Assembly (NCBI GenBank): GCA_964036665.1
Contig: OZ038529.1
Coordinates: 10,479,060 to 10,543,059, forward strand
Source of the DNA: Gordius sp. MW1
Taxonomy: Eukaryota; Nematomorpha; Gordioida; Gordea; Gordiidae
Length of the DNA stretch: 64,000 nt
Direction of reading: 5' to 3'
Positions within the stretch are counted from its first letter, which is position 1. Each line of letters opens with the position of its first letter. This document shows, in pieces, positions 1 through 64,000 of the stretch. A program made the position numbers and the translations under genes. A model generated the notes under the pieces. The model made no database searches and had not been told where the DNA came from. It saw nothing but the letters and a program-made list of their open reading frames with translations.

Positions 1-867
1 TGTGTATTTTCTATCTTACAATAACATCTAAGTATCGAATAATTGGCGTGAAAGTGAATATATTTTTCATTTGTTGACACTCAGGTATGCTTCAGTCTGG
101 GTGGGTATTTGCTTAAAATTTTTCCCTTTCCTCAGGTGTATTCGTGTCTGAGAATATTTCTTGCACTGAATTAACGAACGGAATAGTTACGTATTTTTCC
201 CTTTGATTGACACTCGGTATCAGGATATCGAATTTTTCCTCGAATGAATATACGTGGCTTCCATATTCGCCACTCGGAATCAGGCCGTTGGGATTTCGAT
301 TGGTTTGATGGGGTGTTTGTCCGGAGTGGTTCGATTAAAAAATAGAATTAAAGAATTTTCAACATTTCCGGCGCCAATATTTTGTTTTGGGGTTGGTTGC
401 CGAAGGTTCAAATGATCCACATTATCTGACACCATTTATAAGTCTGAGCCTTATCTTGGCTCAGACAACTAATTTATTTATTTAAACGGAGAATAATATT
501 TTCTAAGGATGGCTCCACTTAGGAATCTCATAAGTTAATGAATTATTAGAATTTCGGTCCTCTCCCAAAAAGGGAGGACAATTATCTTTCTAAATTAATT
601 AGTCTTCCAAAAGTATATTTTTTATTCAACTAGGCGAAACACAAATATATGAAAAATGAGAATGAATGAATTAAAATTAATGAATAATGATGATTGTGTA
701 ACACTAACTAACGCGAAGTAATTAAATTCGCTCGCTCGAGATAGGTGTTAAAAAGCGAAGTGGTACCATCTCGTGGTAACAATGATGACTCATCAGTCAT
801 AAAATAAATTCGCCATAATAAAATTGGATAACTATAAAAATCGTAGGGTATAAGTGTAAGTATGTGC
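1..867. other. Unassigned AT-rich DNA
   Basis: I see no supported gene here. Between 80 and 290 the motif CACTCGG/CACTCAGG followed by a TATCAGG/AATCAGG-like string recurs three times. A GGCGCC-containing segment near 370-378 could belong to an old LTR element, but no second LTR or coding remnant supports that. Confidence 0.4.
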
Positions 868-887
868 GGGGGGGGGGGGGGGGGGGG
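868..887. repeat. Homopolymer run of 20 G
   Basis: Uninterrupted G20 just outside the 5' part of the hAT element. Read on the minus strand it makes a proline-rich reading frame (797-1003) that is not a gene. Long G or C runs recur through the window (13626, 14336, 32671, 36070, 50848, 59641), mostly in or near transposon ends. Confidence 0.9.
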
Positions 888-1090
888 TTAGGTTGAACAC
901 CACAATTCTGAACTTGAACTTTACAATATAAATGAACTAGTTCATCACAAAAATTATTATTTAAATTGAATTTATGAGCCGAGTTTGATTGTTTTATAAA
1001 CAAGACGATTTATTAAACGCGCCTTTAAATATTTATAGAAAACTGCAATCGAGTAATAATCATTTGTTTAATTGTGATTTATTTTTATAG

Positions 1091-1339
1091 ATGGAAATTG
1101 ATAGTGGTTCTACTTCTAGTTCTAATATAGAAGTGGATAGTGTGAATGATGCAGCATGTTCTGATCTACCCAACTCTTTACCTTGGCCTTCTATGAAAGA
1201 TTATTTTAAATTCGTATCGTCTAATAAAAATTCAATCAAGGCCAGGTGTAAATTGTGTGTAGGTAAGAAGATTATTGCTGCATCAAAGACATCAACAGCC
1301 AATCTATGGAGACATATAAAGGTAATAATTAATAAATGA
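1091..1339 (+). pseudogene. hAT transposase 5' exon, BED-type zinc finger
   Basis: Starts at an ATG and encodes about 80 residues. The second half reads as a BED zinc finger: an aromatic/hydrophobic lead (DYFKFV), a CKLC pair, then NLWRHIK, the usual C-x2-C...H spacing of DNA-binding BED domains in hAT transposases. The frame runs into a GT donor-like site just after HIK (GTAATA), so this is probably the first coding exon. The next transposase block starts about 120 bases downstream. No histidine closing the finger is visible before the break, so it is either in the next exon or lost. Confidence 0.7.
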
Positions 1340-1462
1340 GTATTCGTATAAATAATATTCTAAAATTAGGTTTCTCATTCTCATAAGGTTGAAGAGATAA
1401 AAAGAGCAACTAAAAATAAACCTTAAAATTCTTGTGACCTTAAAAAGGAAAAATTTAAACAG

Positions 1463-1983
1463 ATGGTTCTAGACCGCCCTATGGATAATCAGTCCACCCA
1501 AATGGCAATTATAAAATATATTATAAATGCCAATCAGCCATTTTCATTATGCGATGATCAACATTTTAATGAATTATTGAGGACATTCAATCCCAATATC
1601 AAAACCATATGTAGGCAAACCCTCACAGGAAGGGTAATGAAATTAGCTGGAAGAATGAAAGACATTCTTAGAACAAAATTGTTGGCCCCCAAATATGTCA
1701 GTACAACTGCAGACTGTTGGACTGCATTTAATAAGTACTATTTATGTGTAAAAAACATCTTTTTATTTTTTTGCAGGTCATTTATTGGTGTAACAGCTCA
1801 TTGGATAGACAATGAAAGTCTAGAAAGAGTTGATGCAATTTTAGCTTGCAAATCTTTAGAAGAAAGACACACTTATGATGTCTTATGCAAAGCCCTCACA
1901 CAAATTTATAAAGAATATCATATCCAGAATAAAAATATATGTACAATTACTGACAATGGTTCAAATTTTGTAAAAGCATTCAG
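1463..1983 (+). pseudogene. hAT transposase, N-terminal catalytic region
   Basis: The reading frame carries hallmark hAT segments: a NQPFSL helix, TADCWTA with the first catalytic aspartate, GVTAHWID, and TDNGSNFVKAF with the second aspartate. The family consensus around NKSFIGVTAHWI is restored if a 42-nt intron (1735-1776, GTACTA...TTGCAG) is removed; read straight through, extra residues separate the two halves. A donor-like GTAACA follows the terminal AFR at 1984. The block belongs with 1091-1339 upstream and 2075-2466 downstream. Confidence 0.75.
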
Positions 1984-2074
1984 GTAACATTTATATAAAT
2001 ATACATTATTAACTTTTTTAATTTTTAATGGAAAAGATGACAATCAGGAGGAATTAGTATCTCTTTAGGATATA

Positions 2075-2466
2075 TTGGCTCGTGTTGGTTTAGAGGGCCA
2101 GGATAAAGAAGATTATGATTATCTTCCTAGACATAGGAGGTGTGCCTGTCACACGTTAAACCTGATTGCCACTACTGATGTTAATAAAATTTTAAAGGAT
2201 AACAATTCACTTACAAAAATATACTCTTCCACCTTTGCCAAATGCCAAGCTATTTGGAATTCACACAGCAGGAGTACAGTATAAGCTCAACTAATACAAA
2301 AACGTTTGGGCTGCCAAATACCATATTCCTTAATAACGAGATGGAATTCAACTTTCAATTCCATCTCTGTTATAAACAAAATGTTGAAGAAAAAGCCAAT
2401 GAATTTCATATGCTTTGTGATGAATTGAGGCTTGACAGGTTGTCTTTACAAGAATGTGCTTTTTTA
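2075..2466 (+). pseudogene. hAT transposase, central region, frameshifted
   Basis: The first frame contains the conserved LPRHRRCACHTLNL block with the C-x-C-H-x-L motif of hAT transposases. It ends at an in-frame TAA at 2281. Similarity continues past that stop, then switches frame near 2380 into ANEFHMLCDELRLDRLSLQEC. One stop and one frameshift show that the copy is dead. The MITE at 2468-2740 was inserted directly after the final residues, and the next transposase block (KVMQPLAKALEIL) lies 7 kb downstream at 9548. Confidence 0.7.
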
Positions 2467-2467
2467 C

Positions 2468-2740
2468 GGCCAATGTTACACGATCCAAATTCTTGTACTG
2501 TATAAGCGATCTGACATTCCATTTTCTTATTCGATCCAAAAAAAGTAATTATGTATCTTGAACCTAAATGACTTAACCCTAACCCTACAAAACCTGCCCT
2601 TGCGAGACCAAAATCACAATATGAAAACATAAGTAAGAAATTTTGTTTATTTCTTACCTCGTTATTTTTTGGATCGAATAAGAAAATGGAATATCAGATC
2701 GCTTATACGGTACAAGAATTTGGATCGTGTAACATTGGTC
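2468..2740. mobile_element. MULE-like MITE with 9-bp target duplication
   Basis: A 273-bp element with inverted arms of about 75 bp (about 2470-2546 and 2665-2738) that are nearly perfect reverse complements, starting GGCCAATGTTACACG and ending CGTGTAACATTGGTC. The 9-bp string CTTTTTTAC lies directly on both sides (2459-2467 and 2741-2749). A 9-bp duplication with long inverted repeats is typical of Mutator-like elements. There is no coding capacity. The loop holds a short AACCCTAACCCTA string. It interrupts the hAT transposase. Confidence 0.8.
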
Positions 2741-2749
2741 CTTTTTTAC

Positions 2750-3427
2750 CCTTTCGTTTCAAAATGCCAAACTTCAAATTGCCAATTTAACCACTGATCA
2801 CCATAATCTAATCACCACTGATCACCACTCATACATACGTACATTCACAAATATTTTTATTTCATTTCCGTCAGTGATGTTAACGCAAATAAAAAAACAA
2901 CTACTATTATGACAATTTCTACTATACAAAATACAAGGAAGGCACCTTAGATGCCGCCATAATGTTCGGGCAGAGCTATAAAAGATGGAAATACATATTT
3001 TATCACTAAAAAGCATTCAAATATTCCACATACAAGTATAAATTGTCATTAGTATTTTTATATATTTAGCAGGCCTAAGACCACTAGATGACATTTCTAA
3101 CATATCAATTAATTCAACCTTATTTTATAATTTTGTTTAGCAGCTAATGGTACGACGATGGATGGATGTTATTCTAATAATTTCAACAGTCATAGTAAAT
3201 TAAATTTCCAATTTTTTAACTTGTCAAGTATCTCAAATAATTTAATGTGCTAATTTCATATTTATTGAGATTACATTATTGAAATGTAATCTTATTATTT
3301 TGCTTATAAAATTTATAACCGTTCAATGTAATATTATAATGACAAATTATACACTCATGACCAAATAAAAACGAGGTTAAATTTTACATATGTGGTATAG
3401 GGTTTGCTAAGTGGGAGGCAAATTAAT
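2750..3427. other. AT-rich interior of the hAT element, no gene
   Basis: No reading frame resembles a protein. A short CACTGATCACCA string recurs near 2790-2827. This stretch lies between the MITE and the gypsy element and is probably hAT intron or an older insertion. Confidence 0.4.
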
Positions 3428-3431
3428 TAAC

Positions 3432-3715
3432 TGTGGCGTTTTAGACATTGGCGAGATAAAGTAGCGAACGGACATTCACTTCACTTTTACTTGTCGATTA
3501 AAAAGCATCCATCCAGGAACAATTCCTTCCGTCATCATAAAATTCATCTTATCGCTCAAATAACATTCATCGCTAATATCTCAAATAACATTCATCGCTA
3601 ATATCTCAAATAACATTCATCGCTAATATCAATATTTGTTTATTAATATTTCATTTGCATTATTATCGCGCGTGTGAAAATACAGAAAATAAACAACTAC
3701 CTAGCAATCATTACA
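3432..3715 (+). repeat. 5' LTR (284 bp) of the gypsy element
   Basis: Begins TGTGGCG and ends CATTACA. It contains three tandem copies of a 25-bp unit (core CTCAAATAACATTCATCGC) at about 3555-3630, against two in the 3' LTR. Apart from this the two LTRs are identical. Confidence 0.92.
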
Positions 3716-3716
3716 T

Positions 3717-3733
3717 TGGTGACCTGAGACGTG
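3717..3733 (+). promoter_or_regulatory. Primer-binding site, probably tRNA-Trp
   Basis: TGGTGACC lies one base after the 5' LTR and continues TGAGACGTG up to the gag start. CsRn1-clade elements carry a site of this form complementary to the tRNA-Trp 3' end. The tRNA assignment rests on clade knowledge. Confidence 0.65.
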
Positions 3734-4573
3734 ATGGAAACAAACTCAACAATTCCAGACTCTAATGAACCAAGAGAAAGCGCAGTTCATGTGAGAATTC
3801 CTGAATTCCATTCTAAAAATATTCGCATATGGTTGTCACAGGTAGAAGCCGTGTTTCACACACGCAACATATCCTCGCAGAAGACTAAGTATTCCTACCT
3901 AGTCGAATCACTACCCCCAGAAGTCGCGGAAGAGGTGGCAGACCTCATATTCACGGTTCCTGAAATTACCCCTTACGACAAACTGAAGGAAGCAATCGTA
4001 AAAAGACTAGGAGACAGTGATGAAAAAAGGATAAGGAATTTATTCTCTTCGATATTCCTAGGAGACCGCACCCCATCCCAATTGGTAAGATACTTAAAAT
4101 CTCGTTTAGGTAATAATGTGATGGACGAAAAGATTTTAAGCCTCTGGATGGATAAGCTACCCCAACATGTGGTAAGCATGTTGGCTACAATGGGAGATGA
4201 CCAATCACTTGATCGTATAGCAGAAGTCGCTGATAGGATTCACGAAACGTTCAGAGTCAGTAGCTTAGCATCAGTAGCTACTCCCTATAACCTCACTCCA
4301 AATAACCCTACTCCCAATATTCCTATTCCCAATACTCAAACAAACGAAATGCAGGAACTGATCAAAGCTGTGTCACAATTAGAACTCAGAGTAAATCAAT
4401 TAACAGGCAATCCCAACGACAGTAGGACGACATGGAGAAGGTCAGGCAGATCTAGGTCATCATCCAGACAACGCCCAACTGACACATGTTGGTACCATTA
4501 TAAATTTGGAAAGGAAGCCAGGAAGTGCATGCAGCCATGCAATTTTAACACCAACTCCCAACAAAAAAACTGA
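3734..4573 (+). CDS. gag: Gag protein of CsRn1-like retrotransposon
   Basis: About 279 aa from the ATG at 3734; an in-frame GTG directly before it is less likely as the start. The N-terminal two thirds read as a Ty3/gypsy capsid region ([20 protein letters not shown], then VADLI and LGDRTPSQL, the usual landmarks of this clade). A T/P/N-rich linker with short repeats lies around residues 185-205, followed by an R/S-rich basic stretch. The C-terminal finger at about residues 255-272 is C-x2-H-x9-C-x3-C (CWYH...CMQPC), the CHCC type of the CsRn1 clade. The frame is intact and ends at TGA 4571-4573, overlapping the start of the pol frame through a slippery heptamer. Confidence 0.88.
4564..4570 (+). 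promoter_or_regulatory. A AAA AAC slippery site for -1 frameshifting
   Basis: In gag frame the last codons are CAA AAA AAC TGA, giving a canonical A-AAA-AAC heptamer just before the stop. A -1 slip here enters the frame that holds the protease, which stays open through 4597. A downstream pseudoknot was not modelled. Confidence 0.7.
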
Positions 4574-7500
4574 CGGGCCGTCCCATATGGGCGACAATGG
4601 GAAACGGCCGTACTTTCAGCCGCCTATTCTATTTATTCGACCGGTCCACCCAACGAAAATATCTCGTCGACACAGGCGCTGAAGTTAGCGTAATCCCACC
4701 CCCTCCCAAACATCCATTGATCCCGCATGGCCCAACTCTACAAGCGGCTAACCAAACCAGCATACACACATACGGACAAGTCGTATTGGGTTTAGACCTT
4801 GGTTTGCGACGGGAATTCAAATGGGTATTTTTAGTCGCAAACGTACACACCCCTATAATTGGAGCTGACTTACTGCACCACTATAAGTTAGTTGTGGACA
4901 TCAACAATAAACGACTTATAGACAGCACCACACAATTATCGTCGAGAGGAACATCCTCACCACACCAGACGTTCGGCATCCGTGTAGCACTCAGCAATCA
5001 CAGCACAAAATTCGATGCAATTCTGCAAGAATTTCCATCACTCATATCCCCTCTAAACTTCAACCGACAGATTCCACCCCATGATGTGCTCCACCACATT
5101 CTGACAAAAGGCCCAGCACAGCACTCACGCCCCAGACGATTGGCGCCCGATAAATTAAGTTCAGCCAAGAAAGAGTTCGAATATATGCTGGAACTTGGGA
5201 TCATCAGAGAGTCAAAAAGTAATTGGGCATCCCCATTACATCTGGCTGCCAAAAAGTCAGGCGACTGGAGACCGTGTGGGGACTATCGCGGGCTGAACAA
5301 AGTCACATTGCCTGATCGGTATCCCATTCCCCACATACATGATTTTTCCGCCAACCTCCACAACAAAACAATATTTTCCAAGCTCGACCTGGTAAGAGCA
5401 TATCACAACATTCCAATTGCAGCAGGTGACATCAGCAAAACAGCCGTGACAACGCCATTTGGTTTATACGAATTCACTAGAACCCTTTGGTCTAAGAAAC
5501 GCGGCTCAGACATTTCAACGGTTCATAGATGAAGTGTTAAGAGGGCTCGACTATGCCTACGCTTATATCGACGATATACTTATAGCTAGCACCTCGGAAA
5601 AAGAACACGAAAATCACTTAAGGACCGTTTTACAACGACTACAGGACTTTGACCTCCGAATAAGTCCTTTAAAATGCAAGTTTGGAACTCACGAACTCGA
5701 GTTTCTGGGACATCATATATCAAAAACTGGCATCACTCCACTAATGGATAAGGTCGACGCTATCCGCGAATTTCCACTACCGGACTCCACAAAGAAGCTT
5801 CGCAGATTCTTGGGGATGATAAATTTTTATCGTAGATTCCTACCCGGAATTTCCCGTACCCTTCAACCTTTAACGGACGTGTTAAAGAAACCAAAAAAAT
5901 CTCTAACTTTCAACGACGACCAGATAAAAGCGTTCGAAAAAGCAAAATCAGCTTTAGCAGATTTTACCGCACTTAGTTTCTTAGATACAGATCCACGAAC
6001 AGAAATAAGGTTGACTACAGACGCATCGGACACAGCAGTCGGAGCAGTATTGGAGCAGGTAATTTCGGACCAGGTAAAACCAATATCATTTTATTCGGTC
6101 AAGCTACAACCAACGCAAACGCGATATAGCACTTTCGGCCGGGAGCTTCTTGCAATTTATTTAGCTATTAAGCACTTTCGCCACTTTTTAGAAGGTCGAA
6201 GTTTCTCCGTGTATACGGACCACAAACCACTAATTTACGCCTTTAACGCTAAACCTGACCAGTATTCACCTAGAGAAACGAGACAATTGGACCTAATATC
6301 GCAATTTACAACTGATATTCGGTACATCAAAGGTGAAAGTAATACAGTTGCAGACGCGCTCTCTCGGACGGAGGTAGATTCTATCAGGTTACCAGAAATG
6401 CCCGATCTAGAAGAGATTAGTAGACAACAAATAAATGACGAAACCCTGAGAAACTTAAAGGATTCTTCATCTTTGAAATTGCAGTTAGTACCAATTCCAG
6501 GATCAGAGCGAAAAATCCTTTGCGATCTCTCAACCGCCAAACCACGACCGGTAATTCCAGAAACACTCAGAAAAATAGTTTTCGACCATTTCCACACTAT
6601 ATCACACCCAGGTATACGCGCCACTGTGAAACTAATTACAAATCGGGTAGTCTGGCCGTCAATAAACAAAGACGTTGTGAGATGGGCAAGAACTTGTGAA
6701 AGGTGCCAACGATGCAAGGTATTTCGACACACCGTTACAGTACCCGGAACATTCGCTAAACCCGACGCCCGTTTTGCCCACATCCACATAGACTTGGTAG
6801 GGCCACTACCACCATCAAACGGATATACGCATATGTTAACAGCAGTGGACCGATTCACCAGATGGCCCATGGCTATTCCTTTGAATGATACATCCACGGA
6901 GGTTATCGCAAAAAAGCTGATAGAACACTGGATTGCGAACTTCGGTGTGCCACATACCATTACCACCGATAGAGGATCACAGTTCCAATCATCTCTCTTC
7001 CGAGAACTCTCCAATCTCTTAGGTTGCACACATATTAAAACAACCGCCTACCATCCCGCCGCAAACGGACTCGTCGAACGATTCCATAGACAAGTCGTTA
7101 AAAGCCGCCGGGGAGACTAAGTGGAACGAAATTTTACCATTGATATTATTAGGATTACGTTCAACTATCAAAGAAGACATAGGAGCAACAACAGCAGAAT
7201 TGGTGTACGGTACGACCTTACGACTACCAGGAGACTTCGTCCTAAAAACCGAACCTAACCCATTACAACATCATTTCGTTGACAAGCTCAGGAGGACCAT
7301 GGCAAAAATTCCTTACCCCATACCAAAACACCATGCTACAACAAAAGAACAAGTTAGCAGCTACCTGTTCGAAGCAACCCACGTGTTCGTCCGACACGAC
7401 GCCGTCAGTAAGCCACTCTCTCCAACGTATGACGGTCCTTACAAAGTATTGAAACGTGAACCAAAATACTTCGTCATTGAAAAAAATGGTAAAAGAGATT

Positions 7501-7676
7501 CTGTCTCGATAGACAGATTAAAACCCTGCCATCGAAGCAGAGAGGAACCACCCTTTCAGACCGCCGACGAAACGCAAGCTGAGGCACCGACACAAGAAGC
7601 AGAAGAACCAACCAAAATAACTAGAAAAGGCAGAAAGGTCCATTGGCCGAAAAACCTTCGGGAATACATCACATAG
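4570..7676 (+). pseudogene. pol: Pol polyprotein (PR-RT-RNase H-integrase), two frameshifts
   Basis: Aspartic protease comes first, with DTGA at about 4669. Reverse transcriptase follows ([13 protein letters not shown] before the break; the YIDD catalytic box at 5564-5575). RNase H has a TTDAS motif near 6015 and a YTDHKPL motif near 6215. Integrase has an HHCC zinc domain at about 6585-6720 and acidic residues in HIDLVGP, TTDRGSQF and GLVERF. A C-terminal GPY/F module (YDGPYKVL, about 7428) precedes the stop at 7674-7676. The frame breaks near 5485, inside RT just before PFGLRN, and near 7092, just after the integrase glutamate. Everything else is open, so the copy is structurally complete but would not give a single Pol product. 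Confidence 0.88.
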
Positions 7677-7722
7677 TTTTTAGCCAACTCTTATCGACAT
7701 ATTTAAAACTTTAAATATATCT

Positions 7723-7732
7723 GGAAGGGGAG
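7723..7732 (+). promoter_or_regulatory. Polypurine tract
   Basis: GGAAGGGGAG lies immediately upstream of the 3' LTR, in the position used for plus-strand priming. Confidence 0.75.
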
Positions 7733-7735
7733 TAT

Positions 7736-7994
7736 TGTGGCGTTTTAGACATTGGCGAGATAAAGTAGCGAACGGACATTCACTTCACTTTTACTTGTCG
7801 ATTAAAAAGCATCCATCCAGGAACAATTCCTTCCGTCATCATAAAATTCATCTTATCGCTCAAATAACATTCATCGCTAATATCTCAAATAACATTCATC
7901 GCTAATATCAATATTTGTTTATTAATATTTCATTTGCATTATTATCGCGCGTGTGAAAATACAGAAAATAAACAACTACCTAGCAATCATTACA
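7736..7994 (+). repeat. 3' LTR (259 bp) of the gypsy element
   Basis: Identical to the 5' LTR except for having two rather than three copies of the 25-bp unit. It ends CATTACA, followed by the TAAC target duplication at 7995-7998. Confidence 0.92.
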
Positions 7995-7998
7995 TAAC

Positions 7999-9547
7999 TA
8001 TTTGTTTTAGAAAAAAGTGGAGCACAAGAAAAAAAGTAAATTAGTAATAATAAATTAAGATATAATTATATTAGAAATAATCAATATGTTGCAATTCAAC
8101 TTCCATAAATTCTAAGTTAAGATATTTTATAAAACATTTTAAAACTTAAGTATCATTTTCTCAAAACTGAGATTGGTGTAATTAATATCTGATTAATTTG
8201 TCTAAGTTGTACATGTTATATAAAAACACAATTTTCAACCAGGATCATCTTCTGTAATTTATGTTTTACAAAGTTATATTAAAATGTATGTTTATGGAAC
8301 ATATATTGATTCCATTATGTTTTCAAGTGTTTAAATTTTATGTCTTGCATAAAAAACATATAGTTCCTCTATTTTATTGCTGACTTTCAACAAATATATT
8401 TTAATATATAAAATTTTATTTCACTTAAAGCTCACTTAAAACTGAGGATTTGTTAAAGTCAAGTTGTTTATTTACTTTTTAATAAGGGACAATTTTTTTA
8501 TGAAATGAATGTGGTATTTTTCCTTAAAGATGTAAGGGTCAATGGCAAATTGTTTATCATAAAACATTTTAGTTTTTATTTATATTAATATACAAAAATA
8601 AGCATATTTTCTAAAAATATTGAATTTTATAATATAATATAAGGGATAATGTTTTGTTTAAGAGAGATGTGTGGAACAAGTAGAATTCTGAGGGTTATTA
8701 CAACTAATCACTTTGCAACTAAAATTTAAGGATTTTATTCAATAACTATAAATTTATTGATATAAAACTAAACAGATATTTAATTCACAGTATACATATT
8801 ACAAAAAAAATATAATTATAAATAATTAACATTTCATGCTTCACAAAATTGTTTCCAGTACCAATATATTATTGCTCTACCAGTGACCTAAGTAATAATT
8901 ATGGATCTTTTATATGATTGAAAGATTTTTAACCCCCATCCCTCTTTAAATAAAACTTAAAACATTTAGTCCTTACAAGTAAAAAGATAGCCATGGCATT
9001 CGATTGTAATTCCATAAGTAGTAGTTTCTATGGCATTATGCTTAATTAGAAAGCGTCAATCATTAGCAATAACATACTTTTAATTTTTCCTAAATACTAC
9101 ATTATAACATATTCATACTTTATAAAGCGTCAAGAATCAGCAAAGACATACTTTTACTCCTTCATAACAGTATAATATAACATATTCATACTTTTTAAAT
9201 TAATTGGCATTAGAATCTTCATACCATACCAACAACATGATTACGATATGATATCGTATTATTATGAACTTGTTTTGTGTGATTTCAGCAGAAGAATTTA
9301 CAGTATTAACTTAAATAATTAAATACAATAGTATACATAACAATTTGTTATATTCATTTAGCTCATATAGCAATAAATATATATCTATACCCTTAAAATA
9401 GTTTAATTCTTTATACTAAATAAAATCACATGATATTTTTAATATTTAGTGTGATACATACATTTACTTGGCATTTTGAACTGGATTCTTTTTTACAGGA
9501 ATATCACATGGTGAGTTACTGATTTGATTTGGTTGTATTTAATTTTT
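7999..9547. other. AT-rich hAT interior with a short tandem duplication
   Basis: No protein similarity is seen. A unit of about 74 bases (AAAGCGTCAA...CATATTCATACTTT) is duplicated in tandem at roughly 9050-9123 and 9124-9198, with several substitutions. The stretch connects the gypsy insertion to the last hAT exon. Confidence 0.5.
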
Positions 9548-10341
9548 AAGGTTATGCAGCCACTAGCAAAAGCTCTTGAAATTTTAGAGGGGCAATCATA
9601 TATGTATATGGCATATTATACACCTACGATAAGCCAAATTCAGATATGTTTACAGAACATGGTTAGTTTGAAGTGGGGCGAACCCCTAAAAGAGGCTATT
9701 TTAAAAGGCATAAACATCAGGTATTTAATATTGATTCTAACTTTATAAATCTTATGGGTTAAAGATTTCCAGATCTCTATGATGATGACAATATTATTGC
9801 AGCTGTCCTGCATCCAATGTTCAAAACAGATTGGGCTTGGATAAGATTATCAAAAAATCAGGAGGAGAAATATAGAATATTAAATGCTATTAATTCTATC
9901 TTGCCAGTGCCTGCAGAAAATGTGAACCCCCAAACTTACAATGGGTTGGATTTCCTTGACATCAGACGGGAAGATTCAAATAAAGAAATAATTGAAAACT
10001 TTGTAAAACTAAACAATACAACTTTTGAAGTATATAACGAGTTTCCCCATTTAAAACAAATTTTTATTAAATATAATGTTTGCCTCCCATCTAGTGCTCC
10101 TGTTGAAAGGCTTTCCAGCTTAGGAAAACTTATATTTGGGGATAAACGTTCTTCTTTATTAAATGATAATTTTGAAAATAATATCTTGTTGAAGTCCAAT
10201 TCCCATCTACTTCCCCCTGATTTCTATTATATATTGGAATTTTATATATTATATTGTTTAATGAAAAATAAAGTTTTTACACATGTAGCTTATTTAGTTG
10301 TGTTTGTGTATAAAAAAGCCTTATATGAAATTGTTAATTAA
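9548..10341 (+). pseudogene. hAT transposase C-terminus with dimerisation domain
   Basis: KVMQPLAKALEILEG opens the block and fits directly after the LSLQEC residues at 2450. It continues through a frame change into RFPDLYDDDNIIAAVLHP and, at about 10085-10160, the hATC dimerisation signature (LPSSAPVERLSSLGKLIF...KRSSLLNDNFE). The frame ends at TAA 10339-10341. Splitting over two frames near 9750 may reflect a small intron or decay. This is the 3' end of the hAT gene that begins at 1091. Confidence 0.75.
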
Positions 10342-10560
10342 ATTAGATTTTATAATAGACTATTTTTAATTTAAAATAAATTATCATAAGTTTAAATAAT
10401 TTAACTTCATCATCAAATTAATAGTATTTGATTCATAGAATTGTATAATTGCTGATTGAACTTAGATTAAAAAACTAATTTTGGATTAGATAAAACGTTT
10501 TTCAACTGGATTAAATTTCTATAATATTAAAAAAAAATGAACTGAACTATGAACTGAACT

Positions 10561-10709
10561 TGAACTAGTTCATTTTGTAAAATTTGAACTAAGAACTGAA
10601 CTAGTTCGTTTTTTTGGGTGAACTTGAACTTGAACTAGTTACTTTTGAAAAAATATGAACTTGAACTAATTTATTTTTGCAAATAGAACTATGAACTTGA
10701 ACTAGTTCA
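10561..10709. repeat. Subterminal palindrome cluster of the hAT element
   Basis: At least four copies of GAACTAGTTC or close variants occur here, two as the perfect 12-bp palindrome TGAACTAGTTCA. They are interleaved with GAACTTGAACT strings. The same palindrome sits at 933-944 on the other side of the element. Confidence 0.7.
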
Positions 10710-10744
10710 TATCTAAGATGAACTTTAACAGCTCTAACTATAAG

Positions 10745-10850
10745 TAGTGATTCGATCTCGCCTTGGTCTCTAATGCAAAATATCGTCTTGTGCGCGATTA
10801 TTAGATTCTAATCTCGCTCTTGAAATGTTTCGATGAGATATCGACTTTTA
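10745..10850. mobile_element. Fragment of the GATCTCG-rich hAT-type repeat
   Basis: TAGTGATTCGATCTCGCC matches the end of the element at 61907-63069 and the fragment at 63480. GTCTC/GCGATT strings continue to about 10850. The other end and a target duplication were not found. Confidence 0.5.
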
Positions 10851-10914
10851 AAAATTATTATACATAATATAAAACTAATCATTTATTCAAATTGTTGTCT
10901 GAAAAATAAAATGA

Positions 10915-11640
10915 AAAATTAATATTGAATAAAAAGGGATTTAAAGCAGATCTTTTATGTAATCCAAATCCAACCCTAAAAGGTTTAGAGATATTCTTCA
11001 TAAGCCGTACATATGCGTCAGGGACATTTGGTTTTCACAAGCACCACCATATTAAATCCTAAGCGATCGTGTCATAAGCTTTCTCCAAGTCAATTATGAC
11101 CATGATTTCTTCTCTTTTCCATATTGTGATCCATTATTTGTCTTAAGACGAAGATGGGGTCGATTATAAATTTGCCGGCAATAGATCCGGATCGCTTAGC
11201 CTATGTATCCTCTTCGTTTTTCTGCCTTGCTATTAAGATTCTTGCCTTTTTCGTGGCAAGTTACCTTGATACCTCTGTAATCGCCACATTCCTGCAGGTC
11301 TCTTTGGCTTTAAATAAGTGTTTAATCGTTCTTTCTCTAATGATTTTGGATTCGCTCTTCTATCTTTATCTTGTGAAAGAGTTTCGTCATGGTCGTCACT
11401 CCTTTTTCTCGACACCCGACCCGTGCTTCCCTAGAAATTCCATATGGGCTATTACCTTTACCTTTTCGCATCTTGTTCATTTGTGTGCTAACTTCATCCA
11501 CCCGAAAAAGTTCAACGATATAGGGAAGGGAATCTTTTTCATTTGCAATATTTATAAGATCCTTAATATATCCTTTCTATCTTTCCATCACCTCATTCAG
11601 CTTGAAAGGGGTGGTCTCTTCTTGTCTTAGACTGTAGCTA
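10915..11640 (-). mobile_element. LINE fragment (RT and upstream region)
   Basis: Read on the minus strand, 11150-10915 parallels 39141-38896: a DLEKAYDT-type RT block, CATATTAAATC.. landmarks and the same downstream LHQGS-like region. 11640-11154 carries lysine/arginine-rich sequence (LPRKRQES and similar) expected just upstream of RT in this LINE family. Stops are frequent. A long plus-strand open frame at 11154-11630 is only the antisense of this fragment. Confidence 0.6.
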
Positions 11641-12922
11641 GTGTTATAAGGATCTCAAGCAAAATTTGTAACAAAGTCAAATATCGGTAAACTTATAAAT
11701 TTTTATTTTGTTAATATCTGTTAGACAGTGGATAACATTAAAAAATATACTTTTTATCCTTTACCTAAATTATAGTACACTTATAATTAGCACTCTCACC
11801 ATAATTATATTACCAATTACATGTTTTACTAAATCCTTAAAAAATTTGTGCTTAAAATTTTCCAAAAATAAACAGATTTGTTATTTTAAATTTTTTTAAT
11901 TTTTTTCTTATCTAATAATAACACAGGTCTACAAAAAGACTATCCTGAATCGGACTTACAATTTTGATAAAGAATTTTGCCCTAAACAATAATCTGTGCT
12001 TAGTTTTCTTTCCAAAACTTTTAGTTTTTAATATAAACGAGGTTGAAGGTGCAAAACCCATTTTAATTTGAGACATTATTGCGAAGGTATTTTTAATTTA
12101 TACTATAAAATACTAATTTATTACTGTAGATTAAAGTTTTATCTATAAGTCCATTATTTTAGTTTTTTGTTTCACCTCTATATTAAAAGTATTTTATTGT
12201 AGCCATTTTACTATAAATGGATTTATAAAAGCATCTAAATTTATTTTATACTATTGTTTATTATCTCCTAGGTCTTGAAAGTCATCATTATTGTAATTTC
12301 TTAGTTAAATGCCTTAATTTAATTTTTACATTTGCTTTAAAATATGAGAGTTATTCATATATTTTTTAGTTGCTATCATGTGTTACAATTCATTCACATG
12401 CTCACCATATGTATTTCAAATTTGCGCCCCTTAAAAATTTGAAAATTTGGAATGAAGTCCCAAATATTTATTTAAAAAGCTTCAACCTACGACTCATGAC
12501 GCAAATAAGCAACTCATAAATGTAAGACAAATAAAAAATAAGGTGTTATATAGGTAAAATAAAAGCGTAGGATAAATTATGCAATTCAAATTTACTTGTT
12601 TTAAAAGTTAGAGTATTATTAATGATTGTCCTATATTACATAAATATTTGAGCTATATATTAAAAACTAATTTAAGAAATGAATAAATAAGGCCTTTGGA
12701 CATGCTTAACAATAATTATAAAAATCTTATTTATTTGAGAGATTTTCATTTCAGATTTTGTGGATTAATCATGTCATTTTGGGGCTTGGAGGTTCTAGCT
12801 TTTTTAAATAAAATGTGCTCATTTATGTGTAATTCAAAAATAGTGATAAAATTTTTCAAACTAATAGAAATTTTATTCTAACTGAGATTAAATTTATTTT
12901 TTATTTTATATAATAGCTTGCC
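11641..12922. other. Intergenic AT-rich DNA upstream of ACSS3
   Basis: No coding or repeat structure was recognised. The ACSS3 promoter must lie in its right part, but I could not define a start site. TATA-like strings are uninformative at this base composition. Confidence 0.5.
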
Positions 12923-15900
12923 ATGAAATCAACTAGCAGGCGTATAGTATCAAATTTGTTTCTACGTTATACAAACACAATACGTTATTACCAGAATAAT
13001 AATGGCAACATATTAGAATATGATAAAGTTTATAAAGACAGTTTAAAAAACCCTGAAGCCTTTTGGGCTGAAAATGCCAATAAATTGTATTGGCATGAGA
13101 AATGGCAAAAAACATTGGATAGCTCCAAACCACCCTTTGACAAATGGTACCTTTAATCAATTTTTGTTAAAAACTAAAATTTAATTTACAAATGCAATAT
13201 AATATATATTTATTTATGAAGCAAACTAATTGATTTTAAATATCCAGGAACTTTAAGTAATTATATATTAATCCACATTTGCTAGAGTTTTTTCCCTTTT
13301 AAACCAAATAGTATAGTAGCTTTTTGTTTAGTTATGGACATTATATTTCTTTTATCAATTTTTTATATATTATATCTCTTTGTATGTTTTTAACTTTAAA
13401 TAAATGTATTTAAAAAACCTTCTTAATTAAAGATAAGAAAGAGAAAACAACTAATTTAAATGTTATATTATGTACTGATCTTGATAAATTATTATTTAGG
13501 AACCATTAATAATTGTAATTCCTCTGAATCTCAAAAAAGCTAAATATTAGTTTATTTTACCGCGTATATTTTAGAAATAATATTTGAATTATGAAAATAA
13601 ATACTTAATCTCTTTTTATGCTCCACCCCCCCCCCCCCTCTTTATGGCTATGTTGATTAGACTATATTCTGATTAAGTTATGTTGTAAAGTCCCTTTAAA
13701 CTTTTGAATGCACTGCGTGTTCGAATTTCTGAAAAATATGTTATTAAATTAATTTAATACAAATTGAAAAAAAAACATTCTACAACTTTGGTTTTATAAA
13801 TAATTAAAATACTGAATATATATTAAACACTTACTATGCATATATATATTCCACTGATTGAAAGTGATTTCCAACCCGAAAACCTGTTTGGAGTTTAGTT
13901 TAGCCATCTAAAATATAACCTGGTGCCAAAAATAATTAACTGAAACAGAAATCCTTAACCAATTCCATGCTAATCTCCTAATGAAGGTCGATTTAACAAG
14001 CGCCAGCAAAATAGAGCGCAAATTTTTGCTTCGGGTGGCGCCTCGCATGCAATATAATTTTTTATGGTTTATACGGCATAATAACTTCTTAGCTTAGCCT
14101 ATCTAATTTATAGTACAAAATGGTTAAAAACAAGATTGAATCGTATGAAAAGCCTCTATAATTGTCAATATCGAGGAAAAGATAGAGTCGCATAATAATA
14201 ATTACACGTTGGCTGCTGGCCGAGAGTATTTTCGGAGTACTTAAATCGTAAAATAACTAGCTACCACCACATAAGCACAGCTTTGGCACAATGGCCAACT
14301 CTGGATGAAGGTCAGTTGCACAAGGTCGTTAAGCCCCCCCCCCCCCATTTTATATGCAGTTATTATTTAATAAAATAAGAAAGTCTCATTTGCCCCTCCG
14401 ACCAAGGCATCATTTTGTTAGATTTCCGCCAGATTGCGTGATTTAAGAGACTTTTTAGTTGTTTCACAAACTTCAAAAGACTTGAGGCAATTTGCGAGGT
14501 TGTTGAAGGATTTGGATTTGGCACGCGTCGGGGCTATATGTGTCCTAAGCCTAACTCTTTGATGTGTATGTGTGCCTTAGAAACGCATTTTTTCTTTGTC
14601 ATATCGTTGCTTATTTTTGAGCATAGCGACAAATCTCAAAAAAACAGAAGAGAAATTATCTACAAAAATGTTGTAACAAATACTAACTAGTAACTACCGT
14701 GCGTGCTAGTAGAAAAATTATGAGCGAACGAAGGCAAAAGAAATGTTACTAAATGCAACTTGTTCTTACTTAATAGATCCTTGCACGGGCCGATAGCCAA
14801 AATTTGAATCTAACTACTGAAATAATATCTTTTTGTAAATAGCTTAATAAATTTGTTCTAAACCCAACCCCTCCCCCAGTCTATAATCACGTTTTGTTTG
14901 TTAGTATATAATTATTTATTCGTAAATTATATTAGAACCGGGCTCGGACAATTTAAAAAATATTTGGGTCTGGCTTGAGCTGATGGAAAACGAATCCATT
15001 GTTATGCTTGCTTTTAAAGATGGGATAAATACTAACTAAATAGTTTAAGGCTGATTTAGTATCGCTTGTGCATCGAAAATTATTTGTTCCTCGACATACT
15101 TAGTACATGCCCGAAAATGTAGGCGCTTTAATAAATGAATTTTCGAGAAATATGCTTTTTTTTATATGATAAGAAATTATTTTAAAGGAGATGTGATCGA
15201 ATCAAGTTTTAAAGAGCCTTCAAATACCGAAAATAGGCTGTTATTTTGCGGCTATAAATTGAATTTTTTTAGATCAAATTTTCATTTAAAATTCCTATAA
15301 AAACCCCTTTAGCTTTGAACTAGGTTGTGTCAGCTGCTTTTAAAAGAGTCATACTTTGTTAAAAATCATTTATATATGAATTATGAAATATGGATCTCGA
15401 TAGCCTACAATAAATTAATTAGCCCTTTAGCGTTCCATTTTAATTATTGGTACAAATTATTTTTTTGAATCTAATGTCGCCCGGTGGACACCCTAACAAA
15501 TTGTGGTAACTTTTTTATTTGAGTTTAAACTAATTTTTGATCGAATAATAGTTTTAAAAAATTGCATATCAATTAAAAATTCATATGCTGTCAATGATGG
15601 GCACAACCTGGGTTTGTCTTATAAGCAGGGTAATGAGATTTTATAATAAATAAGGGGAGAGCAGATAAATTTATTTTTCGAAATTTTGAATATCAATTTT
15701 ATCATATTTATAAAAATTTTGGATTTAGGGGGAAGGGGGTAACTTGCTCCCCCTGCCCCATGCTGTCAACTATTTTTAGATCATATTGATTAACACTTTT
15801 TAACACAGGTTCGTCGGCGGCAAATTTAACATTTGCTACAACGCCGTAGATCGCCACATAGAATCGGGGCACGGGGCGCAGAAAGCCATTATATACGACA

Positions 15901-18900
15901 GTCCAATGGCTGGACAAAAAACATCATCGACCTTCGATGAATTGTATGATCAGGTAAAGTTACTAAGTGTTTTATATTATAAGTTTTAAGTATTTTTTGA
16001 TTTTAAGGCTTTGTTTTTTACTTGCTTAATACTTTATGGAAATTTATGATGTAGAGTGTAAAATTTTTTAATAGTTATTCTTTAATTTTTATCTTGACTT
16101 GAAAATGGAATGGCTAATGAATGAGTCCCTGCTATCAAATTAAGACTGTTAAAAAAGCATTCCGAAAGATTAAAATAAAAGTCAATTTTTTATTGTCATG
16201 GCCTGAGAATGTTTGTGAATAATACATAGCAATAGTCATTATTGCTTAAATTCCTTAACACGGGCAAATTTTAGCGTGGTTATGAAAATTTTATAAATAA
16301 TCAATTATCATTAATTAGTTATTACCAAACTTTTAAAGGCTTGAATGGATATTGGGACTATTTAATTTTAAAATTTAGATGGCCCGTCAAAAGGAATAAT
16401 ATAATTAAAACTTCGGTTTTCAATGTTTGTCCTTATCTATTTGTCGTTTAATGTTAAATTTGAAGATAATGTTAATTGTGAGCCCTCCGTTGAAAGCCTG
16501 TAATTGTTAATGATTTCGCTCCTTATTTTAAAATAGCAACTCCTGTCTCTTAATTTTATTAAATTCGTACTTTCAGTGAAAAATGTCCCGACCCGTCCTA
16601 TCTTGATGTGTACTGTCCTTTAATTTTTATTATATACATTCCCTATTAAGTTTTCAATTCTAACTTTTATATTGTCAAAATTAAGAATAAGATAAAATAT
16701 TTCTCCTTGCAAATTTTGAACTTATTGGATCAATATGTTTACATAAGGATATTATTGGAGAGTTTCGATGTTTTTATGTAGTATATATTGTGGGGTAAAA
16801 GGTATCCCGCATGGCATATCTTCTGGTCAAGTTTGGCGTTATACCGGGCGATCGAGTTCTCATATACATGCCCATGATACCTCAGGCCGTGGTGGCTATG
16901 CTGGCTTGTGCCCGGGTTGGTGCCGTGCATTCACTCGTTTTCGGGGGATTCGGTGCTAAGGAATTATCCGTTAGAATCAAACATGCCCAGGTTAGTCAGT
17001 CCCTTATGCCAGCAGTTCTTGTTAATCATAGTTTATACAAATTGGTTTGAGTTAGTTCACTATGCAGCTGGGTATTGTTTGGAAGACTTATGGTCGATTG
17101 TGGTCTGTTTTTCAAATTTCGACAAAGCCTAGTAATCGACTAAGAAAAACGAGCCAGCAAATCTTTGGTTTGTTTCTATTATTCGACCAAAACCAATGGT
17201 GGGCCAAACAAAATCCAGCCGTTTTTACAACACTACTATGCACACTGGGATTTGTTTAAATGAATAAAGATAAGGGGAATAGGAATTAATAAGAATAAAT
17301 AGGATAATAACTTTCTTAATAAATCATATAGAAAGGGCGGGATGGACGTGAGTACAAAATTAGAATATGAACGAAAGATGGCCATAGCTTTAAATAAGAG
17401 TAATGATTTTACCAACATGGTTTTCATTCTTAATATAAAAATTAAACATATATTATTACATAAATTGCATAGCAATTAATTATAGCGTTATTAATATGCA
17501 GGGATATACAAATCAAGATTCGTCTTTTAAATACCACACATATATGACAGAAATTAAGCAATTTTTAGGGTAAATTTGGATATGGGTTTTGATTTATGTT
17601 GTGGATGAGTTTTATCAACAATGTTGTAAACGGCCAAACATTGGATAAATAATTGATTTTAGCTTCATGTTCCAAATTAGAAATAAATACTATTCAAAAT
17701 AATGATATCGATTTAATCGTAAACATTTCGCGATTCTTATATTTTTTCCTTTTTGTTGCCAAACTAATAACCAGTTAAATTTTGAGGATCAAATAAAAAA
17801 ATTTCCGCATTTTTAAATTTTTATACTACATGCGATCAGGTATTTTTGTTTTAAACAAGCTTATTTAAATTGTACTACTTCAAGTATTAGTTCCTAATCA
17901 TTCATGATATTTAGTTATGGTGGCACAGATAAATAGTCTAAAAAGTAAAACACTGTTTTAGAGGAGTTCGCGTTGTAGCGTTGTAGCAAAGACTATAATT
18001 CTGAATAAAATATTAAGATTTCTTCTCAATAGATCTCCATACTTTACTTAATTTTATATATATTTTTTGATCGATTAGGTAAAAATAATATTAACGGCCT
18101 CGCACGGTATCGAACCAACCCGCGTGGTCCCGTATAAGCCGATACTAGATCAAGCCTTGAGCCTTGCCGATTACCGACCCAATAAATGCATCATTTACCA
18201 AAGGCAATCACTGGTACATCAACCATGTTGTCACATGCATCTAATAAAATTCATACTACATATATATAATACAAGTAAAGGCCAATTTACGAATTTAACG
18301 CCTGGGGGAGGTATAGCTTTTAATTACACTTAGCTATATACCCTTACCGCATTATTTCATTTTTATAACTAACGCATTTGCTATCAAATACGATGGGCTC
18401 CGCGGGCACGGATTTACATAAAACCTTCGTTTAGTTTATAACCTTTTCAGTGCCCAAACTCAATTATTTAGCAATCTACCATATATAATGCTGATGCCAT
18501 GATTTTGAAATTAGCTATTTCTACATTTTTTCCTAGATATTTAATAAATTTGATCACGGATAACCCGTCTAGGACTTGGGTGGTAATTATAAAAATTAGG
18601 GACAAATCGAGAATATTAATAAAAGTTTAACTGCTCTCAAGTCGTTTCGTCATGATCCATTTTTAAATTATTACTTGTTTGTCCCCTAACATTTACTTAA
18701 TCTTCATATATTTGATGTTGTTTTAATAATAAGAAGACTTTTTCTACTATCCTTTATAAGGATTCGGGCAATTTTTTTATTTAGCTGTGAAAATTAAGCA
18801 AGCGGTGGGTCGAATTGAATTAATTTAATACTCTCAGCTGCGTTTAAAGGTCTATTTAGTATTTGCGCTCTTTTTAAGTGAATGACGCTAGAGCCCAAAA

Positions 18901-21900
18901 GGTTTTTAAAAATACATTTTATCCATTTTTATAATAATGACATTTTAATGAATTGAGTAGTGTCAAAGCCTTATTCCTTCAAATTTAAGTCTGATTCCTG
19001 TATAAGCGCCGAATATTTACGAGGTGGTAACATCTTTGAAACGTATAACGATTACCCTAACTTAAATTGTCAGAAACACCGATTATATTTTATTATGCTT
19101 GCTTCTTTATTCAGAGGGTTACTATTGTTATCACGCGAATCTCGACAAGTCGCATTTAAGAATCGTTTAAAACTAATAGCCGATTTTGTTTATCAAGGGG
19201 CACAATTTTAAATATTGAATGTGTATTTTGGATTCGAGTTTAACGAGCTTGCCTACATGCAGATGGTGTTGAATCCATAAATTCACACTACACTCTTTGA
19301 TCTTTAAATGATCCGCTATATCAGCCATTAATTAATAGAAATACAATGAATAAATTATAAGCGCAAGGATAAACGACTAAATATTCTGCCCTTTTTGCAT
19401 CTAATAAATTTTATCCCCCCTGTTGCCTTGAAAAGGCCATGAATTTTTTTTAAAGATATCGGGAAACCTGCCCCGAAATTTAGAAATTCCACATCCTTTT
19501 TTCTCAAACAACACTAGGGAATTCTATAGGGCGATACAGACTTAAAGCAATAAATGCATTGGCGTAGGGAGGGGGTGGTTTTCGGGTTAGAACCCCTCCC
19601 ATAATTTTCTATTCATATTGTATATTTCAAAAAATTAAATATTTGGTGGAATTTTACTTTTAGTCGTCACTGTAAACTTTTAGGAAAAAAACATTTCATC
19701 CCAAAAAATAGTTACAAAAAAAAATTTCACCTTGAAAATTTTATAACTCTCCCTTGAGGAAATCCTAGTTACGCCTATGTTTAAATGTTTGTATCTAACC
19801 GATATTCTTTTTTTTGTTTAATGAGTATGTCTTGGTACAAATAAACTTTTCAATTATATAAAAATATATTTATAAATTTGAAGTCATAAATATGAATTTA
19901 TTTGATTAGGAGCGACAGCCCTTTACGAAAGGGTATGACTTAGATTGGGTCAGTGAAATGGCATCTAGCTCACACCAAGATTGTATTCCCATCCCCGGTG
20001 AAAGTCCCCTCTATATCCTTTACACTTCGGGAACCACCGGTCAACCTAAAGTCAGTCAGATGATCCTGTTTTGTTTGTATAAACTCTGTTTGGTGTGGAG
20101 AGGACACCTTAAATAAAGAGATAGGATCGTTGTTTTGTAGGCATTTCTTGTAAAATTATTAAATTTATATATTTTAATGCTAAAAACAGTTTTGAATTTG
20201 CCGAGAATTAATGTCGGGTTTATTCGAACATTTTTCGCAAAAACAGTTAACTCCATTCAGTGTAGTGTATTGATATTATGTTTAAAGAATTATAAAAGGA
20301 GTATAAAATCCTTGATGATATATTTGCAAGGCTAATTAATATTAAGTCCATGATGTAAAATTTGCCAATCTTTAACTTTAATCTCTCAATAACTCTGACT
20401 ACCAGAAGTTAGATTTCTTAAATTTATATACCCGAACCCCATCCGGCTCGTTTTTATAACTAAATTGCGAGCCCTTAATTCTATATTCAGGATGTTTGCC
20501 CGACCCTCTGACTATATCCTCCCTCTCGCTCCGCTTCTGTATTTCAAAAACATTTTTATATAAGATATCTTCCATTGACAACCTCACTCGGTATAAATTC
20601 TATTTAAAAATGTCGCCCGCAGATTTTCTGTATGATTTTAATAATATAATTGGTGCTTTTTAATATTTTAAAGAACTCTAATCATCAGTCGTATAAAAAT
20701 AATTTGGAAGAAAGAAGGGTAAAGGGGCATTATTGCACTGATACAAATAAAAATAATTCAATGATTTATTTCAAAATATTGAAACAAAATGTCTTCTTGG
20801 ACCACAAAAATATAGAATAAACTTTAAATTTGAGTCAAAAATTTGTACAGTTACGTGTGGGATTGTTTAATAAATTATAAACTAAAAGTTGTTACAAAAT
20901 TTTCGAGCGAACCATTGATAACTTTTCACCGTATTTATACGAAATTGAGTATTTGTTCATATTTAGGGTATAGTAAGACCTAGCGCTGGTTACGCGACAG
21001 CTTTGCAATGGTCCATGAAATACGTGTTTGATTCGAGGCCGGGAGATGTTTTTTGGTCAGCATCAGATCTCGGCTGGGTTTTAGGTCATTCTTACGCCTG
21101 TTACGGATCTCTTCTCAATCGAAATACCACAGTCATTTATGAAGTATTTCAGAATTTAACAATTTTCCATTGTGAACTAGTGATTTTTTTACAATTGTTG
21201 ATTTTAACTTATAGTCCGTAAAAGTGTTGTATTTAATCTGCGGCTAAGAGTTTTTTTAATTTTATATTTCTCCCCACAACGTTTGGAGTACACCTAAATT
21301 TTATAATATTTCTTTAAAATAGTCATTTAATAAACAAGGGATGCCAAAAGTATTTTTGTTTCTAGAGCTGCCTCAAACATTAATAGGCTCTACCTTAAAT
21401 ATTAATGATGGGTTCCTGATCGATTATAGGTTATTATGTTCTATCATTTAAATCTTATTAATAATAATTAAAATTTTGGAAAATTCACATATTTGTTTGT
21501 CGATCTAAATTTGGGATCAAATATTTGCTAGAGCACGGTACAGTGATAAATTTGAAAAAGGTATATGATTTAAAAATATGCTAAGAAAGGTTTGGCCGCA
21601 TTAAAATGTCATTAAGAAGACACCGTTTTTTGTGCGTGTAATTATTTTAGGCTTCGACCCGCAATACGTTTTAGATTTTTTATGTTAATTTTGAAACGAT
21701 TGTTTTAAACGATAAAATACACCATAATTACGGGGGTATCTTCTTTAGCCAGTATAAAAGTGAGCTCAATCTAATTTGGTTTTATATATACCTATCTTGA
21801 TTAGTATATGACTATAAAATTAACCATGGCATACTACTCCAATAACAGCGAAATCATGTCAAATGCTAAAAAAAAGTTAGGTATATATTTAGCCAAATTA

Positions 21901-24900
21901 GTCTTTAAGTTAAAAATTGCACTAGATGGCATATAAATTATAGTTATCTCCTCTTATTTGATTTGCGGTTTTCATTCGTCGTAAATCGTGTTCTTTCTTC
22001 ACAACTTACGTTATCATGTCAGGGTAAACCTATAGGAACACCTGATGCGGGTGCATATTTTCGCATAGTTAGCGAGCATGATGTGGGTTGTATCATCACA
22101 GCGCCAACGACCATGCGTGCAATCAGGCGAGAGGTGAGAAATTATTTTGTTTGCAAAAATTAAAGTGTATTATATGGTTGATTCTGCTTTATAGGACCCC
22201 GAAGCCGAGCAAGGCAAGAAATACCAGATAAAAAAGTATCAAATGTCTACATTTATCCTTTTTTTTTACTCTTTTATACCTTAAGTTAGTGCTGTAAAAA
22301 CGGCTGGGTTTTGTTTGGTCGACTTTTGGTTTTAGTCGACTAAACATAAACAGACCAAAGGCTTTTTGGTCTGTTTATGTTTAGTCGACCTCAGGCTTAG
22401 TCAAAATTTCAAAAACTCACCAGAAACGCCCATTATTTTTAGTTAAAACTGAGGTCGACCAAACAAAACCCAGCCGTTTTCACAACACTCCCTTCGGTGA
22501 ACGTTGCATTTTTATTTAATTTGTCGTTTCAACATGCCCCATTTGAGTTATAAATGCCACATTTTAGTATTTCTACATTTCTTGTATGTCATATGATATA
22601 TTTATTCATGATTAGAGTGATTTTTTAATTTATATTTTGTTCCATGTTTTTTTTAACGACGATCTCGTTCTTTTATTATTTTTGCACCTAGTATTCAAGT
22701 TTATTTTTCAGAAAGTTGCGTTTTAATACCATAACTTATAGTTATAGACCATTTAAAAGATGACAATATTCGTTTTAAAATTAATAGTAGAATAGGCTAT
22801 ATATCCTATATTACTATAAGCTTAGAAATAATTATATTAAAGATTCTCAGATACGATTTTTTCATACCTATTTTGATAATGAATAGTGCATTTTTGAGAA
22901 ATTCACACTTTTGAAACAGATTAAAGTCGATATTCTTGGCCGGGGAGCATTGTGACCACGAAACACTGGATTGGACCAAGGAAAAATTTGCCGTGCCCGT
23001 TATTGACCATTGGTGGCAAACAGGTAATTTGAAACATTTGTATGGTAGGAATGGGGTTGGGGCTTAGCGAATTAATTACTAAGCGCATTTATATCATTTA
23101 AACAATCAAAAATTCAGATTGAACCCGTTTAAAATTTATTATGATAAGAGAGTCTCAAACAAATTTATGTTGGTAAGTAGTTCCAGTTTAACTAATATGT
23201 AATAGCAACTTATAACACTTATACAAAATATATCCTGCAATCGGATTAATATTTATGATAGAGAATACTATGCTGAACAATAATGTGTTTTTAGTTTTTA
23301 TCCGAGTCGTCCTGATTATGAGAATAATAAGATTAAAGGTGCAAAAAAGATCTTTTTGCGCCTTTTAAATTTTTTTTAATATTAATATAATCCCATAGAC
23401 CGTTGATTAATCTACAGGGCTATGATTTTATTTTGTTTCATTATCCGCCTTTATCTTAACCCCCACCCCGTTTTAAAATTTCTTTTTCTATGTATAGGAA
23501 AACAGAGTTCATAAGAGTACATAGTAGTGTTGTAAAATGACCTAGGTTTTGTTTAGTCGATCTTTATTTCAACTAAGACTAACGCCCGACTTAACAAAAG
23601 CATACCAAAACACTCTGGTATGTTTTTCAAATTTCGACCAAGGCTATAGGTCGACTAAGAAAAACAGACCAAAAGAGTTTTTGTTTAGTAAAATAACATC
23701 AAAGGTCTACTAAACAAAACCCATTTCTTTTTAAAACACTCTTACATAGTACTTAAAAGACGACACGATTTCTAACGCCAACCTAACATTCTGTATTTAA
23801 CCCTATCTTTACTTAGAATCGGGTTGGCCTATGACTGCTAGTTGTTTGGGATTAGTGGATGAAGGCGTCAAAAGTATAAAGTACCCACCCAGGGGCACTA
23901 CGGGCAAAGCGGTACCGGGCTGGAAGATAGAACTTAGAAAAGAAATCTCAAAAAGTGAAGATTCCAAAGAAGATACTGGGCAAGGGGAGAATTTAGGTCG
24001 AATTGTTGTAAAACTTCCTCTACCTCCCGGCTTCATGAGCACGTTGTGGCAGGCTGACGATCGATTCGTTCAATTATATTTCTCTAACTATCCCGTACTT
24101 CTAGATTCTATTACACATAAATTACTTTCCCTAGCTCGCTCGGCCCACGGGCTGGGCGTCTTAAATTTATATTTAGGTGCGGGCTCGAAATTGCACCAGA
24201 TTCGATTTTAATGAGGTTTTTTTATAGTGTATTTTTTGACACTTTTTATTTGATTGTATAATATTAATCTAAAATTTCGAAGATAACGAACTTACTGCTT
24301 AAAATTTAAAAAAATCATCATTTTGAGCCCGGCAACTTTAGTTATAAAATTGGAACGGGTCGGGTTTGGGCATAAAAAATTAATCAAATTACACCTCTGC
24401 GTGATATGCTGGACTGTACAAAACATCAATGTTTCTATACAAGCCCGCCTGCCTAACAATTAGATTTAAATTTTGTAGCATTTTATAAGAGGCTTTGTCT
24501 ACTTAAATGTGTATATATTTTGTTATGGAAATTAATAAAGCATTTATCTAAATTTTAGGGTTATTACGATTCGTACGATGCAGGAATTGAAGATGCCAAT
24601 GGTTACATGTCCGTTATGTCGCGAATAGACGATGTGCTTAACGTGGCAGGACATCGTTTATCGGCTGGAGCTATCGAAGAGGTGCAATTTAGCCTTTTTT
24701 TGTAACATACCATAATTTGTAGTATTTTATTTTTCATGACTATTATATACAATTGTGTAGGATGTACACAAATATTGAGAACAATAGTGATTAAATACCT
24801 AGTAGGCAAGCCTATTCTATTATCATAAATCATTTATATATTAAATTTCAAAGGTTAAAGTACTATTTTGCCTCTCATTCTGATGAAGAATATCAGTGAT

Positions 24901-26119
24901 GAATATAAAATATTGTCTTTATATATATTTATAAAAATTTCAGGCAATATTAGAAAATCAAGATTTGGCCGAATGCGCCGTCATTGCGGTGCCTGACTCC
25001 TTGAAAGGACAAGTTCCATTAGCCCTTTGTGTTTTAAAACATGGTATTTTTGAACGATCAATAAAGATAAATATTTAAAAGTAAAAAAATATTATTTAAA
25101 AAAGCGTTAGAATCAATTTCAAACGAATTATTATTATTATAAACACTCTCTGATCTCTCGTTAGATTTGTTTTATTATAACCTGCGCATTAGCGAGCGTC
25201 AAGGCAGAGACTTATCATTATTAGGCAATATTAAACAAACGTAGCAGCGTAAAAAAGATTTTTCGACTGACCATTTTAGATTTGGATCATTGTCTGGTAA
25301 AGGTGCGGTCTCATATAGGGCAGTAATTTCTAATATTTAAACCATTTAAAGCCAATAGGCTCAAAGGGTTAAATCAAGCTTGGGCTCGTTTTATGAATTT
25401 TAATATTTTTGCCATATTTTATAGTATTGACGCAATTTTCTTGAATTTTAATGTTTTTGATTTGTCATGGAACGATTCTTGCACTAATAGGTATCATAAA
25501 AGCGTACGAAGACATAAAAGCGGACACAATTAAAACGGTACGCGACGTAATTGGCCCAGTGGCATCGTTTAAATTGGTGGCAGTAGTGCCCCGTTTACCC
25601 AAAACTCGATCAGGAAAAATATCCCGTACAACTATGCTAGCTCTGGCCACGGACAAACCATTCGACGTATTGCAGCATTTGTTATATATACATTACTAAA
25701 AATGTGTAATTTTATCAATAATGCAATAAAATTTAAACATTAATGTTCAATGTTCCTCCTTACCCCTTCTCCTAACTCAGGGTTTACTATGATTTAATTT
25801 AGAAATTATACTGGAATTAGAGAACTGCACATGTGACCTCAAACCCGACCCGGACCCAATATCGGGTCGGGATGAAAATTTTATAATGTCTTCGGGTTGA
25901 GTGACTTTCAGTTCTCTAACTGGAATCAAATTTATTATCCAAATCCCCTTAAAAATAGTGTGGTTTGATTAAGGTTCAAAAAAGTGGTTAAGGTGTAATA
26001 TTGATTTTTTTTTGAAATCTTAGGTGCCTGTCACAATAGAAGATCCTACAGTGTACAACGATGTAAAAACGTCCCTGCAACAACTCGGCTACGCAATGAA
26101 ATGCAATCGTGTATTCTAG
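12923..26119 (+). CDS. ACSS3: Short-chain acyl-CoA synthetase, ACSS3 type, 14 exons
   Basis: Activates propionate/acetate to the acyl-CoA via an acyl-adenylate; vertebrate ACSS3 is a mitochondrial matrix propionyl-CoA synthetase. Exons: 12923-13146, 15809-15953, 16802-16990, 18079-18213, 19910-20050, 20967-21143, 22023-22133, 22195-22244, 22920-23023, 23817-24094, 24559-24681, 24944-25043, 25491-25666, 26024-26119. They sum to 2,049 nt (682 aa plus TAG), with GT-AG introns and matching phases throughout. An R/S-rich N-terminus lacking acids in the first 25 residues fits a mitochondrial presequence. Motifs in order: PFDKW|FVGG, the [10 protein letters not shown] block, YMPMIPQAV, the A3 P-loop [10 protein letters not shown] (exon 5), [10 protein letters not shown], the A5 motif DHWWQTE across exons 9-10, [15 protein letters not shown] (A8) and KTRSGKISR, which holds the catalytic A10 lysine. 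Length and order match the family and no lesion was found. Confidence 0.95.
13147..15808 (+). other. ACSS3 intron 1
   Basis: 2.66 kb, AT-rich, donor GTACCT and acceptor TAACACAG. It includes a C run at about 13626-13639 and another at 14336-14346. No nested gene was recognised. Confidence 0.8.
15954..16801 (+). other. ACSS3 intron 2
   Basis: 848 nt, donor GTAAAG and acceptor GTAAAAG, phase 0. No repeat structure was recognised. Confidence 0.75.
17067..17234. mobile_element. hAT-type MITE in ACSS3 intron 3, left end lost
   Basis: The right end is CCGTTTTTACAACACT, the shared terminus of the TAGTGTTGT family. The left side starts inside the family consensus (GCTGGGTATTGTTTGG) without the outer 16 or so bases. 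The 8-bp string ACTATGCA still flanks both sides (17059-17066 and 17235-17242). Confidence 0.65.
18214..19909 (+). other. ACSS3 intron 4
   Basis: 1,696 nt, donor GTACAT and acceptor TTGATTAG. It contains the MITE at 19557-19779. The open frame at 18960-19211 shows no protein similarity and is not called. Confidence 0.75.
19557..19779. mobile_element. MITE of the CAT-GGCGTA family in ACSS3 intron 4
   Basis: Left end CATTGGCGTAGGGAGGG and right end CCTAGTTACGCCTATG are inverted. Flanking octamers AATAAATG (19549-19556) and TTTAAATG (19780-19787) agree at 6 of 8 positions. G- and C-rich blocks just inside the ends resemble the copies at 46280 and 47447. Confidence 0.55.
20051..22022 (+). other. 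ACSS3 introns 5 and 6 (around exon 6)
   Basis: Introns 20051-20966 and 21144-22022 flank exon 6 (20967-21143). They are AT-rich; the reading frames inside them have no recognisable product. Donors are GTCAGT and GTATTT. Confidence 0.7.
22287..22489. mobile_element. hAT-type MITE in ACSS3 intron 8
   Basis: A 203-bp element. Left end TAGTGCTGTAAAAACGGC, right end CCGTTTTCACAACACT, then GGGTTTTGTTTGGTCGAC inverted on both sides. Interior strings (AGTCGACTAAACATAAACAG and its complement) form further hairpins. The flanking octamers agree only partly (CCTTAAGT and CCTTCGGT). Confidence 0.7.
23525..23741. mobile_element. hAT-type MITE in ACSS3 intron 9
   Basis: About 217 bp. It opens TAGTGTTGTAAAATGACC, closes AAAACACT(C), and has inverted GTTTTGTTTAGTCGA strings inside. 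Flanking octamers GTACATAG and TTACATAG differ at one base. Confidence 0.6.
25818..25918. mobile_element. 101-bp hAT-type MITE in ACSS3 intron 13
   Basis: Ends TAGAGAACTG and CAGTTCTCTA are perfect inverted repeats. The 8-bp target duplication ACTGGAAT is exact on both sides (25810-25817 and 25919-25926). The interior carries CCCGACCCGGACCC and ATCGGGTCGGG blocks shared with repeats at 29508, 30643 and 56704. Confidence 0.85.
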
Positions 26120-26311
26120 AATCAACGCAAATTTTTATAAAAATTTTTAATTTTGCAACCATATTTAAAGTGTTGCAATTTGTTTAAAGCGATCAGATTA
26201 TTTATAAATTAATCTTATTATACAAATTATAGCACTCTATTTAATGAAAAATAATGTATTTTCGAAATATTGTTACTAAATATATTGTATCGCCTCAGAG
26301 TTTAAATTGTA

Positions 26312-26317
26312 AATAAA
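26312..26317 (+). terminator. Poly(A) signal of ACSS3
   Basis: AATAAA lies 193 bases after the ACSS3 stop codon, in AT-rich 3' sequence. It is the first such hexamer downstream of the gene's last exon. Confidence 0.6.
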
Positions 26318-26791
26318 GGTTTAACAATAACATAAATTATTGCTGGCGCCATTGACTTAATTAGGACAACAAATTAATGAGCTATTACAAAATATTACCA
26401 TAACTCTAGATGTTAATATCGTTAGTTTTATAGAAAACATTTAATTAAATTTTTCACAAAATAACAAACTTTTCAATTTTCTCTATCAAATTTAATATTT
26501 TAGACCACCTTTACTAGAATTGTAAATATTATACAAGGTCAAATTTAGTGTATACCAAGGATTTATGTAGGATGTAGTAGTACTACTATATTAATATTAA
26601 GAATTGTAATCTAATTTGGACTATTTAGACTACTCTGAGTGCTATTTTTTTCAGTAGTAAGTTGTCGAAAGCAAAATAGATAATAATTATTGCATTTCAT
26701 CATACCGATGATAAATAGAAAGATTTTGTCATTTACAAAAAAAACATGTAGACAATTTGTAATTAAGCAAAAAAGTATAAAGTTATCTTAG
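26318..26791. other. Intergenic AT-rich DNA
   Basis: No gene, RNA or repeat structure was recognised between the ACSS3 poly(A) signal and the piggyBac-like relic. Confidence 0.5.
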
Positions 26792-28551
26792 CACTTCGTA
26801 GGTCGGGTGGGGTCATAATGACCCCAAGCCGTTTAAAAATGCTGTACAAAATAAATTAGTGAATATTACAATTCCATTTTTCCGTAGCTTAACATAATTT
26901 ACCCTAGAATATCTCTGCTGGCTAGTTTTTATCCAATAGTTTTTAAAATATAGTGTTTTAGATGCATGGGGTCTTCCACGACCCCACCTTCCATAAAATG
27001 GAAGAAAAAAATTTTTCCTTTTTTTTGAAATATATTATTAAAACCCATTATTGTAAACCCTTTTTTGAAGAAATTTTTTGTATAAATTTCTTTTTATTTA
27101 AAATATTCAAATTTTAAACTCTGATTTTAACATGATAATTTTTCCTCTTGGTATTTCAAAGTGCTTATTTGTGTGATTTTTCTTACATTTTTGATTTTTT
27201 AATTTGTCTAATCTCACAAAGTGCTGTATTTTTAATATTCTTTGTCTGAAGATGGTATAAAATAATAGTTATAACATTTTATCAAGTAATTCTTGATGGT
27301 TCGGATGATTATATCTACATTAGTAGTCATAAATCTGAGAGTGAGTTAACAGGAGATTAAGATGAAGAAGAATTAATTAATATGCCTAACAAAAATAGTT
27401 ACTTTTATAATAACCTAGAAGCTTGGAAAAGACAATACTAAGAGGGACAAAAATAGTCCTAATAAAAATGTTATAACAAGGAACATAATTTTGTATTGCA
27501 TTTAACTAAAGTAGAGTTATATGAATGGGCAGCCAAAACTCATCTAGGTTGTTTTAATACATATTGCAGATGAAATAGTTAAGAGTATAGTGGAATTTAG
27601 CAAATTTGTGACTAAACATATAAAATGTGTATGTAACTATTTTTATATCCTCATAAAATTTCTTATATATGCATATTTTATTGTATTTTAATAATTTTTC
27701 GACAATAAATGTATACATGACAAAATTTCATTTTTAAGGTTGAATAAACTTTAAATTAAAAAAATTAATCATTAAAAAAATTTAAGTTAAATTAATTAAA
27801 ACTATATTTGAAAAAAAAATTCACTAATTTATACAAAAAACAACCATTTTATAAAAAAGTGCAAAATATGGTGTATGAGTTGCAAAATAACATGGAAGGT
27901 TGGGGAAGGAGTGTGTTACATGCGAAGGGGAGAGAAGGAATGAGCGATTCACGTTAGACGCTATGATTGATTACCCCTTTTCTCCCCTACTAGTGTGCAG
28001 GAGAAGAACACGAAGTGCAAAAGTTGAGGTAAACGCTGTATGCAAATTTTTCATTTAAATATTGTTCTTATTCTTAATTTTTATTATATTTTATTATGTA
28101 TCTATAAAAAATTTATGAAATAATATTTAATATGAGTTGAGACCAATAGTAACTTTTTTGCCTTAAAAAACAAAAGGCTAAAAATTGCCTAACTTTAAAC
28201 ATCTCTATTTTTTTTTGTTTTTTTTATCAAATTTTCCACATTTATAGTTTCAACTTTCTTTTATATAATCATATTGATTAAACCATAAAATAAATATATT
28301 TTTTTTGGTATGAGCCAAAATAGTCATTAGGGGAAAAAATTTGGGGGCTGCTCTACTTATAGGCATAAAATTTATACCACTTGATCAAAAAGGCAAATTG
28401 ATATATTAACGTATAAGAGTTGAAATATTATTCTTGCAAATTTTGACAAGTTTATATTATAAAATATCTAAGTTATAGCTATTTAAAGTTTGGGGTAATT
28501 ATGACCCCAAATACCATCCGTGTTAGCATTTTTAACCCAACCTACGAAGTG
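26792..28551. mobile_element. piggyBac-like relic with inverted ends
   Basis: The left end CACTTCGTAGGTCGGG (26792-26807) is matched in inverse by CCCAACCTACGAAGTG (28536-28551). Just inside each end lies a palindromic GGGGTCATAATGACCCC-like block (26809 and about 28493). A further GGGGTCTTCCACGACCCC hairpin lies near 26968. The interior has only stop-ridden stretches, including an acidic/serine-rich piece near 27290-27390 of the kind that opens piggyBac transposases. TTAA follows the right end, but the left flank is CTTA, so the target duplication is not intact. The class assignment is tentative. Confidence 0.45.
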
Positions 28552-28651
28552 TTAAGAGCTTATAAACTAAAATTGGACCATAAGCCATCTAATCTTTATA
28601 ATAAAAAGATCTATACTCCATGCTTTCAAATCTTTGGCATACTTACTAAAA

Positions 28652-29328
28652 TTAAGGCAGATCCAAAATATTTTTATTGAAATAGATTGTCTGTATTTTG
28701 TTATAAATGTTTTGAGCATGTGTTATAATATTATCAAGCAAATAATTAAGCCTATTAAAATCATTATGAGTATAGTTTAGTTTAACCACTAAATTATGTT
28801 TTGTAGGAAGGCCCTTTAAAGCTATTTTGGTTACATTTTTCATTATCCAAGAATGATGATTGGCTAGAGTTTGTTCATAAGCAGGTATAGCCAGTACAGA
28901 AAGCCTTTCATCAACTCCTTTTTCCTTATTATGCACTGATATCTGTTTCATGAATTCAACAATAAATTCAAATGCTCGATGTAATCTTAACAGATTTCTA
29001 CAACCCGATGAATTTGTATTCCTTATATTTTGGATGTTTTCTATTTCGAACGTAACCATTGATTGAACAGTATTATATTTTTCGTTATTATTTTTAATAA
29101 AATTGTTTAATAAATTGACCTTAGTTTTAACATCTTCAGAGATAAATAGAAATATTGATCCCAGCAATAAAATAAATCTAAATATTAATTTGTGTTAAGC
29201 TAATATTACTTTTGTATTTCGTCATAACAGCTAAGATAAGTTATCAATTTTATGTCACTATCGGAGTAAGAGTTGCATTCAATCATTTTTGATAGCAAAG
29301 ATTCAAAGCTAAAATTTGAATCTTCCAT
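28652..29328 (-). CDS. CPTP: Ceramide-1-phosphate transfer protein (GLTP domain)
   Basis: CPTP-type proteins of the GLTP superfamily carry ceramide-1-phosphate between membranes in the cytosol. Exon 1 is 29328-29210, starting at the only upstream ATG in frame. Exon 2 is 29177-28652, ending at TAA. Together they encode 214 aa, the usual CPTP length. The junction rebuilds YDEIQK|FILLLGSIFLF, the typical helix leading to the domain. Visible landmarks are FISEDVKTKVNLL (acidic and lysine head-group contacts), SGCRNLLRLHRAFEFI (the conserved arginines), ANHHSWIMKN (the conserved histidine), ALKGLPTK, and a short C-terminus ending DLP. The intron is only 32 nt (GTAATA...TTTAG, 29209-29178); without it the frame stops after EIQK. 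No frameshift or stop lies in the domain. A processed pseudogene is unlikely because the frame is intact. Confidence 0.85.
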
Positions 29329-29507
29329 ATGTTACAATTGTATGTATGTATATGGCCGATGTTAAACAATCCTAAATTTTGGACTATATTTGCGATTTGA
29401 AATTTGCTATTTCTTATTCAATCCAAAAAATAACGAAGTGGAATTTAATCGGACCCAAGTGAATCTTAATAGGTAAACTTTTAGGCGAAAATTTTAAGAC
29501 GCAATAT

Positions 29508-29665
29508 TCATTTACGATCTTCATAGGTTCGGGTAGAAAATTTGAAAAAGATTTTGGCGGGTCGGGTCCGGGTAGAAAATTTGAAAATGATTTCGGGTCG
29601 GGTCCGGGTAGAAAATTTGAAAATGCTTTCGGGTCGGGTCAAATTTATACAGTCGGGTCCAAGGT
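29508..29665. repeat. Tandem GGGTCGGGTCCGGGTAG repeats
   Basis: Four imperfect units of about 34 bp: a GGGTCGGGTCCGGGTAGAAA block followed by ATTTGAAAATGATTTC-like sequence. The same unit recurs in the same orientation at 30643-30835. The blocks also occur inside the hAT MITE at 25818, so this is probably part of a related hAT-type element. Confidence 0.75.
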
Positions 29666-30173
29666 TTATACATAGTAAAAAACACGCGAGATCTATTTTT
29701 TTAACCAATATTAATTGCTAAGGTAAGAGTGTTTTTAAATATCGATATGTACAAGATCATTATTCATTTGATTCTTCCTCTTTTTTAAATTTTAAAACTC
29801 CGAACTCTGAAGTGCTAGCTAATTCTCATCACTAATTCAAACTAAATAAATTACTCCTGTTTTTAATTTGACTATTTTAAGGTAAATTATTTCAATAAAG
29901 TTATATTTTTAATTTTTTTAGTGTTAACCGTGAAGTTTTAGCTAATCCTTATCGTTAATTTAAATTACATTTAATACATATTCAAAAGCCAACTTAAAAG
30001 TAAGTTATAATTTTATAAATGTTTCATGTGCAAATTTTTAATTATATAATATTTTTTTTATAATAACTTATAATTATTTTTAAGTTTCATATCAAATGAA
30101 TTTATCTTAAATTGCACTTCAAACTTAAAACATTTGAACAGTTTTCATCATATTTACTATATAATCAGCTATC
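29666..30173. other. AT-rich DNA without features
   Basis: No coding or repeat structure was recognised. Confidence 0.4.
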
Positions 30174-30181
30174 TAATATTA

Positions 30182-30356
30182 GGTGGTCCGTCAACTTGCC
30201 AAAAACCATCTCGCCGAATTTAATGTCCCCCGGTTAAAAAAGGTCCCTTAATTTTGTGATTGGTTAAATGGGGGATGATTTTAATGTAGGGGACCTTTTT
30301 TAACCGGGGGACATTAAATTCGGCGAGATGGTTTTCGGCGAGTTGATAGGGCATCA
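30182..30356. mobile_element. 175-bp MITE with 8-bp target duplication
   Basis: Arms of about 65 bp are inverted repeats; the core CCCCGGTTAAAAAAGGTCCC is matched exactly by its complement. The octamer TAATATTA flanks both sides (30174-30181 and 30357-30364). A diverged copy lies at 33181-33392. Confidence 0.85.
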
Positions 30357-30642
30357 TAATATTAATAATGGTTTCATAATAACAATAAATGGATGTTAAT
30401 AGTTGTCTCAAGTCTATAACATATGAGCAGTTTACTTGATATTAGGAAACTAAATATAGATAAATAAATAAGTTTTTTTCACCATCCCCTTTAAAGAATA
30501 CAAATCATCATGGAGAACCCTATATATAATTTTACATTGTGTTATAGCAGAGGATATGGAGGAGGTAAGAATTAAAATAGCACTTTTATTTGTCGATTTA
30601 ATTTTACACACCGCAATTTTCGAGCTCGAAGTAATTTGTTTT

Positions 30643-30849
30643 AATAATATTTCGGGTCGGGTCGAATTCGGGTTGAAGTTTTTAAAATGCTTTCGGGTCG
30701 GGTTCGGGAGAAAATTTGAAAATGATTTCGGGTCGAGTCCGGGTAGAAAATTTGAAAATTATTTCGGGTAGGGTCGGGTCCGGGTAGAAAATTTGAAAAT
30801 AATTTCGGGTCGGGTCGGGTTCGGGTTTAAAAAAGTTTGCAGTTCTCTA
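30643..30849. repeat. CGGGTCGGGT tandem block and hAT-type right end
   Basis: Five or so units of the family seen at 29508. It ends in TTGCAGTTCTCTA, the same terminus as the complete MITE at 25818-25918 (CAGTTCTCTA). The matching left end of this copy was not identified. Confidence 0.65.
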
Positions 30850-31312
30850 GCCTAGACCACTCTCGAATTTTTTTATTTTGCTGTTTTTTCAAATGCAAAT
30901 TATTCGTCAACAATGAAAGAATATTTATTTAAATGTTAAAAATGTTCAATAATAATTATGTTAAAAAATCACCAGTCTCAAACGGGTTCTTATTTGCAAC
31001 AAGCGACCCGCCGTTCCAATTTTACTAGTAACACTTGTAGCTGCATAAAACCAGTTATGCCAAATATAATCAAAACTCTATGCAAAATTAATTTTATTTA
31101 ACAAAAGTTTTCTAGTTTTGTTATTATTAAACGAATTAAAAAATAATAACCTTACGGATCCACTCTTAGAAATTACAAGATCTATGAATAAAAAAGGCGA
31201 AATTAATTTTAATTAAATCATTAGTGCAAGATCATAAATATTTATAAAAATTGAAATATGTCATAAAACACACCTCTCTTTTGCATTAAAATACAAACAT
31301 ATTTACTTAATT
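30850..31312. other. AT-rich DNA without features
   Basis: No coding or repeat structure was recognised. Confidence 0.4.
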
Positions 31313-31495
31313 CGGTCTTACGACGGATTTGTAAGCTATGCTCTTCAACCATAATGGCATTTTCTTGTCACATTACACCGGACATGTTTCGCCATTTAAG
31401 CCACCTTTTTGGATCCGGGCATTGACTTCTGTTGCGCAACCTCCATCTTGATGTAGCATCGAGCCGAGATATGTAAACCTGTCTACTTTTGGGTA
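31313..31495 (-). mobile_element. LINE fragment, interrupted by a hAT element
   Basis: Closely parallels 38540-38680 of the LINE at 38153: shared GGTCTTACGA, AAGCTATGCTCTT, GGCATTTTCTTGTC and TTTTTGGATCCGGGCATTGA. Similarity resumes at 32752-32850 directly after the inserted hAT element and its duplicated target. Confidence 0.75.
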
Positions 31496-31628
31496 CTTTA
31501 GATCAGTGATTCTTAACCGGGGGGCCGCGGCCCCCTAGAGGGCCGTGAGAAGTTTGCCGGGGGGGGCGCCAAATTATGCAAAATTTTATATAATAAAAAT
31601 ATTCAGAAAAGCTTTAGAAAAATTACTT

Positions 31629-31695
31629 ACCAGTGGGATTCGAACTCGTTGCCTTCTGTTTAGACGTTCGCTATAACCACTCAGACCCCACTGGT
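31629..31695 (-). tRNA. tRNA-like sequence, probably a pseudogene
   Basis: On the minus strand the 67-nt segment opens ACCAGTG and closes CACTGGT, a perfect 7-bp acceptor-type stem. A box-B-like GAGTTCGAATCCC and a box-A-like GGTCTGAGTGGTTATAGC are both present. The T-stem pairs poorly and the anticodon loop lacks the standard U33. This points to a tRNA relic or SINE head rather than a working tRNA. It lies inside the hAT element. Confidence 0.5.
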
Positions 31696-31879
31696 ATTAA
31701 AAAAAGCTGTGAAACTTATTATTTATAATAATAATAATTTTTTGAATGGTAGATTTTTTTTGCTGTTTCATAATTTATTCATTTTCTAATTTTTAAAATA
31801 ATTATCTTCATTTAATTTTAAAATTCAACAAATTTAACTTCTAAAATTTAAAAATGAAGCGAACTTCGCACCACCGACT

Positions 31880-32391
31880 TTGGATCGCATAATAGTGCAT
31901 ATTGAGGCTATGAAAATGAAATTACAAAGATGGATTCAAAAAATAAATTTAAATATATATGAAATGTTTCCATTCTATTCACAACAAATCTCTGATTCAA
32001 AATTTCAATTCGAGAAAGAAAATGTAAATTACTTAATTAAATGTCATATTTTAAAATTAATTCATAAATTTAAAAAATGATTCCCTAATGATGAAGGTCA
32101 CATTACAAAACTTTGGATTCAAGATCCATACAACAATTATAAAAATACCAATTTATCATCAGATGATGAAGATTCATTATTAGAATTAATAAATGATTGT
32201 AATTTAAAATCTTTGTTTAAAACTAAAAGTTTGCCGCAATTTTGGATACAAATTCGTGCAAAATATCCTCCATTATTTTCAGCAGCAATGCAAAATTTGC
32301 TGCCTTTCGCTAGTACATATTTGTGTGAAAAAGGCTTCTCAACGATGGTGGATATAAAAACTAAAAAACGCAATCGATTGCGACAAGATTA
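31880..32391 (+). pseudogene. hAT transposase C-terminal remnant
   Basis: The frame reads about 66 codons to a TGA at 32078, then continues in the same frame. It reaches LPQFWIQIRAKYPPL and LPFASTYLCEKGFSTMVDIK, the hATC dimerisation signature of ZBED5/Charlie-type transposases, with KKRNRLRQD just before a TAA at 32389-32391. The catalytic N-terminal part is missing. One internal stop and the truncation show it is inactive. It fills the interior of the 31504-32743 element. Confidence 0.75.
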
Positions 32392-32751
32392 ATGCATGAG
32401 GATAGCATTACGATCAATTGAACCAAGATTTTAACAAATTGGTTGATAATGTTCAGCAGCAGAAATCTCATTAAATATATTTCCGAATGCATATATTTTT
32501 TATTATAAATGAATGTTTTTTATGTTTAATTATGAAGTTTTTATGTTATTTAAATAGATAATGAAATAAGAAAGTTGTGTTTTATGTTCATTATATAATA
32601 TAATGAAACAATAAGAGAAAATCAATATATTATAGATAATTTGACAAATATAAATTATTATGAAAAAATGGGGGGGGGGGGGGCCGCAAAAAAATTATAA
32701 AATATTTGGGGGGCCGCGTGTATAAAAAGGTTAAAAACTACTGCTTTAGAT

Positions 32752-32850
32752 GGTCATTTAGTGATGGGCTGCCTGTAAAGTTCATTTCCATGTATACCGT
32801 TTCTAATCGTTGACTTAAAACCATAGAATAGATAGACTGCTCATCAACGC
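32752..32850 (-). mobile_element. Continuation of the interrupted LINE fragment
   Basis: GTTCATTTCCATGTATACCG and ATCGTTGACTTAAAACCAT match 38698-38745 of the LINE at 38153. This restores the target sequence split by the hAT insertion. Confidence 0.65.
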
Positions 32851-33180
32851 ACAAAACGTGTACCCTTTTTTCCACTATTTTGATGTTAACATGGTTAAGT
32901 GGTGATCATATATAAATTAGTAATTTTCGCAAATTAAATAATCTTATAAAGGTAAATAAAAATATTGAATTGGGTAGATATCAAAACTAGCATTTTAAAA
33001 TAAACATCATTTACATAATACATAAAAATTAAAAATGTAAATACTGCGATTAAAGTTTGTTTAACAATATAGCGCCATCAATATTATGTATACCATTAAT
33101 TTATTGACGTTCGTTTTAATTTATAAACTAGTGAGGAAGGTAAATTGACTGTTATAGCACAAAATTACATGGTTAAGATA
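32851..33180. other. AT-rich DNA without features
   Basis: No coding or repeat structure was recognised. Confidence 0.4.
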
Positions 33181-33392
33181 GGTGCCCTATCGACTCGCCG
33201 AAAACCATCTTGCCGAATTCACACTGGGACATTAACGAACTTCTCTCCATTATCATAAAAAAGGCTTTAAATTAAGTACCTTTTATAATAATTCCTATTT
33301 TTACTAAATTATAACTTTAATCGGAAATTGAAGGATTATATGCTTTTGGGGAACATTTTTTGATTGGGGGACATTCAAGTTGACGGGCCACC
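33181..33392. mobile_element. Diverged copy of the 30182-30356 MITE
   Basis: The left arm GGTGCCCTATCGACTCGCCG with AAAACCATCTTGCCGAATTC matches the first copy, and the right arm ends GTTGACGGGCCACC. The 9-mers GTTAAGATA and GTTAAAATA flank it with one mismatch. Confidence 0.65.
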
Positions 33393-34346
33393 GTTAAAAT
33401 ACACAAGTTGCACTCTTAAAAATGGAGGAAAATTACACACAATTAACCATATGGAACATATGGCATGAGCAGTCTATCTAGTCTATGCAGAGCACACTAT
33501 AGTAGATTTTAAAGCTAAAAGTTTGTAAATATTTAACTTATATTCAAAAAACTGAGACATATATAGAGATGTTAACTTTTAAATTTTGTTTAATGCTTTG
33601 ATAATTAAATGATAAATGTACCAAATAATATATGCGCTTATTTTTAAGCCATAGTATTTAAAAGTAGACCAATTAAAATTGGAATGATATTTTACTAATC
33701 ATCATCAATTTGTAAATTTATCGGCATTTATGTTTAATAACTTACTCCTATGGCAATCGGTAGATCTCTTAAATGATCCTTTACATGTATAAACTAGTAT
33801 TGAAAAAAGGCAGGATTTGATTAGTCGACCTTTAGTTTTAGTCTATTAAACATTAACAGACCAGAGATTTGATCAAGAAACCTTTAGTCTATTTATGCGA
33901 CTAATACAAACAGACTAAAAAAGGATATTATACTTTTTTAATATTAATCAAAAAATTCCTTTAAATAATAAAGCCTCTTTCTAAGACATACAAATAAACA
34001 AATAAATTTATTTTTAAATGCGAATAATAAAATCCTTAAAATAAACAAGAATTTGTTGTTAATATAAGTTAAATAATAGACACACCTTTACAAAATAATC
34101 AATACTTGTTAAAATAACCTAAAGTTAATTGCTTTTTATTTACGGTCTGAACATAAATTAGTAAAAGTTATATACTCACCACATTCTAATTTGTTCATTT
34201 CTTAGTTAAATATAATAACAATACAAAATACAAAAGTTAAAAATTGCAAACTACTTTATACAACAATTACAAATTAAAATAATGTTTTTAATGTTTATGG
34301 CTTGTGACATTTATCATAGCAAATAATAAATATTCTAGCTAAGTTC
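33393..34346. other. AT-rich DNA with a MITE fragment
   Basis: At about 33805-33925 TTTGATTAGTCGACC, TTAGTCTATTAAACA and ACAGACC strings are inner pieces of the TAGTGTTGT MITE family, without recognisable ends. Nothing else was recognised. Confidence 0.45.
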
Positions 34347-34776
34347 CAGAGGTCAGATTTGTTAGAATTTTTCAGCCCGAACCCGGCCCGGCCCGATTTT
34401 ATAATTAATCTGCCCGCCCGAACCCATCTAAGTGTCCGCCCGGGCCCGCCCAAATCGTTAAAGCTGCCCGAATTGCCCGGCCCGAAATGTTAAATTTGCC
34501 CGTTAGTCCCGAATTTGTGAGGTCGCAAACAGAGGTCGGATTTGTTAAAATTTTTCTGCCCAAACCCGGCCCGGTCTAAATTTTTAACTAAATTCCCCGC
34601 CTGAACCCTTCTAAGTGTCCGCTCAGCCATGCCCAAACCATTAGAGCTGCCCGGCCTTATTAATAAAATTTGCCCGTTAGACTAGAAATTATCCAATCCC
34701 AAAATCTTTTAACCACTATTACAAAATAAGCATTAAATAATGGCATATTGATCAGAACAAAGATGACAATATTTTA

Positions 34777-34945
34777 TTATTCATAATTATTATGTAAAAA
34801 TAACAAATCGTCGACAATTTCCGGGGATAATCTTGTGCGTCTTTCCTCTATTAATCTTCCTGCGATAGAGAAACTTCTTTCACTTGCAGCACTCGTCGCC
34901 GGGATGGCAAAGAGTATTTTTGTTAATCTTGCTAATTTAGGATAC
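34777..34945 (-). pseudogene. hAT transposase dimerisation exon
   Basis: 56 codons after an AG acceptor-like site: YPKLARLTKILFAIPATSAA, then SERSFSIAGRLIEERRTRLS, then PEIVDDLLFLHNN and a stop at 34777. This is the hATC signature (ATSAASER.FS.AG), with no stop inside. It shares orientation with the enclosing element, whose remaining transposase was not found. Confidence 0.8.
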
Positions 34946-35587
34946 CTAAAATAGTTATAATTTTAGATAACTTTAATGTGACTTGTTTTCTTTATTTTTC
35001 CACCATATTAAAAGGAAGGGTAAAGATGACAATCTGATTTAGTTTTAGGTACCCATAAAAGACAAATTCTGCAATGGAAAAATTTTTAAATAGCCAATTC
35101 ATATTCCAAATTACATTAAGATAAATCCCTTATGAAAAAATACACATACGGTTTATGTTTTAATTATATATCATTATTATTTAAAAAAATAATTACAAAG
35201 ATAATAGTAACCCCAGGCTACGACTAGCCTCGGTCTCCCCCAAGTCTAATAGCAGAATTTGAATATATTATTCTAGCGTTTGTAAATTTTAAATCTAGAT
35301 CAAGCACGATATTTTATATGATAAAAAGATTTAAAAATATAAAGCTTAAAATCACGGACAAATTCCTAAATTAATGCAAAAAACTTTGGCCAGAGTTTTT
35401 TTTAATATTATATCATCGCTAACAAAACTAATCATAGGACATACAATTTTATTATAAATAAAAAATTATATATTAAATTTATATAACTTACTTTGCTACA
35501 GAATGATAATTTTTATTTGAAAATTGTGAATTATAAAAATAAGTAGAATTTTTAGTTGTTAAAATTTTAATTAATTAGGAATCTGGT

Positions 35588-35838
35588 GCATTTCGTAATA
35601 TGTGCATTTCGTAATAAGTAATACATATTATCAAATAAATCACTAAATCTAACCCTAACCCTTGCCTATATTACATTTTGCCTAGATTACATGAAATTTA
35701 CAAAATAAACGATAATAATATTTACAAAATAGAAGATAATAATATTAGAAAACTTACCAAACGCGGAGGGTTATAACTACGCATGCGCATAAGCAATTCT
35801 TGCCTGTATTACGAAAGCACATATTACGATTTGCAGAA
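35588..35838. repeat. Inverted-repeat element with TTCGTAATATGTGC ends
   Basis: The left end GCATTTCGTAATATGTGC and right end GCACATATTACGATTTGC are inverted. Inside is the string AACCCTAACCCTTGCCTATA, which also occurs, inverted, at 61535-61555 and 63935-63955. It is non-coding. Confidence 0.55.
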
Positions 35839-36182
35839 GTGGAATTTAACACTTATATGCGCGCGCATTGTTAGAAAATGGCATGAGCCTTTGTTTTAAG
35901 TCTAGACGGCACACATGTGTGTGTTGTGTAGTGTATTGCGAACGAAACGAACAATGAAATGGCTTTGGCTACATAAATACAAATAATCCAATCCTTTCCA
36001 TAAACGTAGATCTAGATGGGTATCTGACTGAATCTGAAAGAAATGGAGTGGGGCAAAGATTTAACATGGGGGGGGGGGGGTGGCAGCATTCGCGAACGCG
36101 ATAAAAATGTAAGAAAATAATTTACTACTACCATAGTAATAGAGTAGCAGTTTAAATCGTTAGATATTATCATATTACGTCA

Positions 36183-36540
36183 AGCGCGTAGCCAGGATTT
36201 TCCCTCAGGGGGGGGGGGGAAATTTCCAATATAACATTTTTATTTCAACGTCAAAATTATAAAATCTGGTATAAAACATATAAAAAGTCATTATAATTAT
36301 TAACTTGGTCAGTTACGTTGCACAACTATAAAGTAGAAATCCAAAAAATTTTATAACATTTTTATTTCAACATTAAAATTATAAAATCTGGTAAAACATA
36401 AAGAAAGTCATTATAAATAATTAACTTGGTCAGTTACGTTGCACAACTATAAAATATAAACTTTAGATCTAAAATAATTTTTCATAAAAAATCTGTGGGG
36501 AGGGAATTTCCCGTTCCCCCCCCCCCCCCGTCATTTACGC
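36183..36540. repeat. G/C-run MITE-like segment with internal duplication
   Basis: GCGTAGCCAGGATTTTCCC with a 12-base G run at the left faces a C13 run and TTTACGCC at the right, recalling the CAT-GGCGTA family. Between them a segment of about 110 bp (AACATTTTTATTTCAACRT...CACAACTATAAA) is repeated in tandem. Confidence 0.45.
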
Positions 36541-37051
36541 CATTAGTTAAATAAAATAATAAATTTTGTCATTTATCAGTTAAAAGAAATTTTACATTTA
36601 TAAATCTATTTATCTTAATATATAAATAAATATATTTATTTTAATATATGTTTTTTGATACGTCATTTTATTCTTTTATAATATAATATGAAAATTAAAA
36701 ATTTTTGATCTTGAGATAAACCAGTTAAACTAATTTATTCGAAATAAAATAAAATTTAATTCTGAAGAAGTTAAAATTAGGATTTAGGACATTATATAAA
36801 CGTACGATAAGGTTTTAAGCGATAGAAAAAAATCTAGTCAAATTTATAATGGCCCAAAATTTTTTATAAGCGAATTTTTCTTTTTTCGAGGAAAATCAAT
36901 TTGATAAAATTTTTGGCATGCCCGAATTGCCCGAATCTTATTAGCGTGCCCGCCCGGGCCCATCCAAAAAGTAAAACTTAAGACAGTTGCCCGGCGTGGG
37001 CCGGGCCGGGCGGGCCGGGCAGCGGGTTGGGCCGGGCATTTCTGACCTCTG

Positions 37052-37637
37052 AGTTGCACATCAGATATTTATATTAATATTTTTGGTTGTACGTCCATCC
37101 TGTTTGACTTGTCGAATTGCCTTTTTTAAATATTTTCGTGGAAACATATACAAGTTAATAGCTGTGAACTTATGCTTCACTTTTATTTCGCTTTTGCATA
37201 TTGACTAGCGAATGATCGCTAGTTGGCTTTAATTTTTTCGACCTCGCTCGAGCCCAAATTCCATTATTATTTTTGTGCTCGACTAATTATTATTATTATT
37301 ACCTCTATATATAATTTTTTTGACATCTTGTTTAGTTTGTTGCTTTAAAACGAATAATTCCAAAAATGGCCGAATAATACCCTGCAAAATATTTTATAAA
37401 AGTTTCTACATTAATTGTATAAAATCTACTCAACTTCAGGGTTGTACATCTATTTATTCTAAAATAATAATAATCAGAATTAAGAAAAAATAGCGTAGTT
37501 GGGGGCTTCGCTTCCAGACCCCCGTTCCAAACCCTTATTTCCTGCCCCCAGATCCCCGCTAAGCCAAGCACATTGCCCCCTTCACATATCTCTGCTTTAA
37601 ATCCTCATACACAACTTATTACTCTTTTATACTATTT
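37052..37637. other. AT-rich DNA without features
   Basis: No gene was recognised. A reading frame at 37332-37571 on the minus strand has no recognisable product. Confidence 0.4.
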
Positions 37638-37980
37638 ACTAGATGAACCCGGCAAACGTTGTTTTGCCATTTATCCGGGTGTATTAAATTATGTTAAAAT
37701 TTTAGGGCATATATGATGATAAAGCGGTTATTGAAGTAAAAATAAAGTTTGATGTCTATATATTCTTCTATTGTTCTATTTCCGTATACAGTGCAACGCG
37801 TACGAATACTCGAAAACTTCTGGACCGATTTGGCTCGAACAAATCTTAAAACATGCTCCGAAATGTCAGGAATAAACTGTAAAATGTTGAGCCAAATCGG
37901 TCTGGTAGTTTTCCAAAATTGGTGGCGGCATATATACACACACACACACACACACATAGTTTCATTTTTATATATAAGAT
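37638..37980 (+). repeat. Interspersed repeat, CCCGGCAAACG family, copy 1
   Basis: Opens ACTAGATGAACCCGGCAAAC and closes ATAGTTTCATTTTTATATAT with AAGAT. Inside is a GACCGATTTGGCTCGAAC / AGCCAAATCGGTCTGG hairpin pair and a (CA)n run at 37936-37956. There are no inverted termini. Other copies are at 47125-48133 and 48431-48643, with a head fragment at 51562. The class is unknown. Confidence 0.7.
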
Positions 37981-38152
37981 AAACAAAGCATATTTGCTAT
38001 GCAATTCATGTTCAATTTGAGCATCGTGTAAAATTTAACCCATAATCGCATAGCTATTAATAATATTGGAAAAAGCTAAAGTATATTCATGCCCGACTTG
38101 ACTCAAAAAAGAGGAAAGTTTTACCTAGTTTAACCCTCTTCTTCTTTATCAG

Positions 38153-39150
38153 TTATTTGATCCCACATTCGTGGGGTTTGTTTTGATAAGTTTCTTCCAT
38201 CTTGACCGGGTGAGTGCCATAGTTTTCATAATTTATTGACTTGCCCTTTCCACGTGACACGGGGTCGTCCTCTTTCTCCCCCGGTACCTCCATATCTAGT
38301 ACTTTTCGATTTACGTCATCCGTGTCCCTTCTTAGTTTATACCCATACCACCTTAGCCGATTTTCGTTAATCATGTCCGCCATAGGGTGAATACTTATTT
38401 TTGTCATGAAAAAGTCATTCGTCATATGGTCGAGCTTAGTATACCCCATGCTCCACCGTATCATTGTCATCTCTATGGCTTGTAATAGCTTTCCTTCAGT
38501 TGTGTTTAATGCCCATGTTTCACTTCCATAGAGTAACACCGGTCTTACGATGGAAATGTAAGCTATGCTCTTTAACCATATTGGCATTTTCTTGTCGCAC
38601 ATAACACCGGATATACTACGCCATTTAACCCATCCTTTTTGGATCCGGGCATTGACTTCTGTTACGCAACCTCGTCTCGAATGGGGTGCTTCTACCGTTC
38701 ATTTCCATGCATACCGTTTTTTGATCGTTGACCTTTAAACCATATCCAGCTAAGCGCTTTGACCACTTTTCTGCTTCTTCGAATACTTTCTCTCTTGTTT
38801 CCTCGCACAGTACTATATCATCGGCATATAGCATACACATACACCATGGCGATGGCTTTTGAATGTCCCTCGTTATCGTGTCTATAATTATATTAAATAA
38901 AAGGGACTTAAAGCAGATCCTTGATGTAATCCAATTTTAACCCGAAAAGATTTAGAGTCTTCAACTATCGTCTTATCGCAAGTGTTGAGGCTTCACAAAT
39001 ATTTTTCATAAGCCGTATATTTGCGTCAGGAATATTTTGTTTTCTCAGGCACCACCATATTAAATCGCGGGGGACCGTGTCATAAGCTTTCTCCAAGTCG
39101 ATAAAGACCATATGTAGGTATTTCCTCTTTTCACCATACTTATCCAAAAC
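38153..39150 (-). pseudogene. Non-LTR retrotransposon (LINE) reverse transcriptase remnant
   Basis: Three minus-strand frames are in order. 39147-38965 has VFIDLEKAYDTVPRDLIWW (RT motif A region). 38840-38625 has MLYADDIVLCEE, the RT catalytic YADD box. 38602-38153 has the RT C-terminal domain: RPVLLYGSETWALN, LRWYGYKLRRD and the VLDMEVPG tail. Frameshifts separate them. This is the AP-endonuclease LINE type common in invertebrates (RTE-like); the clade is not certain. The endonuclease part is absent. Fragments of the same family are at 10915-11640 and 31313-32850. Confidence 0.85.
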
Positions 39151-39160
39151 CCGGTACTAA

Positions 39161-40347
39161 CTAAAAAAACAACAGGCAAAAAACGCTTACTGCGAAGCTC
39201 AAAATGTCATTTATGTGACAGCGACAGATTTACAATTGTGATATGCTTCCGGCTTGCTTATAAATTAATATTTGATTCACATTAATTCGAGGAACACGTT
39301 ATTTATTGGGGCAAAATATAAAAAACTACATGTGACGGTATGAATTGATAGTTTTAAATGAGGGAAATGCAACAGGTGTTAAAATAAGCGTCAAAAAACC
39401 GTAAATTTTTTTTTTGATTCATACTTTGGCCAATGGTCACCTTTTTTCATTGGTCAGCACCCAGGACACGGTAAAAGAGAATATAATTACATAAGAGACA
39501 AATATAATAAAAATATAAAAAATTTCGACTCACACTTTTACCAATGGTCATTTTTTCCATTGGTCAGCAGCCAGGACACGGTCATAATAGACACAAAGAC
39601 CCATATCAGTAGAGGCATAGGCCCTTATAGGGGGGGGGCAGAGGGTAACTATCAATGATAGGTTAATAAAAAAATAAATATTTGCCCTCGCCGAGATTCT
39701 AATCCATATCAGAAGAGGCATGGGCCCATGTGTAGGTAGAGGGCACAGGGTACCGTACTCAGGATGTCTTAATCGAATTTCAAGCGGTCGCAGTGGTAAA
39801 TACGACAAAAAAACGAAAAATGTGCCCGTTCCGTGCGTGACATAACGGTGCGTAATACGTCGGTGCAAACTTTCGGTGCGTGAGAGTAAACAAATGGAAG
39901 TGAGCCCATAAATTGCATAGCAATTAATATTTAAATGTTTTTGACTCCAATCTAAGTTTGCCAATTATTAGTTATTAAACTTTTCCTAAAACAAAGAATT
40001 TCAATTAATGGAACATTCAACTAATTAATTCAAGTTTGCACATTTAACTTCTCATGGATATATATGACCATTATAAGGTAGTATGTAGTGACAGTTATTA
40101 ATTATTTAGTTTTTTGAATATACGCTTCGTTATTTATAACATAATTATCTATTATATGTGAATTTATCGTCTGCCTACAATTACTCGCGGTTATTGAAAC
40201 AAATTCGTTTGTTTAGTTTGGAATCTAAGTTCTTTGGTATTCTACACTTGCCACGTCATTACAGTATATACTCATATAAAAATATAGAGAGTTAAGAGTT
40301 TTGGTTTCACTATATTAAGAACTTAATGGTAAGCTTGAAGTATCCAG
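39161..40347. repeat. Non-coding DNA with a duplicated hairpin motif
   Basis: A segment of about 45 bp made of CCAATGGTCA, a T run, CATTGGTCAGCA and CCAGGACACGGT occurs twice (39430-39475 and 39540-39585). Each copy folds back on itself through CCAATG and CATTGG. A second duplicated string, CATATCAG(T/A)AGAGGCAT, lies at 39602 and 39703. No gene was recognised. Confidence 0.55.
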
Positions 40348-40724
40348 TAGTGTTGTTAAACGGATGGGTTTTGATTAGAGTTGTTAAATTGCTAACTTTC
40401 TTCAAACTCCAGACGCGAGCACACACACTGAGTTGCTTAATATGCGCGTTAGCACAATGTGTGCTCACTGTTCGGTGCACTAGGCAGAACAGTAGCATAT
40501 AAAAATGCTCGAGGGCGGAGCAGAAACTCGAGCAGATGGTAGCTGGAGTTGAAGAAATTTAGCAATTTAACAACTCTAGTTTTGATTGGTCGACCTTTGA
40601 TTTAACTAAGAATAACCGACTCTGGCCGGCTAAGAAAAACACACCAAAAAACCCTTGTCTATTTATGTTTAGTCCACTAAAACCAAAGGTCGACCAAGCA
40701 AAACCCAGCCGTCCTACAACACTA
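40348..40724. mobile_element. hAT-type MITE (TAGTGTTGT family), interrupted
   Basis: The left end TAGTGTTGTTAAACGGATGG and right end CCGTCCTACAACACTA belong to the family seen at 22287 and 48905. Inner GGTCGACC strings are inverted. A second element is inserted 28 bases from its left end. No target duplication is visible. Confidence 0.7.
40376..40578. mobile_element. 203-bp hAT-type MITE nested in another MITE
   Basis: Ends TAGAGTTGTTAAATTGCTAA and TTAGCAATTTAACAACTCTA are perfect inverted 20-mers. The octamer GTTTTGAT, which belongs to the outer MITE, is duplicated exactly (40368-40375 and 40579-40586). Confidence 0.9.
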
Positions 40725-41602
40725 TTGTAGCTCCCTGCTGATCTAGATAATAACATTACCCTAGATGAATGTTTATAGTTTACAACAATTAACTCGTATG
40801 ATAAGTATTCTTTGTCAGATTTATTACCTATCGATTCACATGTATATCAAATAGACCCTTACCAATATCATCATGATGTAATCTTTGAGTCACTTACCAC
40901 AATAAAAGTTAAGAACAATGGCTGTAAGGCCGGGCTGTCTGGATACATTTACTGCTCATACTTTAGGTTGGCGAATATTTGTTTTTTATTTTGAATTTAG
41001 GCGGCCATTTTCAGTGAGATAAGTTAAATCGCGCATGCACAAGGAAGAATAAATTAGAGATAACATTGCATAAGTATCTTTCCATGTTTATGGTTAACAT
41101 TTAATCATCTATGTTTTTAGATTTATAGCACGAAAAAAAGCATTTATAGATTGCTCTAATGTTTTAACGATGCCATAATATCTACTAAAAAATATGCACT
41201 ACATCAATCAAACTATTTACGTTTGAGTTCTAAATTTTTTTCACTTTTGTTAAATGCTTTTGTTAGGTGATATAAGCTCTATATGACATTTTCAAAAAAC
41301 AATAAAAGTCCTAACATGGCGGACTATTACCTAAAAAATATCAGCTCTTCGCCATCTACAGTATTATTAGTCTAGGTTTGTTTATTTATTGCTATAAATA
41401 TTTGCCCGATCTTTGGGGAAACACTTATAAACTGTTTTATCGTTTCAAAATTTCTAATTTTATATTAAGTGTTTTGAAGGAAGTGACTTTTAATTGAAAA
41501 GTAACAACATACTTTTTAGTCTAGAAATTACTATGATTAAGCAGTCTCATTTTTTTTGTCCTAATTACTTTGTAACACATTGTATGCAAACATCGTTTAC
41601 GA
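40725..41602. other. AT-rich DNA without supported features
   Basis: A reading frame at 40812-40994 has no recognisable product. No repeat boundaries were identified. Confidence 0.4.
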
Positions 41603-41818
41603 TGTTGCGCATCGTCGAACTTCAATTCAAAATAGAATATTCAAAGATGACAGTTCTTGAAAAGAATTAATTGTTAAATTCTACGAAAATTTAATAAATA
41701 GTGATATAACTTTATTTGGAATTTTAGTTCTTTTCTTTCTTGTCTCCACAATACTTTGTATAATTCTATGGTGCTTACTTTGTATCACATAGTGTTTATA
41801 AGATGTATAAATTTTGCA
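41603..41818 (-). repeat. Candidate LTR of a decayed retrotransposon (3' side)
   Basis: About 210 bp starting TGTTGCGCATCGTCGAA and containing GATGACAGTTCTTGAAAAGA and TTCTTGTCTCCACAATACTT. It is repeated in the same orientation with roughly 85-90 percent identity at 45903-46090. The pair brackets minus-strand gag/protease remnants, which is why LTRs are proposed. Termini and target duplication are not certain. Confidence 0.55.
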
Positions 41819-42036
41819 AAGATGTATTTTACATTTTTACATACGATGAACGGGTAGTAAAGACACAACCTATTAGAGTAATAAAAAAGGTATTATATTT
41901 ATCCTGTCCTTCCTTTTTAAATATGTTTAAAAGTGTTTGTAATTATATTAAATAAATTTATACTTACTCTATAATGCATTGAAAGTTCCATGAGCTGATT
42001 ATTAATTTAGAAAGATGAGAATAATGATATCCATAT

Positions 42037-42085
42037 TAGAGCCCTGCACGGCTTTTAAAATTCGGGTCGGGTTTGGGTTGAAAAA
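42037..42085. repeat. Short hAT-type end with GGGTCGGGT block
   Basis: TAGAGCCCTGCACGGC followed by ATTCGGGTCGGGTTTGGGTT resembles the ends of the TAGAGAACTG family at 25818 and 56704. No matching right end was found, so this is a fragment. Confidence 0.4.
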
Positions 42086-42560
42086 TGGCATTTAAAACAG
42101 TTGGCAAAGGATATTAGCTTTGAAATATAATTTTGTTGCATTTTAATATTTGTTACAAAAGGGTTTTAACTAAATCATTATTATTGTTAAAATTAAAAAT
42201 ACTAAGTTTTCATTAATTTAATTAGTTACTAGTAAATACCTTTTTGAGTCATTCAAAACTTCTGTGGGTAGAAAAAAATAGGAAAAATGTTACATTTTAT
42301 TCAGATGCTAAAAAGGATGATTGCTTTATAGTAATTATATATAGGAGTAATGAAACATAGTATATTTAATATTACAAGCCATGTTTATAAGTAGTATTAG
42401 CAAAAATTTAATTGTTACATGAAAAACGCGTAAATATGCAGGCATAAAATACTAAATGACAGTATTTTTGATGATATAAAGGTATATTTTGTGGTTAAAT
42501 GTTGGAGAAATATAGAATATATGCAATGTAATTAATTATTAAATTTCTTAAGATTGTTTA

Positions 42561-43311
42561 TTATATAGATGTCCAAGAGAAATGATATATGCGTATTTTG
42601 CTATTAAAAAATACATTTAAAGGTATTTTATTATATTTTTGCTTTAACATTGCATTGGAATATGTATTTGGTTTAATTTTTAAAGTTATAAAAGTAGTGT
42701 TAATTTTATTATGTGTGCGAATATGTCTCTTTAATCTCGTCCTACGAACTTCTTTCATATATTGCATTTCGCATTTAATTTTAAATGCACATCTTTTATG
42801 TGCTGATTTAAATTACCTTTGAGATAGTATTCGTGACAGTGTGGGCATTGATCTTGCAATTTTTTATGTACAATTCTTATATGTTGATTTAAATTATTTT
42901 TTGGATAATGGTTGTCACATAATGTGCATTTGACTTTTAAATTTTGATGAATATGCCTTTTTAAATAGGATTTAAAATAGTAATTGTTGCAATAGGGACA
43001 TAATTCATTCTTTTTTTCATGTACAATATGTATATGTATCTTCAAATTATTTTTGGATAATAATTGTCACACAATGTGCATTTAACTTTTAATTTTAGGT
43101 GAACATCGGAAATGTGTTTAAATAAATGATTGATTATAAATATAAAACAGAAGGGACATTTATTCTTTACAGATTTGCAATTATGTACATCTCTCAAGTG
43201 ATTCAAGCAGTCCAGTTTTCCAATTGTTGTTTCGCATATTGGACAGCTTATCGTCGTTATTATTTCTTCTTGCTGATTTTCAGTTGCATTTAAAGTAGAT
43301 CTGTAACCCAT
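42561..43311 (-). pseudogene. C2H2 zinc-finger reading frames, frameshifted
   Basis: From an ATG at 43311 the minus strand encodes repeated fingers of the form C-x2-C-x11/12-H-x4-H, for example CPHCHEYYLKGNLNQHIKDV-H and CTLCDNHYPKNNLNQHIRIV-H, linked by short KLK/KKL spacers. At least five or six fingers are visible. The frame shifts near 43045 (within a NYYPK repeat) and near 42765, so no single protein is encoded as it stands. It lies between the candidate LTRs and downstream (minus sense) of a retroviral-type protease remnant, where RT would be expected. It may be a captured host gene or part of the element. Confidence 0.6.
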
Positions 43312-43406
43312 ATCAATTTTCTAGCTATTTAAAAACTCTATGATTACTTCCTGCCATTTGATATTTATTTTTCCTGCTATCGTCATTTTTGTCTGCAATA
43401 GGTTCA

Positions 43407-43643
43407 TCATATGTTCATAAAAACGGGGAGGACTTTTCCTTTCCGCCATCCTGGCGTCCTTTTATTTTTTACCCAGAATTCCCTTATTTCCAAGTTCCGT
43501 GGCCGTGTCGTCTTATCATCATTGAGTGCGATAGTTTCTGCAGTCATTTTTAGAATCTCTTCTCTTGTAGTCTCATCATCATCTGCCTTCACATCCTTTT
43601 TAACCCATTTACCATTGGCAATTGTACCTTTTTTGGCAGCCAT
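43407..43643 (-). other. Hypothetical minus-strand frame of unknown function
   Basis: 78 codons, hydrophilic and rich in K, T, D and E. The frame stays open some way upstream of the ATG. I do not recognise it. It sits between the zinc-finger frames and the protease remnant of the decayed LTR element and may be part of that element. Confidence 0.3.
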
Positions 43644-44044
43644 TTTAAATTTGGGTAATACATCTGCGTTGATAAAATTCCTCTTTTCTATTCCAGTTTG
43701 GAGGATTTCATCGTTGCTATCCTGACCGTTTGTTTGATCAGCTTTTGATTTTTTGTCTAATTGGCCATCGTTCTCTGGTAATATCCCGAGGTTCTTTTTA
43801 GCTATTTTAAATTCTGATTGTGCTTCAATTGGTCTGTATTTTCGTTTGCATCTTGCAAGGTGTTCTCCTTCAACATTTTCCCTCTCTTTTTGCCATTACC
43901 TTTTACTATATCGCTCTTTGTCCCATAATCAAAATTTCTGGCCAATTTTTTTTTTATTAAATTTACACTTTTCGTACTTGAGTTTTGATTGCAAACCTTA
44001 AATATTTTAACACATTTGGGAATGTAAAATCCAAAACTGAATAT

Positions 44045-44283
44045 CTAAGGTAAGCCAAATAATGGTACGTCAGATATTTTTGTAACGATGACAGGTAGTA
44101 ATTTGCTCGTATGACCTAGCCCCACTTTAATGTTTGTCTCGCCCAATACGTCTAATTTTTGATGGTCATAACCCGTAAAATTATGTGTTGGCCTTTTAGG
44201 TTTTCCAATCTGGTTCCAAATTTTCTTATTTATCGCGGATACCTGGGCGCTGGTGTCATATTCCAAGCGGAATGGAACATCAT
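44045..44283 (-). pseudogene. Retroviral-type aspartic protease remnant
   Basis: EYDTSAQVSAINKKIWNQIG carries the D-T-(S/G)-A active-site pattern of Ty3/gypsy proteases, with serine in the usual glycine position. HNFTGYDHQKLDVLGETNIK and SKLLPVIV.KISDVPLFGLP continue the fold. It ends in a stop at 44045. It follows gag remnants upstream in the minus sense. Confidence 0.7.
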
Positions 44284-44397
44284 TTAACGTGACTCCTATA
44301 GTTGCTCGTTTCCGATCAATATTTTTAACGTGATTAATGGAATTAATATCGTCAACCTCTGTCTCGCAATCATCAAAAACTTGATAAACCCTCTTAT

Positions 44398-44953
44398 TCC
44401 TACAGGCCCGCGATAGATGACCTTTTTATTGCAATTATAACATTTTGCAGTAGCTGCAGCGCAATAGTTACGAGTGTGTGATCGGCCACAACGAAAACAT
44501 TTAGAAGCAGTACGGTTGGGGTTGGTCTGGCCCTTACTAACACCTGCACCATTACGATTATAATTCGATTTATATTCCAGGAATTAACCTCGCTCTCTGC
44601 CGTCTCCCATGCTAAAGCCATATCCAAAATTTTATCAAAAGTTAAGCTTCTACCTGTTTCGTCAAGCATCCTAGGATATTTACAACGAATTTCGACCTCG
44701 AACTTCAAGAATCGAATTCCTGCTACGAATTGGTCCCGAAAGCGCTCTTCAACATAAATAAGGAATAAAATTTAAATTGTTTTACTTCATATGAAAATTG
44801 TGGTATTTCCTGAGATTTTTCAATCTCAATTAATTTGCCTTTAAAATTCCCAAGCTTTGTTCCTTTTTCTATTAATTTGCGTGCAAAAATCCCAGAGTTT
44901 AGCTTATTTTTGATCAATATTTCGCTTTCTCCATATCTAATTGTATCCGGCAT
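44398..44953 (-). pseudogene. Ty3/gypsy Gag remnant with CCHC knuckles
   Basis: Minus-strand pieces in two or three frames: an N-terminal frame from 44953 (GKLIEIEKSQEIPQFSYEVK), then FEVEIRCKYPRMLDETG and SLTFDKILDMALAWETAES. Near 44500-44410 two zinc knuckles follow: CFRCGRSHTRNYC and CYNCNKK, the second broken by a frameshift. Order and content match gag of gypsy elements whose protease is at 44045-44283. Confidence 0.7.
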
Positions 44954-45902
44954 ATAAAAGGTACAATTTGTTTTAAAACCTCCATATTCAAAAATTTCCT
45001 ATGTTAAAATTGTATCAACCATGATAACTAGTATTTAATCGAAGCATCTCTTTTGAAACGTTAACATTTTTTTCTAACAAAAGCTAACACGTCTACTTCA
45101 GTAATTTCAGGTTGACACAGCGTATTTAATAAATATTAATTCAAAAACATTTCATTCTGCTATTTTTATTTCAATTTAATATAATCTAGTGTTATGTGGT
45201 AAATTTACATAAATTCAAAAGGTTTTAAATTATACAAAATAATAACAAACGATTTGCTTATTAATTATTTTCCAGTTTTTGTTTAAGCCATTTAAGCTAT
45301 TTTTAAATCTATCATTTTAAAATTTGATAAAGGTTTAAATACAATTACAAATATCATTCTTAATTGGATCAGTGTCTGATTAGTAGTTTATTAATTCATT
45401 GTAAATATAATTGAAATATTCGGAAGTTTGAAAAGCTGGGCCTAGTGTAGGAATCTTTTTGTTTAATGCGTCAAGAATTGAATCTTCTAACATGGCTTGA
45501 CATTCATCTTCATAATATCCAATCAAACTTAACATAGCTTTCTAGTCGATATACTAAATTAACTAAAATTATATGCTATTTAATGCTATAAAATTGTTTA
45601 ATTTTCAATTTTTTTAATAAAAGTCAAAAATATGTTCTTAAAATATTTACTAATTTTTCTATTTTAACATATTTCTCAAGCAAACGATATCTATTTGTTT
45701 CAAGGCGCCTTTTATTTTTCATACTTTTATACTCTCAGTGTTCTTATTCTTTCAAATTATATAATATAATTTTTTAACTTTTTAATGTTGTCATCTACTA
45801 AATTTAAAATAAACTCCTTGATATCTATTCAAATAAAATAAAGATTTTGTTAGAATTTAATATTTACTCTGTAAACTATGTAAAAATTTGCAATTGTCAA
45901 AT
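44954..45902. other. AT-rich DNA between gag remnant and candidate LTR
   Basis: Expected to hold the 5' leader of the minus-strand element. No primer-binding site could be recognised next to the LTR-like repeat. Confidence 0.4.
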
Positions 45903-46090
45903 TGTTGCGCATCATCGAAGTTCAATTCAAAATAGAACAAAGATGACAGTTCTTGAAAAGATTTAATTGTTAAATTCTACGAAAATTTAATAGTGATGTA
46001 ACTTTATTTTAAGTTCTTTTCTTTCTTGTCTCCACAATACTTTGTAAAATTTTATAGTGCTTTGTATCACATAGTGTTTATAAGATATAT
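45903..46090 (-). repeat. Candidate LTR of a decayed retrotransposon (5' side)
   Basis: Direct repeat of 41603-41818, missing several short blocks. It keeps TGTTGCGCATCATCGAAG, ACAGTTCTTGAAAAGA and CTTGTCTCCACAATACTTTG. Confidence 0.55.
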
Positions 46091-46279
46091 AAAATCTTTT
46101 TAATATAAACAAATTCCAACTCATTATATTATTCGATGCTAAAATCTATTGAATTAATGAGCAAGCATAGAGCCATAGAATTGTATTGGATTTTTCATCT
46201 AAAATAAACCTTTGGAGTCTAGTTTGTAGTTGAGGTTATAAATTTTGATATTTGAACAAGGAATTAGCTACCCTAAGGT

Positions 46280-46427
46280 CATGGGCGTAACCAGAGGGGG
46301 AAGGGAGGGGCGGTTGCCCCCCTTTAAATCCAAAGATTTGGTGAATGACTAAAATCTCAAAAATAATCATTTTGCCCTTCTCCTAATCATTATTGCCCCC
46401 TCTAATCTAATGCTGGCTGCGCCCATG
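46280..46427. mobile_element. MITE of the CAT-GGCGTA family
   Basis: Left CATGGGCGTAACCAGAGGGG and right GCTGGCTGCGCCCATG are inverted. G- and C-rich blocks lie just inside. No clear target duplication. Confidence 0.55.
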
Positions 46428-47124
46428 AATTGGGTGTAAAATTAACCAAGGTCTTAGCCATTACTTGATTAAAACCAAAACAGTTAAAGGATTTATATTT
46501 TCACATACTTAAATCGCTCTTTAAACTTTATGTGTTTTTCTAATGATTCTAATGATGCTTATCCATATACTTTACATTTTATTCCCTATCTTTATACTAT
46601 TTGTGAATAATCTAAAATCAATCAGATTTTTTGAATTCATAAGAACAAAGTGGACCTGATGGATATATGATCAATTTGAATTAGACATTAAGTTATAAAT
46701 CATGGAAAATACCACAAGAAACCTAATTGAATAATTTTTAGACTAGCTTTATACAACCAAAAATATATATAGAAAAACTCAATCAGTTTCATTTGAAAAC
46801 GTTTAACTTATAAAAACAAAGTTGGGAAAAGAAAAACAATGTTTTAAAAGTAATGGATTTATGAAATTTGATGTAAATATCCTAGTAGTATATATATTCT
46901 GCAACATATTAGCAATTAAGTTCTAAGTATAGAATTTATTTTAAATTTTTTATTTACCATATTAATTATTTTAATGCAATAAACGGGTTGGGTTATTGAA
47001 AAATGAAATTATATTTTTATACAGCTCGCGCAAGGTGCTTTATTGATATATAGCAAATGTTAGAAGTAAGTCTAAACTTAAGTAGATGACATATTTCATT
47101 TCTTAAAACACGTGTTTATTATTA
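46428..47124. other. AT-rich DNA without features
   Basis: No coding or repeat structure was recognised. Confidence 0.4.
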
Positions 47125-48133
47125 ACTAGATGAACCCGGCAAACGTTGTTTTGCCATTTACCCGGATGTATTAGCAGAATATATATCATTTTATAGATAA
47201 ATTTCAATAGATTAAGAATATATCAAATATAATTGGTAAGTGTTTAATATGCAAAAAATTTTAAACAGATAGTTAAAGAGGGTCCAAGGCCCAGGCCCAC
47301 TTTAATTTATTTAGCCACGCAGGAGGGATTTCTTTCTTTCATCTTCATAAAATATGTATTTTTATAATCACGCAGGAGGGGACACGACCGTCCTATAATA
47401 ATAATAATTGAAGTGAAAAATAAGCAAAAAAATGACTTTGATTTAACATGGGCGTACGCAGGTTTTGAATTAGGGTGAGGCAGAATTAAAAAAAAATTTT
47501 CCTGACACCAAAAAAAATAATTTAAAAATTTTTTAGCGAGCAAAAAAAAGGTCTCGACATCCAAAAATTGTCCTTACCAAAAATTTACCTGAGGGCAAAA
47601 AAAGGTCATCGACTATCCAAAATTTTGGCAGTGGCTAATTAGGGAGGGGCAGTGGCTAATTAAGAAAGGGCAGTGACTAATTGGGGGGGGGGCAAAACAT
47701 AATTTTTTTTTTAATTTTTAAGGTTTTTTGTATTAAAATTTTTTTTTATTTTAAATTAGGGGGGGGGCAGCCCCCCCCCTTTGCGTACGCCCATGTAATT
47801 TAATGTTTTAAATCGTAAAAAGTTTCCATTTTCCACAGCATATGACTACATTTATCACAATCACAACACTACCTACACATGCTGCACATGCACACACATA
47901 GTTTCATTTAATACGCAGTACGTCATGAGGTTGCGTTTGATTGACGATTTATAAACGTATAAAACAAAATATCTCGAAAACTACTGGACCAATTGTCTCG
48001 AACAAATCTTAAAACATGCTCCGGAGTGTCAGGAATAAAGTGTGAAATTTTGAGCCAAATCGGTGTGGTAGTTTTCCAAAATTGGTGGCGGCTTACACAC
48101 AAACATACATAGTTTCATTTTTATATATAAGAT
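47125..48133 (+). repeat. Interspersed repeat, CCCGGCAAACG family, copy 2
   Basis: Same start (ACTAGATGAACCCGGCAAAC) and end (ATAGTTTCATTTTTATATAT with AAGAT) as copy 1, lengthened by an inserted MITE at 47447-47795. The CTACTGGACCAATTGTCTCG / GAGCCAAATCGGTGTGG pair near 47980-48065 corresponds to the hairpin of copy 1. Confidence 0.7.
47447..47795. mobile_element. MITE of the CAT-GGCGTA family inside a repeat
   Basis: Ends CATGGGCGTACGCA and TGCGTACGCCCATG are perfect inverted 14-mers. Flanking octamers TGATTTAA and TAATTTAA differ at one base. Three short GGGCAGTGGCTAATTAG-like units and G8/C9 runs lie inside. Confidence 0.75.
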
Positions 48134-48430
48134 ATTGGGGAAGAGCATATTAATACTTATTAATTGCTAAGCAATTTATTTATGGTAAAGTTTAGCATAA
48201 GCCTTAAAGAAATGTCACTGAGTTTTAAATGTAATTTAAGTTTCTTCTACAAAATAAACGCATAACCATGACCTAAAATACTTTGTAGAATCTAATGTTT
48301 ATATACCTCTGGTCTATTCATATGGTAACGGGTCTTACCTGATTTAATATGAAAGAAAATTTTTATGCAGCAATAAAACATTTAAGCTTCATATACTATA
48401 AGTCATATGACGTCATTATTAAGTGCTAAA

Positions 48431-48643
48431 ACGTATAAAACAAAAAAACGTGACCCCTCAAAAACTACTAGACCGATTTAGCTCAAACAAATTTTAAAAC
48501 ATGCTCCGGAGTATGGGGAATAAACTGGTAAATTTTGAGCCAAATCGGTCTGGTAGTTTTCCAAATTTGGTGGTGGCATACACACAATAAACACAAACAT
48601 ACATACAAACACGCATACATAGTTTCATTTTTATATATAAGAT
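48431..48643 (+). repeat. CCCGGCAAACG-family repeat, 3' part only
   Basis: Matches the last 200 bases of copies 1 and 2 (CTACTAGACCGATTTAGCTC, GAGCCAAATCGGTCTGGTAG), ending at the family terminus ATATATAAGAT. The 5' head is absent. Confidence 0.65.
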
Positions 48644-48904
48644 TATATCATGCCGTTGTAATAGCTAATATACCATCAAAATTTGTGGAAAATTTTTGGC
48701 TTAATAATTTTTTTAAATTAATATAAATTTGTTTGCTGAAAAATTTGTTGGCAATAATAAAAAATAAATACGTAAAATATATAAAACACAATGCATCAAA
48801 TGGTAAAAAAATACTATTCTAGTATATCATCATAGAGAGAATCTTCCGAAATAGGCCAAGGATCTGCAAACGATTTACTTGTATTTGCCTATAAAAATAC
48901 CAAG

Positions 48905-49095
48905 TAGTGTTGTAAAAACGGATGGGTTTTGTTTGGTCGACATTTGGTTTTAGTCGACTATTAAAAGTTTTTTGGTCTACTGTTCTTAGTCGACCTCTAG
49001 GCTTAGTCTAAATTTGAAAAGCAGACCCGAATTGACCGTTAATTTAGTTGAACCAAAGTTCGACCAAACAAAACCCAGCCGTTTTTACAACACTT
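48905..49095. mobile_element. 191-bp hAT-type MITE (TAGTGTTGT family)
   Basis: Ends TAGTGTTGTAAAAACGGATG and CCGTTTTTACAACACTT are inverted, continuing GGGTTTTGTTTGGTCGA and its complement. Flanking octamers ATACCAAG and ATACCAAA differ at the last base. It is the cleanest copy of the family in the window. Confidence 0.85.
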
Positions 49096-49251
49096 ATACC
49101 AAATCTTTGCTTCAATAAAAAAGATACCAAATGTTTAGACGGGGGTGAACGTCTACCTAAAGGCCTGTTTACCAATGTGTCTGATCTGAACACGAAGTGA
49201 CTAATGGAATAATATGTTTGGATAATAGGGCTTTTTATTGGTATTTCGCCC

Positions 49252-49525
49252 TTGGCAACAAACCAAACAATAATACTTTCAGAATTAACACTTACAAAGG
49301 TGCAATCTGCATATATAAAGACACTTGAGAGACGATTACAAAATACTTATTTATGGATTCCTGTTAACGAAACACCTGATTGCCCTGAGCTTTATAAGTC
49401 CTATCCAACTATTAAAAACTTTATCCAGAGAGACCTTTTCTCCACACTTCAAAATTGATGAAGACTACTTGAAAAACATTAGCTTATTTCGTCAACAATG
49501 GACTAAAGACTATCATCAGTCCTGA
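49252..49525 (+). other. Possible coding fragment of unknown function
   Basis: Two overlapping plus-strand frames: one to 49458 (LTLTKVQSAYIKTLERRLQN, TYLWIPVNETPDCPELY), the other from about 49420 to 49525 (FSPHFKIDEDYLKNISLFRQ, QWTKDYHQS). The composition looks protein-like and the second reads as a continuation of the first after a single frame change. There is no ATG at the front. It could be an exon, or a decayed gene or transposon piece. I do not recognise the family. Confidence 0.3.
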
Positions 49526-50400
49526 AAAGTCCAAGTCTTATACCAATAAATTGTGGATAAATTATTTAAAATAATATACGCTTTTGTCGCATATCAATTT
49601 AACTAACTAACATGCGAGTATCTATAGGGGAAGTTATGCTTAGACCTTTATTAAATTCGACTTATATTTTGCTATACGAAAAAAAGTTTTGGTTTAGATT
49701 TCAGCTGTACACATTATGAGCAATAATATATTTCTCCAAAAGTACGTGATAAAATGTAACATAAACAGTTTATATAGATGATAGCTAATGCTAAAAATAG
49801 TAAAGTACTAATGATTTTTTAAATAAATAAAATAAATTATAGTATAGATGGCAGTAAAGTAAAAGATTATTATATTTTTTTCCTCTACGTTTTTTTTAGG
49901 GAAATATAGATATCTCATGTTCTTAATTTATAGAAGATTATAAATATTCTTTAGGGAATTTGCATAGTGGTGTACATTTAACACTTATAATGTAGATAAA
50001 CAATTCAGAATACATTTAAAGACCGGTCAAAAAATGCTTTAAATGAATTTACTGAACTAATGTTATTTTATCCTCGTCGCCAATATAGAGTATTTACAAA
50101 TTTTTAAAATAACTAATTTAGTAAATTACAAATACCCGTATTTGTTCTCTAGGAATATGAACATCAAAGTTTTATTCTTTATTATCTTTAATGAATACTC
50201 ATCAACGACTTACTTAAATAATATATAATCCATTAATTTAGCTGTTATATTTTTCCAGAAGATCTGAGAAGTAACAAATCAATCCCAATAATTTCCATTT
50301 CTTTTAACTTACTTAAAACAAATTTCATCTGAATTTCTTAGTTTTTATTCTAAAATCGTAATTTAAGAACTTCTTCTTTATCGCATATTATATGAAGGGC
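49526..50400. other. AT-rich DNA without features
   Basis: No coding or repeat structure was recognised. Confidence 0.4.
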
Positions 50401-50401
50401 G

Positions 50402-50469
50402 TGGGGGCTTAGTTGGTATAGGCTTTGTCTTTAAACAAGAGCTCGTGGGTTCAAATCCCGCTTTCAGCA
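50402..50469 (+). tRNA. tRNA-like pseudogene or SINE head
   Basis: A box-A-like GCTTAGTTGGTATAGG and box-B GGGTTCAAATCCC are 24-25 bases apart. The T-arm pairs (GTGGG with CCCGC around TTCAAAT), and a TTTGT/ACAAG stem with a six-base loop CTTTAA recalls tRNA-Lys. The expected acceptor stem does not pair with TTTCAGC, so a functional tRNA is unlikely. Confidence 0.45.
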
Positions 50470-51561
50470 TTTTCTGTAAATATATCACATCGTCAACACG
50501 GCTGTCAGGCCTGGATAGCCAAGCATTACCCTCATCTAAACTATCAAACAGCTGTTGAAATATAGTTTTAAATACTGAGCACCATTTTATTGATCAGATG
50601 AAATTAGGATAAAAGGTTGATAATGTAATAAGCTTTTCACATTAGTCCTTCGAATTAATTCATGTGTAGTACTTTGATATACAAATATACGATCACATTA
50701 TTGTCTCACTCGCAATAACTGATTACATCGAAATTGTAAAAAATCATGTTCAATAGTTTTCAATTTGCATCATTCATGTTCTTTCCTGGTTGCCCACACT
50801 ACCATATCCATATTTTGTTAATCAAGTCAATACTTTATTTTTAATAAGGGGGGGGGGGGGGTGGGGGTGCATAGGAAAAAATTTGTTCCCCAAAATAGCC
50901 TACTTTATTTTCAATAACAGTGAAACACTTATGTAACTTTTTAAAGGTATTCATTTAAACATTGCAACATATTAATGATTGAAAATGCATAGAATTATTG
51001 GGTACCTGAAAGGTCACTTATCCTACCTGAACTGACCCTCATCTGACCTCCCTAATTGTAAAATGAGCGAACTGATTGATACCTAATATCTGGATTACGG
51101 ATATTTTCTGAACAATTTATTATAATTAAGACAAATTTTTGTTTAAATCCAAATTTCTGGTCTCATTTGGGTTATCACTTTTAAGATTTGTTTATTAATT
51201 ATTTTATCTTAAACTATTTTGTATGTAAGATGAACTTTAACATTTTTGAACACCATATATATAAATATACTATAATCTCGTATAAAGAAAGTTATAAATA
51301 ATATATTTCCTTTAGATTGAGAAAATAAATATGAGATGTGAACGAAATTCTGCATCAAACAGATGAATTAAAAATTGATATTGATAAAAATAATAAATTC
51401 TATCATGTAAAGATATTAGTTTTATAATTAGAACGTTTTCCCATACATCTCATTCCTATTTTATAATATAAACTACCTTTAATCTGATCACTGCTTGAAT
51501 GCTTAGTTTTTTATTACTATTGAAACATTTAGATGACTTTTTCATATACGGTTTTATAAAT
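50470..51561. other. AT-rich DNA with a G run
   Basis: A 14-base G run followed by TGGGGGTG lies at 50848-50868. Otherwise nothing was recognised. Confidence 0.4.
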
Positions 51562-51682
51562 GACTAGCTGACCGGGCAAATGTTGTTTTGCTATATACAT
51601 TATTTCTAGAAAAACAATACTATAAGTGATGTGCATGCTCATCGTTATGCCTCGATCATATAATGAGCGAAAATATAATTGT
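51562..51682 (+). repeat. CCCGGCAAACG-family repeat head, interrupted
   Basis: ACTAGCTGACCGGGCAAATG and TTGTTTTGC match the 5' end of copies at 37638 and 47125. The foldback element at 51691 was inserted downstream of it. Confidence 0.5.
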
Positions 51683-52061
51683 CCTATGGGTAGTGTTGTT
51701 AATCTGCTGGAAGTGGTTGTGCTGGTATAGTGCTAAACCTGGTAAAGGCACATATCTCCTACCATTACCATCATCATTAAGCAGCACATGCTGCTTAATA
51801 ACCCGGTTACTACCGTGGCAGATTAAAGTTGCCATGGTATTGGAAGAGATGTAAGTAACCGGGCATTTGGTAGATTGGATTGATATAACCGTGGTATTGA
51901 GCAGGCTTGTTTTAAACTAAACATGGTTTTTAGCAAATTTAATTTTAGCTTACTATTAGAGTTGGTAGCTGCCATATAATGCTAATCAATATTTTTCAAT
52001 CATATATTAATGCAAAAATGGTGTTAAAAATTTAAATATTTTTATCCTCTTTCTGACTAGA

Positions 52062-52795
52062 GGGGGGGGGGGGGTTTTGCCCCCCCCCTTATTTTTTATC
52101 CTCTTTCTCACCAGGGGGAGAGGGGGGGGGGGGGGTGTTTCGCCCCCCCCCCCCCTTATTTTTATCCTCTTTCTTACCAGAGAGGAGGGGGGGTGATTTG
52201 CCCCCCCCCCCATTTTTTACGCCTTTCTCACGAGGGGGAGGGGGGGGGGGGTGTTTTGCCCCCCCTTATTTTTTATCCTCTTTCTTACCAGAGGGGAGGG
52301 GGGGGGGGGTGGTGTTTTGCCCCCCCCCCCATTTTTTACGCCTTTTCTCGCAGGGGGGAGGGGGGGGGGGTGTTTTGCCCCCCCCCTATTTTTTACGCTT
52401 TTTCTCACCAGGGGGGGGGGTGTTTAGCCCCCTCCCCTTATTTTTTACGCTCTTTCTCACCAAGGGGGGGGGGGGGTGATTTGCCCCCCCCCCCTATTTT
52501 TTACGCTTTTTCTCACCAGGGGGAGGGGGGGGGGGTGTTTTGCCCCCCTTATTTTTTATCCTCTGTCTTACCAGAGGAAAGGGGGGGGGGGGGTGTTTTG
52601 CATTTTTTACGTTTTTCTCACCAGGGGGGGGGGGCCCCATTTTTTATCCTCTTTCTGACCAGAGACGAGGGGAGATGTTTTGCCCCCCCCCCTTTTTTAC
52701 GCTCTTTTTTTACCAGGGGGAGGGGGGGGGGGTGTGTTTTGTTCCCCCCCCCACTATTTCTTATGCTCTTTCTCACCAGGGGGGGGAATGTTAGG
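52062..52795. repeat. Tandem array of about 13 G-run/C-run units
   Basis: Each unit of about 57 bp has a G run (mostly 9-15), a short TGTTTTG or TGATTTG spacer, a C run (mostly 7-13), then TTATTTTTTATCCTCTTTCT or ATTTTTTACGCTTTTTCTC followed by (T/A)CCAG. Two spacer types (TATCCTC and TACGC) are mixed. In each unit the G run faces the following C run across 7-8 bases, so every unit can form its own hairpin. Confidence 0.9.
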
Positions 52796-53208
52796 GGGGA
52801 AGGAGTTTTTATAAACAATAGGAAAAAATATAACTATAACTATTGTAGTCTAGCTAGCTACTCTACTAGTTAGTCTCTCTCGTCTCTCCTCTCATTCTAA
52901 ATCTCATGTAATGTATGAGATGAGATAAAAGAAGGAGGGGGGGGATGAGTTTTTATAAACAATAGAAAATGATTTAAGATTGCCACTTTTGGAAAATAAA
53001 AATAAAGTTTTAGCCAAAGTGGTTGAAAATATTTAAAGGGATAGACAGTTGCTTCAAATATGATAAAATTATTTTTTAATTATTTTAAGTCAATTATAAA
53101 TAACATTAATTGCAACGCTTGAGCCATAAGTTCCTGTAATTTTTAAAACCATTATAACAAGCATTTTGGCATTTATTTAAATATAATTTTAAAATCCCTC
53201 CCCCCCGG

Positions 53209-53525
53209 TTAGGAAGAGGGTAAAAAAGAAGAGGGGGGGGGGGGCAAACCCCCCCCCCCCCCCCCCCCCCCCCCTCCCTCCCCCCTGGTGAGAAAGAGGG
53301 TAAAAAATAGGGGGGGGGGGCAAAACACCCCCCCCTCCCCCTGGTGAGAAAAAGCGTAAAAAATGGGGGGGGGGGGGGAGGGGGCAAAACACCCTCCCCC
53401 CTGGTGAGAAAAAGCGTAAAAAATGAGAAAGGGGGGGGGGGCAAAACACCCCACCCCCCCCCCCCTCTGGTAAGAAAGAGGATAAAAAATAAGGGGGGGG
53501 GGCAAAACACCCCCCCCCCCCTCTG
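53209..53525. repeat. Inverted counterpart array, about six units
   Basis: The complementary unit (CTGGTGAGAAA(A/G)AG(C/G), GTAAAAAATA, G run, GCAAAAC or GCAAAC, C run) is repeated about six times. It includes a 31-base C run near 53244-53274. It is less than half the length of the left array. Confidence 0.9.
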
Positions 53526-53886
53526 GTCAGAAAGAGGATAAAAATATTTAAATTTTTTAACACCATTTTTGCATTAATATATGATTGAAAAATATTGATT
53601 AGCATTATATGGCAGCTACCAACTCTAATAGTAAGCTAAAATTAAATTTGCTAAATACCATGTTTAGTTTAAAACAAGCCTGCTCAATACCACGGTTATA
53701 TCAATCCAATCTGCCAAATGCCCGGTTACTTACATCTCTCCCAACCAAGCAACCATGGTTGCCAGTGATAGCAACCGGGTTATTAAGCAGCATGATGCTG
53801 GTTATGATGATGGTTGGGTGAGATGTATGCTACTACCATAGGTTATGGTAGTAGCATTTTGGCATTTTAACAACACTACCTATGGG

Positions 53887-54387
53887 AAATAATTCACGAA
53901 CTTAATGTAGAAAGAATTAACACGCTAAATACAAATTATAAATTAATGCTATTATCCTAATTTAAATTTTGTTTATTTTTTAAAATAATTTTGACCGTAT
54001 ACTGTAACATTTTTATTATACTTTTAAATATCTAATTCGAGAAAACTTCAGCCTTGTATGTATGACGTCATTATTGTATATGATGCTATAAATGAAACTG
54101 GCCGGGAAATGTCCGATATTTTTAAAACAAAAAGGTATTTTAGGAATCTGAAAAAGCTGGAGACTAATTTGAACTATATATATCCCTACCTTTTTTAGCA
54201 TGTGACTCGAAAATGATAACAGACATATAACGTTTTCGCTCTTATCAGAGCTCATGAGTGTGCCATAGTTAATTTTCTAGTCGCACACTAAGCGAGATCG
54301 GTATACATAAAGCTCAAATTAGATTTATAACGCATTCTTATGGTGGTTAAGAAATAACCCTCATAATTATGGTGGTAATGACATTGG
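53887..54387. other. AT-rich DNA without features
   Basis: No gene was recognised; the minus-strand frame at 54016-54255 has no known counterpart. Confidence 0.4.
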
Positions 54388-55244
54388 TCTACAAGAAAAA
54401 TCAACCGGGAAACAGTCAACATATTCTGATATAGTTTTTTGTGGTGAACACATTTATGTTTTTCGTTTTTTCCTATACGTCAAGTTTTTTAGATATTTCA
54501 ATTCAAAGTTGCGAAAATGACCGTTTTTGACACTTTTTGATGCTCAATAGAGCGATATTGAATGGCTAAATTTTGCGGTAGAACCAACTTAGGGTAAAAC
54601 ATTCAAAAATGATTTTTTTCACTATTGTTTTTACTTTGTCCAATATATCAAATTTCAATTAGTCCCTATGCGTGAGCCTCCCTCCCTCGTCCCTCTCTAT
54701 CTAATTGGGTTTATAACACTATACTCTTGGTGCATGTGAGTGATTGATGGATAATGTGGGGGTGTGGGAATGTAAGAGTAGTGGCCTAATACGAGCTATT
54801 CCTCTAGTAGAGAGGGAGGATGACAGGCGTAGTAGTAGGAATAGTTCGTATTAACCCACTACGCTTGCACCCACCACCTCATCAATCACTTACATGCACT
54901 AAGGGTATAATGTTATATAAGCATATAAGCCAATTAGATAGAGAGGGAGGGAGGCTCAAAGGATGCCGCAAAGGGGAAAAAATCATTTTTCAATGTTTTA
55001 CCCTAAGTTGGTTCTACCACTTAGAGGTTTAAGATTTTTTTTAGCTATTCAATATCGCTCTATTGAGCGTCGAAAAGGGTCGAAAACGGTCATTTTCGCA
55101 ACTTTGAATCGAAATATCTAAAAAACTTGACGTATAGGAAAACAGCGAAAAACATATTTGTGTTCACCACAAATAACTCTATCAGAATATGTTAACCGTT
55201 TTCCGGTTGATTACACAAGACCTTTATTTGAAGACCAGTGTAAT
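54388..55244. mobile_element. Foldback element with arms of about 420 bp
   Basis: Sequence from about 54388 to 54813 is inverted at about 54816-55244. Matching blocks include ACATATTCTGATA, CCTATACGTCAAGTTTTTTA, TGACCGTTTT, CGATATTGAATGGCTA, GAACCAACTTAGGGTAAAAC and CCTCCCTCCCTC, each with its complement in reverse order. There is virtually no loop. The termini are near CATTGGTCTACAA and TTGAAGACCAGTG. It is non-coding; target duplication not identified. Confidence 0.8.
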
Positions 55245-55639
55245 TATTTTGTTTTATTATATTAGAAATTAGAGGATATTTATAATTTAATTGCGGCACT
55301 CCTGAAAGGGGTTATTATTATTTTCTGATTTATAAGTTTCAAATGTCTGGCATTTTCCATTCATATTAATAAATAACAAAGCGGAAATTAAATATAAATA
55401 AGTCACTTAGCTCAATTAAAAGATTTTCTTATTTAAAAACTAAATAATGAATATTAATTAAATTATTATATATTAATAATTGCTCGGGGGCCAAAGGGCA
55501 ATTTGCTCTTGGGGGGGGGCTTGCCCCCCCGCTTGCTACGCCACTGGTAGAGATCATTCTTAGGTTTAGTTGACTTTAAAGGCTTGTTTCAAATTTCAAT
55601 TCAAAGCTCTCTTTTTTACAAAATGACTTAGTCATGTAA
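55245..55639. other. AT-rich DNA with a G/C-run repeat end
   Basis: At 55485-55550 GGGGGCCAAAGGGCAATTTG, a G9 run, TTGCCCCCCC and TACGCCACTGG resemble the end of a CAT-GGCGTA type element. Nothing else was recognised. Confidence 0.4.
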
Positions 55640-56280
55640 AATGAAATTTCTCCACGACGGACACACAGGCATTTAATCAAGCAAATTTCAACCAACAAAG
55701 CAATCTATCCGTTATTGGTGTCGCATCGGATACGGGTTTGAGGACTGTAATTGCACATAGGTTGTTTACTGGTTAGGGAAGACGTTTATGTCCTATCGAA
55801 GTTTTGTGAAGCAAATTATTCTGTCATGAATCGCAAGGCTGATGCCATTAAGTTTGCGGTCAATAAATTGAATTAATACATCGATGGTCTTTAATTTACC
55901 TTGGTCACGGACCATCGCCTCCTAAAGCACTTTTCAGGTGTGTGATCACCATGTTATTACGCTGAAACTCCATCGGCTATTTTTCAAACAACAATGGATC
56001 AAATATTAGGAGGCATGAAGGGAATAGCCATATATATCGACGATTTACCAATTGCATGTGAAACTGAAGAAGTCCACAACGAGCTTCTTCTCAAGGTACT
56101 AGAAACTTTAAAAAAGTGAGGGTTCGTGCCAAACTTAACCAAGAGCATCTTGTGGGTTAAGGAAGTAACATTTAGGATACTGAATCAGCAACAAAGGGAT
56201 TCAAATCAAGAGTAATAATGTCGAACTAGAGACGCAATGAGAAAATTTGACTAATAAAAATAAAATTCAATCGTTTCTTG
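55640..56280 (+). pseudogene. Scrambled gypsy pol remnant (RNase H then RT)
   Basis: Around 55900 the translation FTLVTDHRLLKHFSG and, before it, GVASDTGLRTVIAHR are RNase H fragments. At 55965-56180 come PSAIFQTTMDQILGGMKGIA and IYIDDLPIACETEEVHNELL, the RT region with a YIDD box. In an intact pol RT precedes RNase H, so the order here is reversed. Multiple stops and frameshifts are present. Confidence 0.65.
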
Positions 56281-57308
56281 GGTAAATATTATATCTTTAA
56301 AAGTTCAGTAAAAACTACGCCAAAATTGTGCACTCTATTCAATAACTCATGAAAAAAGCAAATTTTGAATCAAATTTGATAATTACTTTTCCATAGATCG
56401 TGAACAGCTTATAAAGAAATCCTCTATAAACGTCATTTTTAATGCAGTTATTAAATTATTTCAAAACAAGTTCCAAGTTGAAATTTTGCATAAAAAAGTT
56501 AGAAAATATTTAGATTTAAATAAAGAAATATTGTGTGATAAAATAATTTAAATGTTTATTAAATGGTATACAAAAAATTACATACACGACTAAAAAAATA
56601 AAAAAACGCGCTATAACTAAACGGATGGCATTGATCCGTGTAATTTAAACCTTTTATTATTACCAGGATATTAGGCAAAATGTAAATGGTTGTTGGTTTA
56701 GTCTAGAGAACTACAAAGTAACTTTTTTTCAACCCGAACCCGAAAGCTTTTTAAATTTTTCAGCCCGAACCCGACCCGAAATTATTTTTAATTAGGTGTT
56801 CTTAACATTTAAAACGGGTTCAAGGTCAGTTTTTTATCAAAAAGAGCAGCTTGTTCTTAATATATTCGTATAATAAACATGGATTATTTGATTATTAAAA
56901 GTTAAGTAGCCCTTTATACATGATTTTTATATTTGATATATCTAAAACACATTTCGTAAATAATATATCATAATTAACTCAATAAAGTATGTTAAAGTGA
57001 AATTTCACATATTAAGCGGGTAAAATATAATTTTAACGTCAACATTATCAAATGTATGTATTAAATTTGTAATAAGGCAACTATAAAATTAAAAAGCCAA
57101 CAAAATATACCGTAAAAATAGCGGAGTATTCCATCTAATTTCCTGATTGCATAAAAGTATAAAAAGGAAGTATATAAACATCAATAAAGATGCGTCGATT
57201 ACCACATTATGATAATGATAAAAATAGGTATTGTATAGAAATATAATTATAGTAATAGGAAGAATTGCATTGTCTGTAAAGGGGCGGGGGGATATGAAGA
57301 TGCCATTG
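56281..57308. other. AT-rich DNA with a hAT-type end at 56704
   Basis: TAGAGAACTACAAAGT at 56704, followed by ACCCGAACCCG and CCCGACCCG blocks to about 56782, is a left end of the family seen complete at 25818. No right end and no gene were found. Confidence 0.5.
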
Positions 57309-60300
57309 CTAAGCGATACAAAGATCGTAGCCCAATAGCGTTTCGGATATGACTTCAGCTAGAGGCAACAGTACGAAAGGATGATTGTTCGCAATCGTAC
57401 GAGCATAAGGTATAGAATCCGTGATCCAAAAGTATTTAAAGTAAGGCTCTCCCATAGATTCTGGAAGCCTGCCTTCGCCCTCGGTGGCAAATAGTTGCCA
57501 GGAATTTTGAGGAAATACCGCGTGGGTAACGTAAGCACTCACCCCCGACGCACCCATTTTATACAGCATCTATGAATGTTAATTAATAAAAAAGTAATAA
57601 ATATTGATAAAATGAACAGAGTATTTTGTAGAATAACTCTAATAAACATGCCATCTAGGACACAATTTAAATTAAAGACTAGTTAGACTAAAATATCCCT
57701 ATCTCTTTTAGAATGTGATTCGAAAATAAAACAGACATATAACGTTTCTCTTATTGGAGCTCATCACTATGCCATAGTTAATTAGAGTTATTCTTATTTG
57801 ATTCACCCAAATCGGACCCTCTTTACAAAACCCGAGCCGGAATCGTATTTAAATCTTTTTTTCGACACTATATCTGAAGAGAGTATGTTTTACAACTAAG
57901 ATCTGAGATATTAATTGTTGCTAAAGCAAATGTTATTTCGGGCTTGATGGAGTTAGGTTGTAATCGGTTTATTCAAAATTGCAGCGATATTGTAAATGCC
58001 TTTAAAAATATTTTATTTTGTTGTTTTAGGCCTAATTTAAAAAAGATTAATATTTAAATGCCGTTTTTCACAATTTGGCATTATTGTTTTAAAATATTAT
58101 GCGAAAAAAATTAAATTTTTCATTCTTCGAATATATAATTTTGTCATGCATTATTTAATTAACCGACGTCTAATACACACGTAAGTGAAAATAAAGTTTC
58201 CCCATCCCCGGAGTTAAAAAGCTAGCTATGTCTCTACGCTTAAACTATAATATCTACAACTTGATGAAAAATGACCAGTCATGTACAAAAATGTCTCAAT
58301 ATTTTGGCGTTACTTGCTGTAGTTTTTATAATCCTCAAACATTTTTCTAAAAATGAATAATCTGGATTTATTGTTTTTCCAATTTTCATTAATATAATGT
58401 TTGCAATAACACTTTACATTGTTTTTTTACTAATTTGTCCAAAGCCTGAGACGAATAAAATTTAATTTTAAATTATAAAGAGTATGAAAAGGTTATAACG
58501 CTCCACACTTTCTCTGTTTAATTATAAACTAGCTAAACTAAATTGGCCAAACTAAATATAATATTGTGTGTATTGCAATAGTAGGCCAGAAACCATTGCT
58601 CAATTATGATTTAACCAAATTTAAATATACCCTAGGATAAAACGTGCAAGAACTAAGTTCTGTCCATCACCAATAAACTCGTTCATACTTATTCCATCAG
58701 AATAGTCCTAAATCTCCAAGGTCACCACATTAACTTACACATTATGATTACATCCTTAACAACAATATTTATAATACTCCTATTTTAATTCAAACGTGTT
58801 TTATTAAAATGGGTAAGAGGGCTTACACAAAACAGCTGTTAATTTCTCGCACTTAACAGGCCAGCAGTGTATTAAATATCTATTCGGCCAACTAATCATT
58901 TATAGAAAAAGGAATAACACATTATAGACTAGACAGATCGATAGAAAGGGAAAATTAATGTAGCGCTGGTAGACAAAAATTTCAATTTAAATGTGGAAAC
59001 ATCAATAAGACTTATGTTATAATAAAAGTTCATTTGATTAAAGTCAAGTTTTCAAATTTTAGCAGTTAAGAACAAAAACTACGCTTAACGGTTAGGGATT
59101 TCCATCTCGTCTACACGAATTGCATATGCAATAGCATTGAAATTCGAAATTATAAAGTGACTTACTCTTGCGCACTCCTTAATAGTTCCACCGGTCATCA
59201 CCAAGTCGTCAACTATTACGCAATGTCTCCCCTTTGGATTTCCTTATAAATTTATAATGTAGAGAAATTAATTTTTCCAGCCAATTGGCTTTTTATAATA
59301 ACAAAATATAAATAAGGCGGCGAAAGAGGCGGCTGAAAACTCTAAAAATTCAACAATTCGCAACTTAAACGAGACCCAAAATTAAAAAATTATACCCAAC
59401 CCGAAAATAATAAAATTAGAATAGGAATAAAATTCTGGCAATATTTAACTAATGTTTTTGCGACGTACTATGCTTTTAATAATTAGATGCTGATCCATGT
59501 ACATTTTATATATATATCCCACCTCAATCCTAACCTCAAGCTATTTTCAATTTTCACTCGGGCGAATGGAAAGAGGTTTGGGTATGGATGCAAGTACTTA
59601 GACTTAAATTTGTTAAATAATTAAATATAGCTTAATGTATCCCCCCCCCCCCCCCCCCCCCCCGTTTATATTTAATCTAAGTGTGTGTATTTTTATGTCA
59701 GCAAAAAACAATATAATAGCTCCAAATTTTTTCTTATAAATGGGTTTCCTTTAAAGTATTCGATAATTTCAAAATCCATGAAAGAATATGAGATTAATCT
59801 TTATATTAACTTATTTTTCATACACAGATCAATGTCATTTATTTAGTTTGCATTTAATCAACTAGATTATTTAAAAGTAATAATCTTAAGATAAGATTAT
59901 AAATTTTTTTTAATATTTTTTTTTGAAAAGTTAATTTAGACTTAATTAATTAATTAATTTTTTTTTTTTAATGAAAAATTGGAATCACTGAAATTACTTT
60001 TAAAAAAAGATACCAATCTTATAGAATAATAGAAGAGTCAAATGTATGAAATAAATTATCACCCTCCTTTATGGTTACTCTTCTTTCTGTTAATCCTACT
60101 CTAACTTTAATGCAAGTTATCAATCTATCTACAGTATAAGGTGGATTTGGAAATGCAAGGTGAAATCTTTTGTATGCCCCTTCATCGGGAAAAACAATGG
60201 ATATGTCTTCTTTATCTTGTATAGTATCTAATGTTTTCAAAAGAAGAGGTATTGCTGTTTCTAATCTAAACAATATAAATAATATCTTAATGTTGTTCAT

Positions 60301-61357
60301 TTATGTATTTAATTGCAAATTTTTTTAATTATGAATAAAACTTATTTAAAAATAAGCCAATATAACACAATCCATTAAAGTAATAAACCTTGGAATAACC
60401 TTTTCAGAAAAGTAAAATCTTTCCTGCAATGCATGTATGTCATATATAATTATTTTAGCAGGTCCACGAGCAGTAAGAGGTATGGCTGATACTAAAGTGG
60501 CCAGAGTCTAGATTAAAAAATATATGGGACTTTACAACAAATTGAGTAATACCTAAATAGCTTAATACAAATAAATCTTTTGTTGTGGTATTGTTTTAAA
60601 ACATTTATATCTTATTTTATTATAAAATTAATAATAAAATTACTTAATTTTCATCAAAATAAAAATGTGTACACTTGATAACTAGGAAAATTTTTATAAT
60701 GTGCTAAGTTATGAATTTCATGGGTAATATATATAGCAAAGCTTAGCTACAAATTTAATGAGAATGGAAATTAATTTTTAATATTTAAGATATCTATATA
60801 CTGACTTAATGACTATTATGATCATTCAAAAAAATTAATGCTTAAATGCTACTAAAAATTGGCTAGAAAATGATTAAATTTAAACCTTAGCAGTGGCAAC
60901 CTGACCCTCGGTATCCACTCTCTCCATTGTGGCAGTTGGAAAATAAGGTATAATCACAGTAAAAGATCTAGCCAGATACTTTGGGATTATATATATGATT
61001 GAAATTTGTTCAAATATAACTTCAGGAGTATGAAGACTTGCAAGAAATATAACTATAAACATATAGTAATTAATTTTTAAACAAACTATCTTTCCCAGCT
61101 AGGTTTTTTACTTTATCAATAAATAAATTAGGCCATTGGTCTGGAAATTTTTTCCAATGAATTATGTCCTTATACTCAATAGATCTTATAGGCACATTGG
61201 ATTCGTCATTTTCCTATAATTAATCAATATTACCCTTTCATTAATATACTTTTGAAGAACATAAATTAAGCATCTGGCTTTTGCAGAATTTAATGATGGC
61301 ATTCGATAGATAATTCATAGATGGATGAGATAAAAGCCATATATTAGTTTTATCCAT
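57309..61357 (-). CDS. Class II (PRS3/4-type) PRPP synthetase, seven exons
   Basis: Transfers pyrophosphate from ATP to ribose-5-phosphate to make PRPP for nucleotide and amino-acid synthesis. Minus-strand exons: 61357-61250, 61213-61087, 61052-60886, 60507-60389, 60265-60063, 59242-59166, 57569-57309. They sum to 1,062 nt (353 aa plus TAG), with GT-AG sites and consistent phases. Landmarks: W-K-K-F-P-D-Q-W-P-N-L-F-I near residue 60, FLASLHTPEVIFEQIS, the FPTATMER.D.EG.VATAKTLA loop, YDIHALQERFYF in place of the class I DLHA region, VFPDEGAYKRF, KVRVG catalytic-loop residues, the PRPP-binding loop VIVDDLVMTGGT, and GVSAYVTHAVFPQNSW. These are the motifs of plant class II enzymes, known to be independent of phosphate activation, rather than animal PRPS1/2. 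The frame is intact. The start is the only ATG in the first exon with a good donor downstream. Confidence 0.9.
57570..59165 (-). other. Last intron of the PRPP synthetase gene
   Basis: 1,596 nt between a strong donor (GTAAGT) and an ATAG acceptor. At 57700-57790 strings such as AATGTGATTCGAAAATAAAA and ATAACGTTT parallel 54190-54290, so a short repeat is shared with the stretch before the 54388 foldback. No other gene was recognised. Confidence 0.6.
59641..59663. repeat. Homopolymer run of 23 C
   Basis: Longest isolated pure C run in the window, in the intron between PRPP synthetase exons 5 and 6, with no TIR-like sequence beside it. Confidence 0.9.
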
Positions 61358-61734
61358 CTTACCTACTTGCTTACGGATTCGAAGGTGAACTTCAAATCAT
61401 CAAAAATCAGCTGTTTTTAGTAGTTCTGTTTGGTTTTTAGGCATCCGTCCGACACTTTCTAAGATAACCCAATCAAAATGAGAGGTAAAAAAACTCTGCG
61501 CAAAATGTAATATATGTAAAATGTAATATATAGGCCAGGGTTAGGGTTACATTTAGTTATTTATTTGATAATATGTATTTATTTATAAAATAGATATTAT
61601 ATATTTTGATATAACTTATTTTGTTTTAATTGTACATATTACATGCGTATGAATATGCGTGAAAACCGGTCTCAAAAGTGTCGACGCTTATACCCGAACC
61701 GTTCTGTTTTTCATAATCGCATAAATTGACCATA
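61358..61734. other. Upstream region of PRPP synthetase with a TTAGGG-like repeat
   Basis: At 61500-61580 GCAAAATGTAATATA, GGCCAGGGTTAGGGTTAC and TTATTTGATAATATG match, in inverse or direct sense, strings at 35620-35700 and 63900-63960. The promoter of the minus-strand gene should lie here; no element could be defined. Confidence 0.45.
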
Positions 61735-61822
61735 CGTTTATTCATCAACCCTTTGGTCTGTTTATGTTTAATCAATTAAAACCAAGATCAACCAAACAAA
61801 ACCCAGCCGTTTTTACAACACT
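61735..61822. mobile_element. Right half of a TAGTGTTGT-family MITE
   Basis: GGTCTGTTTATGTTTA, CAACCAAACAAAACCCAGCC and GTTTTTACAACACT are the right side of the family. The left half is missing. Confidence 0.65.
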
Positions 61823-61906
61823 GGTGTGAATTTTTAGCCGCCTGATATTTATAGGATTTTTAAAGGAGCTCAATACCCAATCTTATTTTTTTAAAAATCT
61901 AATTTC

Positions 61907-63069
61907 TAGTGTTTCGATCTCGTCTCGTCTCGGTCTCGAAAACAAAATCTCGTCTCGTCTCGGGAACTATTAAGAAAATCTCGATCTCGTCTCGTCTCGG
62001 TCTAGAAAAATCTCGGTCGCGTCTCGTCTCGACGAGAATTCTCGTCTCGTCTCGACTTTTAAAAAAAAAATATTCGGAATAAAAATTTTTCCTGTTTTAT
62101 TAAAAATATAAATAAGTGTTCAAAAATCCAAATGGCAAATTTTATATTTTTCGAAAAACTTTAATACACAAACTTTTTAAAGATTTAGCGGGACACGTCA
62201 TCTCATTGACAATATAAAGATATGAATTAACTCATAAAGATAACATTTTCTATAAAAAGTGCAGACTAAAAAAACTATAAATAAATTTGAAATATAAAAA
62301 ATTAAATTTTATTGTTCTAGCAAATTATAATATTTGTATTAAATTCACTGTGTTTGTCAACTATAAATGGACTTCGAAAATTATAAGTTCGCTTATAGTT
62401 GATTTAGTTGCATAATTGAGCAAAATGAGACCCTTTATTAACCTTTGCTAATGCTTTAAAGTAGACCTTAACATATTTAAGGCAAATGTTTAAGACCATT
62501 AATATAACCATCATTAATTATAGCCCATAGTGTTTATTGCATGTTTACTATAGCGCTATAAACCACAAAGTGCGAGTGACATTTAATGATGTTATTATTA
62601 TTTACAGAATTGATAACTAGTTGCACAGATTAAAACGTTGTAAAAACAGCAATAAAAGCAGCATTATTATAGAATTAAGAACATAAGGTTTAAACTTTAA
62701 ATTAATGAATACGTATTTAAATGTATGACAAAAATAAACCATACTTAGGTAAATGATTGCCAAATTTTAATTTTTTTGCAAATAATATTAACTACACTTG
62801 GGATTTTTTTAATATCAAATATATTCCATACATATTGATTTACACTTAATACCTTAAATGTAAATTAAAATACACAATAATTTACTAAAATCTAACGATC
62901 AATAAAAAGTCGAGATCTCGCCAAGAAAATCTCGTATCGTCTCGTCTCGACCTCAAAATTCTCGTCTCGATCTCGACTCCATTTTTCAAATTCTCGTCTC
63001 GTCTCGTCTCGGTTTTTCGAGACGAGACGAGACGAGACCGAGATTTTTCTCGGTTTTTCCGCATCACTA
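61907..63069. mobile_element. 1,163-bp hAT-type element with GTCTC/GAGAC-rich ends
   Basis: Flanked by the exact octamer CTAATTTC (61899-61906 and 63070-63077). It opens TAGTGTTTCGATCTCG and closes CCGCATCACTA. The first 150 bases and the last 170 are arrays of CTCGTCTCGTCTCGG and related strings; near 63010-63045 a GTCTCGG/CGAGACGAG block is palindromic. The 800-bp interior is AT-rich and non-coding. Fragments of the same family lie at 10745 and 63480. Confidence 0.85.
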
Positions 63070-63077
63070 CTAATTTC

Positions 63078-63479
63078 GACTTTGTTTCTAGCTCTAATTC
63101 TTATCATAAATCGGTAAGAGCACATTAAATATTAAAACAATACGGGCGATTGGAAAAAATTGACAATAGGCTTAGGGGTTCTTATTTGTTTCAATCTTGC
63201 AAATAATCAACTCTTACAAAGGAATACTTATACCTGAAGTTGCTTTACAATATGTCTATTTAGGGTTAAAAAAACGTTTAAATCATTTCTGGGGTCATAA
63301 ATAAAGTGTCTGGCATTCGCTGACTTTAAAAATTAATCTTGTACATTATAAAAATTAATTGAATGATCAGTAGATTAATATTTTTTAACACTATATTTTA
63401 TATACATAAAATAGATTATGAACATAAATATTAAGGCTCTCTACCAATTTTTAAAGCCTACATAAGCTAAACAAAAGAC
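63078..63479. other. AT-rich DNA without features
   Basis: No coding or repeat structure was recognised. Confidence 0.4.
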
Positions 63480-63560
63480 TAGTGATTTAATCTCGTCTCG
63501 CCTCGGTCGCTAATGCCAAATCTCGTCCGCTCTATAAAATTCTGGTCGTGCAGCTTGTCT
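63480..63560. mobile_element. Left-end fragment of the GTCTC-rich hAT-type element
   Basis: TAGTGATTTAATCTCGTCTC and GCCTCGGTCGCTAATGCC match the fragment at 10745 and the start of 61907-63069. No right end was found in the window. Confidence 0.6.
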
Positions 63561-64000
63561 AGACTCTTTAGGGGTTAAAAATTCCCTATATTATTAAATC
63601 TGTTTAGAAAATAAATTTAAAAAATTTAAAACCACTTTGTTATCCGTAGACTCAAACCACAAATTTGACAAAGATTTAAATGATTTTTATAAAACTCGGG
63701 CCTTCGGCCCTCGTGGGAAGGGGGAGAAGGGAAGGGAAGAGGGGAAGGGAAGGGGGGACGACTCATATGTACTTCGTATAAATGTATCATATTTGCTATG
63801 CAATTTATGGGCGAGAAAGGTGGGAAGGGGCGAGAATGCCTATTGGGGGGTATTAAATGCCTAATGATTAATTAATTATTTATACAAATTTTCCATTATA
63901 GGCAAAATGTAATAAAGGCAAAATTTAATATAGGCAAGGGTTAGGGTTAGATTTAGTGTTTGCATCTAGTTGCGTATTACATTAGTTTTTATGGCCTTTA
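63561..64000. repeat. Purine-rich and TTAGGG-like repeats at the window end
   Basis: A G/A-rich stretch at 63717-63758 makes an open frame rich in G, E, K and R that is not a gene. At 63900-64000 GGCAAAATGTAATA, GGCAAGGGTTAGGGTTAG and GCGTATTACATTAG form another copy of the string found inside 35588-35838. Confidence 0.5.

Follow-up and report, generated by a model that had tools for sequence, protein, structure and literature searches.

A 2188-bp element that carries G-run/C-run arrays in inverted arms raises two questions: to which kind of transposon does it belong, and where do its arrays come from? It lies at positions 51691-53878 of the window, by which we mean the whole stretch of 64,000 nucleotides that was analysed (Gordius sp. 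MW1, contig OZ038529.1). Both questions were followed through the 212 Mb of genome searched, which comprise 12 contigs. A COX1 piece on one of them, of 14.8 kb, shows 97% identity to Gordius sp. VVA-2019, which is classed in Gordiidae (Nematomorpha), 92% to Gordionus alpestris and about 70% to insects. We call the hAT family of the window element family A, and a second family, which has Ginger1-like ends, family B.

The window element and its array unit

The element is enclosed by two exact copies of an 8-bp target-site duplication (TSD), CCTATGGG, at 51683..51690 and 53879..53886 of the plus strand. Its termini are the 12-bp inverted repeats TAGTGTTGTTAA (51691..51702, plus strand; 53867..53878, minus strand), in which 12/12 bases match. 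The left arm of 353 nt (51691..52043, plus) leads into a left array with 14 units of about 57 bp (52039..52790, plus). Across a spacer (52795..53190) follow the right array, which holds 6 inverted units (53191..53545, minus), and the right arm, a 338-nt inverted copy of the left one (53541..53878, minus); the boundaries of both arrays are approximate. When the first 353 nt are aligned with the reverse complement of the last 338, the arms show 91% identity over 333 columns; the inner 202 of these agree at 98.5%, the outer portion at about 80%, and an ungapped pairing gives 204 nt at 96%. The first-pass annotation had described the target duplication, the perfect terminal repeats and the long inverted arms with their tandem arrays in the same way, and all three descriptions stand. 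Searches of the window against Rfam and with a tRNA scan gave 0 matches each.

Read from outside to inside, a unit consists of a core like TATTTTTTAYSCTCTTTCTNACCAG, a G-run, usually the loop TGTTTTG, and a C-run. The unit counts come from a scan with the 25-nt core, and another count came out slightly lower; mononucleotide shuffles of the window element produced 0.05 core hits per shuffle (20 shuffles). TRF reports periods of 56 and 60 in the two arrays, and of 108 and 119 for doubled units. That every unit is itself a G-run/C-run hairpin, as had been claimed, is too strong: a clean TGTTTTG loop followed by a C-run is found in 10 of the 20 window units and lacking in the rest. A looser pattern of G-run, loop and C-run in full is matched by 358 of the 509 units in the family A and B sequences scanned.

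Two window units are predicted to fold as DNA at -29.8 kcal/mol (z -2.8 vs 200 dinucleotide shuffles). For one or two idealised units, the predicted minimum-energy fold of the RNA is the G/C hairpin, and it stayed the same when G-quadruplexes were permitted; the proposal that the G-runs could form quadruplexes thus finds no support in the models. In the modelled RNA fold of the whole element, 292 of the 353 left-arm bases would pair with the right arm, whereas the left array would fold partly into local hairpins and partly onto the right array.

Family A and its hAT origin

The left arm of the window element recurs in at least 39 places at 90-94% identity, with one further match, a short one, at 84%; of the 415 candidates, 40 were scored. 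An 18-mer from the left end is present in 78 places and a 26-mer from the right end in 88, and the reversed-pattern controls gave 0 in both cases. Opposite ends pair within 10 kb for 57 of the 78 left ends, which yields sizes of 583-9616 bp; 21/78 left and 31/88 right ends remain single under these exact patterns. The first-pass annotation had proposed a transposing family, to be recognised by the same ends with target duplications at other loci, and this is borne out by exact 8-bp TSDs in 35 of the 41 copies checked, window copy included. A full reading of 20 loci showed a right end together with an exact 8-bp TSD in 16; L025 and L037 have the right end and a TSD that does not match, while L030 and L033 have no right end. 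Another 20 copies, judged from 20-base snippets, comprise 18 with an exact TSD, one with a single mismatch and one that does not match.

Two of the 35 exact-TSD copies share TCCGGATG within an apparent inverted segmental duplication on contig C4, so that at most 34 of the 35 TSDs are independent. The C4 regions at about 0.19-0.38 Mb and 1.46-1.68 Mb contain COX1 pseudogenes, hAT fragments and the TCCGGATG-flanked family A elements in mirror order, as if a segment of some 0.2 Mb had been duplicated in inverted orientation.

The short terminal inverted repeats (TIRs) of hAT elements begin T/CAG.G.., which TAGTGTTGTTAA at both ends of the window element fits. The target preference of hAT elements is nTnnnnAn, and over the 35 TSDs, T is favoured at positions 2-4 and A at 6-7; with T at position 2 in 17/35, A at 7 in 17/35 and A at 6 in 20/35, this is a bias and not a rule. 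Mutator and FB elements have TSDs of 9-11 bp, and an assignment to this group was rejected because the duplications of family A are 8 bp long. The structure is that of a foldback element, with long inverted arms, internal tandem repeats of variable number and mostly non-coding sequence. Copies with different numbers of units, which had been anticipated, were found: from 0 to 39 units stand on a side, as in L023 with 39 and 16, or in L028 with 17 and 0, the latter having lost its right arm. Two copies with exact TSDs have no array at all, namely L027 (597 bp, with two arms) and L032 (189 bp).

The hAT assignment made from the letters is confirmed by pieces of hAT transposase in long relatives. 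One of these, L037, carries a family A arm at either side together with 5 and 9 units; its ends enclose 7159 bp, and broken hAT transposase pieces lie on its minus strand. A 124-aa transposase piece has two close places in the genome (100%; 83-91%), and the rest reach 65% or less among the 150 of 262 candidates scored. The second long copy, represented by L048, L045 and L049, possesses the family A right end, an arm and three units. Its right arm with the 3 units (L048) is 93% identical to L037, and L045 matches L037 at 92% over 2249 nt, lacking the insert of about 2.3 kb that L037 carries. The C-terminal piece of L045 contains the hAT dimerisation domain PF05699 (E 1.4e-19); the Pfam scan gave no match for 3 of the 4 transposase pieces tried. 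Genome-wide, this domain has 3413 first-look candidates, 150 of which were scored. Within the sequence read, the second long copy showed no left end. Both long copies are broken, L037 is without a matching TSD, and no intact autonomous copy of family A was found, which is not needed for family A to be a non-autonomous family. The more distant transposases, at 65% or less, were not tied to family A ends. Three nearly identical places (L042, L043, L044) hold a related hAT with a 65% identical transposase piece in an open frame of 289 aa; its inverted arms measure at least 201 bp and have no G- or C-runs of 7 or more.

The spacers of short copies also lead back to L037. Among the matches listed, the window spacer corresponds to L037 interior positions 5826-5980 at 74% and to sequence from 6043 on, the L022 spacer to 556-701 at 91%, and the L035 spacer to 5558-5856 at 81%. 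The short forms of family A are thus deletion derivatives of a hAT element, and the arrays are already present in the copies that bear transposase. For this reason, the array-less L027 and L032 can as well be deletion forms.

Taken together, the window element very probably belongs to a hAT family of foldback type, which is non-autonomous and present at high copy number in the nuclear genome of this gordiid horsehair worm. A hAT transposase encoded elsewhere in the genome would act in trans on the ends and the subterminal arms; the element would be cut and pasted via its ends, and the arrays would ride inside.

Copies that share a complete array show that array-bearing elements have moved. L038 and L040 are 99.9% identical over 3193 columns with 3 mismatches, and 47 of the 48 gaps between them are changes in the length of a G- or C-run. 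Their sites and TSDs differ, and their left flanks are unlike, aligning over 239 columns at 70%; since the whole array is common to both, element and array transpose together. What separates near-identical copies is almost entirely the length of their runs, and exact G/C-run lengths should not be trusted; the order of units is solid, and the run lengths are either fast-changing or noisy. Arrays may lengthen or shorten at the hairpin-prone runs through slippage, unequal exchange, or template switching in the course of gap repair. An identical left flank of 300 bp makes L030 and L031 look like one insertion that was duplicated; the right end of L030 is lost, and the first 1031 aligned columns of the pair contain 0 mismatches and 18 gaps of 1 to 6 bases.

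Homogenisation of the two arms within an element was considered and is not supported. Over 16 elements (the window copy and 15 loci, with L030, L032, L033, L037 and L039 left out and L028, whose right arm is lost, kept at 0.596), the mean identity between inner left and right arms is 0.949 within an element vs 0.929 across elements; the right arm of another copy is the closer one in 11/16.

The window also contains short hAT-like MITEs with ends like TAGTGTTGTAAA, at 22287-22490, 48905-49095, about 61612-61823, and 40348-40578. Three of the four are alike, and the fourth (40348-40578) has about 30 bp in common with one of them. The terminus that the first-pass annotation saw as common to these MITEs and the element is indeed so in 10 to 12 of the 12 terminal bases, but the likeness ends there, as none of the MITEs has the arms of the window element. 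An origin of the element from one of them by array expansion was rejected: the matches that blastn gave between the four MITE stretches and the element were just 13-21 nt long and either terminal or due to chance, and the MITEs form a separate set.

The same array between Ginger1-like ends

Four unit-bearing loci without family A ends (L047, L091, L093 and L094) have one other arm in common, joined to the array, and L092, which was read as array only, adjoins this family B arm at C1:26652160. The arm has at least 40 places (40 of 184 candidates scored), of which 32, query included, are at 98% or more and 8 at 88-90%. With 32 of the 40 scored arms (query included) at this level of identity, family B is young. 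With up to 3 mismatches allowed, its other end occurs in 104 places, and in 67 of these without any (control 0). Among 36 of the left ends listed, a partner at most 7 kb away exists for 33 of the 40 right arms, which gives sizes of 1278 to 5579 bp. At the 11 sites read, the ends are of the form TGTA...TACA (TGTAA... and TGTAG...), and CCGG stands beside the left end in 9/11, beside the right end in 9/11 and beside both in 7/11. Ginger1 elements, as described in the accessible part of the report on them, are recognised by 4-bp CCGG target duplications and TGTNR ends (PMC2836005), and family B has both in common with them; unlike what is described there, it has inverted arrays, and its likeness to Ginger1 comes from ends and target, not from an integrase. 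L047 has an imperfect terminal repeat of about 40 bp, measured by eye, against a range of about 40-270 bp for the TIRs of Ginger1. Two right arms of family B face outward at C2:20132342-20135078 and at C8:10495803-10497244, and C3:5816590-5818790 has two left ends; these double forms are apparently palindromic, double-ended rearrangements.

A pattern that joins the end of the arm to the first unit's core finds the junction between arm and array in 94 places when up to 3 mismatches are allowed; 26 are exact matches (control 0). The junction is present in 33 of the 40 scored arms, including all 8 of the arms at 88-90%, which indicates that the array is an old part of family B; among the 7/40 arms without it by pattern, two (L092 and L094) are nonetheless array-bearing. 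Beyond the first unit, the arrays of family B are known from five loci.

The units of both families have the same 25-nt core, hairpin and polarity, and they stand behind different arms. The arms of A and B are dissimilar, apart from matches of 14 and 20 nt that are ascribed to chance; the A arm is absent from the five B loci, and the B arm from the window and the other loci read. Within this common design, the TATCC core makes up 242/409 units of non-autonomous A, 0/17 of transposase-bearing A and 0/83 of B, and the CACCC core 37/83 of B vs 6/426 of A. The TACCC core is found in 12/17 units of transposase-bearing A, in 40/83 of B and in 36/409 of the other A units, and the loop TGATTTG in 20/83 of B vs 2/426 of A. 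Exact 30-mers give the same picture genome-wide, with 411 matches of the CACCC type and 247 of the TATCC type (controls 0). For the first 100 places listed of the CACCC 30-mer, the ends within 4 kb are those of B in 99, of A in 0 and neither in 1; for the first 100 of the TATCC 30-mer they are those of A in 80, of B in 1 and neither in 19, compared with a chance expectation of about 0.7% near A and about 0.6% near B. Exact unit subtypes are therefore largely separate by family, and one ancestral array type, common to A and B, probably came first and then largely diverged in each.

Origin and role of the array

We lean, with slightly better than even confidence, towards the G-run/C-run hairpin minisatellite being a transferable module that passed between hAT and Ginger1-like elements. 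It would have kept its inverted polarity and later formed family-specific subtypes, both families spreading to tens of copies. In a reading to which we give an even chance, the array was born in one of the two families and moved to the other via nested insertion, gene conversion or template switching. TACCC cores in both transposase-bearing A and B point to an ancestor type common to the two array sets, and the frequent CACCC of B, rare in A, together with the TATCC that is common in non-autonomous A and absent from the 83 B units, is consistent with a later separation. No intermediate was seen, however, in that none of the A loci read contains a B arm and none of the five B loci an A arm.

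It is possible, though we think it unlikely, that the array is an independent mobile or amplifying minisatellite, which entered the hAT and the Ginger1-like element on separate occasions and travels in both as a passenger. Units alike in 25-nt core, hairpin and polarity behind dissimilar arms would be expected in that case, and among the first 100 listed places of each subtype, 19 of TATCC and 1 of CACCC have none of the ends used within 4 kb. These 20 places may nevertheless be copies of A or B with mutated ends, and there is no free array among the loci read completely. The constant position of the family B junction in 94 places is a further argument against this alternative and suggests that the array was acquired once, early.

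Improbable is the view of the arrays as extra transposase-binding sites that raise mobility, for which Galileo is the model: its repeats contain transposase-binding sites, and its TIR repeats bind its THAP domain, according to the accessible text (PMC3688188). Here, the two families that have the array in common differ in ends and target sites and so should use different transposases, which makes a role as binding site of a single transposase less likely, and the array-less L027 and L032 have exact TSDs. A passenger, or a structure that faces the host, is more likely; as the transposases of the two families should differ, the array, if it has an effect at all, would act on the host, for instance on silencing, replication or repair. 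We give almost no credence to an assembly or sequencing artefact, to which the variable G/C-run lengths of otherwise identical copies might point, because L038 and L040 agree in unit order and number at separate sites, L030 and L031, the duplicated pair, are free of mismatches along 1031 columns, and the unit pattern has 707 exact matches in the genome vs 0 for the reversed pattern.

As to why foldback transposons keep arm arrays, the answer tested for Galileo is extra transposase-binding sites. An array in two families of one animal, one more diverged (A) and one young (B), makes the choice between binding site and passenger directly testable, and supplies many replicates of G/C-run arrays in which their continued mobility can be studied.

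The first-pass annotation knew of no named family built in this way, a view that does not hold, since foldback elements with arm repeats, and even a hAT element with tandem-repeat TIRs, are already published. In the FB elements of Drosophila melanogaster, the inverted arms are themselves tandem arrays, as in the window element; unlike it, they are Mutator-type, with a 9-bp TSD and other repeat units. Among the known relatives, the closest, from what is accessible of its description, is gadMor-hAT-1784 of Atlantic cod, which is likewise hAT-derived, without a transposase gene, and has long TIRs (about 600 bp) of tandem repeats and a high genomic coverage of its TIRs (PMC12368964). Its unit of 167-169 bp is different, and the available portion of that report mentions neither G-run/C-run hairpins nor a unit found across superfamilies. 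Tetris of Drosophila virilis is also a foldback element with tandem repeats of variable number inside its TIRs, and the accessible text describes a MITE with the same ends and repeats that also form arrays outside the element (PMC4079207). It differs from the family studied here in its 220-bp unit, in the suggestion of Mutator by its authors, who give a TSD of 8-10 bp, and in that no autonomous copy was found; a second superfamily with its unit is not mentioned in this part of the text (PMC4079207). Galileo of Drosophila, as far as the available sections describe it, shares very long TIRs, extended by internal tandem repeats, and many structural forms, but belongs to the P superfamily, with a THAP transposase and a TSD of 7 or 8 bp whose consensus in D. 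willistoni is GTATTAC (PMC3688188; PMC4168063).

A tandem unit common to hAT and Ginger elements is not reported in the open-licence literature searched, and this literature, as far as its accessible text goes, yielded no paper on nuclear transposons of Nematomorpha. Palindromes are described from the mitochondrial genomes of the phylum in the accessible parts of two reports (PMC6649704; PMC10380579) and are not linked to the arrays described here.

Elsewhere in the window, at positions 3555-7909, ORFs that we take to be Gypsy-like by their motifs are bracketed by two places where one and the same 25-bp unit is tandemly repeated. A Pfam search of eight window ORFs gave one match, a glycolipid transfer protein domain (GLTP, E 3.2e-35) in the ORF at 28652-29194 of the minus strand. 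Beyond the window, several nuclear places resemble mitochondrial COX1 (C8:2829490-2830827 and others), and one of them is nearly full length, with its TGA codons retained.
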